From the NCBI GenBank assembly GCA_949287095.1, contig CASEFA010000001.1:1-64000 (forward strand): a DNA stretch of 64,000 nt, in the 5' to 3' direction. The position numbers and the translations under genes are program-made. Source of the DNA: an uncultured Bacillota bacterium. Its GTDB lineage: Bacteria > Bacillota > Clostridia > Peptostreptococcales > Anaerovoracaceae. This document shows, in pieces, positions 1 to 64,000 of this stretch. The number at the start of each line of letters is the position of its first letter. The stretch's first letter is position 1. Below the pieces are notes generated by a model. The model was not told the DNA's origin and searched no databases. It worked only from the letters and a program-made list of their open reading frames with translations.

Positions 1-97
1 CAGTCACCTGCAACACCCTTGCCTTCGGCTATATCCTTCCCACTACCGGGCGGATTCGGGACTTTCACCCGTTAGAAACGTGCGCCGCCAGGCGCAC
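1..97 (-). mobile_element. Group II intron, 5' end (domain I start), continues beyond the window
   Basis: Read on the minus strand, the segment starting at 97 opens with GTGCG, the conserved 5' end of bacterial group II introns. The first 7 nt pair exactly with GGCGCAC a few bases later, the short first helix typical of such introns. The following bases (GGGTGAAAGTCCC, then an AGCCGAAGGCAAGGG-type stretch) resemble the start of domain I in clostridial introns. Only about 97 nt are present, so neither the reverse transcriptase nor the 3' end can be seen. The intron lies 4 nt past the T-tract of a terminator hairpin, the preferred location of class C introns; that class assignment is inferred from position only. 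Confidence 0.7.
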
Positions 98-102
98 TAG
101 CA

Positions 103-139
103 AAAGACCACATCCAGAAAATCTTTGGATGTGGTCTTT
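103..139 (-). terminator. Rho-independent terminator downstream of tmRNA
   Basis: A perfect 14-bp inverted repeat (103-116 with 126-139, 9-nt loop) is followed on the minus strand by TTTTG. It is the first strong hairpin after the tmRNA 3' end. It is nearly symmetric, so it could also stop plus-strand transcripts. The group II intron starts 6 nt beyond the stem. Confidence 0.75.
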
Positions 140-163
140 ATACCATAAATTATTCCACGAATA

Positions 164-216
164 TGTCAACTTACTCGAACGGCTCAAATTTTTTTAGCCA
201 TAATAGTTCGAGTAAG
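164..216. repeat. 11-bp inverted repeat and promoter-like TTGACA between tmRNA and its terminator
   Basis: CTTACTCGAAC at 170-180 is exactly inverted at 206-216 with a 25-nt AT-rich loop. Next to it on the minus strand is TTGACA (169-164) followed 16 nt later by TATGGT, just before the terminator hairpin. No gene fits here. It could be an extra tmRNA 3' structure or a promoter for a very short RNA. Confidence 0.35.
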
Positions 217-223
217 GTACTTT

Positions 224-584
224 TGGTGGAGATGAGGAGAATCGAACTCCTGTCCGAAAGCATTTCCACGGGATTTTCTCCGAGCGCAGCTGATGTTTTA
301 TTGTTCGCGCGGGGCACCGCCCATCAGCAGGCTTTGTCCCTTGCTATCCCGTAGTTCCCCTGCGGTACCGGGAACTCCCGCAGAGTTTTCCTGCATGGTC
401 GTTGCCAGATCTCAGGTCTGCAGGTGAACCTGAGCTGACACGCGGGCTGCGTTAATTAAGCAGCAAATGCGAGTTTGTTGTTGTTTTTAGCGTTTATATT
501 TAAACGTGCCATTTTTAACGTAGACCTGGCAGCTACGGCTCGCTTATCCGGCTTCTACACCCCCGTCGAAACCTTTACATCCCC
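224..584 (-). ncRNA. ssrA: tmRNA (SsrA)
   Basis: This 361-nt transfer-messenger RNA rescues stalled ribosomes together with SmpB, whose gene lies 830 nt upstream in the same orientation. The 5' GGGGATG (584-578) pairs with CATCTCC just before the encoded CCA (226-224), giving the tRNA-like acceptor stem. The 5' part contains the usual TTCGACGGGGGTGTAG-type sequence and the 3' part a T-arm TTCGATTC. The most likely tag reading frame runs from a GCT resume codon at 491 to TAA at 456 and encodes AKNNNKLAFAA, with a second in-frame TAA after it. An earlier GCA could lengthen the tag, so the resume codon is inferred. The remainder would fold into the pseudoknots of a standard one-piece tmRNA. Confidence 0.95.
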
Positions 585-624
585 ATAATGTGCCGGGTGT
601 CAGGCCCGGTCATCTGTTATATTA

Positions 625-652
625 ATTATATCGCATATGCACGCTTTGTCAA
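625..652 (-). promoter_or_regulatory. Sigma-A promoter of ssrA
   Basis: On the minus strand TTGACA (652-647), a 16-bp spacer and TATAAT (630-625) form a consensus promoter. Predicted start is near 618, about 34 nt before the mature tmRNA 5' end. The leader contains a CCGGG/CCCGG hairpin that processing would remove. Confidence 0.85.
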
Positions 653-681
653 ATGCACAGAGTGAGTTCCGGGCTGAATCT

Positions 682-1401
682 TTATTCACATATGACGATT
701 TCCGGGGATTCAGCCGACACTATAAACTTCTCGCATTTTCCCCCGAGTTTTGACTCTGCGAGCGCGGCCAGCTCGTCGAGAGCCGCCTGTATTACGTCGA
801 CGTCGTCATCGCTGTCGCTTTCTATACACATGAATGTATTCTTCGTGTCGTCGGTTATCATGGTCCTCACCGCTTCTCTCCAGTTGAAGCAGCGGCATAT
901 TGCACCGGCATCGTCCTTATATACGACTTCGCCCGGATAAGGGGGCTCGCTTTTCTCACTTCCCAGAGTAACAAAGTCTTCACTACCATCCGCAACGGCA
1001 AGCCTTACATCACCGATGAACTTATCGATGTCCTCGCCGCCTACGGGTACGCCGTATTTCATGGAAATACCGTTATATATGTCAACCAGCGGATTTATAT
1101 TCCCTATCTGTCCGCCTTTGGATATGCGTTTCAGGAGCGCCTCTATAGAGCATCTTGCCCCTTTCTTTGTTTTGAATTTATAAAAGGCGCCGCGCCATTT
1201 CTTTATTGTCGGATTTTCTATGAATTCAGGATTTTCAACATGTTTCAGCCCCAGCCTCTCCGACTCGCGCAGATACGGGCCGTACTCGTTCAGGTATTTC
1301 TCCTCATCCTCCACGTGATTGTCGATCCCGCGGCAGATGAGAACTCCTATCCTTGCAGACGGAAATATCTCCAGAAAATCTTTTTCAAGCCTGAACTTCA
1401 T
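682..1401 (-). CDS. B3/B4 tRNA-binding domain protein (PheT-like editing domain, stand-alone)
   Basis: The 239-residue protein resembles the stand-alone B3/4 domain family (COG3382), related to the editing region of the phenylalanyl-tRNA synthetase beta chain. Visible family features are the KKGARCSIEALLKRI segment near residue 80 and the NPLVDIYN stretch near residue 105, which frame the B3/4 pocket. Members are thought to bind or check charged tRNA or free amino acids, but the substrate here is unknown. ATG at 1401 is preferred over GTG at 1404 because AGGAGG lies 8 nt upstream. It starts 12 nt after the smpB stop and probably shares its mRNA. There is no signal peptide or membrane segment, so it should be cytoplasmic. 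The family call is firm and the function open. Confidence 0.8.
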   Translation of the reverse strand: MKFRLEKDFLEIFPSARIGVLICRGIDNHVEDEEKYLNEYGPYLRESERLGLKHVENPEFIENPTIKKWRGAFYKFKTKKGARCSIEALLKRISKGGQIGNINPLVDIYNGISMKYGVPVGGEDIDKFIGDVRLAVADGSEDFVTLGSEKSEPPYPGEVVYKDDAGAICRCFNWREAVRTMITDDTKNTFMCIESDSDDDVDVIQAALDELAALAESKLGGKCEKFIVSAESPEIVICE

Positions 1402-1413
1402 CACCAGCGCCTC

Positions 1414-1881
1414 CTAATATCTCTGCTTCATCGCCCTGTCTATTTTCCGGGCGGCGTCTTTCTTTGCAATAGTTTCTCTCTTATCGTAGTTTTTCTTTCC
1501 CCGGGCAAGGGCAAGTTCCACTTTCGCCCTGCCGTCCTCGTTGATATACATGGTAAGCGGCACCAGCGTAAGACCGTCCCTTGTAATGGCTCCGAGAAGC
1601 TTCATTATCTCCCTCTTATGAAGCAGCAGCTTCCTCGGCCTTACGGAATCGACATTGAATCGGTTTCCCTGCTCGTACGGGCTTATATTCATCCCGTAAA
1701 TAAAAAGCTCGCCCCGGTTGTCGATTTTGGCGTAGCTTTCCTTTATGCTCACTTTGCCGGCTCTCACGGATTTTATCTCCGTCCCCGTAAGTACAATACC
1801 GGCTTCATATGTTTCCTCTATAAAATAGTCGTGGCGTGCTTTTTTATTATTCGCCACCAGCTTTCTTTCTCTCTTTGCCAT
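1414..1881 (-). CDS. smpB: SsrA-binding protein SmpB
   Basis: SmpB (155 residues, normal length) binds the tRNA-like domain of tmRNA and places it in the A site of stalled ribosomes. The family signature [14 protein letters not shown] near residues 33-46 marks the beta-barrel core. The basic tail [16 protein letters not shown] is the part that folds into the empty mRNA channel. The gene sits upstream of its RNA partner ssrA with only the B3/4 gene between them, a variant of the usual secG-rnr-smpB-ssrA order. No strong promoter is obvious between 1882 and 1921, so it may be transcribed with the signal peptidase genes. Confidence 0.97.
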
Positions 1882-1921
1882 AAACTAATCCTCAATTTAT
1901 ATGAACCGCAACAAAGCCGTA

Positions 1922-2536
1922 CTACCTGTCATCATAAGGGTTGTAAATTGAACCAAAGTCGCTGAACGGCAGCAGTCTCAGTACAGCCTTTCCGACTATG
2001 GCGTCCTCCGGAATGCATCCCACGTCCCCCGAGCGGCTGTCTTTGCTGTTAAGCCTGTTATCGCCCAGACAGAATATATAACCCTCGGGAACTTCCAAAT
2101 CGTGTATGCTGCCGTTGGTAACGCCGTCATTGGTATACGATGCGTCCTGAAGTTCTCCGTTCACGTATACTTCGCCGTTTTCAATGGTTATCACATCTCC
2201 GGGAAGTCCTATCACCCTTTTAATTATCAGCTTGTCGTTGCCTTTTTCGTCCAGAAGCGCTGTGTGAACTACTACAACATCGCCGTATTCCGGTTCACCC
2301 CTGAAGAGTCCGTAGGACTGCTTGCTCACGATAAGGTAGTCGCCGTCGTGGAGGTTCGGCTCCATAGATCTGCCTTCTACGAACGTGGGAGATATAAACT
2401 GCAGCACAACAATCGCCACGATTATGGCGATTGCAATGTCTCTTACCCATTCAAACACAGCCCTTCCATTGGACTTTTTTCTTTTTGCAGCTTTTTCTTC
2501 AGCTATTCGCTGTGTTCTTCGTCCCGGTTCGCTCAA
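1922..2536 (-). CDS. lepB: Signal peptidase I (first copy)
   Basis: This membrane serine protease (S26A, 204 residues) removes signal peptides from exported proteins. One transmembrane helix spans about residues 33-50. The catalytic serine is Ser58 in GRSMEP and the general-base lysine is Lys106 in KLIIKRVIG. GDNRLNSKDSR near residue 157 is box E. The start appears to be TTG at 2536, with GAGG 9 nt upstream. Compared with the second copy it has a longer basic cytoplasmic N-terminus. The two tandem peptidases are about 50% alike by eye and may differ in substrate range; the giant surface protein encoded downstream is one obvious client. Confidence 0.95.
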   Translation of the reverse strand: MSEPGRRTQRIAEEKAAKRKKSNGRAVFEWVRDIAIAIIVAIVVLQFISPTFVEGRSMEPNLHDGDYLIVSKQSYGLFRGEPEYGDVVVVHTALLDEKGNDKLIIKRVIGLPGDVITIENGEVYVNGELQDASYTNDGVTNGSIHDLEVPEGYIFCLGDNRLNSKDSRSGDVGCIPEDAIVGKAVLRLLPFSDFGSIYNPYDDR

Positions 2537-2578
2537 CTGTTTTCTACCTCACAATATTCCTGTCTGAATCTATTCAAT

Positions 2579-3115
2579 CTACTCATAGGGGTTATCTGTA
2601 AAACCGGCTCTGTCAAAAGGCCATATTCTGAAAACAGCCTTGCCGATTACGTCATCCAGTTCTATAAATCCAACCGACGGATATCTGCTGTCCATGCTTA
2701 TGCCGCGGTTATCTCCAAGACAGAACAACGTATTCTCCGGCACCACCAGATCCTCTATGGCTCCCTTCGTATAGCCGTCAAGAGTATAGCTGTCATCGAG
2801 AAGTGTTCCGTTGACATACACATCTCCTTCATCTATCGCTATGACGTCCCCGGCAACTCCTATGACTCTTTTGATTATAAGCTTGTCTCTGCCTTCATCG
2901 TCCTTTAGGCTCGATTCCGCAACAATTACGTCCCCTGTTTCGGGTTCGCCTCCGAACAGCATGTAGGACTGTCTGCTCACGATAATGTAGTCGCCGTCCG
3001 AAAATCCCGGTTCCATAGAGTCTCCCTCCACGAACATGGGCTTCACGAACTGAATAATCACCAGCGCCACAGCAAGCGCAGCTATCACGTCAATCAGTAT
3101 ATCTCTAACCTTCAT
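2579..3115 (-). CDS. lepB: Signal peptidase I (second copy)
   Basis: A second type I signal peptidase of 178 residues. The transmembrane helix is at about residues 8-25, the nucleophile is Ser33 in GDSMEP and the base is Lys82 in KLIIKRVIG. Box E is GDNRGISMDSR. Its ATG overlaps the TGA of the pseudouridine synthase gene (ATGA), so the two are translationally coupled, and the first-copy gene starts 42 nt after its stop. Tandem lepB genes are common in Firmicutes. Confidence 0.95.
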   Translation of the reverse strand: MKVRDILIDVIAALAVALVIIQFVKPMFVEGDSMEPGFSDGDYIIVSRQSYMLFGGEPETGDVIVAESSLKDDEGRDKLIIKRVIGVAGDVIAIDEGDVYVNGTLLDDSYTLDGYTKGAIEDLVVPENTLFCLGDNRGISMDSRYPSVGFIELDDVIGKAVFRIWPFDRAGFTDNPYE

Positions 3116-4092
3116 ATGCCCGTCGCATCCCGTCCGAATATGCTCTCGGCTATCCTCTTGAAATCTTCCGGCAGCCCGGCTTTTATCTCAAGACCATCGA
3201 GATATTCAAGCACTCCTCCCGGATTTCCGAATTTAATTCTGTATGCGTGAAGCAGCTGAGCGCCCAGCCCCCATCTGCTTTTCGCCTTCCGGTTCATCAG
3301 GCTGTCTCCGTACTTGGGATCTCCGATAAGCGGATACCCCGCTTCCGCAAGCTGAACTCTTATCTGATGCGTTCTGCCGGTGAGTATTTCTATCTCCGCC
3401 AGAGTAAAACCGTTCCCCGTAATAATCGGCCTTGCTACGGTCTCCATCGTCTTACCGCTGCCGTCTTCCGTCAGTGATACGATATTCCTGCTGCCGTCCT
3501 TCACCATGCGGTCCTTAAGCACAAGTCCCTTTTCCATTTCGCCTGACGTAATGGTAAGGTAATACTTGCCGACGGCCTTCCTTTCTCTTATAGCCCGGTT
3601 AAGCTGCTGAAGAGCAGGCGCGTTCTTCCCGAACAGCACGATTCCCGTCGTATTCCTGTCCAGCCTGTTTACCGGCGCAGGCGTAAACGTCTTTTCCAGT
3701 CGGGGGTTATAGGTTCCTTCTTCTATTAGATAGTCGATCACCTGATTAGCCAGGTGGTTCTTCTTTTCCGTTCTGTCTCCGTGGGTGAGCAGCCCGAAAG
3801 GTTTTTCCACGGCGATGATATTATCGTCTTCGTAAGCCGTCTTAAACTGGCGCTTCACCTTCCTGTGCTCCGGCTTTCTGACAAAGTCTGCAAGCTTATC
3901 GTCGCTGATGTATACGGTCACCATATCGCCTTCTTTAAGAACGGCGTCTTCCGGGCTTCTCCTGCCGTTGACTTTAACGTCTTTCCTTATGGCTCTGTAT
4001 ATATATGACAGCGGTGCTTCAGCCAGATATTTTTTCAGGAAGCGGTCCAGTCTCTGACCTGCTTCATTTCGTCCGATTTCAATATTCACCAT
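3112..4092 (-). CDS. RluA-family rRNA/tRNA pseudouridine synthase
   Basis: The protein (326 residues from this start) has an N-terminal S4 RNA-binding domain (about residues 1-70) and an RluA catalytic domain. The catalytic aspartate is Asp145 in RLDRNTTG. GRTHQIRVQLA and YPLIGDPKYG are later family motifs. It isomerises uridine in 23S rRNA or tRNA, and RluC/RluD-like specificity cannot be told from sequence alone. The ATG at 4092 is chosen because the S4 domain begins there and because a promoter -10 lies only 7 nt upstream, which excludes the longer reading from 4128. The transcript would then be leaderless or nearly so. It heads a coupled run with the two signal peptidases. Confidence 0.92.
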   Translation of the reverse strand: MVNIEIGRNEAGQRLDRFLKKYLAEAPLSYIYRAIRKDVKVNGRRSPEDAVLKEGDMVTVYISDDKLADFVRKPEHRKVKRQFKTAYEDDNIIAVEKPFGLLTHGDRTEKKNHLANQVIDYLIEEGTYNPRLEKTFTPAPVNRLDRNTTGIVLFGKNAPALQQLNRAIRERKAVGKYYLTITSGEMEKGLVLKDRMVKDGSRNIVSLTEDGSGKTMETVARPIITGNGFTLAEIEILTGRTHQIRVQLAEAGYPLIGDPKYGDSLMNRKAKSRWGLGAQLLHAYRIKFGNPGGVLEYLDGLEIKAGLPEDFKRIAESIFGRDATGI

Positions 4093-4099
4093 AGAAATC

Positions 4100-4128
4100 A
4101 TTATACAACAGCGGGTATGATAAATCAA
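4100..4128 (-). promoter_or_regulatory. Promoter of the RluA-family gene (probably leaderless)
   Basis: Minus strand TTGATT (4128-4123), a 17-bp spacer and TATAAT (4105-4100). The last T of the -10 is 7 nt from the A of the ATG at 4092, so transcription should begin at or next to the start codon. Confidence 0.7.
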
Positions 4129-4212
4129 AAATAATTTGTTTACACGTGTGAAATATGTTAAATTATATGTGTAAGCAAAATATGCTGAAAAGGGAAAAGG
4201 AGAGTGATTTTT

Positions 4213-4683
4213 TTGAAATTCCTGAAGGATTTTTTTTATGATAAAAACGACGTTCTCGTCGCCCTTATAATTCTGGTTCTTGCCGGCGGACTGATTCTCT
4301 GGCGCATCGACGTTATAATGGAGTATCCGTCTACTCTGGTGGCTGAAATTGACGTTTCCAAAACCACCGAAGAAACCGCTGAAAACGCCGATGAAGATAC
4401 CTCTTCCAAGTCTCCTGACGAGGGCAGCGGCAGTGGGGGCGACTCATCTTCCGGCATCATGACCGACGGAATACTTAACCAGTCCGTGACCGTCACAATT
4501 CCGAGCGGAAGCGCCACGGGAGCCGTGGATGCGCTCATAGCAGCAGGACTCTTTGAATCATACGACGATTTTGTAACGACGTGCCGATCCTCCGGATGCA
4601 CTCCGGAAAACATAAAAGCCACGACCTACACCTTCGATGCGGGTATGACTAAAGCAGACATAGCCGCCAAAGTTACGGCGTAG
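4213..4683 (+). CDS. Small membrane-anchored protein with MltG/YceG-like C-terminal segment
   Basis: A 156-residue protein with one transmembrane helix near residues 13-29, an acidic Ser/Gly-rich linker and a folded C-terminal part (TVTIPSGSATGAVDALIAAGLF...). The last part resembles the LysM-like N-terminal module of the endolytic transglycosylase MltG family: a weak-tendency loading segment, without any catalytic domain. It probably sits on the outer face of the membrane and contacts peptidoglycan; the role is inferred. TTG at 4213 is preferred over GTG at 4204 because AAGGAG (4197-4202) is only 1 nt from the GTG. It is followed 30 nt later by fba and is divergent from the RluA-family gene. 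Confidence 0.7.
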   Translation: MKFLKDFFYDKNDVLVALIILVLAGGLILWRIDVIMEYPSTLVAEIDVSKTTEETAENADEDTSSKSPDEGSGSGGDSSSGIMTDGILNQSVTVTIPSGSATGAVDALIAAGLFESYDDFVTTCRSSGCTPENIKATTYTFDAGMTKADIAAKVTA

Positions 4684-4713
4684 AGTTGAAGATTTTAATA
4701 CAGGAGGTTAATC

Positions 4714-5643
4714 ATGGCATTAGTATCAACTAAAGAAATGTTCGCCAAAGCCTTGAACGATGACTACGCCATCGGAGCGTTCAACGTGAACAACATGGAA
4801 ATAATTCAGGGTATCGTAGACGCCGCTCAGGCGGAAAACGCCCCTCTCATTCTTCAGGTATCCGCAGGCGCGAGAAAGTACGCAAAGCCTGCCTACCTGA
4901 CAAAGCTGGTTGAAGCGGCCATCATAGATACGGGAGTCGACGTGGCTCTTCACCTCGACCACGGCGAGGATTTTGACATCTGCAAAAAGTGCGTCGACGA
5001 CGGCTTCACCTCCGTCATGATCGACGGCTCCAAGCATCCTTTCGAGGAAAATATCGCCCTGACAAAGGAAGTAGTCGAGTACGCCCACGCCCACGGCGTT
5101 GTAGTCGAAGCAGAGCTGGGAAAGCTTGCCGGCGTAGAAGATAACATCAAGGTCGACGCCAGATCGGCAACATTCACCGACCCTGACGAGGCAGCGGAGT
5201 TCGTTGAAAGAACGGGAGTGGATTCCCTGGCCATCGCCATCGGCACCAGCCACGGCGCATATAAATTCAAAGGCGAACCGTACTTGGATTTCGAGAGACT
5301 TAAGAAAATCCACGCCCTCATTCCGGACACACCGCTGGTTCTTCACGGCGCATCTTCCGTTCTCAAGGAATTCGTGGACAGGTGCAACGAATACGGCGGA
5401 CAGATTCCGGGCGCTCAGGGCGTTCCTGAGGATATGATTCGCGAAGCCGCAAAATACGGCATATGCAAGGTCAACATCGACACCGACCTGAGACTCGCCA
5501 TGACCGCCGAAATCAGAAGAGTTCTCGTTGAAAACCCTGCCGAGTTCGACCCGAGAAAATACTTGGGTCCCGGCAGAGACGCCATCACCAGAATGGTACA
5601 GCATAAAATCAGAAACGTGCTGAACTGCTCCGGAAAGAAATAG
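4714..5643 (+). CDS. fba: Class II fructose-1,6-bisphosphate aldolase
   Basis: This zinc-dependent glycolytic and gluconeogenic aldolase (309 residues) cleaves fructose-1,6-bisphosphate to DHAP and glyceraldehyde-3-phosphate in the cytoplasm. HLDHG at residues 80-84 holds the catalytic aspartate and a zinc histidine. VEAELGKLAG near residue 133, the GTSHGAYK loop near residue 178 (phosphate and zinc) and LHGASS near residue 210 are further family motifs. The start is set by AGGAGG 7 nt before ATG. It lies 30 nt behind the small membrane protein and is closed by a strong terminator. Confidence 0.96.
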   Translation: MALVSTKEMFAKALNDDYAIGAFNVNNMEIIQGIVDAAQAENAPLILQVSAGARKYAKPAYLTKLVEAAIIDTGVDVALHLDHGEDFDICKKCVDDGFTSVMIDGSKHPFEENIALTKEVVEYAHAHGVVVEAELGKLAGVEDNIKVDARSATFTDPDEAAEFVERTGVDSLAIAIGTSHGAYKFKGEPYLDFERLKKIHALIPDTPLVLHGASSVLKEFVDRCNEYGGQIPGAQGVPEDMIREAAKYGICKVNIDTDLRLAMTAEIRRVLVENPAEFDPRKYLGPGRDAITRMVQHKIRNVLNCSGKK

Positions 5644-5669
5644 CCCCTCAACATTGATAAATCATACCG

Positions 5670-5701
5670 CAGGCTGCCGCCGAAACGGCAGCCTGTTTTT
5701 T
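5670..5701 (+). terminator. Terminator of fba
   Basis: A perfect 10-bp stem CAGGCTGCCG/CGGCAGCCTG (5670-5679 with 5686-5695) is followed by a T-run to 5701. Confidence 0.9.
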
Positions 5702-5758
5702 ATTGCATAGATATAACTAAAATAAATTTGAGAATTCTTTTTTAATTCTTTATAGTTG

Positions 5759-5787
5759 TTGTTTTCTTACTAAATATGATGTATAAT
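5759..5787 (+). promoter_or_regulatory. Promoter of the giant surface-protein gene
   Basis: TTGTTT (5759-5764), a 17-bp spacer and TATAAT (5782-5787). The roughly 95-nt leader up to the ATG at 5886 holds a short CGAAC/GTTCG inverted pair and a G-rich stretch near 5803. Nothing else is recognisable in the gap between fba and this gene. Confidence 0.7.
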
Positions 5788-5885
5788 AAAAAGACATTTT
5801 AAAAGGGGCAGCGGGGTTTGTATAGATAATTTTTATGCGAACACCGACTATTCAACTAGTTCGTGTTTCGGGAAAGGAAAGTGAT

Positions 5886-8800
5886 ATGTATAAGACTCTT
5901 TCAGGCAAGAAATCTGTATGCATGACGGTCTTTGTCATCGTTGTCATCATGACCCTGATAGCAGCGATGTTCTTCCCTTCGACTGTTTCGGCAGCCGGAA
6001 AGACGTCGGACGGAAATACGACCGGTTCCTACGCGCAGAATCTTGGCGATAATTCATCGACAAGATATGCGGGAAGGGTATGGACCGATAAGACGGTGTA
6101 TACAGAGGATGCCACATTCCCAGGCGATGTCGGAAATGTAACGGTTAAAAACGATTCCGACTTCCTTGTGGCATATTCGGCACTGGCCACAACACAGAAT
6201 ATAACCGGCAAAAGCTCGGTTCCTGTTGATGTGGTTTTTGTAATCGATAATTCCAACTCTATGGACACTGATTTAACTTATCAGCAGACTCGTTTGGAAG
6301 CAACGGTGGCAGCTGTAAATACCTCTATTGCGAAAGTAATGGAATCTCATCCTGATTCCAGAGTTGCAGTAGTGGTATATGGCAGCAGCGCTCATACACT
6401 TTTGCCTTTGGGACATTATGATCCAATGCCAAGTGGAAACTACATTGCTGTAGACGGAAGTTTCACAGGAAACAATCGTAGCTATACAGAGTTTTCTGCG
6501 TCTGAAAGCCACACTCTTCTCATGCAGGGAGCTAATCGTGGTACCAACATTCATATGGGTGTTGATACCGGTTTGGATATCCTGAAGAATGCTGAAGATA
6601 TTGGTGAAGGTGCATCCAAGCATGTGCCTGCGTTGATTCTGCTTTCTGACGGCGCTGCTACTTATTCAGGTTCCGGTGACTGGTGGAATCCGTCAGGATC
6701 TGAAGGCACTGGTAGTACGACAAATAATGCTCACGCACTCAAGGTTGCCATGAATGCCCAGTATAACAAGCAACAGATTAACGAACATTATGGAATTGAA
6801 GATCCGGATTCTGCAACTGCCTGCAAGATTTATACCATCGGTATGGGTATTGAGCAGTTGAGAGAAACAGGATGGGGTGCAAATAATAACAATTACCATC
6901 GCGCTCAGATGGCGCTCGATCCAGGAACTCATCTGACTGACAACAACGATGTTGCAAATGCAATCGAAGATGCCTGGGACTGGTATATAAACGGTAAAAG
7001 GGTAAATACAGGTTCATTCTGGAATCCAAATTATGAAACCACCTATACTCCGGAATTGGATAACTATACCTTTGAACATCCACGTACAGGTGACATCTCT
7101 ACCATCGCATATAACGATGGCTACTATTCCGCTGAAAATGCAGAAGATGTAACAAATGTATTCGACGATATCACAAGCGAAATCGTTTCCGCATCTGCTC
7201 AGGCGCCTACTCAGATTGAGGGTGGCGATCCTCTTAACAGCGGATACCTGACATATACTGACCCTATCGGCGAGTATATGGAAGTAAAAGACATAAAGTC
7301 AATCATCTACGGTGGTAAGCAGTTTACTCAGAAGAGTTCTTCAACTGATGGAAATACAACCACATATACATTTACAGGAGATAAGATTGATTCTCCTGTA
7401 TATGGTGAGCTTGATGTTTCCTCTATAGAAATTAGCGTAACAAAGGATGCAGACGGTAACGAAACACTTACCGTAAAGATTCCTGCGGCGGCTATTCCGC
7501 TGAGAGTGAACACCGTTGATATAGACGAAAACGGTGCTATTACCAATACAAACAACAACGCTTATCCTGCAAGAATACTTTACACAGTAGGAGCCCGTGA
7601 AGGCGTTAATCTGAATACACTGGAAGGTGTAAGCGATGATTATATCAGCGCTAATATGACTGAAGACGGACAGTATGTAAACTTCTACAGTAATAAATAC
7701 AGCGGCAACACACAGAATGATAAGACTGTGGGAGATGCCAAGGTAACATTTACTGCTGCTGAGACAAATCCGTTCTTCTTTATTCAGGAGGATACACCTC
7801 TCTACACAGCAGAAGATACAAATGCTGTTGCAACAAATGTTAGTAATGATAATACCCCTTATTATTTCCAGATAACCTACTATGAAGGCAACGAGGAAAA
7901 GACTGAGTGGGTATCAAGACCTGGTTCCACATTCTATGTAAATGGATCAAGCGAAAACACGCTTACTATTGTGGATGGACAGGCAAACATCAAGCAGGGT
8001 GCACCAAGACTTGGCTACCTTACTGATTTTGCACAGTCAAAGGGTGAAAACACCACAAACACTGCAGAACAGGTATTCCACCCTGTATATGACGGCAACG
8101 GTCAATTCACAATTTATCTTGGTAACAACGGCGTACTTCAGGCAAACGCTCCTAAATCCCTGACAGTTGAAAAGGATGTAGCTGCAGGTGAAGGACTTAC
8201 AGCACCTGATGCTGACTTCACATTTGAAGTAACTGTGGCATCCAAGGCTGATACTACAGGTGATGCTATACTGACAGATGCAGATGGTCAGACAACTGAT
8301 AAGGAACTGACATTTGACGCAGATGGTAAGGCAACATTCACTCTTAAGGACGGACAGTCTATGGAAATTCTTAATATAGGAGAGGGTGTTGATTACACAG
8401 TTAAAGAAATAAATCTGCCGGCAGGATTTACTTCCAATCAGGCAGACAATACAAAGACAGGTACGGTATCAAGTACCGATGAAGACAATGTTGTTACATT
8501 CACTAATACATATAATGTAACAGAAGTGACAACAGAAGATCTGGGAATCACCTTAGGCGGTACGAAGAGCATTACAGGCCGTGATTTCCAGGCAAATGAC
8601 AAATTTGTATTTAATATAGCAGCGGGTCAGAGAACACCTGATGCTCCGCTTCCTACTGAAGATATAGATCAGGATGGAAGTGCGACTACGGCAACGGTAA
8701 ATCCGACATCAGGCGATGAGGTTTCATTCGAATTCGGAGCTGTAACCTTCGATAAGCCGGGTGAATACAGATATGTTATTACAGAAAATACCGGAACTCT

Positions 8801-11800
8801 GCCGGGCGTTGACTATGATGGAGCAACCTATCGTGTAAACATTATCGTTAAAGATAACGGCGATGGTACTCTGAGCCTTGCCAGCGTTGACGGCGGTCTC
8901 ACAGGTATAGATAACTTGGATTATCCTGCTAATCCATTCTTCCAAGTTTGGGACGGAGAACAGCAAGGAGCAGTAGTTGGCGCTGTAGCATTTGAAAACA
9001 ATTACAGTGCAACAAGTGCAGAAGCTACTATCCAGGGTATGAAGGTTCTCAACTCCACAAACAGTGACAGGAAACTTGCGGATGATGACTTCACGTTTAC
9101 GATTGAAGCCCTCGGATACAACACAGACGGCGGAGACCAGTTCAATCAGGTACCTGCAGGAGATCCTGAGCAGCCAATGCCTGCCAATACTGAAGTAAAG
9201 AACATGGCTAACGGTAACGTCAACTTTGCAGCTATGACCTTCACTCAGGATATGATAGGCAATACATACGGCTACAAGATCACTGAAAAACTTCCACAGG
9301 GTGTGGATGAAAATAATCCAACCCTCAACGGTGTAACTTACGACACTTATGAAAAGATAGTAAAGGTTACCGTAACAAGATCAGCTGAAGGCGGAGAAGA
9401 ACATGTTGTTGCTACAGTGACACCTAATGACGGTACAGCTGAAGCGGCTAAGAACTTCACCTTCACAAATACATATGAACCTTCCTCTGTAACTATAGGC
9501 GATGATACGGGTGATGCCATAAATGTTCAGAAGACATTTACAGGCAGAGCATGGAATGACAGCGATGAGTTTGAATACACGCTCAGAGCTATGGGTGATG
9601 CACCTGAGCCTGCCGATGGCACAACTCTGAAGATAGGTAAGCCTGCCAGCGGCGACAGCAATACGGCAACATTCGGAGACATCGAATTTGTTAAAGAAGG
9701 CGTATATGAATACGAAATAACCGAAACTAACGGCGGTCTCGGTGGTGTGACTTACGATAAGCACACAGCAAAGGTAACTGTAACAGTAACTGAAGATACA
9801 GCAACAGGTACCCTCAGCGCGAAGGTTGAATACGACAACAGCGCAGCTGAAAATGACAGCGACAAGGCTGTACAGGATGCAGCAGCATTTACAAATACCT
9901 ACAAGGCTGTATTTGATGCAGACACTACGGTAAACCTGGACGGAACTAAGGAACTGACAGGTAAGGCTCTTACAGATAATGCGTTCTACTTTATAGTAGA
10001 TCCACAGGAGACTGCATCCGGAGGTCATGCTCCTACCGGAGAAAGTGCTGCATGGAATCCTAACAAGGCGGACGGCTCAATCCAGCTTCTTAAGAACATA
10101 ACATACACCGAAGCCGGTGACTATGTGTACATCATCAGGGAGCAGATACCTTCCAATAAGGCCTTAGGTATGACTTACGATGAGTCAGAGTACCGCATAA
10201 CTGTAACAGTTACAGATGACCAGCAGGGTAATCTGACAGCAAGCGAGCCAAATATTGAAAAGAAGGCTGCCGGTGCAGCGGATTATACGGAAGAAGATGC
10301 AGTTGTATTTGAAAACAACTATGAACCTCTTTCCATAACAATTGCACCGCTGCAGATAACAAAGGTTCTCGACGGTGACAGAAATACTTCTCTCCAGGAC
10401 GGCGAATTCTCATTTGAAATGAGCGTGGTAAGCGCTGATCCAGAAGATGGTATAACTCTGCCGAAGCAGACAGTCGTTGAAAACAAGGCTGACGGAACTG
10501 TACCGTTTGGTGATATAACATTCACTAAAGTAGGTACATATAAGGTTCAGGTAAAGGAAGTTGTTCCGGACGAAGCGGATAAAGTTCCTGGTGTAGAATA
10601 TGATACTCATGTGAGAACAACTACATTTACGGTAACTGATAACGCCGGACAGCTTGCAGTTCAGAGAAGTGGCTACGACGGAAGTCGAACATTTACAAAT
10701 AAATACACAACTACCGGCACTGTTGAAGGAGCAGCTGACCTTGAAGTAACTAAGAACTTCACAGGCAGAGAAAACGACCAGTGGCTCGGTACAGATGAAT
10801 TTGCATTCACATTGGCCGCAGGAGATGAAGATACTACAAATGCTGTAACAGACGGTAAAGTAGTACTTCCTAGCAATGCAAGTGAATTGAAGATTTCTGC
10901 AGGTACAGCAGATCACAAGGCAGCATTTGGAGATATAACCTTTAATGCACCTGGTGAATACAGCTTCAAGATAACTGAAACTAAGGGAAGCGTACCAGGA
11001 GTTGACTATGATGGTCACGAAGCGACCTTTACAGTAACAGCAACAGATAAGGGTGACGGAACTCTTGATATATCAACAAATTTGAACAAAGACGAGCTGA
11101 CATTCACCAACACCTACGACGGTGAAGATCTGGTATTGACAGGAGATACAGCCCTTAAAGTTAAGAAAGAACTGACTGTACCTGAAGGAAGCCAGCAGGC
11201 AGTATCCCTTAAGGCGGGAGATTACGAATTTGAAGTAACCAGCGAAGCCCTTGCCGGCTCTGATGCGGATGGCGTAGTTCTTCCGGAAAAGACAACTGTT
11301 TCTAACGATGAAAACGGTGATGTAGTCTTTGGAGATATCAAGTTTACTAAGGCTGGCACATACAAGCTGACCGTTAAGGAAGTTGTTCCTGCTGATGACC
11401 AGAAGAAACCTGGCGTAACTTACGACACCCATGCTTACTCTGTAACTTATAAAGTTACTGAGGATTACGCCAGCGGTAAGCTTGTCGTAGCGGAGAACGG
11501 CATAACTCCAGAGGGCGAAGCAACATTTAACAATGTTTACGGAGCCGAAGGAACTCTTGACGGCAGCGCAAAGCTTGAAATCACAAAGGTGATAGAAGGC
11601 AGAGGCTGGAACGATAACGACAGCTTCACATTCAGCCTCACAGCAGATGAGGATTACGGCGAAGCCGTTAAGATGGGAACTTCTGAAGTAACCATAACTA
11701 AGGCTACTACAGATCATAAGGCAGCCTTTGGCGACATCACATTCACACAGACTGGTACATATGATTTCACTATCAAGGAAGCAGATCCTCAGATAGATAA

Positions 11801-13931
11801 GATGACATATGACAGTCATGTAGTGGAGGTAAGCGTTAAGGTTGAGGATCAGGATGGTAACGGTACACTGACAGTATCACCAACAATTAACGGTGAGATG
11901 ACATTTACCAATACTCATAATCCTGACGATGCGACAGCTTCCATAGCAGGAACAAAGATCTTCACAGGCAGAGATATAAAGGATAGCGACAGCTTCACAT
12001 TTGATATAGCCGTAGCTGAAAATTCTGCAGAAGGTACTCCTTCACCTGCTGCATCTTCAGTAACAGTTTCCGGTAAGGACTTTGCTGACGGTAAGGCAGC
12101 TGTAGATTTCGGTACGTTCTCCTTCGATAAGGAAGGTACATATATCTACACAATAACCGAAAAACAGGAAAATATCGGCGGAGTTACATACGATGGCGGT
12201 ACTGTTACTGCAACAGTGGATGTAACTTACGATAACGCTACAGGTACATTTAATACCGATGTAACATATTCCAAGGAAGGCGGAGTAAATCCTGGAAACG
12301 CATTTGAATTCACAAATGTTTACAAGGCTCTTCCTACAGATCCTGTAACAGGTGTATTCAGCGCAACTAAGACCGTAACACCTTCCGAAGGTAACAGTTA
12401 CGATATGGCAGGCGGAGAATTTGAATTCACTCTGACTCCGTCAGCAAGCAACCCTGAAGCTGATCCTGTTGAGGAGGCAACAGTTAAAAACGATGCTGCC
12501 GGTGCTGTATCCTTTATAAGCAGCGCAACATATACTGAACCTGGAACATACGTATATGATATAAAGGAAACTCCAACCGGTGTAGGCGGTATCACCTACG
12601 ATGACAGCATTTACACAGTAACCGTTGACGTTACAGACGACGGTTCAGGTAAGCTGACAGCTGAAACATCCATAACAAAGGATGGAACAGCAGCAGATGC
12701 CATCGTCTTCGATAACTCCTACGATCCTGCAGAAACTGGTCTCTCCATCGGAGGAACTAAGGAACTGACAGGAAAGGATCTTGAAGCAGATATGTTCAGC
12801 TTCACACTGACAGGTATTGACGGAGCGCCGATGCCTGTAGATGGTCAGGCAACCGTAACAGCTAAGAACACTGCCGGCGGAGCCTTCGACTTCGGCGAAA
12901 TCAAATACGACAAAGTCGGAGAATACAAGTACGAGGTAAGCGAAGTTAATGCCGGCGCAACAGGAATGACTTACGACACTAATACATACAATGTAACTGT
13001 TAAGGTTACAGATGAAGACGGAGCGCTTAAGGCAGTATCTTCCGTTGAAAATTCGCAGATAGTGTTCAAGAATTCCTATGCACCTATACCTCTCGTACTG
13101 GAAGGTGACAGCGCAATAGGCGGAACTAAAGACCTTACAGGCAGAGACCTTAAGGATGGAGAATTCGTATTCCAGCTTAAGGACGGCGACAAAGTCATAG
13201 CAGAAGCTACAAACAATGCTGACGGAACATTCGCATTCGACGGCATAAGGATAGAAAAAGTCGGAACATACAACTACACAGTATCCGAAAAGATGAACGG
13301 ACTGGGTGGTGTAGAATACGATAAGACTATCTACAATGTACGCATTGATGCCAGCGACGAAGGCGGATACATAAAAGCCAAAGTAACTTACACTGTAAAC
13401 GGTGAGCCATATGACAATGTGGTATTCACAAATGCTTACTCCTACAGAGGCACAAGCGTTCAGATCGGCGCAATCAAGAAACTGCAGGGACGCGACCTGG
13501 TTGACGGCGAGTTCACATTCAGACTTGAAGACGCCGAGGGCAACCTCATAAGCGAAGCCGCAAACGATGAAAACGGAAGCGTAATATTCGACAAGATCGA
13601 TTACGACGAACCGGGAACATTCAACTATGTGGTTTACGAGGTTGGCGGAAAGGCTGAAGGCGTAACCTACGACGAAAACAGATATAATGTAACTGTAAGC
13701 GTAAAAGACAGCGAGAAGGGTTATCTGACAGCGGATGTAACAGGTGACGAAGGACTCACATTTGTGAATGTCTATGAAAAGCCTGTAGTTCCGGCCGAAC
13801 CGGATCCGGATGACGACGGAGGCGACTCCGTAAGAACTTCCGACGATATGCAGATCGGTCTCTACATGACGATTGCAGCCCTTGCCGGAGCATCCATGGT
13901 AGCGCTCAGAAGAAAATCCAGAAAGCAGTAA
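5886..13931 (+). CDS. Giant VWA-domain surface protein with about 14 Spy0128/FctA-type isopeptide repeats
   Basis: This 2681-residue exported protein has a signal peptide ending near VSAAG. A von Willebrand A domain follows, with MIDAS motif DNSNSM near residue 121 and LILLSDGAA near residue 255. A beta-rich region then leads into about 14 repeats of 100-130 residues. Each repeat has three landmarks of pilin-type isopeptide domains: a lysine in xxGTKxLTGR, a glutamate in YxITE and an asparagine in FTNTY. The lysine and asparagine are expected to form an internal covalent crosslink, giving a stiff stalk. The C-terminus has a hydrophobic helix and an RRKSRKQ tail preceded by VRTSDD rather than LPXTG. 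ATG at 5886 is chosen because GGAAAG lies just upstream, whereas the ATG at 5835 has no ribosome binding site. It is probably a cell-wall adhesin; the ligand is unknown. Confidence 0.9.
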   Translation: MYKTLSGKKSVCMTVFVIVVIMTLIAAMFFPSTVSAAGKTSDGNTTGSYAQNLGDNSSTRYAGRVWTDKTVYTEDATFPGDVGNVTVKNDSDFLVAYSALATTQNITGKSSVPVDVVFVIDNSNSMDTDLTYQQTRLEATVAAVNTSIAKVMESHPDSRVAVVVYGSSAHTLLPLGHYDPMPSGNYIAVDGSFTGNNRSYTEFSASESHTLLMQGANRGTNIHMGVDTGLDILKNAEDIGEGASKHVPALILLSDGAATYSGSGDWWNPSGSEGTGSTTNNAHALKVAMNAQYNKQQINEHYGIEDPDSATACKIYTIGMGIEQLRETGWGANNNNYHRAQMALDPGTHLTDNNDVANAIEDAWDWYINGKRVNTGSFWNPNYETTYTPELDNYTFEHPRTGDISTIAYNDGYYSAENAEDVTNVFDDITSEIVSASAQAPTQIEGGDPLNSGYLTYTDPIGEYMEVKDIKSIIYGGKQFTQKSSSTDGNTTTYTFTGDKIDSPVYGELDVSSIEISVTKDADGNETLTVKIPAAAIPLRVNTVDIDENGAITNTNNNAYPARILYTVGAREGVNLNTLEGVSDDYISANMTEDGQYVNFYSNKYSGNTQNDKTVGDAKVTFTAAETNPFFFIQEDTPLYTAEDTNAVATNVSNDNTPYYFQITYYEGNEEKTEWVSRPGSTFYVNGSSENTLTIVDGQANIKQGAPRLGYLTDFAQSKGENTTNTAEQVFHPVYDGNGQFTIYLGNNGVLQANAPKSLTVEKDVAAGEGLTAPDADFTFEVTVASKADTTGDAILTDADGQTTDKELTFDADGKATFTLKDGQSMEILNIGEGVDYTVKEINLPAGFTSNQADNTKTGTVSSTDEDNVVTFTNTYNVTEVTTEDLGITLGGTKSITGRDFQANDKFVFNIAAGQRTPDAPLPTEDIDQDGSATTATVNPTSGDEVSFEFGAVTFDKPGEYRYVITENTGTLPGVDYDGATYRVNIIVKDNGDGTLSLASVDGGLTGIDNLDYPANPFFQVWDGEQQGAVVGAVAFENNYSATSAEATIQGMKVLNSTNSDRKLADDDFTFTIEALGYNTDGGDQFNQVPAGDPEQPMPANTEVKNMANGNVNFAAMTFTQDMIGNTYGYKITEKLPQGVDENNPTLNGVTYDTYEKIVKVTVTRSAEGGEEHVVATVTPNDGTAEAAKNFTFTNTYEPSSVTIGDDTGDAINVQKTFTGRAWNDSDEFEYTLRAMGDAPEPADGTTLKIGKPASGDSNTATFGDIEFVKEGVYEYEITETNGGLGGVTYDKHTAKVTVTVTEDTATGTLSAKVEYDNSAAENDSDKAVQDAAAFTNTYKAVFDADTTVNLDGTKELTGKALTDNAFYFIVDPQETASGGHAPTGESAAWNPNKADGSIQLLKNITYTEAGDYVYIIREQIPSNKALGMTYDESEYRITVTVTDDQQGNLTASEPNIEKKAAGAADYTEEDAVVFENNYEPLSITIAPLQITKVLDGDRNTSLQDGEFSFEMSVVSADPEDGITLPKQTVVENKADGTVPFGDITFTKVGTYKVQVKEVVPDEADKVPGVEYDTHVRTTTFTVTDNAGQLAVQRSGYDGSRTFTNKYTTTGTVEGAADLEVTKNFTGRENDQWLGTDEFAFTLAAGDEDTTNAVTDGKVVLPSNASELKISAGTADHKAAFGDITFNAPGEYSFKITETKGSVPGVDYDGHEATFTVTATDKGDGTLDISTNLNKDELTFTNTYDGEDLVLTGDTALKVKKELTVPEGSQQAVSLKAGDYEFEVTSEALAGSDADGVVLPEKTTVSNDENGDVVFGDIKFTKAGTYKLTVKEVVPADDQKKPGVTYDTHAYSVTYKVTEDYASGKLVVAENGITPEGEATFNNVYGAEGTLDGSAKLEITKVIEGRGWNDNDSFTFSLTADEDYGEAVKMGTSEVTITKATTDHKAAFGDITFTQTGTYDFTIKEADPQIDKMTYDSHVVEVSVKVEDQDGNGTLTVSPTINGEMTFTNTHNPDDATASIAGTKIFTGRDIKDSDSFTFDIAVAENSAEGTPSPAASSVTVSGKDFADGKAAVDFGTFSFDKEGTYIYTITEKQENIGGVTYDGGTVTATVDVTYDNATGTFNTDVTYSKEGGVNPGNAFEFTNVYKALPTDPVTGVFSATKTVTPSEGNSYDMAGGEFEFTLTPSASNPEADPVEEATVKNDAAGAVSFISSATYTEPGTYVYDIKETPTGVGGITYDDSIYTVTVDVTDDGSGKLTAETSITKDGTAADAIVFDNSYDPAETGLSIGGTKELTGKDLEADMFSFTLTGIDGAPMPVDGQATVTAKNTAGGAFDFGEIKYDKVGEYKYEVSEVNAGATGMTYDTNTYNVTVKVTDEDGALKAVSSVENSQIVFKNSYAPIPLVLEGDSAIGGTKDLTGRDLKDGEFVFQLKDGDKVIAEATNNADGTFAFDGIRIEKVGTYNYTVSEKMNGLGGVEYDKTIYNVRIDASDEGGYIKAKVTYTVNGEPYDNVVFTNAYSYRGTSVQIGAIKKLQGRDLVDGEFTFRLEDAEGNLISEAANDENGSVIFDKIDYDEPGTFNYVVYEVGGKAEGVTYDENRYNVTVSVKDSEKGYLTADVTGDEGLTFVNVYEKPVVPAEPDPDDDGGDSVRTSDDMQIGLYMTIAALAGASMVALRRKSRKQ

Positions 13932-13974
13932 CTGATATCTGCTGATTAGAAGCGAGCAAGCTTAAAAACTTAAA

Positions 13975-14012
13975 AACGCCCCTGAGCCCGTAATTGGGTT
14001 CAGGGGCGTTTT
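13975..14012 (+). terminator. Terminator of the giant surface-protein gene
   Basis: A stem of about 14 bp, ACGCCCCTGAGCCC against GGGTTCAGGGGCGT, with a 6-nt loop and TTTTAT. A-runs on the other side suggest it also ends the convergent antitoxin transcript. Confidence 0.9.
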
Positions 14013-14045
14013 ATATGGAATGACGGATAGGAGTTTCGCCCGGCT

Positions 14046-15083
14046 CTAAAACGGTCGAATATCTTTTGCCAGGCTGAATGGTATTATCTCCTTATTCTTT
14101 GTCTCTTTATACGCAGTTTCCCCGTGCATATATTCGATGATTTTCCGGGAATCATAGGTTATGAATTTTTTAATCACCTCATCGATAATGCTTTTTTCTC
14201 CAGCCGACAGTTTGCTTTCATCAGCATTTTCGGAAGGCAGGAATTCATACATAATCATATCAGGGTTATCTCCGGTCAAAGTGTTGACGTTCACATTTTC
14301 CAGATTCACTATCTCCTGATGCCCGACAGGTAATGCCCCCATAGGCTCATGACAGTACACTAGCCCGGTCATTGCCTTCCCTGTCCTCTTATACGAAAGA
14401 ACGTCACAATACCAGAGCATTTTCATCAAGCGAACCTTAAACAGATATTTCACTTTCCCTGCCATGTAGGATATCAGTGCTTCCAGCTTTTCTATATTAA
14501 GCACCGTAAACCCGTTTGCATCGCAGGGATCCTGGAATTCAACGTATTCACTTTCCAGCACCTGCCGGTGAAGATATTCCCTGCCGCCGAATTTTATCGC
14601 GTTAAGTATCGTTTCTTCCAATCGCGTCTTTTTTTCCGCAGGAAAGCTGTCTTTATTTTTTTTAAATAAACTATAAACCGCGTAAGGATTATCCCTTACG
14701 GTTCGCAAGATGTTATCATAAACTTCATCCTGTATGGCCTTTGTTTCATATCTTGCAACCGTTGCCTCGCCCCATCCGAGAAGTCTGGCAAAATCGACCT
14801 GGGACAATGCGTATTTTTCTCTGATTCCTATTATTTCATCGGAGGTTAACAAACCATAGATTTTACGATATTCATTCCGCGCATTTTGAAGATTGGAATT
14901 CATAATTTTACCCGGCGTAAACTCGCATTCTTCTTCATCCGCATTGCAGCAGTAATAATACCGCTCGCTATATTTAACTTCGGTACCTTTAATAAAAGCC
15001 GTTGCTATAGACTCCCGTTCCTCCACATCATGAGTTCTCCCGCAAACCGGGCATTCCATATTTATCGTTCTGATCAGCTTCAT
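14046..15083 (-). CDS. MqsA-type antitoxin with zinc finger, HTH and Panacea (DUF4065) domain
   Basis: A 345-residue protein in three parts. The N-terminal zinc finger has Cys11, Cys14, Cys45/46 and Cys53. An XRE-like helix-turn-helix spans about residues 81-125 (LSQVDFARLLGWGEATVARYE). The C-terminal Panacea/SocA-like region covers about residues 190-340 (KLEALISYMAGKVKYLFKVRLMKMLWYCD...). Panacea is the shared neutralising domain of many toxin-antitoxin families. The gene begins 22 nt after the MqsR-like gene, in the toxin-first order of mqsRA. The HTH is expected to bind the large palindrome upstream of the pair and repress it. Neutralisation of the neighbour is inferred from family and position. 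Confidence 0.88.
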   Translation of the reverse strand: MKLIRTINMECPVCGRTHDVEERESIATAFIKGTEVKYSERYYYCCNADEEECEFTPGKIMNSNLQNARNEYRKIYGLLTSDEIIGIREKYALSQVDFARLLGWGEATVARYETKAIQDEVYDNILRTVRDNPYAVYSLFKKNKDSFPAEKKTRLEETILNAIKFGGREYLHRQVLESEYVEFQDPCDANGFTVLNIEKLEALISYMAGKVKYLFKVRLMKMLWYCDVLSYKRTGKAMTGLVYCHEPMGALPVGHQEIVNLENVNVNTLTGDNPDMIMYEFLPSENADESKLSAGEKSIIDEVIKKFITYDSRKIIEYMHGETAYKETKNKEIIPFSLAKDIRPF

Positions 15084-15105
15084 GTTCGCACTCCCTCCAC
15101 GTTTT

Positions 15106-15495
15106 CTACCTGTAAGGATAATTCATATCGTGCTCCGCATAGTGAAATGAGACACACACGACTTTCTTATTTCCTGATTTAATCTTCAGCTTTATGTAAA
15201 CCGTCCGACCTTCAACTATTTTTCCAAACACATATAAAAGCGGCGGGTGAGGATCGTCTCTATCCATCAAAGTCTGCGAGTATTCAGCAATACTCAATGT
15301 CCGCAGACAGCCCGCAATGTCGTCAATGTCATATCCGAGATCCACAAGCGTCGATACCGTAGAGAATTTACCTCTATCCCCCTTCTTATTTGACCTTATC
15401 AGAATTATATCCCTGCCTGCATTAAAGCAATCCGAACAGAGGATAGATTTCAGTTCTTCCAGAAATCCATTCACTTCCTTTCGACCGGACATCAT
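15106..15495 (-). CDS. MqsR-like toxin (predicted mRNA interferase)
   Basis: This 129-residue protein matches the MqsR-like family, RelE-fold ribonucleases that cut mRNA. Recognisable parts are VDLGYDIDDIAGCLRTLSIAEY, a YVFGKIVEGRTVYIKLKI strand pair and the end CVSFHYAEHDMNYPY. It is longer than E. coli MqsR (98 residues) because of an N-terminal extension with two cysteines (CSDCFNAG). ATG at 15495 is preferred over TTG at 15501 because AGGA lies 8 nt upstream of it. The toxin comes first, then the antitoxin, both under the 15548-15587 palindrome. Activity is predicted by family only. Confidence 0.8.
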   Translation of the reverse strand: MMSGRKEVNGFLEELKSILCSDCFNAGRDIILIRSNKKGDRGKFSTVSTLVDLGYDIDDIAGCLRTLSIAEYSQTLMDRDDPHPPLLYVFGKIVEGRTVYIKLKIKSGNKKVVCVSFHYAEHDMNYPYR

Positions 15496-15547
15496 TTCCA
15501 ATTTCCTGATAAAATCACCTCCACCCCAAGTTTTTAAAAAATAAGTA

Positions 15548-15592
15548 ATCCTATCAATTGATATTATATAATATCAATTGATAGGATGTCAA
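15548..15592 (-). promoter_or_regulatory. Promoter and perfect 40-bp palindromic operator of the MqsR/MqsA-like pair
   Basis: Positions 15548-15587 form a perfect 40-bp palindrome containing two identical 12-bp palindromes TATCAATTGATA (15552-15563 and 15572-15583), centres 20 bp apart. The palindrome fully covers the spacer and -10 of a minus-strand promoter, TTGACA (15592-15587) and TATAAT (15568-15563). A dimeric HTH repressor bound to both half-sites would sit on the same helix face about two turns apart and block RNA polymerase, which is classic antitoxin autoregulation. Confidence 0.85.
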
Positions 15593-15599
15593 TGGTGTT

Positions 15600-15989
15600 C
15601 TACTTAATATACTCCTTCAACTTCTCTATCAGACCCCTGTCTGCCGGCAGCCAATCGACAGAATCCAGCGTCTCAGCGGTAAGCCACCTCCCCTGAGAAT
15701 GCTCGTTCAGATGCATTTGTCCGCCTTTAAAGTTGCAGAGAAAGCAGTCCATTTCCAGGTGGAATGACGGATAGTCGTAGATTACCTTGTCGAAAAAGGA
15801 CTCCACTTCTATCTCCATTTCAATCTCCTCTCTTATCTCCCTGACAACAGCCTGCTCTGGAGTTTCGCCCGGCTCAATCTTTCCTCCCGGAAACTCCCAG
15901 CCGTCTTTGAACTCGCCGGCTGCACGCTGGGTTGCAAATACTTTATCGCCGTTGCATATGATAGCTGCCGCTACTTTTAGTGATTTCAT
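15600..15989 (-). CDS. Nudix hydrolase, MutT-like (deoxynucleoside triphosphate pyrophosphohydrolase)
   Basis: A 129-residue single-domain Nudix enzyme. The Nudix box GGKIEPGETPEQAVVREIREE at residues 35-55 is complete, including the REIREE metal-binding helix. Together with ATQRAAGEFKDGWEFPGG it points to the MutT/8-oxo-dGTPase branch that removes oxidised nucleotides. It is preceded by AAAGGAGG. It follows a 37-residue open frame and the helicase gene at spacings that allow one transcript, but its higher GC content looks like ordinary chromosome rather than the AT-rich defence block. Confidence 0.9.
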   Translation of the reverse strand: MKSLKVAAAIICNGDKVFATQRAAGEFKDGWEFPGGKIEPGETPEQAVVREIREEIEMEIEVESFFDKVIYDYPSFHLEMDCFLCNFKGGQMHLNEHSQGRWLTAETLDSVDWLPADRGLIEKLKEYIK

Positions 15990-15999
15990 GGTTCCTCCT

Positions 16000-16113
16000 T
16001 TAATTATGCAGGTAATCGTAAAGGTCCTCTCGGACTTCGTTTTTAAGTTTAAGCTTCATCTTTGTCATCGGCTCTGCCTTACCACAATCGTCAGAATTTT
16101 CATCAGTAATCAT
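16000..16113 (-). CDS. Possible 37-residue small protein between helicase and Nudix genes
   Basis: An ATG at 16113, 2 nt after the helicase stop, opens a 37-codon frame ending at TAA (16002-16000), with the Nudix ribosome binding site directly after it. The peptide is charged (MTKMKLKLKNEVREDLYDYL in its second half) and has no membrane segment. There is a weak GGAAAG upstream. I do not recognise it. It may be a real coupled small gene or a remnant of a longer one. Confidence 0.35.
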   Translation of the reverse strand: MITDENSDDCGKAEPMTKMKLKLKNEVREDLYDYLHN

Positions 16114-16115
16114 AT

Positions 16116-18785
16116 TTATCGCTTTCCATTGGACACTATACGTTTTCTTTCTTCATCTATGATATGTATTGCATCAAGAATCTCGTCTTCGCTGAATTCA
16201 ATGAATAATTCATGATTATCTATCGCATCATACATTACTTGCTCTTTGTCTTTTAATCTTTCATATATTTTTTCATCAATGAATCCAGGTCTATCGCTAA
16301 AGCTACTTTCATCTCTTGTTTGAAGGTAATAATACTGTGTGTATTGATTATCTTCTAATCCTAATCTATGAATTCGGTCTCGAGATTGCAACATATGTGT
16401 GAGGTTAAAATCATACTCAAAGTACACTGCGTCATGAACCGTTTGATGCAGTGAGATTGATTCTCCAAGAGTTTGTGGATTAGAAACTAACACTTGTGCA
16501 CTTCCATCTCTGAATTCATTTATTAATTCTACACGTTCATATTTTGGAGTTGCACCATATACTAAATTTACTTTTATGTTATTTGCTTCTAGAGCTTTAC
16601 TTATTTTTACTATAGTATCAACAAAAATACCCCATACAAGTACTTTTTTGCCCTGTGAAACAAGATGTGTAACTAATTGAATCCCCTTTTCAAATTTAGG
16701 AGAAACCATATTATTTAAATCAAAGTCAGTATACTTCTGATTTGACCTTACATTTGAATCTTCTCCTAATAATTCATCGAATTGCTTTTTATCTATTCCC
16801 GAAATACGCTCTAGTTTATCGTCGTCATCGTCAAAAGACATCAATTCATCATAGTCTATTGCCATATTAACTAGGCTCGGATTTGTCGAAGCTTGAATCA
16901 ATCGAATCAATTTTGCTAGACTGGATCTTTCGTTATTATAAATAGCTTCCGCGAGAGCCATTTGACCTTTAGATGGCTCTACAACGTATACTTCATCTGC
17001 TTCTGCTTCAGGTACATTTAAATCTTTCTTATTAGTTCTCCAAAAGAAGGGATGTATTGACTCATTAATTTCTTTTATTTTTCTTACCTTAGGGTTATTA
17101 AGCTCGGAAATGTCCCATCCAAAATAACTATTGTATTCATTGCCATATAAGATATTTAACAAATTATATATATCACTGTATTTGTTAGGTATTGGAGTTC
17201 CTGTAAGTACATATCGGAATTTCGCATTAACAGAAAGTTCTAGCGCGTATTTTGCTCTCCGACCATTAGGATTTTTTACGCGATGAACCTCATCATAAAC
17301 AAGCATAGTATCGTATGTCGTTAATTTTTTTAACTTACTAAAATGCTTGAGCAGAGATTCGTAATTAACCAATACTAAATTACTCACACCCCAATCAGTG
17401 TCAAGAAGATTATCAAACTGACTGTTTTGCGAGTCTATCACCCTTAAGATTTTTTTATCTCCGAAAACAGCTTTAAATTCTCGCTTCCAAGAATCAAATG
17501 CACTAATTGGTGAAATAACTAGTATTCTTTTTACTTTCTCTTCCACAGGTGCATTAAATCTATTTAAATAGGCAAACACTCCTAACAACATTGCAGTTTT
17601 TCCAGCACCAGGTACAGAAAAGTTGGCTGCTCTCATCATTTCATATTCAAAATATGCTGCACGTAAGTGATTCTCTTTCAGTGGGCGCGCCACTTCACTC
17701 TGTACGATTTTTGAAAATACATGATATGTTTCAATTCTATTTACAGGAAACTTGTCAATGTCATTTTTGTAAATCTCTCCCATAATCCTATACTGTTCAA
17801 TAGAATACTTATTTCTTTTAATAAATTCTTGAACAGCTTCAGAAACATACACCTCTATATTCTTTCTTTGTGCTCTTTGTTTAGTTACTTTAATAATATT
17901 TTCTAAGTCCCTATGTGTCACTCCTTGGCATATGGTAGAATTATCATCTTCAAAAAACTTTGTTAAATCACTACCATTTTTTAATTTACGATCAGTATTG
18001 GTTAAGCAGCTTGTGGTTTTATCGACACGAACTACCCTCTGATTTATTATGATAAATGAAATGGTTTCCTTTCCAAGTTCTTCTTGAAACGAATCGCCAA
18101 TTTTGGGCATAGTTGTTATTGTTGAAAGCGACTGATACGGTGCAATTTCTTCATATGTGAGCTCAGAAGCTTCTATTACTTGAACGCCTTCTTCTATGTT
18201 GCTCCATAGACGCATAAACCTTTCTTTGTTTTCTTTTATGCGAGATTGAACATTATCGCTACTGTCCCATGAGACATCTACGCTAATCGACTCGTAATTT
18301 TCGCTAATTCCATTTTTCGTTTCGTTTGCCGAACCATTAAAAAATACAATTTCATCACCAGAGTAGATTAAGCCAAATTTATCATGAAAAGAGCCTTTTT
18401 CACTTAAAGCTACTTTTACTTCTGCACGTCCATTTGCAATCATAAATGCGAGATTACCTAATCGTCGCTGCACTTCCAAAGTCAATCTCTCATTTTGCTC
18501 TGCAATTCTCAACTTCTTTAATTCTTCTCTTAGGTCATATCCTTCTTTTATTCTATTATAATCTTCTTTTGATATTTCTTTAGAAATTACAAACTGGACT
18601 TTTCCTCCATTCTTGGCTAATTCCTCTAGTCCTTCTGCATATAAATCGACACCTGCACTACTAAAATAACCCGAAACCCTTTGATATAAATTTGCTTCAG
18701 ATAATACCTTATTATAAAAACTATTTGCCAGATTGTCCGTATATTGCGATTTCAATGTACTCTTTAACTCTAAAGAAAAGCTCAT
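16116..18785 (-). CDS. PLD-nuclease / SNF2-type helicase (SauUSI/BfiI-like architecture), probable DNA-restriction protein
   Basis: An 889-residue protein. The N-terminal 170 residues carry a single phospholipase-D-type nuclease motif, His134-x-Lys136 followed by NGSAN at 150-154, as in BfiI and SauUSI. A linker leads to a superfamily 2 helicase with Walker A VPGAGKT (391-397), DEVH (498-501), TGTPIPN (motif III) and a C-terminal lobe ending in QSRDRIHRLG (motif VI). No SRA-like methyl-reading domain is visible at the C-terminus, unlike SauUSI. The ATG follows the ParB-like stop without a gap (TAAATG), so the two proteins are probably made together. Low GC and codon choice differ from the flanking chromosome. 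ATP-driven DNA translocation with cleavage is inferred. Confidence 0.85.
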   Translation of the reverse strand: MSFSLELKSTLKSQYTDNLANSFYNKVLSEANLYQRVSGYFSSAGVDLYAEGLEELAKNGGKVQFVISKEISKEDYNRIKEGYDLREELKKLRIAEQNERLTLEVQRRLGNLAFMIANGRAEVKVALSEKGSFHDKFGLIYSGDEIVFFNGSANETKNGISENYESISVDVSWDSSDNVQSRIKENKERFMRLWSNIEEGVQVIEASELTYEEIAPYQSLSTITTMPKIGDSFQEELGKETISFIIINQRVVRVDKTTSCLTNTDRKLKNGSDLTKFFEDDNSTICQGVTHRDLENIIKVTKQRAQRKNIEVYVSEAVQEFIKRNKYSIEQYRIMGEIYKNDIDKFPVNRIETYHVFSKIVQSEVARPLKENHLRAAYFEYEMMRAANFSVPGAGKTAMLLGVFAYLNRFNAPVEEKVKRILVISPISAFDSWKREFKAVFGDKKILRVIDSQNSQFDNLLDTDWGVSNLVLVNYESLLKHFSKLKKLTTYDTMLVYDEVHRVKNPNGRRAKYALELSVNAKFRYVLTGTPIPNKYSDIYNLLNILYGNEYNSYFGWDISELNNPKVRKIKEINESIHPFFWRTNKKDLNVPEAEADEVYVVEPSKGQMALAEAIYNNERSSLAKLIRLIQASTNPSLVNMAIDYDELMSFDDDDDKLERISGIDKKQFDELLGEDSNVRSNQKYTDFDLNNMVSPKFEKGIQLVTHLVSQGKKVLVWGIFVDTIVKISKALEANNIKVNLVYGATPKYERVELINEFRDGSAQVLVSNPQTLGESISLHQTVHDAVYFEYDFNLTHMLQSRDRIHRLGLEDNQYTQYYYLQTRDESSFSDRPGFIDEKIYERLKDKEQVMYDAIDNHELFIEFSEDEILDAIHIIDEERKRIVSNGKR

Positions 18786-20030
18786 TTATTTACCTCTTAA
18801 TTTATATGCTGCATCTCTTATATTCTGTAATATTTCCTTAGCCTCTTCATATTCATCTTTTGTCAAATCCTCAAAATCGTTTGGGTCTATCTCCTCTAAC
18901 CTCTCCAAAATATCCTTTAACTCTTCTAAGCTTTCTCTACGTTTTGAATTTCTTTCACCTTTTAAAGACATTTTTTCTACACAACGAGATAATTTATCCG
19001 CAGTTTGTTTTAATTCTGGTTTCGAATGAATAAGTGTCTTTAAATCATTACCACTCTTAATAGGGTTTTCTTCGAAAGCATCTATAATGTCATCCACCTT
19101 GTCATCCACTGCTTTTAAAAAATTTATCTTCATGTCATCTTTTTTTATAATGTTATTCTTAACATCTCTCATAAGACGTGTAGAATCCGCATTTCCATCT
19201 TTTGCCTTTGTAACAGCTAAATATACTAATGTGGCATCTGTTATGGATTCTTTGTCTGCTTTTAAATTATTTATTGTTCCCTCTATTTCTTCAATAGGTC
19301 CATCTATTTTTAGCTCTCTAGCCAAATAAAATTTATCTATCGGATTACCACCCGGGGATACAATTTCGATAAATTTTATCATCAATTTAGCTAAACGAAT
19401 ATCTCTATTGATGCCCTTTGTATTTCCCGCACCTGATGCCTTTTTATATTCATCTGCCGTCATTAGTTTTTCAACTTCTATTGTATTATACACATCAAAT
19501 ATTCTATCAATCGTATCATAAGCAACCCGTTCCTCACGGCCCAACTGAAGTTCTAACTCTAATTCTTTAATATGTTTTTCATTGTACTCAGTTGAGTAAT
19601 CTAATGGTAAAACAATCGCATCGAAAGTTTGTTTGATTCCAGTCTTTCTTTCAATCCTTCTTAGTGCAGTAAGTCTTCTGTTTCCATCAATAACTCGCCC
19701 ATCAAGTAACACTACGCCCGGTTCCTGCTGCGTCTTTTCTTCAATTGAGCGTAAAGTTTCATCCATTGCACCCTTATTAGAATTATAAATAAAATCCTCA
19801 AATATTTTATTATATTCCGAATCGCCCGCCTCTGGCATTAAATTTCCATGCTCTGCTTTGTATTGTTTATATACGGTATTTATTCTTCCATTTTTGTCAT
19901 TATAATATAATTCTTCTAGTGGAATTCTATATACATTCCACATGTTATTTGGTAATCCAGAAACTCCCATTTTTTTGATGCTTCCTGTTTTTTCAAAATG
20001 ATTTGCTGCTATTTTTTCTATTAAGTTCAT
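18786..20030 (-). CDS. ParB/Srx-like domain protein coupled to the PLD-SNF2 helicase
   Basis: A 414-residue protein with a ParB/sulfiredoxin-like core around residues 105-130; VLLDGRVIDGNRRLTALRR is the conserved loop of that fold. The rest is mostly helical and charged, with a Glu/Lys-rich C-terminus likely to form a coiled coil. In chromosome partition ParB this fold binds CTP, and other relatives are nucleases or kinases; which applies here is unknown. There is no ParA partner or parS cluster, so partition is unlikely. It has its own upstream palindrome (20049-20062) and AAAGGAG site and directly abuts the helicase gene, so the two form a functional unit next to the R-M genes. Confidence 0.7.
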   Translation of the reverse strand: MNLIEKIAANHFEKTGSIKKMGVSGLPNNMWNVYRIPLEELYYNDKNGRINTVYKQYKAEHGNLMPEAGDSEYNKIFEDFIYNSNKGAMDETLRSIEEKTQQEPGVVLLDGRVIDGNRRLTALRRIERKTGIKQTFDAIVLPLDYSTEYNEKHIKELELELQLGREERVAYDTIDRIFDVYNTIEVEKLMTADEYKKASGAGNTKGINRDIRLAKLMIKFIEIVSPGGNPIDKFYLARELKIDGPIEEIEGTINNLKADKESITDATLVYLAVTKAKDGNADSTRLMRDVKNNIIKKDDMKINFLKAVDDKVDDIIDAFEENPIKSGNDLKTLIHSKPELKQTADKLSRCVEKMSLKGERNSKRRESLEELKDILERLEEIDPNDFEDLTKDEYEEAKEILQNIRDAAYKLRGK

Positions 20031-20048
20031 TTGTGATTCTCCTTTGTT

Positions 20049-20062
20049 TATAACATGTTATA
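20049..20062 (-). promoter_or_regulatory. 14-bp palindrome upstream of the ParB-like/helicase pair
   Basis: TATAACATGTTATA is a perfect palindrome 18 nt before the ParB-like ATG. It directly follows TTGATATAGTATAAC on the minus strand, which has promoter-like character. It is a candidate operator giving this pair separate control from the methyltransferase. Confidence 0.45.
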
Positions 20063-20130
20063 CTATATCAATTCGAATGCTCGAGTTGTTCTAAGGAAAT
20101 TCCCTCCTGTCCCATCCTTCTCTCCCCAAC

Positions 20131-21435
20131 TTACTCTTCATCTATTAAAATTCCATCCAATATTCTACCCATCCTGGTAATCATCGGTACAACCAACGCA
20201 TTTCCCATGCAGAAATATCGCATTCTTTTCGGCATCTCAACCCTTTCGCCATCAATTAGACAGTATTTTGTCCAGTCATCATCAAATCCCTGCATGCGCT
20301 CCGCTTCAATTTCGGTAATAAGCCTTAGCCTACCGCTTGATGGGTCGGCTACCACATGTGTACTGCGGTTCTTTGTACTTTCACTTGTAAGCATTGTCCT
20401 TCCCGGTCGGTCCAGCGGATCCGGGAATGCAATAGGTCCCTCAGAAAAAACGTATTTGTGGCCACTGGCCGACGTCCGTGGAATCTTTTTAGCTCCCTTC
20501 ATATATATCCACGAAGGCATATCGGTTTGACCTATATAATAGCTGTCATCAACACTATGTTGTACAATTTCATTTAACAAAGTTGGTACGTTTTCTTCCG
20601 GTACCAGGCTCATTGTTGTTATTCGACCATCAATCATATATCCGGAATTCATAAAGTCGAATTTATAGCTTTGAGTCATTTCAAGCAAGTCATTATCGCT
20701 TTCAACTGTTCCAATCTCAAGCATTGTGTCTATATCTGCTCCGGAAATATCTGTATATGATATTTCTCCAATTTTCATATCGGTATGCTTTGAAATGGGG
20801 AACGCTTGTGCCATTAATCCTTCTTTAAGAATAATATCATCACTGTCAATATTCTCCATCTTCTTTGCATATTCTGTATTTCTGTTATACGCAAAGATAA
20901 ATATACGTCTCCTTCGCTGGGCAGCTCCATACTCCGCAGCGTTTACAACTCTCCATTCTACTCTGTAACCAAGCTGAGCAAACGATGTAAGTATAATTCC
21001 GAAGTCTCTTCCCCTCTGGGATGCAGGAGATTTGAGCAGTCTATCAACATTCTCAAGCAGTACAAACGGTGGCCTTTTCGCAATAAGAACGTCTCTTATC
21101 TGCCACCATAATACTCCCTTCTTCCCCTCAATTCCCTTCGAAGAAGATAAAGAATGTGCCACACTGTAATCCTGACAAGGAAATCCCCCTGTAAGCAACG
21201 TGTGGTCAGGAATTATTCTTTTATCAACGTCTGCTACATCAATCCCGGTAGAATAGTTCCCCGATAAATCCAAAGAATTCCCGAAATGATACACATAACA
21301 ACCATGTGCCCATTGCTTCTTTTTGTCCGGTTCCCATTGGGAAAACCACTTTGTTTCCCAACCAGAGCATAGTCGTTCCAACCCGAGTCTGAATCCTCCG
21401 ACTCCGGCAAATAATTCAACCATAGTTTTTTCCAT
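20131..21435 (-). CDS. DNA (cytosine-5) methyltransferase of a type II R-M system
   Basis: A 434-residue C5-cytosine methyltransferase with the canonical order of motifs. Motif I is ELFAGVGGFRLGLE (residues 7-20). Motif IV is GGFPCQDYS with catalytic Cys87, motif VI is ENV at 128-130 and motif VIII is QRRRR at 173-177. A variable target-recognition region follows and then motif X near the C-terminus (GNALVVPM). It transfers methyl from SAM to cytosine in the recognition site and protects host DNA from the neighbouring endonuclease. The partner's family suggests GATC, but specificity is not proven by sequence. AAGGAGG precedes the ATG. AT-rich like its neighbours. Confidence 0.93.
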   Translation of the reverse strand: MEKTMVELFAGVGGFRLGLERLCSGWETKWFSQWEPDKKKQWAHGCYVYHFGNSLDLSGNYSTGIDVADVDKRIIPDHTLLTGGFPCQDYSVAHSLSSSKGIEGKKGVLWWQIRDVLIAKRPPFVLLENVDRLLKSPASQRGRDFGIILTSFAQLGYRVEWRVVNAAEYGAAQRRRRIFIFAYNRNTEYAKKMENIDSDDIILKEGLMAQAFPISKHTDMKIGEISYTDISGADIDTMLEIGTVESDNDLLEMTQSYKFDFMNSGYMIDGRITTMSLVPEENVPTLLNEIVQHSVDDSYYIGQTDMPSWIYMKGAKKIPRTSASGHKYVFSEGPIAFPDPLDRPGRTMLTSESTKNRSTHVVADPSSGRLRLITEIEAERMQGFDDDWTKYCLIDGERVEMPKRMRYFCMGNALVVPMITRMGRILDGILIDEE

Positions 21436-21536
21436 TAAGTCCTCCTTCGACTGTCAACGCAGTCAACCCACTTATTTTTTAGGCCTAAAGTATTAGCACC
21501 GATGTGATTATCGGATCGAGGCCAGATTAACTTGTT

Positions 21537-23057
21537 TTAGTAATTCCTTCTCAATTTTTCACTGATTTGACTATCAATATATGAACGGTTTAGCCAATAT
21601 GCCTGCCTTAAAATTCTTTCACCGCTTGGTAGTAAATCAGAATCTGATATTGTACCATTTCCAATTTCGGTACCGTCAGCCAATTTATAATATCTTTTAC
21701 TTGCATGTGGTCTTATATGAAAGATTCCATTATCACTTAATCCAGGAAGATTATTGACTACAATTTCCTGTTTTTTTCTATGAACCACTTCCAATTTTAC
21801 CCCTTCTCTTACAATCTTCTTTGTCTTGTTCCACGCCTTCCTGACAACCTCTTTATCCCAATCAGGCATCCCCCAAAGCTGACTGCCTTTGAATATACTG
21901 CCGCCTTCCTCTTCCCAAAATATAGTAAAGAGATATTTTCGCTCCAGTATTTCGTAAAGCTCAGAGTTTTCCCATCCTATCGGATTCCCTTCATCATCCC
22001 TTATCTCATAATCCATTTTTTCGTTGTCCAGCTCTATAAAGTTAATATCCTCAAGTCTAAATTCCTGATTATCCTTTTTATTCTTCCTATACTTGATTAT
22101 CTTAACTACTATACCCGCCTTTTCAAATTCTTCAATACGGTTGTTTTTTACGCCCAACATTTTATAAACCAGAGATGCTTCATAACTCTTATTTTTCTTA
22201 TTTACCTCAATTCCTAATTCCTTTGCGATATTATCTTCGGTCATGCCCTCATATTTTGATAGCTTTCCCATGATAATATCTGAAAAACTTTCATGTTGAA
22301 GCTCCTCAATAGTGACGATGGACTCCTCATACGTTCTTACACCGGGAACAATATAATTGTTCAAGACGTAGGTCATATACGAATTTTTAAGGCAGTAAGC
22401 TCGTTTCTTAGCTTTTTCTTCGCTATTATAATACTGAGTAACCCAACTTTTTGCTGCTGTCGAGCCCTTCGTGCAGGCACCTAAGTAAATTGTATCTGAT
22501 TCTGATAATTCGTGTGCTTTACCAGCTTCTATTTTATCATTAATGATTTTATAATCATTTAAAATTATCACCATGTCCTTTTGAGGAAAAGTGAATAGGC
22601 TGACATAGTCTATACGATAATCCATGTTACTGGCCAGTGCCTTATTCCTAAGATAGAAAATCAACAGCATTAGTTTACATTTTTTCCATAGATGAGACTT
22701 ATAAAAGTCCTTCTCGACTTTTTTGTCAAAGTTTATCATGGTTAAAACAAGTCTTTCACCCGCAGTCAGCTTATTATTCGATTTAATTTCATAAGGTGTG
22801 ACTTTTATCTCTACTCCTGCCTCAGAGAAGTCAGCTCTCGAATCGCTATTGGCCTTATAGCCAAAAAATCTTTCCTCGATAAAGTTTCCAAGCCCGCCTT
22901 TTCTAGATTTGCTATCATACGTGAAGTTTTCTTCTTTAATCGTACTGTTAGACTGAGCCCAATATTCAACTTCATTAAAAGTATGCCCAATCAGTTTCTC
23001 CGCATATTTTTCAATACTTTTAGGGTTCCTACTATCGTAATTAAAAAGAGTTTCCAT
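21537..23057 (-). CDS. Sau3AI/MutH-family type II restriction endonuclease
   Basis: A 506-residue protein, close to Sau3AI (489). The N-terminal half has the MutH/Sau3AI catalytic pattern D-(x)n-ExK: Asp76 in RADFSEAG and Glu83/Lys85 in VEIKV, preceded by KGGLGNFIEERFFG, the family's DNA-binding turn. The C-terminal half probably repeats the fold without catalysis, as in Sau3AI, where it acts as an effector domain. Expected substrate is unmethylated GATC. It is transcribed toward the methyltransferase gene across about 100 nt that hold a GATC and a GACTG/CAGTC hairpin. The pair forms a complete type II R-M system. Confidence 0.85.
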   Translation of the reverse strand: METLFNYDSRNPKSIEKYAEKLIGHTFNEVEYWAQSNSTIKEENFTYDSKSRKGGLGNFIEERFFGYKANSDSRADFSEAGVEIKVTPYEIKSNNKLTAGERLVLTMINFDKKVEKDFYKSHLWKKCKLMLLIFYLRNKALASNMDYRIDYVSLFTFPQKDMVIILNDYKIINDKIEAGKAHELSESDTIYLGACTKGSTAAKSWVTQYYNSEEKAKKRAYCLKNSYMTYVLNNYIVPGVRTYEESIVTIEELQHESFSDIIMGKLSKYEGMTEDNIAKELGIEVNKKNKSYEASLVYKMLGVKNNRIEEFEKAGIVVKIIKYRKNKKDNQEFRLEDINFIELDNEKMDYEIRDDEGNPIGWENSELYEILERKYLFTIFWEEEGGSIFKGSQLWGMPDWDKEVVRKAWNKTKKIVREGVKLEVVHRKKQEIVVNNLPGLSDNGIFHIRPHASKRYYKLADGTEIGNGTISDSDLLPSGERILRQAYWLNRSYIDSQISEKLRRNY

Positions 23058-23245
23058 TTCTCTTACCTTGAATTCGCTACAGATCGAATATAACCTAACT
23101 GTGTCTTATAATTGCAAATCAACATAATAGATATTATACCATATTGCCTTGATATCCTCATCTATTTATATTTCTTCTATTGCTATTCATTTTAATTATT
23201 CGTCCATGTAATAACATGCCAAATTCAACTGGTTTACGACAAAAC

Positions 23246-23280
23246 CCGAGTAATCTGCAGTCTGACTTCAATTTACTCGG
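23246..23280. repeat. 8-bp inverted repeat between the R-M block and the uvrB remnant
   Basis: CCGAGTAA (23246-23253) is inverted as TTACTCGG (23273-23280). It lies in the 330-bp gap between the divergent endonuclease gene and the uvrB 5' copy. No gene is seen in this gap apart from the uvrB control region. Confidence 0.3.
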
Positions 23281-23288
23281 ACTTCCGC

Positions 23289-23340
23289 AAACATATGTTC
23301 ACTTTTTATTATATACTTTTCTCCCGCCCCGTGGTATAAT
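23289..23340 (+). promoter_or_regulatory. LexA (SOS) box and promoter of the original uvrB start
   Basis: AAACATATGTTC (23289-23300) matches the Gram-positive LexA/DinR core GAACNNNNGTTC except for the first base. Downstream is TATAAT (23335-23340) with a weak -35 near 23312. uvrB is a classic SOS gene, so this is its native control region, now feeding only the truncated copy. Confidence 0.65.
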
Positions 23341-23387
23341 TTTATGTACTGCAGACGATGCTTCAGTTTAGAAGAAGGTACTGACTC

Positions 23388-23660
23388 ATGGATCACTTTA
23401 AATTAGTTTCGGACTTTGCCCCTACCGGCGACCAGCCTCAGGCTATCGAGGCGCTGGTGAAGGGTTTTGAATCGGGAAAGAGAGCCCAGACTCTGCTGGG
23501 CGTTACGGGTTCAGGAAAGACGTTTACCATGGCCAACGTCATAGCCAGGCTGAACCGCCCTGCCCTGGTCATTTCCCACAACAAGACACTGGCGGCACAG
23601 CTTCACGGCGAGTTCAAGGAGTTCTTCCCCGAGAACGCAGTGGAGTATTTTGTGTCTTAG
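23388..23660 (+). pseudogene. uvrB: uvrB 5' remnant (first 90 codons)
   Basis: It encodes a normal UvrB N-terminus ([18 protein letters not shown]...) through the Walker A motif GVTGSGKT and [15 protein letters not shown], then breaks at VEYFVS with TAG. From the [13 protein letters not shown] region to GAGTATTTTGT it is nearly identical in DNA to the start of the intact uvrB at 27246, with a handful of mostly silent differences. The first 11 codons, by contrast, are clearly different. It retains a start, a ribosome binding site and a LexA-box promoter, so it may still be transcribed. The product would lack all helicase motifs beyond the P-loop and cannot function in repair. Confidence 0.92.
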
Positions 23661-23774
23661 AATGTCAGAGTGCTAAAATGAGTGCTAGTTGGTACTTTTT
23701 AGCACCAAATAGTCTGGATTTTGCATACGAAACGACAGATTACGGACTAGATGATACTAGACGGACAAATGTAA

Positions 23775-23805
23775 TTTGTGACTTTTTGTGATAAAAATTC
23801 GTAAT
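23775..23805. repeat. Left end of the uvrB insert: short sequences found inverted at the right end
   Basis: TTTGTGACTTTT (23775-23786) recurs inverted at 27220-27231, and ATTCGTAA (within 23797-23805) recurs inverted at 27178-27185. GATACTAGAC (23753-23762) recurs in direct orientation at 27137-27146. Spacings differ between the ends. They may be worn element ends; chance similarity in AT-rich DNA is not excluded. Confidence 0.35.
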
Positions 23806-23825
23806 GGAAAAAAGGGGACGATGAT

Positions 23826-24271
23826 ATGATTTATTTTACAAGTGATTTACATATAGGACATCGTGGAATTATAGAGATGAAGAATCGTCCTTTTGAAAAT
23901 GCTTGGGAGATGAATCAGGTTTTGATTCGAAATTATAATGCAGTGGTGCATAAAACGATACGGTGTATATCCTTGGAGATATTAGTCATCATCTATCAAT
24001 GGATGGAGTGAATGAATTGATTGGAAAATTGAACGGAAAGAAGATTCTGATCAAAGGGAATCATGATAAGAAAGAAGATTCAGAATTGTTTGATGAGATA
24101 TGTGATTTTAAGCGAGTGTCATTGAATGGTATGTATTTTGCATTACTGCATTATCCGATGTTGTCGTTGCCGAAGAAGTACAGCGGGAGTATTCAACTGC
24201 ATGGATATATACACGTACGAGAGGAATATAACCTGCAGAATAAAGAGAAAAGTTTACCAATGAATAAATAA
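23826..24271 (+). pseudogene. Frameshifted metallophosphoesterase
   Basis: Frame one reads MIYFTSDLHIGHRGII... to VVHK. A -1 shift at CAT AAA ACG restores NDTVYILGDISHH..., then KILIKGNHDKK. Together these give the metallophosphatase motifs DLHIGH, GD and GNHD. The late histidine motif is altered: LHGYIHVREEYN stands where LHGHIHNREEYN is expected, and the C-terminus is short. One missing A in an A-run explains the break. The AAAA at the site could support programmed slippage, but the damaged GHxH favours decay. It is the first cargo gene inside the uvrB insert. Confidence 0.8.
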
Positions 24272-24339
24272 GAGTGTAGCATTTTGATAAGTGAGCTGTT
24301 TTTGAAAATCTTTCAGACTAAAGAAAGGGGAAAAATTAT

Positions 24340-26049
24340 ATGTACAGGTTTAAAATTAAAAATATAAATATAAATGCGATAGATGGAATGTTAAAATTGG
24401 AACCTAAAAAGATTAATGTAATTATAGGTCCTAACAATTCGGGGAAGAGTAGGATGTTAAAAGAATTACGCGATTTTTTGAGCGGTGATATGCGAGATAT
24501 CAAAATGATAGAGACTATTGATTATGATTATCCATCAGATTTAACGACATTGGATGAAAGTTATGATATTAAGAATAGAATGACAAAAGATTTGTATGGA
24601 AATTGGATTTTAAGAACATATTCCAATAAGTCAGATCAGCCATGGGATGTGAATACTACTTTTGAGAATTATTTTACAAGAAACTTGAATTCAATAGGAG
24701 GTGATTGGAGAACTTTTTTTGAAGATATTATAAAAAATAAGGAAGAAAATCAATTTTTTCAATATTTAGGTTCGTTATTTTTTCAATATTTAGGGACAGA
24801 AGAAAGATTGACAATCTGTAAGACACAAAAGAATTATGGATTAGATAGTAATAATACTAATTATTTAACATCGTTTAAATATGAAGAAAAATTATTGAAT
24901 GAATTAGCGGATAATGTAAAACGAATATTTAAAAAGGATATTGTATTGGATAGTCAGACATTAGGGGATAGATTGGTTTTTCGGGTAGGGAAGAATTTTG
25001 ACTATCTTACAGGTATATTTGGTAATGATAGTGGTGAAATAACAAATCTTTTTAATGAGGATATGTTAGATAATCAGGGTGATGGATTAAAAAGTTATGT
25101 ATCTACTTTTTTATCATTAAAGGCAAAAGGAAATGATGTATTATTAATAGATGAACCAGAAGCATTTTTGCATCCGCCGCTAGCTAGACAGATAGGTGAA
25201 CTGATAGGAGAATTTAAAGATGAAAAGCAAGTATTTATTTCGACACATAATGTTGAGGTTTTAAAAGGTATATTATCAAAAAGTTCAGATGTAAACGTGA
25301 TAAGAATTACTCAACCAGAAACATATAAGAATAAAATAAATATTCTTGATAAAGATGTATTGCAAAATATTATGCAATCTCCTCTTTTAAGAGTTTCAAG
25401 AATTTTAGAAGGTTTGTTTTGTGAAAAGGTAGTTATAACGGAAGCTGAGGCGGATGAACTGATTTATCAAGAATTAATTGAGAAAGTGTTTCCACAATCA
25501 GGATTATACTTTGCGCATGGTCAAAATAAACAGACTTTAGCAGAAATTGCAGAATTATATCAAAAGATAGGAATCAATTATGAAGTTATAACGGATTTTG
25601 ATGTTTTAAGAGTTAATGAAGAATTTAACAAATTTATGAATATGATGGATTTGGACGAAGAGGAGAAACAAAATTATCGCCGTTATATCGGAGAATTAAG
25701 AAACCAGATAGACGGGGAAGTGGTAACCGAAGGGGTAGATGAAGAAAAAAAGAACGAATTATTAAAAAAACAAAGGAGTAAAGTTTATCATCAGATGGGG
25801 CTTGGATATTTGTCAGATGGAGGCTTGAGAGAAAATATTAAAAATCTTTTGGATACAATGAAGAAAAACCATGTACATATATTAAGAACAGGTGAATTAG
25901 AAACATTACTTTTGCCTTTTGAAGTTGAGTATACACATAATAAAAGTAGATGGATTGTAAATGCAATAAACAAAATAGCCGAACTAAAAAAAGAAAATAT
26001 TGAAGATCAAGAAGTCTTATATAATTTTCTTGTGGGAATTGTAGGTTGA
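24340..26049 (+). CDS. OLD-type AAA ATPase with TOPRIM nuclease domain
   Basis: A 569-residue protein. The ABC-type ATPase has Walker A GPNNSGKS at 30-37, a signature-like stretch GDGLKSYVSTFLSL and Walker B LLIDEPEAFLHPP near 267-279, with THN as the switch histidine. A TOPRIM-like domain follows, with ITEAEAD near 366-372 and DFD near 419-421, the acidic residues used for metal-dependent DNA cleavage in OLD and GajA proteins. The family acts in anti-phage defence and sometimes needs a partner. Here the next gene, 31 nt downstream, encodes a DUF1016 nuclease rather than a UvrD-like GajB. The AT-rich composition indicates transfer. The N-terminal ATPase region is interrupted by a family-specific insertion. 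Confidence 0.85.
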   Translation: MYRFKIKNININAIDGMLKLEPKKINVIIGPNNSGKSRMLKELRDFLSGDMRDIKMIETIDYDYPSDLTTLDESYDIKNRMTKDLYGNWILRTYSNKSDQPWDVNTTFENYFTRNLNSIGGDWRTFFEDIIKNKEENQFFQYLGSLFFQYLGTEERLTICKTQKNYGLDSNNTNYLTSFKYEEKLLNELADNVKRIFKKDIVLDSQTLGDRLVFRVGKNFDYLTGIFGNDSGEITNLFNEDMLDNQGDGLKSYVSTFLSLKAKGNDVLLIDEPEAFLHPPLARQIGELIGEFKDEKQVFISTHNVEVLKGILSKSSDVNVIRITQPETYKNKINILDKDVLQNIMQSPLLRVSRILEGLFCEKVVITEAEADELIYQELIEKVFPQSGLYFAHGQNKQTLAEIAELYQKIGINYEVITDFDVLRVNEEFNKFMNMMDLDEEEKQNYRRYIGELRNQIDGEVVTEGVDEEKKNELLKKQRSKVYHQMGLGYLSDGGLRENIKNLLDTMKKNHVHILRTGELETLLLPFEVEYTHNKSRWIVNAINKIAELKKENIEDQEVLYNFLVGIVG

Positions 26050-26080
26050 TAGAGTTTGAAATATGGAAGGATATTAATAT

Positions 26081-27127
26081 ATGGACAACATTCAAAATGA
26101 AACTTTTTACGACAAAGTGATAGAATTGTTCCAAAATGCCAAGAAAAATTTGTCTACGGCAGTAAATATGACAATGGTATATTCCTATTATGAAGCAGGG
26201 CGGATGATTGTTGAAGAAGAACAAGGTGGAAAAGAACGTGCGGCATATGGAAAGTATATTTTGAAAGAATTGTCTCAGAGGTTGACACAGAAATTTGGAA
26301 GGGGATATTCATACGATAATTTGAAACTGATGCGTAAGTTTTATCTGGTTTATTCCAAAGACTCAATTGGGGAAACGCCGTTTCCCCAATCTGAAAAACT
26401 TCCAGTAACACAGGAAGGAAGAAAATTCTATTTAAGTTGGTCTCATTATCTCATCCTTATGAGGATAAATAATGTTGATGAACGTCATTTTTATGAAATA
26501 GAGTCCTATAGAAATGGGTGGAGCAAAGATGAGCTGGCGCGTCAGTATGGAAGTTCACTTTATGAGCGGCTTTCGTTAAGTAGAGATAAAGAAAAAGTAA
26601 TGCGCCTTGCAACAGAAGGTCAGATGATTGAAAAGCCAGAAGATATATTCAAAGATCCTTATATTTTAGAGTTCACAGGGCTTCCTGAACTGGTTACTTA
26701 TTCTGAATCAGAATTAGAAAATAAAATTATAGATAATCTGCAGGAGTTTTTACTGGAATTGGGAAGAGGATTTGCTTTTGTTGGAAGACAGGTCAGATTA
26801 ACATTTGAAGAAGAGCATTTTCGGGTGGATTTAGTATTTTACAATCGTTTACTCCGTTGCTTTGTATTGTTTGATTTGAAGATTGGCCAGTTAAAACATC
26901 AAGACATAGGACAGATGCAGATGTATGTTAATTATTATGATCGAAAAGTCAAATTAGATGATGAAAACTCAACGATAGGTATTATCATTTGCAAAGACAA
27001 GAAAGATGCTATTGTGGAAATGACTTTACCTGAAGACAATAATCAAATATTTGCCAGTAAATACGAAACAGTACTTCCAAGTAAAGAAGAATTGCAAAAA
27101 TTGTTGGAAGACAAAAATTTTGAATAA
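26081..27127 (+). CDS. DUF1016 (YhcG-like) PD-(D/E)XK nuclease
   Basis: A 348-residue protein of the YhcG/DUF1016 family. The N-terminal helical/winged part (MVYSYYEAGRMIVEEEQGGKERAAYGK...) is the family hallmark. The C-terminal nuclease core has VDLVFYNRLLRCFVLFDLKIG near residues 248-268, where Asp and DLK match D...(D/E)xK. These proteins are often found in defence islands or inside type I R-M loci and are predicted nucleases of unsettled target. It is co-directional with the OLD-like ATPase and probably in one operon. AT-rich; it ends 120 nt before the second uvrB start. Confidence 0.88.
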   Translation: MDNIQNETFYDKVIELFQNAKKNLSTAVNMTMVYSYYEAGRMIVEEEQGGKERAAYGKYILKELSQRLTQKFGRGYSYDNLKLMRKFYLVYSKDSIGETPFPQSEKLPVTQEGRKFYLSWSHYLILMRINNVDERHFYEIESYRNGWSKDELARQYGSSLYERLSLSRDKEKVMRLATEGQMIEKPEDIFKDPYILEFTGLPELVTYSESELENKIIDNLQEFLLELGRGFAFVGRQVRLTFEEEHFRVDLVFYNRLLRCFVLFDLKIGQLKHQDIGQMQMYVNYYDRKVKLDDENSTIGIIICKDKKDAIVEMTLPEDNNQIFASKYETVLPSKEELQKLLEDKNFE

Positions 27128-27177
27128 AAGTATGTGGATACTAGACAGAGTATTTTTTTCTGATTTTGACATTTTCG

Positions 27178-27231
27178 TTACGAATGATTTTTTTGAGGGT
27201 GGCTGATATTGAACGTATCAAAAGTCACAAA
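27178..27231. repeat. Right end of the uvrB insert
   Basis: This stretch contains TTACGAAT (27178-27185) and AAAAGTCACAAA (27220-27231), inverted relative to the left-end copies at 23797-23805 and 23775-23786. It also contains a GAAC half-site (27211-27214) with no matching GTTC, so a LexA box is not re-created here. Confidence 0.35.
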
Positions 27232-27245
27232 GGAGAGATTTTGCT

Positions 27246-29213
<1,968 letters not shown>

Positions 29214-29290
29214 TACCGGCGTAATTCCGGCGCAGCGCCAGCACGGTGAAATCCGCCGGATTAAATATTTTGTCAGAAAGAGGTAATTCA

Positions 29291-32125
29291 ATGCCCGGTG
29301 AAATAGTCATAAAAGGAGCCAACGAAAACAACCTTAAACACATAGACGTGAGGATTCCCAGAGATAAGCTGGTGGTTCTCACGGGACTTTCGGGAAGCGG
29401 CAAGTCTTCCCTCGCTTTTGATACCATATACGCGGAAGGCCAGCGAAGGTACGTGGAGAGTCTTTCCTCCTACGCACGCCAGTTCCTGGGGCAGATGGAC
29501 AAGCCCGACGTGGAGTCCATCGACGGCCTTTCTCCCGCCATATCCATAGACCAGAAGACCACCAGTAAAAATCCGCGTTCCACCGTGGGCACGGTTACGG
29601 AAATCCACGACTACCTCAGGCTTCTGTTTGCCAGAATAGGCCACCCTCACTGCCCTGTCTGCGGCAGACCCATAACGAGCCAGTCCGTGGATCAGATGGT
29701 GGACACCATAATGGAATATCCAGAAGGAACGAAACTGATGGTCATGGCGCCCGTCGTCCGCCAGAGAAAGGGCGAACACGAGAAAATCCTCGAGAGAATC
29801 AGGAAGGAAGGATTTACCAGAGTCAGAGTCAACGGGGAGATAAAGCTTGTCAATGAAGACGAAATCAAGCTTGACAAAAAGTTCAAGCACACTATAGAAA
29901 TTGTCGTGGACAGGATCGTAGTAAAGTCTGGCCAGGAGGGCCGCATTTCCGAAGCCGTGGAACTTGCCATGAAGCAGGGAGACGGCCTCGTTACGGTGCA
30001 GTTTATGGGCGGCGAGCAGCCAAATGCCGAAAAAGTCTTTTCCACTAAGCTGGCCTGCCCCGAGCACGGCATCAGCATAGAGGAACTGGAACCGAGAATG
30101 TTCTCCTTCAACAGCCCCTTCGGCGCGTGTCCGACGTGTAACGGCCTCGGATTCACACAGAAGATAGAGCCGGATAAGATTGTAAAAACAGAGCTTAGCG
30201 TACTCGACGGCGCTCTGGGAACTATTTTTGCGTCCATGGAGTACACCGGATACTACCGTCAGATAATAGAGGTTCTGGCGAAGGAATACGGCGCCGACCT
30301 TTCGCTGCCGTTTAAAGACCTTCCGGAAAAGCTGCAGCACGATATCCTGTACGGCACCGGAAACCGGCATCTTAAATACGATTACAAGAGCAGATCCACG
30401 GGCAGAGTCACCCACATGGACCATACCTTTGAGGGCATGATAAACAATCTGGAGCGCCGCTACCGGGAGACCAGCTCAGAATTTATGAAGGAGAAGATTC
30501 AGAGCTATATGTCGACCAAAATCTGCCCGGACTGTCACGGACTCAGGCTGAAGCCGGAGGTTCTTGCCGTGACCGTGGGCGGAAAGAACATCGCCGAAAT
30601 TTCGGAAATGTCCATAAGGGACTGCTACGGCTTTATGGATTCTTTAAAGCTCAGCGAGAAAGAGCAGCTCATCGGAGCGCAGATTATTAAGGAGATTAAG
30701 GAACGTCTGGGCTTTCTCATCAACGTGGGTCTGGACTACCTGACCCTGTCAAGGTCCGCAGGCTCCCTCTCCGGAGGCGAATCCCAGCGTATCAGGCTGG
30801 CGTCCCAGATAGGCTCCGGCCTCATGGGAGTTCTCTATATTTTGGACGAGCCCAGCATCGGCCTACACCAGAGAGACAACGAGAAGCTTTTAGACACTCT
30901 GCGTCACCTTACCGACCTGGGCAACACCCTTCTGGTGGTGGAGCACGACGAAGACACCATGTACGCCGCAGACCACATAATCGATATCGGTCCCGCTGCG
31001 GGAATATACGGCGGCGAGCTGGTGGCTCAGGGCACCGTCGACGACATCAAAGCGGAGCCCCGCTCCATAACGGGCCAGTACCTTTCAGGTGCCAGAAAAA
31101 TCGAAGTTCCGAAAGTCCGCCGGGAAGGAAACGGACAGTTTATAACTGTCAAAGGCGCCCGCGAAAATAACCTGAAGAACATCGATGTGGACATTCCTTT
31201 AGGCAAATTCGTATGCGTCACGGGAGTTTCCGGCTCCGGCAAAAGCAGCCTCATCAACGAGATTCTCTACAAAGGCTCCGCCCGGGTCATAAACAGGCTC
31301 CAGGAGGACGCCGGAGATCACGACGAAATCCTCGGTCTTGAGAATATCGACAAGGTCATAGACATAGACCAGTCCCCTATCGGCAGAACCCCGAGGTCGA
31401 ACCCGGCCACCTACACCGGCATGTTCACCCACATCAGAGATCTGTTCGCATCTCTTCCCGAATCGAAGATACGCGGTTTTGAAAAGGGCCGCTTCAGCTT
31501 CAACGTAAAGGGCGGACGCTGCGAGGCCTGCAAGGGCGACGGAATAATAAAGATAGAGATGCACTTCCTGCCTGACGTTTACGTTCCCTGCGAAGTATGC
31601 AAGGGCAAAAGGTATAACAGGGAGACCCTGGAGGTAAAGTACAAAGGCAAGAGCATTTTCGACGTTCTGGATATGAGCGTTGCCGAGGCTCTGGACTTTT
31701 TCGGCAACCTGCCGTCCATAAAGCGCCAGCTGGATACCCTGAACGAAGTGGGCCTTGACTATATCAAACTGGGACAACCGTCAACTCAGCTTTCCGGCGG
31801 CGAAGCCCAGCGTGTGAAGCTTGCCACCGAACTGTCCAAGCGAAGCACCGGCAGGACTCTTTACATTCTCGACGAGCCTACCACCGGCCTTCACTTTGCC
31901 GACGTGGACAAGCTCATCGCAGTTCTCCAGAAGCTCACCGACGCGGGAAACACCGTAGTAGTCATAGAGCATAACCTTGACGTAATAAAATGCGCCGACT
32001 ACATCATCGACCTGGGGCCTGAGGGCGGCGACAAAGGCGGCACGATCATCGCAACCGGCACCCCGGAGGATATAGCCGCCTGCGAAAAGTCGTACACGGG
32101 GCAGTTTTTGAAGAAGATGCTGTAG
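29291..32125 (+). CDS. uvrA: Excinuclease ABC subunit A
   Basis: UvrA (944 residues) is the ABC-type ATPase dimer that finds bulky DNA lesions and loads UvrB. Two nucleotide-binding domains are visible: GLSGSGKSS near residue 31 with [11 protein letters not shown], and GVSGSGKSS near residue 640 with [11 protein letters not shown]. Zinc modules are CPVC...CPDCHG in the first half and CEACKGDG...CEVCKGKRY in the second. The ATG at 29291 with AGAGG upstream is chosen over the in-frame ATG at 29246 because the protein normally begins close to [12 protein letters not shown]. Co-directional with uvrB and probably co-transcribed. Confidence 0.97.
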
Positions 32126-32231
32126 GATTAGATTTGAAAGGCTGCATCAGCGCGGAGACTTTGACAAATACCGCTTAAAACCGGAGCTTTGTCAAGGCAT
32201 TGTCAAACCGCTGCAATAGAACGCACTTTTG
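32126..32231. other. Non-coding stretch rich in TTGTCA/TGACAA after uvrA
   Basis: No gene is seen. TTTGACAAA, TTTGTCAA, TTGTCAAA and TTGTCAAA occur within 90 nt on alternating strands, continuing the motif that fills the following repeats. No clear uvrA terminator is visible. Confidence 0.5.
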
Positions 32232-32442
32232 TCAAAACGGAAGGAGGCGGTGACAAACAGATGAATTTGCCGCTATTATGTCACCTTTGTCACCATAGAT
32301 GAGCATATAGGGCGCAGTGCGGTGACACATTCCGAAAAATACGGCTTAGCTGTCACCATTTTACGGAAAAAACTGCTGAAAACGGGGCAATGCGCAGGCT
32401 GCGGTGACAAAAGTGGAGACAAATATCATATCTGTCACCAAT
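32232..32442. repeat. 211-bp direct repeat, copy 1
   Basis: Nearly identical to 32549-32759. It contains three successive inverted pairs GGTGACA...TGTCACC (32249/32279, 32321/32351, 32403/32433; first base of each) plus an extra TGTCACC at 32288. Three consecutive hairpins or six protein-binding half-sites are possible readings. No coding potential is convincing. Confidence 0.85.
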
Positions 32443-32474
32443 TTAGATGAGAAATTGCCTGACGGCAGATTTAG

Positions 32475-32533
32475 TTTACAAAGGTCAAGGTTTGGAGGCG
32501 ATATAGTCTCGAAAACCTTGACCTTTTTGTAAA
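32475..32533. repeat. 19-bp inverted repeat between the two 211-bp copies
   Basis: TTTACAAAGGTCAAGGTTT (32475-32493) is matched in inverted orientation by 32513-32533, with two extra T in the second arm. The arms could form a long hairpin with a 19-nt loop and end in a T-rich stretch on the plus strand, so terminator activity is possible. Confidence 0.7.
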
Positions 32534-32548
32534 TTCCAAGCGCCTTTC

Positions 32549-32759
32549 TCAAAACGGAAGGAGGCGGTGACAAACAGATGAATTTTCTGCTATTATGTCA
32601 CCATAGTCACCATAGATGAGCATATAGGGCGCAGTGCGGTGACATATTCCGAAAAATACGGCTTAGCTGTCACCATTTTGTAGGAAAATCTGCTGAAAGC
32701 AGGGCTATGCGCAGGCTGCGGTGACAAAAGTGGAGACAAATATCATATCTGTCACCAAT
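32549..32759. repeat. 211-bp direct repeat, copy 2
   Basis: Same length as copy 1 with scattered substitutions (for example TTTGTCACC replaced by ATAGTCACC near 32607). The three GGTGACA/TGTCACC pairs are preserved. Its right part supplies the last codons of the short frame at 32705-32899. Confidence 0.85.
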
Positions 32760-32899
32760 AAGGCATCTGCCATTGCAATATCGGTGAGCGTCCGATTTTG
32801 CAATAACGGTTTTATAGCTAAAACCCGTGAAATCAAGGCTTTAGCGATAGCCGCCCATCCGGCCAGTGCAGCGAAGGATTCAATGAAAATCAGCCCCAT
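32705..32899 (-). CDS. Short hydrophobic open frame running into repeat copy 2
   Basis: A 64-residue frame whose ATG overlaps the winged-helix gene's stop (TAATG). The first 48 residues are hydrophobic and Ala/Leu-rich (MGLIFIESFAALAGWAAIAK...) and could form one membrane helix. From LVTDMIFVSTF onward the codons come from the 211-bp repeat. It looks like a gene whose 3' end was replaced by the repeat. Not recognised. Confidence 0.35.
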   Translation of the reverse strand: MGLIFIESFAALAGWAAIAKALISRVLAIKPLLQNRTLTDIAMADALLVTDMIFVSTFVTAACA

Positions 32900-33201
32900 T
32901 ATTTCAACCTGTACTTCCTGTCCGGTCCTCTTCCCATGACCTCTATGATTCCTCTATCCCTCATTTCTTTTGCCAGCACATATGCCCGTGTTTTCTTAAC
33001 ACGCAGAAACTCCTGCAGTTCGTCTCCGGTCATTTCCCCATGCAGCTTGAGATACTCCGCCACCCTTTTCATCTGCTCCGTTACTCTCACCGGTTCAGCG
33101 CTGTACGTAAGCGCGGTTTCTTTTACGAAACTCTCCCCTGCATTCATATTGGGCAGCAAATGAAGATCCGGTGAAAATTCATTATTTAAGTGAATTTTCA
33201 C
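32899..33201 (-). CDS. Small winged-helix DNA-binding protein (fragment-like)
   Basis: A 100-residue frame. Residues 37-100 (RVTEQMKRVAEYLKLHGEMTGDELQEFL...GRGPDRKYRLK) match the winged helix found at the C-terminus of AlbA/RecG-like and Fic-type regulators. The usual large N-terminal domain is missing, so this is either a shortened remnant or a small repressor in its own right. The apparent GTG start at 33201 lies inside a 16-bp palindrome and next to a TATAAT. A start at an internal ATG (near residue 19) is possible. The palindrome may be its own operator. Confidence 0.5.
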   Translation of the reverse strand: MKIHLNNEFSPDLHLLPNMNAGESFVKETALTYSAEPVRVTEQMKRVAEYLKLHGEMTGDELQEFLRVKKTRAYVLAKEMRDRGIIEVMGRGPDRKYRLK

Positions 33202-33215
33202 CGGATTATACTTTC
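33166..33215 (-). promoter_or_regulatory. 16-bp-arm palindrome beside a -10 element
   Basis: ATCCGGTGAAAATTCA (33166-33181) is perfectly inverted at 33191-33206 with a 9-nt spacer. On the minus strand TATAAT overlaps its upstream edge (about 33210-33205), so transcription would begin within the palindrome. Candidate operator for the winged-helix gene. Confidence 0.6.
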
Positions 33216-33258
33216 AAGCAAGGAATCACCCTAAAGATTCTTTGAAAATCCAGTATCC

Positions 33259-34965
33259 TTAACTCTTTTCAAGCTCAGCTTCTTTTTCCAGATCTTCTAT
33301 CTTTGTACTCTTTCCTACGAAACGTACTATAGCAATCAGCACAACAATTCCCAAAGGTATTGATATTATTGGAGATATTCCGGCTGCGGCTGGTATAAAT
33401 CCAACAACTGCTGCAACTCCTGCCACGGTTGCTGCATAAGGTATCTGCGTTCTTGCATGATCCATTAAGTCTGCGGCAGATCCCATTGCCGACATAATCG
33501 TAGTATCTGATATTGGCGAACAATGGTCTCCGAAAATCGCTCCACTTGTTACCGCTGCGATTGTAACGATACACAGGCTGTCCATCTCTCCGCCTGTTGC
33601 ACCCCACGCCAGAGGAAAAGCAATCGGTATCATTATTGCGCTTGTTCCATAGGATGTACCTGTCGAAAACGCTACTACACAAGATACAAGGAATAAAATA
33701 ACCGGTATTAAAATTGCAGGTATTGCTCCTCCTACAAGATGTGATATATAATTTCCGGTTCCCAGGTTCTCCATAATCGTTCCCGACCCCCAGGCCAGAA
33801 CCAGTATTGTGTCTGTAAGAAGCAACTCTTTACATCCGTTCAGCCATACGTCTATGCACTCTTTAAGGCCCATTATTCCCTGAATCATGGACATAATGAT
33901 GAGAAGAATAGATGTGATTATTACTGCATAAAGAATGCTTGATGCAGCATCCGCATTACCCAGGGCATTCTGAAGTCCCCTGAAATTAAACGGTTCCTCT
34001 AAACCGCCACCAGTATACCAGAGTCCTACGATTGTAACAATTGTGAACACCAGAATCGGCACTATGGCATTTCTCATTCTGAGAGGCGCACCTTCTTTAA
34101 CATTCATCGCATCAAGTTCTTTACTCATCATCGGCTTTGCCGTGTCTTCATATAATTTTCCAGTGAGACGGGCTCTTTTCTCCGCTTTATACATAGGGCC
34201 GTAGTCTCTCTGCATCGTGACGAGTATGAGCACCATGAATATTGCGAGGATATTATAGAACCTGTAAGGTATCGTCTGCATAAATGTGCTGTACACATTT
34301 CCTTCATATCCTACAGATGTAAATGCAATTGCAATCATGCCTATTTCGTACGCAGTCCACGAAGATATAGGGGCCAGGTCTGTAACCGGACCTGCAGTTG
34401 AGTCAATTACATATGACAGTTTCTCTCTTGATACCCTCTCTCTGTCTGTTGCAGGTCTCATAGTCGGGCCTACGACCAGTGAGTTGGCATAGTCCTCAAA
34501 GAAAATAATCAGTCCCATTACCCATGTAAGGATAAGTGAATTTTTTGCGCTTTTGGCTTTACTTGACATCGCTATGGCCATGGCCTGCATTCCTCCCATT
34601 TTACTCATGAGAGCTATAAGGCCTCCTACTGCAAGGATAAATACCAGCAATGTTGCATTCCATGTATCAGTAACCGTTCCGACAATATATGTATCACATG
34701 TTCTCAGGAAAGCTGTAAATACATTTCCGCCATCCAATATTATTGCTCCTACAAAAATAGCCGTAGCCAGTGACAGTACAACCTGTTTCGTTATAAACGA
34801 CAGAACAATGGCGCAAAACGGTGTCAACAATGACAGAAAACCGTAATGAGCAGCTGCATCTTCTCCCGTTTCACCTTCAGCGAAAACAAAATTTGTCATC
34901 AGGATTAAAGTAACTATAAATGCAATCGCAATTATCCAACGAGTCTTAGAGATATTCTTAATCAT
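33259..34965 (-). CDS. NhaC-family Na+/H+ antiporter-type transporter
   Basis: A 568-residue polytopic membrane protein with about 12 hydrophobic segments. Family marks are GLIIFFEDYANSLVVGPTMRPATDRERVSREKLSYVIDSTAGPVTDLAPISSW in the middle and GAIFGDHCSPISDTTIMSAMG near residue 480. NhaC-like members exchange sodium and protons, and some swap amino-acid-like substrates. In this cluster, uptake or exchange of a guanidino compound or its product is a reasonable guess. ATG at 34965 is preferred over 34983 because AAGGAGGAG lies just before it. It follows the M28 peptidase gene in the sigma-54 operon. Confidence 0.87.
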   Translation of the reverse strand: MIKNISKTRWIIAIAFIVTLILMTNFVFAEGETGEDAAAHYGFLSLLTPFCAIVLSFITKQVVLSLATAIFVGAIILDGGNVFTAFLRTCDTYIVGTVTDTWNATLLVFILAVGGLIALMSKMGGMQAMAIAMSSKAKSAKNSLILTWVMGLIIFFEDYANSLVVGPTMRPATDRERVSREKLSYVIDSTAGPVTDLAPISSWTAYEIGMIAIAFTSVGYEGNVYSTFMQTIPYRFYNILAIFMVLILVTMQRDYGPMYKAEKRARLTGKLYEDTAKPMMSKELDAMNVKEGAPLRMRNAIVPILVFTIVTIVGLWYTGGGLEEPFNFRGLQNALGNADAASSILYAVIITSILLIIMSMIQGIMGLKECIDVWLNGCKELLLTDTILVLAWGSGTIMENLGTGNYISHLVGGAIPAILIPVILFLVSCVVAFSTGTSYGTSAIMIPIAFPLAWGATGGEMDSLCIVTIAAVTSGAIFGDHCSPISDTTIMSAMGSAADLMDHARTQIPYAATVAGVAAVVGFIPAAAGISPIISIPLGIVVLIAIVRFVGKSTKIEDLEKEAELEKS

Positions 34966-34979
34966 TTTCTCCTCCTTTC

Positions 34980-36725
34980 TCATTTCATGGCTTTAATAGC
35001 CATTTTTATCACTTCAATCGAGTCGTTTAAAGCATCATAAACCATGTTGCGTACACGAAGTACCTTAGTTTCCCAAAGATAATGATCATCAGAACCGAGT
35101 GGAGAAGCATTGTACTTATCAACCGTCAGTTTTAACAACGGAATCGGGTTTTCTGTTGCCAATGCGCAGCAGGAGTCCTGTCCATACTTTCCGGAATAGC
35201 ACCTGAACAACGATGTTTTTCTTTCACAATCCAAAACAGCTCTGTTATATTCTCCTATGCTTTCTTTTGAAATATCTGTTTTAATATCGCTGAGCCTGTA
35301 AAGAGATTTGACATACTCCTCGACCTTTGCAGAATACGGTTGCAGCATACCTTCTGCTTTTCCTGCCGAATCGATTATTTCTCTCCACTGTCCTTCTACA
35401 TCATCAGCAAGATCTTTCAGATTGTACGGTACAAAGTCATCATTTATCATTTTCTCCGCTACGTAGAGGAAATACTCGACGTGCTTTTTCATAAGGTTTT
35501 CGTCAACCTTATCCGTTGTATCGTCATCGGTGTGAAGCCAAGGACTATAGAAAGCATAATTCAGTTCTTTCAGCTTATCCTCTGTGTATTCGGTTGCAAA
35601 TGAGCAATACGGTACACCTACGCCGAAAAACGAAGAATCCCCGCCGCCCTTGTATGCGTGATGCCATACGCCGGGCACTCCCCATATTTTCTCAATGGCA
35701 TCGGTCAACAGTTTCTTAAGCTCCGGTTGTCCTTCAACACCCGGTACGGTTGTTCCTTTTATTGCCAGATTGTCTATATTGATATATGCCATGCAGTTGT
35801 CAGTCATATCCTGCCAGTAATTATCACAATACCAGGTCGATCCTCCGCCTTCGGCAATTTCATGTCCGTCCCAGAATGCGAAAACAACATCGCTTTTAAG
35901 TTCTTCTCTATATTTGGAAAAAATTCTTGCCAGCTCCAGATTAAGCGCATTGCCGGACGCATTGCATATAGCAGACTTTCCCCACGCATCTACATGACTT
36001 CCTATCAAAACATATCTGCCGTCGCTCTTTCCCCCATGCAGCTTTCCAATCGGCTGATCTGCAGTTATCCATTCTCTGCTGGCATCAGCTTTAAGCCACA
36101 CTTTTACGCCGCCTTCAGCACATAAAGCGGCAAGCTTTTCACCATTCTTTCTGGAGATACTAATTACAGGTATCCTGACAATTTCCGACACTGCTTCAGG
36201 TGTCGGATTTCCCCACTGCGCTTTTACAGCACCCATTTGTATCAGGTCTTCATCCGACTTACCCCAGTTCATTATGATAAGCGCCCTTGCACCCATTTCC
36301 CATGCTATTCTGGCCTTTTCCGGACGACCCGGACTCCAGTTCATATCAGTGAGCACAATTTTGTCAGAAACATCTATCCCTTCATAGTCTTCGTATCTGC
36401 CAGATCCCAGATACACCATTTCACCCTCTATGCCACTCTCCGGAGTTGACTCTATGTGGCATACCGGTCTTGTCGGAATATCTATCTTTTGGGGAGCGAT
36501 AACTTTAAGTTCGGCTTCACCGGGATAGCTCTGATACATTGGAAAATGGTCAATATATGAATTTTCAATGCCATTCTCTTTTAATCTTTTGCATATATAC
36601 TCAGTAGCTTTAACCATTTCTTTTGTTCCCGAAAGTCTTTCTCCCACCTCTTCAACGAGATATTTCATATCGCCGTATATATTTTCCAGCGATATATCTT
36701 TTACCATTTTTTCGTACATTTCCAT
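34980..36725 (-). CDS. M28-family zinc aminopeptidase with PA insert
   Basis: A 581-residue protein with the M28 pattern of zinc ligands: GSHVDAW (His, Asp), FWDGHEI (catalytic region), the NIDN aspartate and WLHTDDDT (His). A PA-like insert (GMVYLGSGRYEDYEGIDVSDKIVLTDMNW...) precedes the catalytic core. No signal peptide is seen, so it should act in the cytoplasm. It probably releases an amino acid or guanidino amino acid from a peptide or amide conjugate. ATG at 36725 has AAGGTGA 5 nt upstream, which favours it over 36743. Operon order is amidinotransferase-like enzyme, this peptidase, transporter. Confidence 0.88.
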   Translation of the reverse strand: MEMYEKMVKDISLENIYGDMKYLVEEVGERLSGTKEMVKATEYICKRLKENGIENSYIDHFPMYQSYPGEAELKVIAPQKIDIPTRPVCHIESTPESGIEGEMVYLGSGRYEDYEGIDVSDKIVLTDMNWSPGRPEKARIAWEMGARALIIMNWGKSDEDLIQMGAVKAQWGNPTPEAVSEIVRIPVISISRKNGEKLAALCAEGGVKVWLKADASREWITADQPIGKLHGGKSDGRYVLIGSHVDAWGKSAICNASGNALNLELARIFSKYREELKSDVVFAFWDGHEIAEGGGSTWYCDNYWQDMTDNCMAYINIDNLAIKGTTVPGVEGQPELKKLLTDAIEKIWGVPGVWHHAYKGGGDSSFFGVGVPYCSFATEYTEDKLKELNYAFYSPWLHTDDDTTDKVDENLMKKHVEYFLYVAEKMINDDFVPYNLKDLADDVEGQWREIIDSAGKAEGMLQPYSAKVEEYVKSLYRLSDIKTDISKESIGEYNRAVLDCERKTSLFRCYSGKYGQDSCCALATENPIPLLKLTVDKYNASPLGSDDHYLWETKVLRVRNMVYDALNDSIEVIKMAIKAMK

Positions 36726-36763
36726 GAACTCACCTTCTAACATTCAATAAACCGTAAACTGAA

Positions 36764-37705
36764 TTATCCTCTTTTCAGGAATGCGGTACAGCAGTGCATA
36801 GCTCCAAATCCTCGTAATATCTGATCGAATTCTACAGTTATAACTTTTATTCCGTTTTTTTCGAGAAGTTCCTGAGACCGTGGACATCCTGCAGGCATAA
36901 CCACAAGTCCCGGTTCTATAGCCACATAATTTATAGCGAGCTGTTCTTTTGCCTCCACCCTGGAAGGGCATTCGAGAAGTTTTATTCCCTTTTTCTTAAG
37001 AGCGTCACAAACGTCATAAGGCACCTGTGAAGCATGAATCATAGCAACATCGTGAGAAGCCATGTTCAGCAGACCGTCTATATGCGCATGGCCATATGGT
37101 ATCTGCATGTGAAGAACATCTGTCACACCCATTCTCCGTAATTCTGATTCAACCATTTCATACCCTTCGCGGTTCGTTCTTACTCCTGATGCCAGAACCA
37201 CCGTATGCCTGTCAATCCACATCGCCATTGCGCCCTCGAACGTTGCGCTTCCACATATCGTTCGTATTATAGGAACACCAATTTCGCCCAGCTTTCTGGC
37301 TGCATACTTTTCTTCACCTCTTCTGGAGGCCGTGGCAGGTCTGGTTACGATGGCTCCTTCCGGAGTCATAAACACCAGGTCTCTGCAAAAAAGAGCGTTT
37401 GGTCTGTCTTCCGGCGTATCTTCTACATAGTGTACGGTCACTCCATGACTTCTGTATATGTCTGCCAGATTATCATGCTGCTTGCGAAATTTTTCAGGAT
37501 CAATCTCTCCCCTGAATCTCGCAGCCTGCCAGTCAAAGTTTTCAATTTCTTTTCCCGGACGATGCATCAGCACAGCCTTTAGAGTATCAACCTCAGAGCA
37601 CACGCCCCAGTTCCCCCAGATTTCTTTCATATCCTCCTCAATAGAGGTATCCTTCGGAAACCAACGTTCACCGGGTAAAGCATCAATATCTCTTATCTTC
37701 GTCAC
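36764..37705 (-). CDS. Guanidino-group-modifying enzyme (amidinotransferase/DDAH/ADI superfamily), copy A
   Basis: This 313-residue protein has the pentein-fold landmarks. NALFCRDLVFMTPEG is the substrate loop, TFEGAMAMWIDRH holds the acidic pocket, HAHIDGLLNMAS contains the catalytic histidine and MHCCTAF the near-terminal nucleophilic cysteine. Such enzymes hydrolyse or transfer the guanidino group of arginine, methylarginine or agmatine. The exact substrate is not readable, and the pocket motifs do not match classic ArcA. GTG at 37705 is chosen for its AAGGAGGAG. It is first gene of an operon behind a -24/-12 promoter at 37750-37765. It is clearly paralogous to the gene at 39353-40297 and of nearly the same length. 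Confidence 0.87.
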   Translation of the reverse strand: MTKIRDIDALPGERWFPKDTSIEEDMKEIWGNWGVCSEVDTLKAVLMHRPGKEIENFDWQAARFRGEIDPEKFRKQHDNLADIYRSHGVTVHYVEDTPEDRPNALFCRDLVFMTPEGAIVTRPATASRRGEEKYAARKLGEIGVPIIRTICGSATFEGAMAMWIDRHTVVLASGVRTNREGYEMVESELRRMGVTDVLHMQIPYGHAHIDGLLNMASHDVAMIHASQVPYDVCDALKKKGIKLLECPSRVEAKEQLAINYVAIEPGLVVMPAGCPRSQELLEKNGIKVITVEFDQILRGFGAMHCCTAFLKRG

Positions 37706-37749
37706 AGTAGCTCCTCCTTTTCTATTTATAAAATTCTGATATATGCTAT

Positions 37750-37765
37750 TGCAATTATCGAGCCA
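37750..37765 (-). promoter_or_regulatory. Sigma-54 (-24/-12) promoter of the copy A operon
   Basis: Minus strand TGGCTCGATAATTGCA has GG and GC exactly 10 bp apart and the TTGCA -12 box, matching TGGCAC-N5-TTGCA closely. It lies 45 nt before the GTG. Confidence 0.85.
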
Positions 37766-37789
37766 CAACATTTCCCTGCAAATTTCGGT

Positions 37790-37863
37790 TTTCCGGTAAA
37801 AAAATACTGTACCGGTAAAAAACCACTTTACTGATCTGTAAAATGATTTTTTACCGGTACAGT
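37790..37863 (-). promoter_or_regulatory. ACCGGTAAAAAA repeats: terminator of the rocR-like gene and/or activator binding site
   Basis: ACTGTACCGGTAAAAAA (37806-37822) is perfectly inverted at 37847-37863, and a third partial copy TTCCGGTAAAAAAA starts at 37789/37790. On the minus strand the hairpin is followed by ATTTTTTT, a good terminator for the regulator gene ending at 37875. Its centre is also about 70 bp upstream of the -24 box, where enhancer-binding proteins bind. Confidence 0.7.
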
Positions 37864-37874
37864 GAGAATATCTG

Positions 37875-39260
37875 CTACCTTTCTATGCCCAGCTTGTTCA
37901 TCTTATAGTTTAGATTCTGTTTTGTTATACCGAGGAGTTCCGCCGCTTCTACATAGCTGTCTGTCATCTGAAGAGCTCTGGAGATAATCTCCCTCTCATA
38001 ATTCCTCATTGCCTCTTCAAGATTTCCCGGAATTAACATTTCAGTTTCAGTATCTCCCGCAAGCAGATTTCTGCTGTGACTGCCGCTTACGTTCTGTTTT
38101 ATGTAAGCGGGCAAATCACTTGGCTTAATAAACCGCCCCGAAGCAATGTTAAATGCTCCCTCTATAACATTTTTCAGTTCCCGAACGTTTCCCGGCCAGC
38201 TATATGCTCTGAATATACTTTCAGCCTCCTCGACCAGCCCCAGAATCTCCCTTCCCATGAGCTTATTAAATTCCTTTATGAAATGATCCGTAAGATAAAA
38301 GAGATCCTTTTGCCGTTCGCGTAAAGGCGGCACATTGATTTGAACGACGCTCAGTCTGTAAAACAAGTCGCTCCTTATCCTGCCTTCCTCGACACATTTG
38401 ATGGGGTCCTGATTTATTGCAGATACAATCTTTACGTCGGTTTTTATCGGTTCATAACCTCCTAAACGTACTACCTGCTTTTCCTCAATCGCCTTTAGAA
38501 TCTTAGCCTGAACGCTTTTTTCCATAGAGTTTATTTCATCCAGGAACAGCGTTCCTCCATTCGCGATTTCAAACAGTCCCGGTTTATTCTCTGCCCCGGT
38601 ATAGCTTCCCTTTACTGTACCAAAGAGAATACTTTCCAGTAGATTTGCCGGTATCGCCGCACAGTTCTGTGAAATAAATCTTTTGTTCCTGCGTTTACTT
38701 GACGTGTGTATAGATTGTGCAACAAGCTCTTTTCCCGTACCGGTTTCTCCGTATATGAGCACGGACGAGTCCGTATCTGCAATCATCGGAATTCGTTCTT
38801 TAATTATTTCCATCTCTCTGGAAGATGTAATAATGTCATCCACACTGTACAGGTTTCCACTTGTAACATTGTCTTTAATGGAAAGAACAATATCCTGTCG
38901 TTCAAACGGAGAATCAATGTATCTGGATACGTCTACAGCGCCGATTATTTCATCATTCTGTCTTATAGGCAGTGTTGTGTTGATTGCATTGATACTCTGC
39001 CCTTTATATGTTTTAAGAACCTGAAATTCATTGGAAATCGGCCTTCCTGTACTTAATACCCTCATAACACTGCTGGTTTCCTCGGTTAAGCCCGGATACA
39101 CATCGAGTATATGTTTATGCAGTACATCACTTTCTTTGAGTTTATTAAGTTCCGGCCTGAAGTTTTTGTAAAACTCAATATATCCAAATTTATTGGTAAC
39201 GACGATACCGTCAATGTAATTGTAAACATTTAATAGCTGCTCTACATATCTTCTAAGCAT
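37875..39260 (-). CDS. RocR-like sigma-54-dependent transcriptional activator
   Basis: A 461-residue enhancer-binding protein, the same length as B. subtilis RocR. A PAS-like sensor spans about residues 14-117. The AAA+ domain has Walker A GETGTGKE (171-178), GSYTGA (218-223, variant of the GAFTGA loop that contacts sigma-54) and Walker B TLFLDE (237-242). A Fis-type HTH ends the protein (AAELLGITKQNLNYKMNKLG). It should hydrolyse ATP to open sigma-54 promoters when its PAS domain senses a ligand. Both flanking enzyme genes have -24/-12 promoters, so it is almost certainly their activator. Its own promoter is not obvious. Confidence 0.93.
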   Translation of the reverse strand: MLRRYVEQLLNVYNYIDGIVVTNKFGYIEFYKNFRPELNKLKESDVLHKHILDVYPGLTEETSSVMRVLSTGRPISNEFQVLKTYKGQSINAINTTLPIRQNDEIIGAVDVSRYIDSPFERQDIVLSIKDNVTSGNLYSVDDIITSSREMEIIKERIPMIADTDSSVLIYGETGTGKELVAQSIHTSSKRRNKRFISQNCAAIPANLLESILFGTVKGSYTGAENKPGLFEIANGGTLFLDEINSMEKSVQAKILKAIEEKQVVRLGGYEPIKTDVKIVSAINQDPIKCVEEGRIRSDLFYRLSVVQINVPPLRERQKDLFYLTDHFIKEFNKLMGREILGLVEEAESIFRAYSWPGNVRELKNVIEGAFNIASGRFIKPSDLPAYIKQNVSGSHSRNLLAGDTETEMLIPGNLEEAMRNYEREIISRALQMTDSYVEAAELLGITKQNLNYKMNKLGIER

Positions 39261-39352
39261 ACTAAGCCTCCGGTCTGCAGTAATGCAAGTATTTTATCTC
39301 CTGCGCTGCCCTGAAATAAATTTTACTTCATTCTTGCATCCGTGACAAGCTG

Positions 39353-40297
39353 TTAACCTCTCTTCAGATACGCAGTTATGCAGTGCAATGCCCCTTTGCC
39401 CTTGATAATCTCTGAAATATTAACGGTTCTGACCTTAATTCCGTTTTTCTCGAGGAGCTCCTGAGTTCGTGGATTTCCTTCCGGCATAAGAATATATCCC
39501 GGCTCCAGAGCCACAAAATTACATGCAAAAGTTTCACGTACTTCTGTCTGTGATGGTGCCTCAAGGATTTTATATCCCTTTTTCTTCATCATATCAAGAA
39601 TATCATATGGAACCTGTGATGCATGTACCATAACTACATCGTTGCTGGCAGTATTCATCAAGCCGTCAATATGAATATTACTGTACGGCTGCTGCATATG
39701 CCAGACCTCTACACCCATCCTTTCAAGCTCATATTTTACCTGTTCAAATCCTGATCGATTACATCTGACACCTGTTGAAACCACACATGTGTGCCGGTCT
39801 ACCCACATTGCATTCGCGCCTTCGAACATTCCGTTTCCCGATATTGTACGCAGTATAGGAACACCTATTTTTGCCAAAGCTTCAGCGACATATCTTTCTT
39901 CACCACGTCTTGCAGCCATACCCGGTCTTGCCAGAATCGCACCTTCCGGCGTCATAAACACCAGGTCTCTGCAGTAAACTGCATTTGGTCTGTCCTCTCT
40001 CTGATTTTCAACGTAAAATACCTTAACGCCAAATTCTCTGTAAATATCTGCAACCTCATCGTGCTGCCTTCTCATAAGGTCAACGTCTACGGGTTCGTCG
40101 GAAAATCTCACTTCTCTTGCATTAAAATCTTCAATTTCCTTACCGGGTCTCCTCATTAAAACTGCTTTCAAAGTGTCAACTTCCGAGCAAACCCCAAAAT
40201 CACCCCAGTATTCATTCATGTCGTCTTCGAAAAAAGATTCCTTTGGAAACCATCTTTCGCCAGGAATTGCCTCGATATCAAACATTTTCTTATCCAT
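39353..40297 (-). CDS. Guanidino-group-modifying enzyme (amidinotransferase/DDAH/ADI superfamily), copy B
   Basis: A 314-residue paralogue of the copy A enzyme. It shares GERWFPK near the N-terminus, the NAVYCRDLVFMTPEG loop, MFEGANAMWVDRH, NIHIDGLMNTAS (catalytic His) and ALHCITAYLKRG (catalytic Cys). Copy A has HCCT where this copy has HCIT, and YSNIHIDG replaces YGHAHIDG, so the pockets probably differ in substrate. AAGGAGG precedes ATG. It is monocistronic or reads into the regulator gene 92 nt downstream, and it has its own sigma-54 promoter. Confidence 0.87.
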   Translation of the reverse strand: MDKKMFDIEAIPGERWFPKESFFEDDMNEYWGDFGVCSEVDTLKAVLMRRPGKEIEDFNAREVRFSDEPVDVDLMRRQHDEVADIYREFGVKVFYVENQREDRPNAVYCRDLVFMTPEGAILARPGMAARRGEERYVAEALAKIGVPILRTISGNGMFEGANAMWVDRHTCVVSTGVRCNRSGFEQVKYELERMGVEVWHMQQPYSNIHIDGLMNTASNDVVMVHASQVPYDILDMMKKKGYKILEAPSQTEVRETFACNFVALEPGYILMPEGNPRTQELLEKNGIKVRTVNISEIIKGKGALHCITAYLKRG

Positions 40298-40336
40298 ATA
40301 CTCCTACCTCCTTACTTAATGGATAAAAAACTGTGA

Positions 40337-40352
40337 AGCAATTCCCATGCCA
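40337..40352 (-). promoter_or_regulatory. Sigma-54 (-24/-12) promoter of copy B
   Basis: Minus strand TGGCATGGGAATTGCT has GG and GC 10 bp apart, agreeing with TGGCAC-N5-TTGCW. It is 40 nt before the ATG. Confidence 0.85.
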
Positions 40353-40394
40353 ATTTCACCGACCGATACATTCCAGCCTGTATGTTCCGTTCCT

Positions 40395-41639
40395 TCAGTT
40401 CCCCTTCATCATCTCTTTCATCTCTTTCCCGCTCACCTTCCTGGCTCTTCCCGAAGCGACCAGATTCGAGATGACTTCGTCGGCTCTGCCTCCGGTGTAG
40501 TCGCCGGCATTTTCTCTCAGGATGACGATTTCCGGCCCTGCCACGTCATTTAGAACCGTTACGTTTCGCAGGTTGCTCATGCCTATATCCACATCGGCTA
40601 AAACCACTGCGTCCGCACGGCAGGCTGCCGCCAGATTGACTTCGCAGGCTTTGTCCGATACCGGGCTGTACGGTTTTTCCTCCACTATCTCAAGGCCCAG
40701 AGACCTTGCCAGATTGTAGTCGCTGTCGCCGCTTGAGAGTACGCCGCAGCTCACCTGCCAGCCCTGATTGTAAAATCCCTCTATGATCCTGCTTCCGCTG
40801 CCGCCTCCGCAGATAACGTGAACGCGGCGGCCATTCAGCTTCCTCTCCGCTTCTCTGTTGCTTCTGAGCGCCACTATTTCAGGTGATGCGGTTAGGGAAT
40901 TTTCCCTCGTCACCAGATCTATCCTGTAAACCGGCTTCAGCACCTCCTCGCGGATTATCTCGCCTACCGGCCCGTCGGCCGTTTTTTTGCCTCCGTTTAA
41001 CACCACGATTCTGTCGGAAAACCTTGCGGCCATGTTTATGTCGTGAAGGACTGCGAAGATCGTAATTCCCTCTTCCCTGTTCAGCCTTCTCATCAGCTCC
41101 ATTATTTCAAGGGTATACTGGATATCCAGGTGGTTTGTGGGCTCGTCCAGAATCAAAACCTTCGGAGTCTGGGCCAGGGCTGCCGATATGATTATTCTCT
41201 GCCTCTCTCCTCCCGAAAGCTCCGTTATCTTCCGCTCTCTTAAGTGAAGAGTCCCCGTCTGTTCCATGGCCCTGTCGATAATCCTGTAATCCTCTTCGGA
41301 TTCCGACTGAAGCCGTTTCAGATAAGGGTGCCTTCCCATGGCAACTATCTCTTTTGCTCTGAACCCGAAGGACGGAGTGAAATTCTGAGGCACCACCGCT
41401 ACCATTCGCGCTCTTTCCATGTGGGAGAGCCTGTCGTTATCCTTTCCGTCCAGGGTTATGCGCCCCGACTTCAGAGGCACCACCCCCGTCACCGTATGGA
41501 TAAGGGTGGATTTTCCGGACCCGTTAGGCCCTATGAGGGATACGAACTCTCCCTGCCCCACGCTGCACGAGAAATCCTTCAAGATATCCTTTTCTCCGTA
41601 TCCTGCCGTAACGCCGTCAAAAGTCAAAATAGGCTCCAT
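40395..41639 (-). CDS. Metal-chelate/cobalamin ABC transporter ATPase with extra C-terminal domain
   Basis: A 414-residue protein. The first 250 residues are a FecE/BtuD-type ATPase: Walker A GPNGSGKS, signature LSGGERQR, Walker B VLILDEPTNHLD and a switch histidine in VLHDI. A further domain of about 150 residues follows (RRVHVICGGGSGSRIIEGFYNQGW...NLARSLGLEIVEE...NAGDYTGG). It has a Rossmann-like glycine-rich start and no match I can name, and could be a regulatory or nucleotide-binding module. ATG at 41639 has GGAGGTG upstream and overlaps the permease stop by one base, so the two are coupled. Confidence 0.88.
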   Translation of the reverse strand: MEPILTFDGVTAGYGEKDILKDFSCSVGQGEFVSLIGPNGSGKSTLIHTVTGVVPLKSGRITLDGKDNDRLSHMERARMVAVVPQNFTPSFGFRAKEIVAMGRHPYLKRLQSESEEDYRIIDRAMEQTGTLHLRERKITELSGGERQRIIISAALAQTPKVLILDEPTNHLDIQYTLEIMELMRRLNREEGITIFAVLHDINMAARFSDRIVVLNGGKKTADGPVGEIIREEVLKPVYRIDLVTRENSLTASPEIVALRSNREAERKLNGRRVHVICGGGSGSRIIEGFYNQGWQVSCGVLSSGDSDYNLARSLGLEIVEEKPYSPVSDKACEVNLAAACRADAVVLADVDIGMSNLRNVTVLNDVAGPEIVILRENAGDYTGGRADEVISNLVASGRARKVSGKEMKEMMKGN

Positions 41640-42667
41640 CACATCACCTCCCTGTTTCTCGCTCTGAGAAGGTATATGAAGAACGGCGCTCCGACTATGG
41701 CCGTAATGATTCCCACAGGTATTTCCGCCTCCATGACGGCTCTGGCTATGGTATCACAGATGCAGAGCATGGCTCCGCCCAGCATGAACGCCGCAGGCAG
41801 AAGCCTTTTGTGAACGGGGCCTATGACTATTCTGACCACGTGAGGCGATACCAGTCCGACAAATCCTATAATTCCGCTTACGGAAACGCACGCGGCCATC
41901 ATGAGAGACGTAACGAGGAAAAGAATCCGTTTATTTCTCTCCACGTTCACTCCGAAGCGCACGGCTGTTTCGTCGCCCATTACCATGATGTCAAGCTCCC
42001 TGCAGTATACCGCCACCACGATCAGGCCGATTGCTATATACGGCAGCACCGTGATCACGTGATCCCAGCCCCGGGCGGAAAAGCTGCCCAGAGTCCAGAA
42101 GTAGATCTGCCTCATTTCGTTGGAGGCCACCAGCATCACGAAGGAAATGATCGCCGTAAGCAGCTGGTTTACCGCCACGCCGCAGAGAAGCAGAGACGTG
42201 GTGTTCGCCTGCCTGCCCACTTTGGCGATATTGTACACGAAGAATATGGATAGCAGCGCTCCGATGAATGCAAAAGCTGAAACCGTGTTCATTCCGAGGA
42301 AGGTCACCGGAATGGAAAGGACTATGCCTACGGTCGCGCCAAAAGCTGCACCTGATGAAATTCCAAGGACAAAAGGGTCAGCCATTGGGTTTTTGAAAAT
42401 TGCCTGATAGACTCCGCCGCATACGGCAAGAGCTCCTCCCGTCAGAAATGCGAGGAGGCTCCTCGGAAATCTCAGGCTCCATATTATGGTAGCCTTTGAA
42501 CCCAGAGCTTCAACCTGCTCCGAAAATCCTCCAAAGGTCTTATTGACGAGGATCATCAGAGTGTCCTTTATCGTCACGTCCGCCGCGCCGAAAAATGTGC
42601 ATATTAAAATGACAGCCGCCCCGCCTGCTATGAAAAGCAGTGAGGCGACGATCCGTTTCTTACTCAT
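41639..42667 (-). CDS. FecCD/BtuC-type ABC transporter permease
   Basis: A 342-residue inner-membrane permease with about 9-10 helices. FecCD family motifs include GGALAVCGGVYQAIFKNPMADPFVLGISSGAAFGA in the first third and SGIIGFVGLVSPHVVRIVIGP, the coupling helix that contacts the ATPase. It passes a metal chelate (iron-siderophore, haem or cobalamin) handed over by the lipoprotein encoded just upstream. Confidence 0.93.
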   Translation of the reverse strand: MSKKRIVASLLFIAGGAAVILICTFFGAADVTIKDTLMILVNKTFGGFSEQVEALGSKATIIWSLRFPRSLLAFLTGGALAVCGGVYQAIFKNPMADPFVLGISSGAAFGATVGIVLSIPVTFLGMNTVSAFAFIGALLSIFFVYNIAKVGRQANTTSLLLCGVAVNQLLTAIISFVMLVASNEMRQIYFWTLGSFSARGWDHVITVLPYIAIGLIVVAVYCRELDIMVMGDETAVRFGVNVERNKRILFLVTSLMMAACVSVSGIIGFVGLVSPHVVRIVIGPVHKRLLPAAFMLGGAMLCICDTIARAVMEAEIPVGIITAIVGAPFFIYLLRARNREVM

Positions 42668-42685
42668 GAAATTCTCCTGTGGCCT

Positions 42686-43606
42686 TTACTCTATGCCGTG
42701 AATAAGTCCCGCCAGGTAACTGAGTCCCTCTATGAAGCGAGGGCCGTCTCTGGTGATGATGTCCGTGTTAGGGTCATCGTAGGCTATGTAGTAAACCTCG
42801 CCGTTTTTGAAGGCGTCGATTTCCTCAAAGCCTGCAGGCCGGTCAAATTCCTCCTCCGAGGACATGACGATGTAAACCTGCGGATTCTTCTCTATAACCG
42901 TTTCTGCGGAAAGCTGCGGAGAATTGGTTCCCGCATCTAACGCGATATTGTCGGCTTTGATAAGCGCAAGAGATGTTCCCAGGTAATCCTCGCTTCCGGA
43001 GGAGTAGAGTCCTCCCAGGTCGATGAATACACTCTTTGTCTCGACGTCCGCAAGCTTTTCTTCAAGGTCTGCAAGCTGATTCTTCATTCCTGTCACAACC
43101 TCGTTCGCCTTGTCGGAAGCGTCCACAATGGCGCCTATGTTCTCTATGCTCTCGTATATCTCGTCCACATTCTTTGCGCCTGTGGAATAAACATTGATTC
43201 CCGCCGCATTGAGAGCGTCCACGGACTCGGCCGCAGTACCGCCGGATACGAATACCACGTCCGCATCAAGCTCGATGATTCTCTCCACGCTTACGCTGTA
43301 GGTGTCTCCCACCTGCTCCACTTCAGCAGCCTCTTCAGGGTATGTGCACCAGGTGGAAACTCCCACCATCTTGTCTCCCTGTCCGAGGGCGTAGAGTATC
43401 TCGGTGCAGCTCGGAGAAAGGGAAACTATCTTCTGAGGAGCTTCCGCAAACTCCATCTCATTTCCCAGGTAATCGGTAACCGTCATCGGGTAGGCCGCTT
43501 CACCGGCCCCGTTTTCATCGGCAGGCTTTGACGACTCGTCGCTGCCGCAGGCCGTTACTGCCAGAACCATCACAACGGCAAGAAGCGCCGCCAGAAATCT
43601 CTTCAT
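42686..43606 (-). CDS. Metal-chelate ABC transporter substrate-binding lipoprotein
   Basis: A 306-residue class III binding protein. The signal peptide ends in a lipobox VTAC (Cys20), so the mature protein is lipid-anchored outside the membrane. The body starts YLGNEMEFAEAPQKIVSLSPSCTEILYALGQGD, typical of BtuF/FecB relatives, with the long connecting helix near residues 165-190. Cobalamin or an iron chelate is likely; nothing in the 27-nt gap to glnS suggests a riboswitch that would decide. Confidence 0.92.
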   Translation of the reverse strand: MKRFLAALLAVVMVLAVTACGSDESSKPADENGAGEAAYPMTVTDYLGNEMEFAEAPQKIVSLSPSCTEILYALGQGDKMVGVSTWCTYPEEAAEVEQVGDTYSVSVERIIELDADVVFVSGGTAAESVDALNAAGINVYSTGAKNVDEIYESIENIGAIVDASDKANEVVTGMKNQLADLEEKLADVETKSVFIDLGGLYSSGSEDYLGTSLALIKADNIALDAGTNSPQLSAETVIEKNPQVYIVMSSEEEFDRPAGFEEIDAFKNGEVYYIAYDDPNTDIITRDGPRFIEGLSYLAGLIHGIE

Positions 43607-43633
43607 ATGAAAATCTCCTCTCTTTCGAATCTT

Positions 43634-45280
43634 CTATTTCCCCGGCTTCCATGAACTCTTAAGGTCCACAATGCGGTTGAACACCTTCTCGGTATCCGTG
43701 GTAAGCCTGGAATCGGCCACGTAATAACCGTGACGGAAGAACTGGAATCTCTCTCCCGGCTTTGCCTCAGCGACGGACGGCTCGGCGTAGCCCCAAATTT
43801 CCTCCACGGAATCCGGATTATTCACCAGGTTTCCGTTTTCGTCCTCCACCATAAGGTATCCGTAGTTTCTTATCTTTATCTTTACTGCCGTGGCGGCGTC
43901 CACAAAGTGTATAGTCCCCTTCACCTTTCTTCCCTCAAAGCCTTCGCCCGACTTTGTTGCAGGGTCGTAGGTGCAGAGAAGCTCTTTAATGGAGCCGTCC
44001 TCGTTTTTCACCACTTCGTTGCACTTTATGAAGTATGCGCCCTTGAAGCGGACTTCGTTTCCCGGGAACAGCCTGAAGTATTTCTTCACCGGCACTTCCA
44101 TAAAGTCCGCGCCGTCAACGTAAAGCTCTCTGGAGAAAGGAATCTTCCTCGTTCCCATCTCCGGAACTTCTTTATTATTCTCCAGCTCCACCATTTCGGT
44201 CTGGCCCTCAGGGTAGTTGGTTATCACAACCTTGATAGGGTTTTCTACAACGTTGCGGCTTTCCACTTTCGTCTTAAGGTCTTCTCTGATGCAGTGCTCC
44301 AGAAGAGATATGTCAACCATGCTGTTGGCTTTGGAAACGCCTATTCTCTCGCAGAAATCCCTGATGGATTCAGGAGTGTAGCCTCTTCTTCTTAGGCCTG
44401 CGATGGTCGGCATTCTCGGGTCGTCCCATCCGTCCACCACGCCCTCGTCCACAAAGGCTTTAAGGTAGCGCTTGCTCATCACCGTGTTGGTAAGGTTGAG
44501 TCTTGCGAACTCTATCTGCTGAGGCGGATTCTCCCACAGTCCGACCTCTCTCAGAACCCAGTCGTAGAGCGGTCTGTGATCCTCGAATTCCAGGGAGCAG
44601 AGGGAGTGGGTTATTCCCTCTATGGCGTCCTCTATAGGGTGGGCAAAATCGTACATCGGGTAGATACACCATTTGTCCCCGGTGTTGTGGTGAGGCGGTT
44701 CGTGAGCGATTCTGTATATTACAGGGTCTCTCATGTTTATGTTAGGCGAGGCCATGTCTATCTTCGCTCTGAGCACTCTCTCGCCGTCGGCAAACTTTCC
44801 CGCCTTCATGTCCTCAAAGAGCTTAAGGTTCTCCTCAACGCTCTGGTTTCTGCACGGGCTTTCCTTTCCCGGCTCTTTCAGGGTTCCTCTGTATTCCTTT
44901 ATCTGCTCCGCCGTCAGGCTGTCCACGTATGCCAGGCCTTTTTTGATCAAAATGACTGCAGCCTCGTACATCTGGTCGAAGTAGTTGGACGCCCAGAGAA
45001 GCTTCTCCCATTTAAAGCCCAGCCATCTGATGTCCTCTTCTATGGCGCCTACATACTCTACGTCTTCCTTAACGGGGTTGGTATCGTCATATCTCAGGTT
45101 GCACTTTCCGTGATACTTTTCGGCTGTTCCGAAGTTTATGCATATGGCCTTCGCATGACCTATGTGAAGATAGCCGTTAGGCTCCGGCGGGAAACGGGTG
45201 TATATTTCCTTTCTCTTGCCGCTCTCAAGGTCAGCGTCAATTATGCTGTGAATAAAGTTGGTAGAATTAGCTTCGCTCAT
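43634..45280 (-). CDS. glnS: Glutaminyl-tRNA synthetase
   Basis: A 548-residue class I synthetase charging tRNA-Gln. The HIGH motif is GYLHIGHAK near residue 40 and the KMSKS equivalent is VMSKRYL near residue 270. PPEPNG and the late beta-barrel anticodon-binding region ([17 protein letters not shown]) are also typical. Many Firmicutes use the GatCAB amidation route instead, so a direct GlnRS suggests gain by transfer, as seen in various Clostridia. It begins 14 nt after the PsiE-like gene. Confidence 0.96.
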
Positions 45281-45294
45281 TTTATCCTCCTGCG

Positions 45295-45726
45295 CTAAAA
45301 ATCTTCGTGAAGTTCCTTTGCCTCGCTTTCTTTAAGGAAGAGATACTTCCTCGCGGCAAAGAGTATGGCAATGGCTGTTACGCCGATTATTATCTCCTTC
45401 ATACTGAGGTGTTCCACTATCATCTGACGGGCGACGGCAAGCTGCATAACTTCTATAAGGTCAACGGCCCTCTGCCTGGTCAGCAGCTTTACAAATTCCA
45501 GTCCCACTATGAGGGCCAGAATATCGGCAAGAAACCGGGTAAATCCCTCCGGCTCCATATCACGCAGCGAATTTTCGAATGCAACCTCGCTTATCAGGTT
45601 ATACAGCATCACCAGTATAACCAGTATGATGACTACCGAGGCGACGGCCTCTATGGTGTAGACCACTTTGCCGAAAAAAGTACCCCAATAGCTTCTTCCC
45701 TTTGGAATTCCTTTTTTGTTATCCAT
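45295..45726 (-). CDS. PsiE-like integral membrane protein
   Basis: A 143-residue protein with four hydrophobic segments (about residues 25-45, 66-83, 88-106 and 110-127). The spacing and the [26 protein letters not shown] loop resemble the PsiE/phosphate-starvation-inducible family. Function is unknown. TATAAT-type sequences upstream on the minus strand near 45805 suggest it starts the transcript that includes glnS. Confidence 0.65.
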
Positions 45727-45891
45727 ATTCTCTCTCCGAATTATTCATGCGTACTCCGGGCCTTAAATATGCCCCTGTCCGCGGGGAAAAGACTCTACGA
45801 ATAATTATACCATCTGAACGGCTTTTCCACAACGAAAAAACGGCCTGATAGAATAACCTGCATAGCTTTAAAGCTTCAGGAAAACAGTCTA

Positions 45892-45920
45892 TTGATTTTA
45901 TTTCGGTATGCCGATATAAT
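45892..45920 (+). promoter_or_regulatory. Promoter of the XRE/HipA-like pair
   Basis: TTGATT (45892-45897), a 17-bp spacer and TATAAT (45915-45920), 21 nt before the ATG. The spacer contains the short symmetric TCGGTATGCCGA, a possible XRE operator. Nothing else is seen in the 45727-45941 gap. Confidence 0.7.
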
Positions 45921-45941
45921 ATTGACAGGGAAGTGAGCGCA

Positions 45942-46346
45942 ATGATTATCGATACACTTTTGAAGAAAAATAATATGACCAGATACCGTCTTGCAGTAGA
46001 AGCAGGTATTCCTCACGCGACGCTGAGCGATATCTGCAGCGGTAAAACGCGGATAGAAAGGTGTTCGGCTGAGACTGTTTATAAGCTTGCAAAAGCGCTT
46101 GGTGTTTCAATGGAGCTTTTGACAGAAGACAGCATACGCGAGACGAGAAAGGAAGCGACCTATGAGCACGGCCTGCCCGAGTATTTGCAACACGATTTGG
46201 ATGCATACAAGAAGGGGCTTAAAGAAGGCGTATCGTATCTGGACTGTCTGTGGGGAGAACTGTACGGAAGCATTAACAGCGCCCAGATAGACGACAGTGC
46301 GATAACTCCGGAACACGCCGATTATCTGAGGAAGAAGTATCTGTAG
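45942..46346 (+). CDS. XRE-family HTH regulator (HipB-like antitoxin candidate)
   Basis: A 134-residue protein with an N-terminal XRE helix-turn-helix (residues 10-55, MTRYRLAVEAGIPHATLSDICSGK) and a helical C-terminal part. ATG at 45942 is chosen over GTG at 45933 because the latter overlaps the GGGAAG ribosome binding site. It is followed 10 nt later by a HipA-like kinase gene, so it probably neutralises that protein and represses the pair. Confidence 0.82.
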   Translation: MIIDTLLKKNNMTRYRLAVEAGIPHATLSDICSGKTRIERCSAETVYKLAKALGVSMELLTEDSIRETRKEATYEHGLPEYLQHDLDAYKKGLKEGVSYLDCLWGELYGSINSAQIDDSAITPEHADYLRKKYL

Positions 46347-46356
46347 AGGTGAGAAA

Positions 46357-47250
46357 GTGCAGAAAACTATCGATTTCACAAACTGCAGGCGTATGCCGGG
46401 ACCTGCATATAACGGAGCAAACGGGAAAAAGATTGCAATTGAATTTGAAGGAAAGCAGTATATGCTGAAATTTCCGCCTTCCGGCAAAGGAAAGCCAACG
46501 GAACTGTCCTACACCAACAGCTGCTTCAGCGAGCATATCGGCAGCAGCATATTTAACTTTCTCGGCATAGAAGCTCAGGAGACGATACTTGGCACTTTTG
46601 CTATGCCCGGAGGAACGAAGATCGTATGTGCCTGCCTGGATTTTACGGCAAGCGGAAAGAGGTTATTAGACTTCTGCTCCATTAAGAATACAATTCTGGA
46701 TTCTGATTCCAACGGAAGCGGAACAGAACTTGATGATGTTCTGGACACTATTGATAAACAGCAATTTGTAGATCCGATAACGTTAAGAACCCATTTCTGG
46801 AATGTGTTCGTGGTGGATGCGTTGCTTGGTAATTTTGACAGGCACAACGGAAACTGGGGATTCCTGTACGACCCCGCTGCGAAAAAGAGTGAGATAGCAC
46901 CGGTCTTTGACTGCGGAAGCTGTCTGCTGCCACAGGCAGATGAAGAAGTTATGCATAACGTTCTGTCCGATTCCACGGAGAGGGACTTGAGAATTTTCCG
47001 TTTTCCAACATCCGCACTTAAACTGGAAGGAAGAAAAATAAATTACTACGATTTCCTTACTCAGGCAAAGTATGCTGATTGCAATCAGGCAGTCAGACGT
47101 ATCTATGAAAGGATAAATATGGGGCAGATTGCATCGTTTATCGACGGAGTCCCGTATCTTACCGATTTGCAAAGACAGTTTTACAAGAGCTATATATCGG
47201 ACAGACTCAATTTAATCCTCAAGCCTGCATATGAAAACCTGGGTTCCTGA
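46357..47250 (+). CDS. HipA/CtkA-like serine-threonine kinase (toxin candidate)
   Basis: A 297-residue kinase-fold protein starting at GTG with GAGGTGAG upstream. MLKFPPSG holds the ATP-anchoring lysine, NFDRHNGNWGFLYD the catalytic loop, and APVFDCGSCL the metal-binding aspartate in place of DFG. It lacks the HipA N1 domain, matching the short CtkA-like branch. HipA kinases phosphorylate GltX or other proteins and induce dormancy; the target here is unknown. Closed by a strong terminator. Confidence 0.85.
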   Translation: MQKTIDFTNCRRMPGPAYNGANGKKIAIEFEGKQYMLKFPPSGKGKPTELSYTNSCFSEHIGSSIFNFLGIEAQETILGTFAMPGGTKIVCACLDFTASGKRLLDFCSIKNTILDSDSNGSGTELDDVLDTIDKQQFVDPITLRTHFWNVFVVDALLGNFDRHNGNWGFLYDPAAKKSEIAPVFDCGSCLLPQADEEVMHNVLSDSTERDLRIFRFPTSALKLEGRKINYYDFLTQAKYADCNQAVRRIYERINMGQIASFIDGVPYLTDLQRQFYKSYISDRLNLILKPAYENLGS

Positions 47251-47266
47251 CATTTTTGATATAGCA

Positions 47267-47308
47267 AACTACCCACCCTTTAATGCATGAAGTGGATGGG
47301 TAGTTTTT
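47267..47308 (+). terminator. Terminator of the XRE/HipA-like operon
   Basis: AAACTACCCACC is inverted as GGATGGGTAGTTT (one bulge) and followed by TTTTTT. Confidence 0.88.
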
Positions 47309-47340
47309 TTAAACTTTCTATTAGCTCGAAAAAATAGCTG

Positions 47341-47580
47341 TCATTCGTCGCTCTTATCGGTTATGAAAAAGCAGACGGACAAAAACATCACCACACCGCA
47401 CAGCGCATAATAAAGCACCGTCTTAATGCCGGGCAGACCGACACATATACCCTCCGTCATCGGAATATCCCAGACTATCTTCATAAAGCCAGATACCAGT
47501 ATTGAAAACAAAACAACAATCGCTTCAATTATCAGCCAAATCTTCAGCGCCTTCCTCAACCTCTTTTTGCTCAATTTCAT
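47341..47580 (-). CDS. Small two-helix membrane protein, unknown
   Basis: A 79-residue protein with a basic N-terminus (MKLSKKRLRKALK) and two hydrophobic helices (about residues 14-34 and 54-73). ATG at 47580 is chosen because AGGAGGGAG precedes it, although an upstream in-frame start exists at 47628. No family recognised. Confidence 0.6.
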   Translation of the reverse strand: MKLSKKRLRKALKIWLIIEAIVVLFSILVSGFMKIVWDIPMTEGICVGLPGIKTVLYYALCGVVMFLSVCFFITDKSDE

Positions 47581-47639
47581 TTTCAACTCTCCCTCCTGAA
47601 TCAGATAAAATTTTCCACAGTATACCATATCGAAACACT

Positions 47640-48021
47640 TTTGATGGAACTGTTAAGAAATCTTAACCTTAACATTAAGAAAATTTAAGGAATATCTTTC
47701 GACAGGGCTTCCCGGTTCATCTCGGCCGTTAAGCGATAAATGAACAAAGTGGCCCACGAAATCTCGGCCTATATGCGGTTTCACACGTAAAGCGGCCGAG
47801 AAATCGTCTCAGAAAATCGTCTCAAAAAGTAAAAATCTCGGCCAAATGCCGAGATTTTGCGGGTTTTGCAGTAATTTCCGTGGGCCGCCAACCGGGAAAT
47901 CCGGCAAAGTGGCCGAGAGCGCCCGTTGACTGAACACCATCAGACCGCCCGGTGACTGCCAAGACCGCCCGATAACGGCCGGGAGCGCCCGGTGGCCGAA
48001 CAGCACCAGACCGCCACACGA
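47640..48021. repeat. GC-rich intergenic repeat field (TCTCGGCC / GACCGCC)
   Basis: No gene is seen. TCTCGGCC or its inverse GGCCGAGA occurs at about 47718, 47763, 47793, 47837 and 47911. A 33-nt unit (GAGCGCCCGKTGRCYGAACA in its first part) occurs at 47917-47949 and 47983-48015 with five mismatches, and GACCGCCCG at 47943 and 47963. The first half is AT-rich. Confidence 0.6.
47832..47858 (-). terminator. Terminator of the patatin/addA transcript
   Basis: A perfect 11-bp stem AAAATCTCGGC/GCCGAGATTTT with a 5-nt loop. On the minus strand it is followed by TTTTACTTTTT. Confidence 0.75.
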
Positions 48022-48864
48022 CTACTTCTCCAGAAACTCCTTCAGCTTATCTGCGTAGCTTTCTGTTACGTAATACCCTTCAAGGTACGCGTTCTTAAGC
48101 TTGTTTCTGTCCTTTTCAAGCCTGCCTACGCCCAGATCCTTTACGGGCGCGATAACGAACACGTTTCCCTTCTTCTCCTCTCCGTCTATGTACTCGAGGG
48201 TTTCGTTGTAGACGGTGTGGCGGCGCTTAAGGGCCTCTATCAGCTTAGGGTAGTCCTTGTACTTAGCCTTTATCAGAGGGATGGATTTGCTGGCCGCCTT
48301 GCGATAGCCTCTTTCTCTCGTCAGAATCACTATCACCTTGTCGCAGCCGATTTCCTGAGCGTGCTTAACGGGAATGGAGTCGGAAAGGCCTCCGTCCATG
48401 TACTGATATCCGCCTATGTCCACCATCTTCGCAAAGAGCGGCAGCGACGCGGAGGCTGCTATCCAGTCCACATCTTCGAACATATCCTTTATCTCAGGGT
48501 ACTCTGATTCTCCCGTATTGCAGTTGAACACTCCAACCTCGAACCTTATTCCGCTCTTTTTGAAGCTTTCGTTGTCTACGGGGTTGAGTTCCTCCGGAAT
48601 TGTGTGATACATGAACTTCTTCCCGAAATAGTCCCCCGTCTTTAAGAGACTCTGAACGCTTCCGTATCTTGGATCGTCCATGTAATCGGTGCAGACCGCA
48701 AAGGCTCTGCCCTTCTGTCCGCTGACATAGCTGCACCCGTGGCACGCCCCTGCGGACACGCCTATTACGTAATCGACCTTTATGTCGTTGTCGAGAAGAT
48801 ATTCGAGCACTCCCGCGGCGAAGATTCCTCTCATTCCACCGCCTTCAATTACCAGTCCTGTCAT
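48022..48864 (-). CDS. Patatin-like phospholipase
   Basis: A 280-residue lipid acyl hydrolase. GGGMRG (residues 8-13) is the oxyanion hole, GVSAGA near residue 38 the nucleophile elbow with its serine, and DGG near residue 157 holds the catalytic aspartate. No signal peptide, so it probably acts on inner-membrane lipids. It overlaps the end of addA by 4 nt (ATGA) and is translationally coupled to it. Confidence 0.93.
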   Translation of the reverse strand: MTGLVIEGGGMRGIFAAGVLEYLLDNDIKVDYVIGVSAGACHGCSYVSGQKGRAFAVCTDYMDDPRYGSVQSLLKTGDYFGKKFMYHTIPEELNPVDNESFKKSGIRFEVGVFNCNTGESEYPEIKDMFEDVDWIAASASLPLFAKMVDIGGYQYMDGGLSDSIPVKHAQEIGCDKVIVILTRERGYRKAASKSIPLIKAKYKDYPKLIEALKRRHTVYNETLEYIDGEEKKGNVFVIAPVKDLGVGRLEKDRNKLKNAYLEGYYVTESYADKLKEFLEK

Positions 48865-51800
48865 GCCTGTCTCCCTTCCTTCTGTTCATTTATACCCACG
48901 AACCTGCCGGCCTGAACCACGTAAAGATATGCTTCGCACTCTTTGACTCCCGTAGCCCGGACTACGGCGTCCCTGTATATCTCAATCTGCTTCCCGTAGC
49001 TGCCGGTCAGGCGTTTTATCTCGTCCTCCGCTCTGCTTTTGTCAAAGCGGTTAGTCTTGTAGTCTATGATGACGGCCCTGCCGTCCTCGATGAAGTAACA
49101 ATCTATTATACCCTGAATCATGACGGATTCACCGTCTTTTTCGGACAAAAGGGTAAACGGTTTTTCCTTTCTCATTCTCCCCTCGGCAAAAGCCTGTGCC
49201 GCGCGGGCACCTGTGTCCGATTCAAAGAAGGCCGTCACTCCCTTTATGTAGACTGAAGCGGCTTCCTCTTCGGTGAAAATTCCGCAGGCTTTCAGCCTTT
49301 CAACCTCGGAGGCGACGTATCCGTACCCGCCCTCTGCAGCTTTTGCAAAGTCCAGGTTCTCCATGAGAGTGTGAAAACATGTGCCTCTTTCCGCCGCAGT
49401 GAGCTTCTTTTTACCCGCCATGAAGTCCGGCGCTTTCAGGTCCGAAAATCCGTGCCACACAGGTTTCATCGGTTCTTCGGACTCAGGCCCCAGCCTGCCC
49501 GAATCTATCTTTTCGTCATCTGCGGACGCCTCCGAATTAAGCTCCGAAACGGAATATTTCGGTTTCAGCCGTCTTGCCCCCTCGTAAGGATATGCGTATT
49601 CCAGCCGCCTTATAACGTCGGCCTTCGTCTCTTCATCGGAATGACCGGCATAGATATCCCGGTTCAGAATGTCACCTCCGGCGTACACCTTCTCCGAAAG
49701 ACCTGAGCCGTCCACATCGGCTGCGTTTACAACTGTGCACGGCACTGTGTCTCCTATAATGGAAAGGTAGTCCGTATCTTTTCTCACTCCGCTTTCTCTG
49801 GCTGCCAGATACTTTTCTTCGTCGTTCACGGTGCCGAGAATGTGGAGCACGTCTTTTGCGCGGGTCATGGCGACGTAGAGGATTCTTACCTCCTCTTCGG
49901 CCTCCTCTCTCCTTACGGCTCCGGCTATGAGCCGCTGTATGAGAGTCTGGCTGTACCATCTCTCCTCCGGATTTTCGAGAGTCAGCCCTATGCCTATATC
50001 CTTGTGAAGGGACGCGCCTCTTCCTGCCTTCGAGTAGTTGAGCCTTTTGCCGCAGCCTGCCAGAATTACCATCGGAAACTCCAGACCCTTGCTCTTATGG
50101 ATTGTCATTATCCTGACCACGTCGTCCTTTTCGCCGATGAGCCTTACCTGTCCGGTTCTGACTTTGCGCTTCTTCACCGAATCGATATATCGCATAAAGT
50201 CGTAGAGAGTTCCCTGGCCGTCCGAGGCGAAGTCCTCAGCCTTATCAACGAGAGCTCTGAGGTTGGCCTGTCTCTGGCTTCCTCCCGGCATTGCCCCCAT
50301 GACGATGTAATATCCCGTCTCTATCATCAGCTTCCAGACGAACCTGCCCAGAGGCATGATCCTCGATTCCCTCTTCCAGCCTTCTATGGACGAAAGGGCG
50401 CGAGAGCACATGGAGCCGGTTTCGCTTTCCGGATGAGCCTGAGCGTACATCCTCAAAGCCTCCTCGAAGGAGCCCGTCTTATGCTCCTCCCTGACCTGCG
50501 CCAGCCGATCGGCGGTAAATCCGAATATCTCCGAGTGAAGAACGCTTATGAGCGGCACGTCCTGCTTTTTGTTGTCTATTACGGAAAGAAGGTTCATGAA
50601 CACCCGGATTTCCATAGTGTCGAAGTACCCTTCGTTGTCGTCTACATATGCGTCTATTCCGCACCTCTTCAGAATCCCGTAGTACACGTCGGCGTAATTT
50701 CTCACGCTTCTTAAAAGAATCACTATGTCTCTTCGGTGAAGCCTTCTCACCTTCCCGGTCTTCGGGTCCATATATTCCTTCCCCAGAGATTCCTTTATGA
50801 TGTTGGCCGCCTGAAGGGCCTCTACCTCCGTCTTTTTCAGGTCGGCAATCTCTTCGGGAACGGCTTTCGCCTCTTCTCCGCCGTCTGATGCTCCACCGAA
50901 AGCCACCGCGGTCATCTCAGGTTCATAGCTCAAAGAGCCGTCGTATTCGATGCCCGGATAAAGCTCGGCATCGGCGTCGTAACCTTCCATGGCGTCTCTG
51001 AAAACGCGGTTTATTCCCTCAAGAACCGCCGCCTTGCTTCTGTAGTTTCTGTTAAGGTCTATCTTTACGGAGCTGTCGCCGGCGCCGCAGCCCGCGTACT
51101 GACGGTACTTTCGCCTGAATATGGACGGCTCGGCAAGTCTGAACCTGTAAATGCTCTGCTTTATGTCTCCTACCATGAAAAGATTGTTCTCGCGGCAGAT
51201 TCTTCCTATGATTTCCTCCTGAAGGACGTTGGTATCCTGATATTCGTCTATAAAGATGTACTCGAACTTTTCCCGGTAGAAATCCCGCGCGTCGGGGTTT
51301 TCCAGTATTTCCAGGCAGTAGTGCTCTATGTCTCCGAAATCGGCCAGTTTTTTCTTCTTCTTTACGGCGCGGAATATCTCGTGGTATTCCTTTACAAGTC
51401 CGCCAAGGTATGCGGCAAAAGGCGCAGTCCGGTTCATCTCTTCCACCTGCGCGTCAAGAGGCCGGCAGAATATCTCTTCTCTGAGGTTCTTCGCCGTCTC
51501 TCTCGCTTCCTTAAGGCATGCTGAAACGCTGTCCTTCACTTCTGCGTATATTTCCTTTTCTTCCTTCTTCGGCGTGATTCTCGGAAGCCCTATGAGTCCC
51601 AGCTTTTCGCCAAAGCCTTCAAAATCCCGGGTTTTCCCATATTCCAAAGCCGCCTCGATAAAAATCGTCTGGCCTTCCCGGACTTTGTCCGCCAGCCTGT
51701 CCAGGCCTTCGTCCTCGAGAATCTCCGCGGCCTTTCTGCTGTTTTCCCCGGCTTTTGTCAAAGCCTCGGCGGCATGATCCCATATATATTCCATGAGCGG

Positions 51801-52418
51801 GGATTCCCTGAATTCATCGCAGGAAAGACCGAGCTCCCGGATTTTTTCATCCAGCCATTTCCACGGATAAGGCATAGCCATAACTCCGTCGTACACGGAC
51901 AGTATCATCTCTCTGACGCCGTTCATATTCCTTCCGGAGCTGTACCTGTCAAGAAAATCGTGGAATTCCGTGCTTCCCTCCTCAAATCGTCTCTCGAGAA
52001 GCTCATCCATGGCATCTTCTCTCAGAATTGCGCCTCTGGCTTCGTCGCATATGGAAAATCCCGGCTCCAGATCCGTCAGATAAAAGTACTTTCTGATTAC
52101 ACTCAAAGCAAATGAATGGAAGGTGCTGATATTGGCCTGAGGCAGAAGGGCAAGCTGTCTTCTCGCATATGCAGCCTTTGTCCTGTCTTCATTCTGCTCG
52201 GCGTAGAGAGCCTGCCTAATTTTCTCCTTCATCTCCGCAGCGGCAGCGTTGGTGAAGGTGACTATGAGCATCCTGTCCACCGGAACTCTGTCCTCTACGA
52301 TGAGCCTCCTTATGCGCTCGACTAAAACCGCAGTCTTTCCTGATCCTGCGGCGGCGGCAACCAGTATATTCTTCTGTCTGTTTTCTATGGCTTCAAGCTG
52401 TCTTTCGGTCCAGTTCAT
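48861..52418 (-). CDS. addA: ATP-dependent helicase/nuclease subunit A (AddA)
   Basis: A 1185-residue UvrD-like helicase with a C-terminal RecB-type nuclease. Walker A AAAGSGKTAVLV is near residue 22 and motif II IDEYQDTN near residue 392. The later helicase motif is VRIMTIHKSKGLEFP, and the nuclease motif VIIDYKTNRFDKS is near residue 1128. With AddB it resects double-strand breaks and reads Chi sites. addB normally lies directly upstream, but here the upstream neighbour is gpmI on the other strand. Either addB is elsewhere or another partner is used. GGAGAGAC precedes ATG. Confidence 0.95.
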   Translation of the reverse strand: MNWTERQLEAIENRQKNILVAAAAGSGKTAVLVERIRRLIVEDRVPVDRMLIVTFTNAAAAEMKEKIRQALYAEQNEDRTKAAYARRQLALLPQANISTFHSFALSVIRKYFYLTDLEPGFSICDEARGAILREDAMDELLERRFEEGSTEFHDFLDRYSSGRNMNGVREMILSVYDGVMAMPYPWKWLDEKIRELGLSCDEFRESPLMEYIWDHAAEALTKAGENSRKAAEILEDEGLDRLADKVREGQTIFIEAALEYGKTRDFEGFGEKLGLIGLPRITPKKEEKEIYAEVKDSVSACLKEARETAKNLREEIFCRPLDAQVEEMNRTAPFAAYLGGLVKEYHEIFRAVKKKKKLADFGDIEHYCLEILENPDARDFYREKFEYIFIDEYQDTNVLQEEIIGRICRENNLFMVGDIKQSIYRFRLAEPSIFRRKYRQYAGCGAGDSSVKIDLNRNYRSKAAVLEGINRVFRDAMEGYDADAELYPGIEYDGSLSYEPEMTAVAFGGASDGGEEAKAVPEEIADLKKTEVEALQAANIIKESLGKEYMDPKTGKVRRLHRRDIVILLRSVRNYADVYYGILKRCGIDAYVDDNEGYFDTMEIRVFMNLLSVIDNKKQDVPLISVLHSEIFGFTADRLAQVREEHKTGSFEEALRMYAQAHPESETGSMCSRALSSIEGWKRESRIMPLGRFVWKLMIETGYYIVMGAMPGGSQRQANLRALVDKAEDFASDGQGTLYDFMRYIDSVKKRKVRTGQVRLIGEKDDVVRIMTIHKSKGLEFPMVILAGCGKRLNYSKAGRGASLHKDIGIGLTLENPEERWYSQTLIQRLIAGAVRREEAEEEVRILYVAMTRAKDVLHILGTVNDEEKYLAARESGVRKDTDYLSIIGDTVPCTVVNAADVDGSGLSEKVYAGGDILNRDIYAGHSDEETKADVIRRLEYAYPYEGARRLKPKYSVSELNSEASADDEKIDSGRLGPESEEPMKPVWHGFSDLKAPDFMAGKKKLTAAERGTCFHTLMENLDFAKAAEGGYGYVASEVERLKACGIFTEEEAASVYIKGVTAFFESDTGARAAQAFAEGRMRKEKPFTLLSEKDGESVMIQGIIDCYFIEDGRAVIIDYKTNRFDKSRAEDEIKRLTGSYGKQIEIYRDAVVRATGVKECEAYLYVVQAGRFVGINEQKEGRQA

Positions 52419-52461
52419 ATGTCTCTCCGTTCCCGTTCCCGGCGGAACTGTTACATTTGAT

Positions 52462-52482
52462 TATATCAGATATTCTGGTATA
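52462..52482 (+). promoter_or_regulatory. Promoter of gpmI
   Basis: TTGATT near 52455, a 16-bp spacer and TATAAT near 52477, with an AAAAGGAGA ribosome binding site before the ATG at 52549. The gap to divergent addA is 130 nt. Confidence 0.6.
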
Positions 52483-52548
52483 ATTAAAGGACAGTGTGGA
52501 CGCTCCGGCTTCCGTTTAACCGTCTGAAAAGAAAAGGAGAACAGTCTC

Positions 52549-54105
52549 ATGGAAATAAAGAAAAGACCCTCTATGCTGATGATCCTTGACGGCTTCGGCC
52601 TGAATCCGACCGCCAGAGGAAACGCTATTGCGGCGGCGGACACGCCCCATCTCGATGAAATATTTAAAAAGTATCCCCGTACTTCTCTCAAAGCGTGCGG
52701 AAAAGCCGTGGGGCTGCCCGAAGGGCAGATGGGAAACTCCGAGGTGGGCCACCTGAACATCGGCGCAGGCAGAGTGGTTTATCAGGAGCTTTCGAGAATA
52801 TCCAACGCCATAGAGGACGGAAGCATACTTGAAAACCCCGTGCTTTCCGAGGCGATGGATGCTGCCGCTGGCGGCGGCGCACTTCACCTTCTGGGACTCG
52901 TTTCCGACGGAGGCGTACACAGCCACATAGAACATCTCTTTGGCCTCATCGATATGGCAGGCCGCAGAGGCGTTAAGACCCTGCGAGTTCACGCTTTTCT
53001 GGACGGACGCGACGTTCCGCCCAGATGCGCCGGAAAATACCTTAAAGAGCTTCAATCGTATTTAGACGATGTACTTGATAAATACGGCATGGACGGACGC
53101 ATTTCCATGATTTCGGGAAGATATTACGCCATGGACAGGGATAACCGCTTTGAGCGGGTTGAGAAGGCCTACGACGCCATGACAAAGGGCGCAGGCCCCC
53201 GCTTTTCTTCTGCGGCGGAGGCCCTTGCCGCAGCCTATGGCAGAGACGAAAACGACGAATTCGTCCTCCCTTCCGTAATCGGAGACGATGACAGGACCGT
53301 AAGGGATGGAGACTCCATGATTATGTTCAACTTCCGTCCGGACAGGGCAAGGGAGATAACAAGGTGCTTTGTTGACGACGAATTTACAGGCTTTGGCAGA
53401 GAAGTTCGCCCGGCAATATCGGCCTACGTCTGCATGACTCAGTACGACGCTTCGATGCCGAACGTAACTGTGGCATTTCCGCCTGAGCAGCCGGAGAACA
53501 CCTTTGGAGAGTACGTCTCCTCCCTCGGCCTTAAGCAGCTTCGAATCGCGGAGACCGAAAAATACGCCCACGTTACTTTCTTCTTCAACGGCGGCAGGGA
53601 AAAGCCTTACGAAGGCGAGGACAGGATTCTGGTTCCTTCTCCTAAGGTTGTAACCTACGACCTTAAGCCTGAAATGAGCGCTTACGAGGTGACCGAAAAA
53701 GTAGTCGATGCCGTTGAATCGTCAAAATACGATGCGATAGTTCTCAATTACGCCAACGCAGACATGGTGGGCCACACAGGAGTTTTTGACGCTGCCGTAA
53801 AGTCCATCGAAACTCTCGACGCATGCGTCCCGAAGGTGGTTCGGGCCGTACTGAACGCCGGCGGCCAGATTCTTCTCACGGCCGATCACGGAAACGCAGA
53901 CGTAATGGAAGACGAAAACGGAAACGTGGTGACCGCCCACTCACTCAACGAAGTTCCGCTGGTTCTCATTTCCGGGGAAGCGGGAGAAAACCCGGAAAAA
54001 TGGCAGCTTAAATCCGGCGGAAAGCTGGCGGACCTTGCTCCTACCCTCCTTAAGCTGATGGGCCTTGACATACCGAAGGAGATGACGGGCTCGCCGCTGA
54101 TTTAG
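52549..54105 (+). CDS. gpmI: 2,3-bisphosphoglycerate-independent phosphoglycerate mutase
   Basis: A 518-residue dimanganese enzyme interconverting 3- and 2-phosphoglycerate in glycolysis. MLMILDGFGLN holds the first metal aspartate and GQMGNSEVGHLNIG contains the serine that is phosphorylated. DGRDVPP, RYYAMDRDNRFER and the metal site TADHGNADVM are later motifs. Length is normal. It is separated from other glycolytic genes and read in its own transcript with the methyltransferase gene 35 nt downstream. Confidence 0.97.
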   Translation: MEIKKRPSMLMILDGFGLNPTARGNAIAAADTPHLDEIFKKYPRTSLKACGKAVGLPEGQMGNSEVGHLNIGAGRVVYQELSRISNAIEDGSILENPVLSEAMDAAAGGGALHLLGLVSDGGVHSHIEHLFGLIDMAGRRGVKTLRVHAFLDGRDVPPRCAGKYLKELQSYLDDVLDKYGMDGRISMISGRYYAMDRDNRFERVEKAYDAMTKGAGPRFSSAAEALAAAYGRDENDEFVLPSVIGDDDRTVRDGDSMIMFNFRPDRAREITRCFVDDEFTGFGREVRPAISAYVCMTQYDASMPNVTVAFPPEQPENTFGEYVSSLGLKQLRIAETEKYAHVTFFFNGGREKPYEGEDRILVPSPKVVTYDLKPEMSAYEVTEKVVDAVESSKYDAIVLNYANADMVGHTGVFDAAVKSIETLDACVPKVVRAVLNAGGQILLTADHGNADVMEDENGNVVTAHSLNEVPLVLISGEAGENPEKWQLKSGGKLADLAPTLLKLMGLDIPKEMTGSPLI

Positions 54106-54140
54106 ACGATATCCTCTTATGTATGGCAGGAGATTTTAAC

Positions 54141-54911
54141 ATGAAATACGGTAACTTAGAAGAAAAAACATATCAGGAGATAAACTCAAAGGTAATAGAC
54201 AGCTGGTGCCGTGACGGCTGGGAATGGGGAACCCCCATAGATCACGAGACTTTTTTGAGAGCAAAGGAAGGAGACTGGAACGTCCTTCTCACTACCACAA
54301 AGCCTGTACCTCACAGCTGGTTCGGCGACCTTAAGGGAAAGCGAATTCTCGGCCTTGCCTCAGGCGGCGGTCAGCAGATGGCCGTATTCTCGGCTCTGGG
54401 CGCAAAGTGTACCGTTTTCGACTATTCCGGGCTCCAGTGCGAAAGCGACAGACTGGTAGCCGAACGGGAAGGCTATGAAATAGAAATAATTCAGGGCGAT
54501 ATGACGAAGCCGCTGCCTTTCGGCGACGAGACCTTCGATATGGTATTCCACCCGGTATCCAACTGCTACATTCGTGAGGTTGAGCCGGTTTTCAAAGAAG
54601 TGTTCCGGGTGCTGAAAAATGGCGGCAGCTTTCTCGGCGGCTACGATATCGGCATAAACTACGCCTTTAACGAGGACGAAACCGCGCTCTGCCAGAGACT
54701 GCCCTACGACCCGGTTTCCGACCCGTCTCTTCTGAGGGAGCTTGCGGAGACCGACGACGGCATTCAGTTCTCCCACACCATAGACGAACAGATAGGCGGC
54801 CAGCTTAAAGCAGGCTTCACGTTAAAGGAAATATACAGCGACACCAACGGCACAGGGAATCTTCACGACCACAACGTCCCGTCTTTTATCGCAACCTGGT
54901 GTGTAAAATAG
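54141..54911 (+). CDS. Class I SAM-dependent methyltransferase
   Basis: A 256-residue methyltransferase. ILGLASGGGQQMAVF near residue 65 is motif I binding SAM, VFDYSG the acidic ribose-binding strand and PFGDETFDMVFHP motif II/III. It belongs to the UbiE/small-molecule type, and the substrate is unknown. ATG at 54141 is chosen for AGGAG 8 nt upstream; the in-frame ATG at 54123 lacks one. Confidence 0.85.
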   Translation: MKYGNLEEKTYQEINSKVIDSWCRDGWEWGTPIDHETFLRAKEGDWNVLLTTTKPVPHSWFGDLKGKRILGLASGGGQQMAVFSALGAKCTVFDYSGLQCESDRLVAEREGYEIEIIQGDMTKPLPFGDETFDMVFHPVSNCYIREVEPVFKEVFRVLKNGGSFLGGYDIGINYAFNEDETALCQRLPYDPVSDPSLLRELAETDDGIQFSHTIDEQIGGQLKAGFTLKEIYSDTNGTGNLHDHNVPSFIATWCVK

Positions 54912-54943
54912 GCGTCCCAATCAGGGGCGCCTGTATTTTTTTA
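54910..54943 (+). terminator. Terminator shared by convergent genes
   Basis: The stem AGGCGTCCC/GGGGCGCCT (54910-54918 with 54924-54932) is followed by GTATTTTTTT. It overlaps the last codons and stop of the convergent flavoprotein gene. Confidence 0.82.
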
Positions 54944-56519
54944 TTATTTTCTCGGCGACTTTTATTCCGTCGCATGCGGCGCTGACTATGCCTCCCGCAT
55001 ATCCGGCGCCTTCCCCGCATGGCCGTATGCCGCCTGTGGAGCTTTCCATCTCCTCATTTCGCTCGATTCTCACAGGAGACGAACTTCGACTCTCCACTGC
55101 GGTCATGACCGCTTCATCTGAATCGAAGCCCTTAAGCTTTTTCCCCAGTTCAGGCATGGCTTCTCTTATGCACTCCACTGCAAAATCCGGAAGAGATTCC
55201 GTTACGGCTTTAGCGGACTCGCTGCCTTCTCTGAATTCCTTCCACGTGGTCCTCGGCGCTCTGTTTTCCGAATATCCGGCGTTTCTGAACGCCGCGCGCT
55301 CCCACTTTCTCTGAAACTCCACGCCTGCCAGAACGTCATCCGAATCGAAGTCCTCCGGACGAACGTCCACCAGCAGAGCGCTGTTGGCAGTTCCGCTGTC
55401 ACGACGGCTTTCACTCATACCGTTTGTAACAACTCCTCCGGCCTCAGATGCTGCCATTACCACTTTTCCGCCCGGACACATGCAGAACGTATATACTCCT
55501 CTGCCTCTTCCTGTCCTGTACGACAGCTTGTAATCCGCAGGCGGCAGCCCGTCAGCGCTTCCGTAATGGTCGGCATATCCACGGCTCAGTCTGCCGTACT
55601 GAGCCATATCTATCAGGCTTTGAGGGTGCTCTATCCTGACTCCGATGGAAAACGGCTTCCGGGTCATTGAAATTCCTGAAGTCTTAAGCATTTCAAAAGT
55701 ATCTCTGGCGCTGTGACCGATGGCGAGAACAAGTTCTGAAGTCTGAATCTCCTCTTCACCGCAGGGGCCGGCCGTCTTTACCACCGAAAGCCTTCCTCCC
55801 TCCGTTTCAAAACCTGCAAATCTGGTCTCAAATCTGACTTCACCGCCAAGGCGTACTATTTTCTTCCTTATGTTTTTAACCACAGTTCTGAGGATATCAG
55901 TTCCTATATGAGGTTTTGCAAGATACATGATATCCTCCGGCGCTCCCGCCTCCACCAGCTCCTCCAGAACCTTTCTTATGCGCACGTCTTTTATTCCGGT
56001 GGTCAGTTTACCGTCCGAAAAAGTGCCTGCACCGCCTTCACCGAACTGAACGTTGGATTCGGGATTCAGCACGCCCGTCTCCCAGAACATCTCGACATCC
56101 TCGGATCTTGCATCGGCGTCCTTTCCCCTTTCTGTCACTATGGGCCTGTACCCCGCCTCGGCAAGAATAAGCGCCGCAAACATTCCGCACGGACCGAAAC
56201 CGGCTATGACCGGTCTTCCGGACATCTCGACGTCGCCGGGCTCCGCTCCGTGATACGATACATCGGGTGCAATCTCAAGGCCGCCCCTGGCGCCGCACTT
56301 TAATCTGGCAAGCTCTCTGGGCCTCTTCTTATATACGGCTTCAAAATCCGCCGTATAAACGTACACTATGTCATCCCTGTTTCTGGCATCGATGGATTTA
56401 CGCACGATGCGAAGCTCAGTAATCAATATGTCGTGCCGTCCCAGTTTTTTCAGGATTTTATCCTTCAGCCGGTTCTCGGGCTCATCCGGTCTGAGCTTTA
56501 TCTGCTGAATTCTGTACAT
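54921..56519 (-). CDS. NAD(P)/FAD-dependent oxidoreductase (COG2509 type)
   Basis: A 532-residue flavoprotein. After an N-terminal region of about 95 residues (MYRIQQIKLRPDEPENRL..., with RKSIDARNR), a GxGPCGMFAALILAEAG dinucleotide motif binds FAD. FGEGGAGTFSDGKLTTG is a hallmark of this uncharacterised dehydrogenase family, and the C-terminus closes with GEGAGYAGGIVSAACDG. Reaction unknown. ATG at 56519 is chosen because GGGAGGGG precedes it and the family starts there. It overlaps the next gene upstream by 22 nt. Confidence 0.88.
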   Translation of the reverse strand: MYRIQQIKLRPDEPENRLKDKILKKLGRHDILITELRIVRKSIDARNRDDIVYVYTADFEAVYKKRPRELARLKCGARGGLEIAPDVSYHGAEPGDVEMSGRPVIAGFGPCGMFAALILAEAGYRPIVTERGKDADARSEDVEMFWETGVLNPESNVQFGEGGAGTFSDGKLTTGIKDVRIRKVLEELVEAGAPEDIMYLAKPHIGTDILRTVVKNIRKKIVRLGGEVRFETRFAGFETEGGRLSVVKTAGPCGEEEIQTSELVLAIGHSARDTFEMLKTSGISMTRKPFSIGVRIEHPQSLIDMAQYGRLSRGYADHYGSADGLPPADYKLSYRTGRGRGVYTFCMCPGGKVVMAASEAGGVVTNGMSESRRDSGTANSALLVDVRPEDFDSDDVLAGVEFQRKWERAAFRNAGYSENRAPRTTWKEFREGSESAKAVTESLPDFAVECIREAMPELGKKLKGFDSDEAVMTAVESRSSSPVRIERNEEMESSTGGIRPCGEGAGYAGGIVSAACDGIKVAEKIIKKYRRP

Positions 56520-57691
56520 AAGCCCCTCCCTGCCTTTATTCCTGTAATCCATGCGTGATTCAGGTTGAAACCGCCGCACGGGCCGTCATAATCCAGAACC
56601 TCACCGGCAAAGTAAAGCCCCGGTACTTTTCTGGATTCCATGGTTATTCCATCAACTTCAGAAAGGGCCACTCCGCCCCTTGTCACCTGAGCCGTTTCCC
56701 ATCCTTTAGGCATTTTCGGCGTGAATTTAAGAGCCTTAATCTGACGGGCGGGATTCTCATCAGAAAGAATTCTTCCCGCTACGGCACGGGCCAGCTTCTC
56801 CTTTACCACAGAGTTAAGAGCTGATTCACCGCTCAGTCCCCGTTTGTCCTGCTCCCTGAGAAAGTCCTCCACCTGGGCGGGTGAAAACTCCGGCATGAAA
56901 TCCAGGTAAATTTCGTATTCCTTAAATCCGTCCTTCAGAGTCTTTCCCTTACCAAGCTTCAGAAACCGTGACATATTGAATATACATATTCCGGAAAGGC
57001 TGTCTTTCGTAAACTGAACTTCTCCGTCCTCGCAGAATATGCATTTTCCGTCTCTGTACAGCGACGCTCTGGCCTTCTCTCTGACTCCTGACAGTACCGA
57101 AACGTTTTCCGTCACCTCTATGGCCGTAAGAACCGGTACCGGAGAGTTCACCCTGTGTCCCAGCTTTCTTGCCATACTGTATCCGTCTCCGGTCGTTCCA
57201 AGCTTAGGCGCCGCTTTGCCGCCGGCCGCCACCAGGACTTTCTTTGCGGATATAAACCGTATTTCCTTTTTCCCGTCCCGGGTCGTTTCCGCCGTGACCG
57301 TAAATCCCCCGTCATCCTTTTCCAGCCCTGTAACCGCCGTATTTACTAAAACTGCAACTCCCAGTCTTTCGGCTGCCGTTCTCAGCGCCCTCTCCACATC
57401 TGCCGCCTCTTCAGAATATGGATAGATCCTTCCCGCTTCGTCTGTTCTGGTGAGAACCCCGATACGTCCGAAAAACTCCAGAGTAATCCTGACATCAGGG
57501 CAGGCCTCGTTGCTCAGGTTGCATCTTCCGTTTCCGGATGCGCAGATTTTGCTGCCTGTCCCCTGTCTCTTCTCAAGGAGAATCACCCTGTGGCCAAATC
57601 CTGCCATGCCCGCCTCCACAGCCGCTGCAAGGCCGGATGCCCCGCCTCCTATTATACAGATGTCCCGTCTTTCATCAGAAATGCTGTTCAC
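56498..57691 (-). CDS. BaiN/HI0933-family FAD-dependent oxidoreductase
   Basis: A 397-residue flavoprotein of the HI0933/YhiN family. The FAD motif is IIGGGASGLAAAVEA near residue 15. SGNGRCNLSN is the family signature near residue 54, AAGGKAAPKLGTTGDGYSMA follows, and the C-terminal FAGEVLDYDGPCGGFNLNHAWITG closes the site. In gut clostridia BaiN acts in bile-acid 7-dehydroxylation, but most members have unproven reactions. It is coupled to the COG2509-type flavoprotein. Confidence 0.9.
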   Translation of the reverse strand: MNSISDERRDICIIGGGASGLAAAVEAGMAGFGHRVILLEKRQGTGSKICASGNGRCNLSNEACPDVRITLEFFGRIGVLTRTDEAGRIYPYSEEAADVERALRTAAERLGVAVLVNTAVTGLEKDDGGFTVTAETTRDGKKEIRFISAKKVLVAAGGKAAPKLGTTGDGYSMARKLGHRVNSPVPVLTAIEVTENVSVLSGVREKARASLYRDGKCIFCEDGEVQFTKDSLSGICIFNMSRFLKLGKGKTLKDGFKEYEIYLDFMPEFSPAQVEDFLREQDKRGLSGESALNSVVKEKLARAVAGRILSDENPARQIKALKFTPKMPKGWETAQVTRGGVALSEVDGITMESRKVPGLYFAGEVLDYDGPCGGFNLNHAWITGIKAGRGLCTEFSR

Positions 57692-57714
57692 AATACTTCA
57701 TCCTTTGTCTGCCG

Positions 57715-57745
57715 AAAAAAAGGGATATACGTTTAAGCATATCCC
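57715..57745 (-). terminator. Terminator downstream of the DUF308 gene
   Basis: The stem GGGATAT/ATATCCC (57722-57728 with 57739-57745) is followed on the minus strand by TTTTTTT. It separates this unit from the flavoprotein genes. Confidence 0.8.
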
Positions 57746-57761
57746 GGTCGAAATCTATAAG

Positions 57762-58529
57762 CTATTTATCTTCTTCAGGAAGAGTTTCCTCCTCAGCGCC
57801 ATCCTCTTCCAGGGTTTTGTTAAGAAGCTCCTCAGGCGGCACCACAGGCTCGTTGAAGATGTCGTAGGTGACCTTGATCTCCTCGACTTCTCTGATGGCC
57901 CTCTTCGCGCGGCGGGCTTTCTTAACGGCGATCTTCGCCTCGCGTCTGGCTTCTTCCGCCTTTCGCTCCGCCTCTTCCAGAAGTTCTTCTTTTGTCTTTA
58001 TCAGATCCGGCTTCTTATATGTGGTGTCGAATCCGACCTTTATAACGTTTATTCCCTGGATGACGAATATTATGCCGAGCATCATGAGAACCGACAGGTT
58101 GAACAGTGATGCATTGAAGAAGGTGTAGAGTCCCGTAACAAAGTTGCACACCGCCACTACCACCGTCCAGTAGAAGTCCAGGTTCTTCTCTTCCTTTATA
58201 TCGACGTGAGTGATTATAACCAGATAGCGAATCCCGGCAATCATGCTCCACATTCCGAAAATCACCGGAACCGCAATATCCGCTGCAAGCTGTCCGGTCA
58301 GCACTACTATTCCGAGTATAAACGTGGTCAGGCCGTCGATTAAAACCCAGTGCCTGTCCTCTTCATCCTCATCTCTGCTCCTGTAGGAAATGCATTCCGT
58401 TATTCCTATTATCGTGAGTATGACGCCTATAGGAAACGCCATAGAGATAAAAGTCAGCCCGGCATTTGCTATGGAAAACACTCCAAGGAGAGCCAGAACG
58501 ACTCCCATTATCATATTAATTATTCTCAA
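57762..58529 (-). CDS. DUF308/HdeD-like membrane protein with charged C-terminal tail
   Basis: A 255-residue protein with six predicted helices in pairs (residues 1-165). A Lys/Glu/Arg-rich helix follows (LEEAERKAEEARREAKIAVKKARRAKRAIREVEEI is its core), likely a cytoplasmic coiled coil, and the end is acidic. The membrane part matches DUF308, related to HdeD. Function unknown; envelope stress is a guess. It lies downstream of the UspA-like gene, also a stress-type protein, in the same direction. Confidence 0.75.
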   Translation of the reverse strand: MRIINMIMGVVLALLGVFSIANAGLTFISMAFPIGVILTIIGITECISYRSRDEDEEDRHWVLIDGLTTFILGIVVLTGQLAADIAVPVIFGMWSMIAGIRYLVIITHVDIKEEKNLDFYWTVVVAVCNFVTGLYTFFNASLFNLSVLMMLGIIFVIQGINVIKVGFDTTYKKPDLIKTKEELLEEAERKAEEARREAKIAVKKARRAKRAIREVEEIKVTYDIFNEPVVPPEELLNKTLEEDGAEEETLPEEDK

Positions 58530-58552
58530 AATCTACCTCCCGGTACAGAATA

Positions 58553-58957
58553 TCAAACCGGGCTGCCGTCCTTTCCGTCGCCGTAATCCAGCACATAAAG
58601 CTCTGCGCTGCCTTTGACGGCGTCTCTGAGATTCCCGATAAAACCGTCAAAGCCTTTCTCCTCACGGGACGCTCCTACGACAACCTTGTCAATCCTGTTA
58701 TCCTTCACGATGTCGGCAAGGGTTTCCAGCACGTCGTCGGACTTCAGCACCAGAAGATCAGCCCCCGCTTCTCTCGCCTTTTCATAAAGATATTCCAGAG
58801 CCCTTCCGTCTTCGGAATCCCCCAGAAAATTGTAGTCGATTCCTGCAACGTGAATAATGTGCATGGTATCCTCATCGGACGTCATGAGGCTCTTACCGTA
58901 GTCTATAAGCCTCTGGCAAGTCTTCTGCTTGGTTACACACACCATAATCCTGCTCAT
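58553..58957 (-). CDS. UspA-like universal stress protein
   Basis: A 134-residue alpha/beta protein. MVCVTKQKTCQRLIDYG at the start and VVVGASREEKGFDGFIGN near residues 92-109 fit the Usp fold, including the G-x2-G-like nucleotide loop in a weak form. It resembles the Usp domain of KdpD, but no kinase domain follows. Probably an ATP- or AMP-binding stress protein. It is followed 23 nt later by the DUF308 gene. Confidence 0.75.
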   Translation of the reverse strand: MSRIMVCVTKQKTCQRLIDYGKSLMTSDEDTMHIIHVAGIDYNFLGDSEDGRALEYLYEKAREAGADLLVLKSDDVLETLADIVKDNRIDKVVVGASREEKGFDGFIGNLRDAVKGSAELYVLDYGDGKDGSPV

Positions 58958-59077
58958 CTTTTTCCTCCGAATTCAAAAGAAATCATACCGGGTGTATTAT
59001 AACATATTTTCAGGCGCTTTTGTGAGGGATATTTGATATTTGCAAGCTTCCTCTGTTTCCATTATACTTAAAGTGTT

Positions 59078-60304
59078 ATGGACAGAATCATTTTACACTG
59101 TGATATGAACAGTTTCTTCGCTTCGGTGGAACTCATCGAACACCCGGAGCTTAAGGAAAAGCCGGTGGCGGTATGCGGAGATCCGGACAGCCGTCACGGG
59201 ATAATTCTCGCAAAAAATGAACCGGCCAAGGCCTTCGGCATAGTGACGGCGGAAACGGTAAGTCAGGCAAGGCGCAAATGTCCCGGCCTGATTCTTCTGC
59301 CGCCTCATCACGACAAATACCGTCACTACAGCAGGCTGATAAATGCCGTCTACTACCAGTATACCGATATGGTGGAACCCTTCTCCATAGACGAATCCTG
59401 GCTTGACGTCACTGCAAGCGTAAAACTCTTCGGCTCAGGTCGCGACATTGCCGACCGCATAAGGGAAAGAGTGCGAAGCGAACTGGGTCTTACTCTGTCG
59501 GCCGGAGTCTCATATAATAAAATTTTCGCCAAAATGGGCAGCGAATATAAAAAACCGGACGCTACCACCGAAATAACCAGAGAAAACTATAAGAGACTGC
59601 TCTGGCCTCAGCCGGTGGAGAACATGTTCTTCGTAGGATTTGCCACTGCGCAGAAGCTCAGGAGCGCCGGCATTTCCACCATCGGAGATCTCGCATCCGC
59701 TTCCGATATCAGGCTTGAGTCCCTCCTGGGGAAGCAGGGGCCTCTCCTCATAAAATACGCTTCGGGCCGCGACGACAACCCTGTATCCCTTTCCGGAGAA
59801 CGGGACAGAATAAAATCCGTCGGAAACGGCATTACGTTCAGCAGAGATCTGAAGTCCGCCGAAGACGCTCTCACAGCCGTCACATCTCTTTCGGACACCG
59901 TTGCGGGCAGACTCAGAAAATACGGATTCAAGGCCAAAGGCGTAAAAGTCGATATTAAAGACGCTTCATTTAAGAGCATTTCAAGGCAGAAGCAGCTCGT
60001 AAAGCCGACTCACCTTTCTTCCGACATCAAGCAGGCGGCAATGGAGCTCATCTCTTCCTCCTGGCGTTTTCCCGACCCAATAAGGCTCATAACCGTTACC
60101 GCCATAAACCTTACGGACGGAGAAGAAGGAGAACAGCTTTCCTTCTTCGGAAACGGATACTCATCAGACAGCGAGAGCGCTGCCGCTGCCGAAGAAAAAT
60201 CCGACTCGATAGAAAAGGCTATGGATGACATACGCAGAAAATTCGGCGACAGTTCCATAACCTTCGGTCAGCTTCTTAATAACGATATAGGGATAGATTT
60301 TTAA
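59078..60304 (+). CDS. dinB: DNA polymerase IV (Y family)
   Basis: A 408-residue translesion polymerase. Catalytic motifs are ILHCDMNSFFASVE (first metal aspartate) and FSIDESWLDVT near residue 105 (Asp-Glu pair). The little-finger domain follows, and the C-terminus ends near QLLNNDIGIDF without an obvious beta-clamp pentapeptide other than QLSFF near residue 355, a good clamp motif. No LexA box is seen in the short upstream region, unlike the uvrB control region. Confidence 0.95.
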   Translation: MDRIILHCDMNSFFASVELIEHPELKEKPVAVCGDPDSRHGIILAKNEPAKAFGIVTAETVSQARRKCPGLILLPPHHDKYRHYSRLINAVYYQYTDMVEPFSIDESWLDVTASVKLFGSGRDIADRIRERVRSELGLTLSAGVSYNKIFAKMGSEYKKPDATTEITRENYKRLLWPQPVENMFFVGFATAQKLRSAGISTIGDLASASDIRLESLLGKQGPLLIKYASGRDDNPVSLSGERDRIKSVGNGITFSRDLKSAEDALTAVTSLSDTVAGRLRKYGFKAKGVKVDIKDASFKSISRQKQLVKPTHLSSDIKQAAMELISSSWRFPDPIRLITVTAINLTDGEEGEQLSFFGNGYSSDSESAAAAEEKSDSIEKAMDDIRRKFGDSSITFGQLLNNDIGIDF

Positions 60305-60327
60305 AGGCCGCCTTATTCCGGCGGCCT
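60305..60327 (-). terminator. Terminator between dinB and the dlt operon
   Basis: The stem AGGCCGCC/GGCGGCCT (60305-60312 with 60320-60327) is followed by TTTAAAAA on the minus strand. There is no T-run on the plus side, so it mainly serves the dlt operon. Confidence 0.65.
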
Positions 60328-60341
60328 CATCTGAAGTATGT

Positions 60342-60503
60342 TTAAAATTCAGCATATGCGAATTTTGGCGCGGAGGCCATACCCGCATAAATCATATATG
60401 CATACAGCCCTGCCATTAAAATGAAGAACAGTCCCGTATACATCAGATATTCCTTTGAAATGAGCGTTTTAGCCCTCTGTAAAAAACCTGTAAGCCTCTT
60501 CAT
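60342..60503 (-). CDS. dltX: DltX-like small membrane protein (teichoic-acid D-alanylation)
   Basis: A 53-residue gene. An N-terminal basic helix (MKRLTGFLQRAKTL) is followed by one membrane span (YTGLFFILMAGLYAYMIYA). The C-terminal FAYAEF strongly recalls the FIYNEF tail of DltX, the small partner that receives D-alanine in the dlt pathway. The tyrosine in the tail is conserved. It overlaps the last 35 nt of dltD in another frame. DltX normally precedes dltA; here it lies at the distal end. Whether a second dltX lies upstream is outside the window. Confidence 0.75.
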   Translation of the reverse strand: MKRLTGFLQRAKTLISKEYLMYTGLFFILMAGLYAYMIYAGMASAPKFAYAEF

Positions 60504-61644
60504 TAATCTCTACCCATCCTTTCCCCGCCGGGTGGACTGCATCTTCCAGCCACCCTTCGGTATAATCCCTGTCGAAAAAACTGTATAAAGGCGTGTCGTA
60601 TTTATCCGCAACCGCTTTTATCTGTGCCGGCAGCGGTTTTCTCTTATCAGCCGTGAATCCGGTGTAGTCATACCACCACCCGCTTACCGGAAGCAGTATG
60701 AGCTCCACGTCTATATCCTGCTCCCTGCACACCTGCAGAAAAATTTCCAGATCTCCGTATTCGGGAGAGTCTTTCCAGAATCTCCTTGCCGTACTTGAGT
60801 TCTTTTCTTTTTTCAGCGACGGCTCAATATTCTTCTTATAAAGCCTGTTATCCATATGGAAACTGTTGCCTTCCGACAGTTTTTTAAACTCCTCGTCCGA
60901 CTGCTTCTTCAGTCCGTCCCAGTCCGCCGTCCCGGTCTTTGCAGTTTCCATGAACTTCCTGTACTTCTTCTCCTCCGTTGTCTTCCATGCCGTGTTTACA
61001 TTTATCGCTTCACGTTCATTCAGAAACGCTTTCTTCATGTTGAAATACGTCCTGTCAGCTGCATTCCCGCCGCTTCCGATAAATATTTTGTCGTATCTCT
61101 TCACATTTTCCTGAAGGGCCGGGCTGTTTGACAGAAGATCTTCGGCCCTCTCTGCAATCTTTTTCTTCACATCACCTGACAGATTGGGATTTTCCAGCAT
61201 TGCCATGTACATGCTCTCTGAGAATCTTACCCCGAAAGCGTCCTTTTCCACGCCGGGTCCGTTAAACCACGCCGGAGAAAGTATGAGAACAGCTTTTTTT
61301 GTCGTAAGCTCAGGCCCCAAGGCTCCCATGGTTATGGCGTGAGACAGACACTGGTTGTATGCCGCCCCGATGCACATAACGTCCATTTTCATGGCGCGGA
61401 AAATTTCCGTAGGATGATAGGGAGTGCCCTCGCCGTGCTGAAACTCAGAAGATCCCAGATACATTACCGTGTCCTCGTCAATGTTTTCTGCCACCGCCTT
61501 GTATGACATATCCTTATATGTGTTTATCCACGTCCCGAATCCTCCGTCCTCTGCCGTGACTCTCCCTGCAACGGCAAAATGCAGAACGATCACGGATATT
61601 ACGAAGAGTACAAGCGCCGTGCCAAAGGCTGCAAGCTTTTTCAT
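60469..61644 (-). CDS. dltD: D-alanyl-lipoteichoic acid transfer protein DltD
   Basis: A 391-residue protein with one N-terminal membrane anchor (residues 6-27) and an extracellular SGNH-like hydrolase fold. YLGSSEFQHG near residue 66 has the nucleophilic serine in the place of GDS. The DAVHPAGKGW motif near residue 375 supplies the Asp-His pair. It acts outside the cell in moving D-alanine onto teichoic acids. It follows dltC by 2 nt. Confidence 0.93.
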   Translation of the reverse strand: MKKLAAFGTALVLFVISVIVLHFAVAGRVTAEDGGFGTWINTYKDMSYKAVAENIDEDTVMYLGSSEFQHGEGTPYHPTEIFRAMKMDVMCIGAAYNQCLSHAITMGALGPELTTKKAVLILSPAWFNGPGVEKDAFGVRFSESMYMAMLENPNLSGDVKKKIAERAEDLLSNSPALQENVKRYDKIFIGSGGNAADRTYFNMKKAFLNEREAINVNTAWKTTEEKKYRKFMETAKTGTADWDGLKKQSDEEFKKLSEGNSFHMDNRLYKKNIEPSLKKEKNSSTARRFWKDSPEYGDLEIFLQVCREQDIDVELILLPVSGWWYDYTGFTADKRKPLPAQIKAVADKYDTPLYSFFDRDYTEGWLEDAVHPAGKGWVEINEEAYRFFTEG

Positions 61645-61646
61645 GG

Positions 61647-61880
61647 CTAATTCATCCTCGCCTTGACCTGAGCTATGATCTTTGCCGGCGTATCCATCTG
61701 ATCCCTGGTGAATTCAGACGGCGACATCACTATACCGAACTCTTCCTCTATGGACACCAGCAGCTCGGTGTAGTCCAGAGAATCTATGAGATCCTCCTCC
61801 AGCAGGTTGATATCAATATCCTCTCTTACGATGCTGTCTCCGCAGAGTTCCTCAAGCATGTCCAGTATTTTTTCTTCCAT
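61647..61880 (-). CDS. dltC: D-alanine carrier protein DltC
   Basis: A 77-residue acyl-carrier-like protein. The serine in LIDSLDYTELL (near residue 36) accepts the phosphopantetheine arm, which DltA loads with D-alanine. AGGAGG-like AGGAGGAAA precedes ATG. Confidence 0.96.
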   Translation of the reverse strand: MEEKILDMLEELCGDSIVREDIDINLLEEDLIDSLDYTELLVSIEEEFGIVMSPSEFTRDQMDTPAKIIAQVKARMN

Positions 61881-61904
61881 TTTATTTTCCTCCTGAAATA
61901 ATCC

Positions 61905-63071
61905 TTATCCGCTAAGCCCTAAGATCTGGGTGAATCTTCCCGAGAAGATGAAGAATCCGAACATGGCCAGATTAAACGTGATTCCCCAGCTTATAAATTT
62001 ATACCAGCGTTCTTTTTTATGCTTCTTATGGAACTTCGACTTCTTCTGATAGATTTCCGTAAGCGCCAGCAGAACGCCGTGATAAAGTCCGTAAATTATA
62101 TAGTATATGTCAAGACCGTGCCACACGCCCATGACGCCCATGTTTATGATAAACCCGACTGATGCTCCCGTAAGCTTGTTCTTGAACCATTTGCCCTTTA
62201 TGGCCTTCATCATGAATCTGGAAAAGATGAAGTCCCTGAACCAGTAGGAAAGGCTCATGTGCCATCTGTCCCAGAAATCCTTCATGTCGGTGGCAAGAAA
62301 CGGTTTATTGAAATTGTCCGGGCTCTTTATTCCGAGTATGTAGCTGGTTCCCACCGCCATAAGGCTGTATCCTGCAAAGTCGAAGAACAGGTACAGACCG
62401 TATGAGTACATGTAAATCCCCTGGTTTATAAGGCGACTTCCGCTTCCCAGCCACGTTATGGCCTGATAGAAGCCTGCAGCGAGGGCAAACTTGTACGTCA
62501 TTCCCAGAACGATTTTAAAAAGACCGTTTCCCAGAAGGTCTATATATTCCGCCCGTGAGAGCTTTCCGTAAAGGTCCTCTGAAAACCTTCTGCTCCTGTC
62601 TATAGGTCCCGATGACAGACACGGGAAAAATGTCAGGAAGTACAGGAAATCAAACGGCTTCACCTCTTTTATAAGACCGTCATATATTTCAATTATAATC
62701 TGCACCGACTTGAAGGTCAGATACGAAAGGCCGAGGAATGCGAAGATTCCGTGTCCGGTGACAAAGGCTGAAATCTTCCATACGCCGAGGGGCGCTATCG
62801 AAAGGATTATGAAAAGCCAGTACAGAATTCCGTTTCTCGGTTTCCTTCTGTTGACGAATATGTACGCATTTACGAGAAGCAGCTGGTACAGGCAGTAGAC
62901 TGCAAGGTTCAATATGGCCTTCGGGCTCGACCCCATGGCCATATATATAAAGACTGCCGTAACAAACGCTCCGTAGTACTTTATAGGCTTTTCCATAAGT
63001 CCGAGAACTACAGCGGGAACGAGAAGCAATGCCGCCCAGATGAAAAAATAAAAGTCTCCGAATAGGGTCAT
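61905..63071 (-). CDS. dltB: D-alanyl transfer protein DltB (MBOAT family)
   Basis: A 388-residue membrane-bound O-acyltransferase with about 10-11 helices. The conserved region is FWDRWHMSLSYWFRDFIFSRFM, and the catalytic histidine is in MGVWHGLDIYYI. It takes D-alanine from DltC across the membrane. Its ATG overlaps the dltA stop by one base (TAATG). Confidence 0.95.
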   Translation of the reverse strand: MTLFGDFYFFIWAALLLVPAVVLGLMEKPIKYYGAFVTAVFIYMAMGSSPKAILNLAVYCLYQLLLVNAYIFVNRRKPRNGILYWLFIILSIAPLGVWKISAFVTGHGIFAFLGLSYLTFKSVQIIIEIYDGLIKEVKPFDFLYFLTFFPCLSSGPIDRSRRFSEDLYGKLSRAEYIDLLGNGLFKIVLGMTYKFALAAGFYQAITWLGSGSRLINQGIYMYSYGLYLFFDFAGYSLMAVGTSYILGIKSPDNFNKPFLATDMKDFWDRWHMSLSYWFRDFIFSRFMMKAIKGKWFKNKLTGASVGFIINMGVMGVWHGLDIYYIIYGLYHGVLLALTEIYQKKSKFHKKHKKERWYKFISWGITFNLAMFGFFIFSGRFTQILGLSG

Positions 63072-64000
63072 TATACCAGTGCCTCCAGTTTCTTTCTGTC
63101 TGTTTTTCCGTTAATGGTCATGGGAAGGTTTTCCATGAATATGACTCTTTTCGGCACCATATATTCCGGCAGTCTCTCTTTCAGTCCGCTTTTTACTGCC
63201 TTTGCCGCCGCCAGCCGGGCCCTGGAGTCTCCGTCAAAGGCCGTACCGTCCGACGTGACCACGAATGCTGTCAGATGTCTGACCTTACCTTCCTGATATT
63301 TCGGCAATACCGCTGCCGCTTCAACGCCCTCAAGTTCTCTGATATTGTTTTCTATGTCTCCCAATTCTATCCTGTAGCCGTGCAGTTTCACCTGAAGATC
63401 CAGTCTTCCGTGATAGTAGAGCATTCCGTCCTTCAGATACCCCTGATCCCCCGTCCTGTAATATGCCCTTCCGTCAGCTTTTCTGCCGAAGACCTTTGCT
63501 GTTTTCCCGGAATCCTTAAAATACCCCTTGCTCACCGTATCTCCCACGATGATTATTTCACCGGTTTCGCCGTCAATCTCTATATCCGTTCCGGCTTTGG
63601 CATATCCTATAGGAAGCTCCTCCGCGGCCTCGATCATCTCCCCTGTTATTTCCGTGCCTGTAACGGCAACGGTGCTCTCCGTCGGGCCGTAGGTATTGAC
63701 TATGCGCGCCTTCGGGAATCTCTCCATCAACCTGGCCGCAGTAGTCTTAGTCAGCTTCTCTCCGCAAAACAGAAAGGCCTTCAGATCAGAAATAAGCTCT
63801 TCATTAAAACTCCTGTCGGAAAGACACATGTCCGCAAAAGAAGGGGTGGACACCCAGTAATTGATATTTCCTCTTCCCAGAGTCTCTATGAGTTTGCCCA
63901 TATCCTTCTGTATTTCTTTCTCCACACAGTAGAGCATTCCTCCTGATGTAAGGGACGTGTACACATCCATAACCGAAAGGTCGAAGGAAAAAGGCGCCTG
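63071..64000 (-). CDS. dltA: D-alanine--D-alanyl carrier protein ligase DltA (5' end outside window)
   Basis: The C-terminal 309 residues of this adenylating enzyme are present, open at the window edge (QAPFSFDLSVMDVYTSL is the first visible part). Adenylate-forming motifs are NTYGPTESTVAVT, YYRTGDQGYLKDGMLYYHGRLDLQVKLHGYRIELGDIE and the C-terminal lysine in NGKTDRKKL. It activates D-alanine with ATP and loads DltC. The first gene of the dlt run seen here. Confidence 0.95.
   Translation of the reverse strand, partial: QAPFSFDLSVMDVYTSLTSGGMLYCVEKEIQKDMGKLIETLGRGNINYWVSTPSFADMCLSDRSFNEELISDLKAFLFCGEKLTKTTAARLMERFPKARIVNTYGPTESTVAVTGTEITGEMIEAAEELPIGYAKAGTDIEIDGETGEIIIVGDTVSKGYFKDSGKTAKVFGRKADGRAYYRTGDQGYLKDGMLYYHGRLDLQVKLHGYRIELGDIENNIRELEGVEAAAVLPKYQEGKVRHLTAFVVTSDGTAFDGDSRARLAAAKAVKSGLKERLPEYMVPKRVIFMENLPMTINGKTDRKKLEALV

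Follow-up and report, generated by a model that had tools for sequence, protein, structure and literature searches.

A cluster of five genes in the genome of an uncultured gut bacterium of the Anaerovoracaceae, near Ca. Avanaerovorax, has the appearance of a sigma-54-dependent set for a guanidino compound. Two of the genes encode pentein enzymes resembling arginine deiminase (ADI), hereafter penteins A and B, and between them lies the gene for a sigma-54-dependent activator (EBP); a protein similar to M28 peptidases and a transporter of the NhaC superfamily complete the cluster. A preliminary description of this DNA had proposed such a set, and at the level of sequence the proposal is well borne out by conserved promoters, RpoN, the contact loop of the EBP, duplication of the unit, a candidate enhancer and a guanidino pocket that is intact. 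We give about even chances to the reading of the cluster as an inducible catabolic module whose two deiminases have as substrate a guanidino amino acid other than free arginine. A guanidino amino acid is the likely substrate, and ordinary free arginine is probably not, because a complete arc operon in the same genome can handle the latter.

Gene order, promoters and candidate activator sites

All five genes are encoded on the minus strand of the window, as we call the whole 64,000-nucleotide stretch analysed, bounded by an iron-type ABC transporter gene (ending at 40395) and uvrA (ending at 32125), and the NhaC-type and M28-like genes overlap by 4 bp (Table 1). The reading frame of pentein B opens at an ATG at 37771, which is upstream of its own -24 box at 37766, and the true start is therefore very likely the GTG at 37705, ahead of which stands AGGAGG. 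The GC content of the cluster is 42.7%, against 51-55% in the flanking genes, and no pentein above the search threshold was found in two of three genomes of the same genus; the gene set looks acquired. A 100-aa winged-helix-like ORF (32899-33201, minus strand) separates uvrA from the cluster, and at 32180-32770 the window has a direct repeat of about 250 bp in two copies, with GTGACA/TGTCAC palindromes.

Table 1. Features of the cluster; position 1 is the first letter of the window.
Feature	Coordinates	Strand	Basis
NhaC-superfamily transporter, 574 aa	33259..34983	-	Pfam Na_H_antiporter, 179.8 bits
M28-like protein, altered active site, 587 aa	34980..36743	-	Pfam M28 and PA; alignments; fold match to GCPII
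Pentein B, second ADI-type deiminase-like enzyme, 313 aa	36764..37705	-	Pfam ADI, 78.4 bits; predicted structure; clade B
-24/-12 promoter of pentein B, GTGGCTCGATAATTGCA	37750..37766	-	Joint second best sigma-54 site in the window
Inverted repeat containing both candidate sites; terminator-like hairpin with T-run at 3' end of EBP gene	37811..37858	-	z -8.8
Candidate EBP site 2, GTAA-N9-TTAC, 23 bp from site 1	37815..37831		Motif enrichment
Candidate EBP site 1, GTAA-N9-TTAC	37838..37854		Motif enrichment upstream of penteins
EBP, sigma-54-dependent activator, 461 aa	37875..39260	-	Pfam Sigma54_activat, 208.6 bits; HTH_8
Pentein A, ADI-type deiminase-like enzyme, 314 aa	39353..40297	-	Pfam ADI, 71.7 bits; pocket residues; clade A
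-24/-12 promoter of pentein A, TTGGCATGGGAATTGCT	40337..40353	-	Top sigma-54 site in the window

That each pentein gene has a strong -24/-12 promoter was confirmed. In a weighted scan of the 64 kb window, with weights of our own modelled on the published consensus, the site of pentein A ranks first (14.7 of 15.2) and that of pentein B joint second (13.7), at 56 bp and about 61 bp ahead of the respective start codons; shuffled or simulated sequence yields about 2.3 sites of at least 13.2 per 64 kb at any position. The loci of relatives agree: in them, 39.8% of 98 pentein regions have an upstream site scoring at least 13, compared with 3.4% of 774 other genes, most of the high-scoring ones being partner genes within the pentein modules themselves, and 2.1% of 47 EBP genes. 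Within the host genome the scan covered individual stretches, namely the window, the stretch of a second unit described below and other selected loci; all four A- or B-type penteins of the genome are preceded by a site, which is the best or joint second best of its stretch. The genome also encodes RpoN, together with 18 full sigma-54 activator (EBP) domains.

The EBP of the cluster has a Walker A motif (GETGTGK), the sigma-54 contact loop GSYTGA, a variant of GAFTGA, and a Fis-type HTH, and from these motifs and its position it is presumed to be the regulator of the cluster. It had been called RocR-like. An EBP does stand between the penteins, as Pfam confirms, but the resemblance to RocR was not confirmed: its best curated match is the PrdR model, at 328.8 bits far below the cut-off of 795, and no RocR model is among the curated-model matches listed for it. 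It is best described as a member of its own group.

Where would this EBP bind? Among 56 upstream regions, the dyad GTAA-N8-TTAC occurs in 12 (0.2 expected) and TTAC-N6-GTAA in eight (0 expected), and the TGT-N-ACA type of UAS common in Clostridiales is not among the enriched dyads; the UAS motif of OrdR, according to PMC6615313, is also reported to differ from the TGT/ACA type. In 1.26 Mb of sequence there are 52 occurrences of GTAA-N8/9-TTAC, and 28 of these, from 17 loci, fall within 350 bp upstream of penteins, a portion making up 2.7% of the sequence (42-fold enrichment). The copies are mostly in tandem with a spacing of 22-23 bp, and we regard the tandem motif as a candidate EBP site. Both copies in the window lie between the EBP gene and pentein B, upstream of the latter. 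No candidate site was found near promoter A; exact copies are absent before the penteins of the second unit, one of which (pentein D) is preceded by a site with one mismatch.

The stretch of the window that contains both sites is predicted to form a strong terminator-like hairpin, so it may be both enhancer and terminator, or terminator only. That it serves the EBP gene solely as a terminator seems to us the less probable of these, though a serious contender: the two sites in the window pair into one long hairpin with a T-run, and in most loci the candidate sites lie behind the EBP gene. Against this, GTAA and TTAC are conserved while the inner bases vary, most pairs keep a spacing of 22-23 bp, that is, two helical turns, and in loci such as L078 the arms pair poorly with each other. 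In rocG of Bacillus subtilis the RocR site lies 1.5 kb downstream (PMC4941409), which is a precedent for the proposed control of promoter A from about 2.5 kb downstream.

Deiminase-like enzymes and their partners

The predicted structure (AF2) of pentein B (pLDDT 86.4) best matches arginine deiminase (Z 35.1 over 283 residues, 1.9 Å), followed by NnhA and DDAH, and its fold match to ArgZ-type dihydrolases has a Z of 30. The helical domain of ADI is missing from the model, in agreement with a gap of about 90 columns in the alignment with the host ArcA. The two penteins score 67.7 and 72.2 bits with the ArcA equivalog TIGR01078 (cut-off 489.1) and 103.4 and 71.1 bits with the curated DDAH model (cut-off 340). 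The substrate-contacting positions are those of the solved ADI and DDAH structures, some of them taken from PMC11659421. All eight contacts tested against the host ArcA (N105, D111, R130, E159, R178, H209, D211 and C306, in the numbering of pentein A) are in the ADI state, and seven of them are invariant in 92 family members, E159 being Asp in two.

The penteins thus share with ArcA the fold, the catalytic Cys, His and Glu, both guanidino-binding Asp residues, the Asn and the two carboxylate-binding Arg residues. They differ from it in the absence of the helical insert (314 versus 406 aa), in an identity of only 16-25%, in Arg64, which is invariant and stands in the gating loop at a position occupied by Leu in ADI, and in having HIDG for HLDT and EGAN or EGAM for EGGD. 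Along with R64, residues G212 and H305 are invariant in the pentein family only, and W165, N180 and N215 are likewise invariant in it. The two clades differ from each other just before the catalytic His (A/B: S206/G205, N207/H206, I208/A207) and elsewhere beside the pocket (N162/M160, C179/T177, I307/C306, A60/W59, S66/K65). The earlier statement that the pocket differs from that of ArcA is accordingly true of neighbouring positions, while the core pocket is identical. Both enzymes appear capable of removing nitrogen from arginine-like molecules.

A DDAH function is disfavoured. The penteins have the size, the fold (Z 30) and the catalytic residues of DDAH, but Asn replaces its Asp60 at the amine-side position and Asp replaces the Lys two residues after the catalytic His; the host's own DDAH-type proteins have Asp at the N105 position and Lys at the D211 position. 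Methylarginine, one of the substrates suggested initially, is therefore unlikely, since the core pocket resembles that of ArcA rather than that of DDAH and two DDAH-type genes are found elsewhere in the genome. Disfavoured too is the function of NnhA (2-nitroimidazole nitrohydrolase), which shares the fold and the catalytic Cys, His and Glu; its hydrophobic pocket is without the carboxylate-binding Arg pair and one guanidino-binding Asp (PMC11659421), whereas the penteins have both (R130, R178 and D111).

The M28-like protein is modelled (pLDDT 88.7) with the fold of GCPII and the transferrin receptor, including the PA domain of GCPII and M28 peptidases, and H250, E295, D324 and H404 occupy metal-ligand positions. 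In all 14 aligned members His294 replaces the catalytic Glu of the two-metal site (E424 in GCPII, mutants of which are labelled inactive in PDB titles), and in most of them Cys260 takes the place of the bridging Asp. Because the replacements are strictly conserved, they suggest an altered function of the protein and not decay, although it may be inactive. The M28-like and NhaC-type genes of the preliminary description are both confirmed, but the M28-like protein lacks the canonical catalytic Glu, and so the idea that the peptidase frees arginine finds no support. More distant paralogues with His for Glu (loci L150-L158) adjoin genes for an Asp/Glu/hydantoin racemase, an ATC hydrolase, a BiuH-like (biuret-hydrolase-like) hydrolase or an Opp transporter; these neighbours hint at a link to small ureido or cyclic compounds, faintly so for the protein in the window. 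The transporter exceeds the Pfam cut-off for Na_H_antiporter and scores 28.9 bits with the NhaC equivalog TIGR00931 (cut-off 370); it is a member of the NhaC superfamily only.

Related loci and the rest of the host genome

A scan of GTDB genomes gave 79 related loci, many of them in Anaerovoracaceae (Emergencia, Aminicella, Bacilliculturomica, Anaerovorax) and others in Sedimentibacter, Acidaminobacter, Halanaerobiales, Atribacterota and an Olavius symbiont. In a tree, A-type and B-type penteins fall into different supported groups, whose members recur next to each other, close to the EBP gene, across genera. Among the 74 loci with a called pentein, two penteins are present in 27, which tells against reading the set as a paired module, and an EBP lies within 6 kb of a pentein in 42, though contig ends truncate many of the loci. 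The partner modules are M28 with NhaC; an APC transporter with Amidohydro_3 and a PuuE-like deacetylase; SBP-Opp; and TSUP with NhaC. In Acidaminobacter the partners are alanine dehydrogenase, ArgH and an aminotransferase (PRK07324) that resembles capreomycidine synthase. Bacilliculturomica massiliensis has seven family members in one genome (loci L053, L088, L108, L122 and L123), and most of its pentein loci seen have their own EBP nearby.

A second pentein-EBP-pentein unit occupies 157.7-161.5 kb of the same contig, 120 kb from the first. Pentein C, followed by SBP and OppBCDF genes, matches pentein B at 68% identity, the second EBP matches the first at 62%, and the divergent pentein D matches pentein A at 80%; the -24/-12 sites of C and D, scoring 14.0 and 14.2, are the two best in that 20 kb stretch.

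The preliminary description had noted that arcBC are absent, which is true of the window and wrong for the genome: arcC, arcA and OTC genes are complete at 12.0-15.3 kb of contig C8, with 420.2 bits for arcC (cut-off 358.25) and 503.6 bits for arcA (cut-off 489.1). To judge from these genes, free arginine already has a route. The argument for an unusual substrate had leaned partly on that wrong premise; the complete operon elsewhere still indicates a different role for the penteins.

Other parts of the genome are of related interest. A guanidino-rich stretch of contig C5 (L010, 49-65 kb) carries the two DDAH-type genes, a short ADI-like gene (291 aa) and agmatinase-like and YfcC-type antiporter genes, besides genes for M20 hydrolases and for a glycyl radical enzyme and its activase; the scan showed no strong -24/-12 site there. 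At 38-46 kb of C5 (L167), an EBP gene and a -24/-12 site (14.7) precede an operon that comprises a symporter-like gene, genes for two PuuE-like deacetylases, the only argH of the genome and a malic-enzyme-like gene. This argH, beside PuuE-like genes, may be a dedicated catabolic lyase or a biosynthetic gene, and we allow both because it is single-copy. At 94-100 kb of contig C1 (L168), an EBP gene is divergent from a -24/-12 site (14.0), with genes that we named by eye as a DppA-type aminopeptidase, a DmpA-type peptidase, an Asp/Glu racemase and a PuuE-like deacetylase.

Possible substrates and comparison with known regulons

A tentative outline of the process is as follows: in response to an inducing signal, the EBP would bind the tandem GTAA-N9-TTAC sites that lie between the EBP gene and pentein B, and would activate sigma-54 RNA polymerase at the two -24/-12 promoters, the B-M28-NhaC operon being driven from the upstream side and pentein A from downstream, as by RocR at rocG. 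The NhaC-type carrier would transport the guanidino amino acid or its product. Through a Cys-His-Glu thiouronium mechanism, penteins A and B would hydrolyse their substrate at the guanidino carbon, with ammonia and a ureido (citrulline-like) compound as products; their separate lineages and unlike pocket linings could mean that they handle two substrates or catalyse two successive steps. A further or preparatory hydrolysis would fall to the M28-like protein. A conjugated arginine is a possible substrate of the module.

Plain arginine would, however, fit the core pocket, which is the same as that of ArcA. A and B might then be extra short arginine deiminases, or a deiminase with a citrulline-splitting or dihydrolase partner, acting on free L-arginine under sigma-54 control with the NhaC protein as an arginine/ornithine exchanger. 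The fold match to ArgZ-type dihydrolases agrees with this, as does the linkage, in passages of PMC6615313, of sigma-54-controlled nhaC of Clostridiales to arginine/ornithine transport. We consider it a less probable explanation, though one of real weight, as arcCAB is complete in the same genome, the penteins score far below the arcA cut-off, the family has R64 where ADI has Leu, A and B differ beside the pocket, and partner hydrolases would be superfluous for free arginine. Modified or cyclic arginines (argininosuccinate, carboxyethyl-arginine or the glycation product MG-H1), opened or trimmed by partner hydrolases before penteins split the guanidino carbon, are brought to mind by those relatives that swap M28 and NhaC for PuuE-like (cyclic ureide type) and Amidohydro_3 enzymes, or add alanine dehydrogenase, ArgH or the capreomycidine-synthase-like aminotransferase. 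The 64 kb window, however, contains none of these partners, the guanidino-flanking Asp of ADI is kept and leaves little room for N-substituents, ArgH is single-copy here and may be biosynthetic, and the PuuE-like HpPgdA was inactive on every substrate tried, so the PuuE-like class leaves the reaction unfixed. The literature search lent no support either, giving nothing direct on bacterial MG-H1 breakdown, on Emergencia and arginine or on pentein regulons, and we find this alternative improbable. Equally long odds attach to its broader form, in which paired penteins with swappable hydrolases make up an undescribed pathway family of gut and sediment anaerobes that degrades modified or cyclic arginines, such as dietary glycation products, and not arginine, in two successive pentein steps.

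Returning to the module for a guanidino amino acid other than free arginine, it would be a coherent sigma-54 regulon built around a deiminase family that lacks the helical domain and reaches seven copies in one genome. The locus offers two enzymes, a candidate enhancer and an assayable substrate question, and it brings to light an M28-like subfamily with His for the catalytic Glu. If the substrate were a diet-derived arginine derivative, the locus would equip gut bacteria to degrade a class of compounds whose breakdown by bacteria has been little described. No description of this regulon was found in the literature searched, which included the main text of a reconstruction from 57 Clostridiales genomes.

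The nearest known systems share parts of this arrangement. The RocR/sigma-L arginine regulon of B. subtilis likewise has an EBP, several -24/-12 promoters in the same direction and one intergenic enhancer possibly acting both ways (PMC4941409), as proposed here; its targets are rocABC, rocDEF and rocG, whereas those of the present cluster would be penteins, the M28-like protein and the NhaC-type transporter. The OrdR and AguQ sigma-54 regulons of Clostridiales also serve amino acid or guanidino catabolism, and the OrdR operon has nhaC; as far as passages of PMC6615313 describe them, however, their targets are ornithine genes or the agmatine genes aguABCD, not paired ADI-type penteins.
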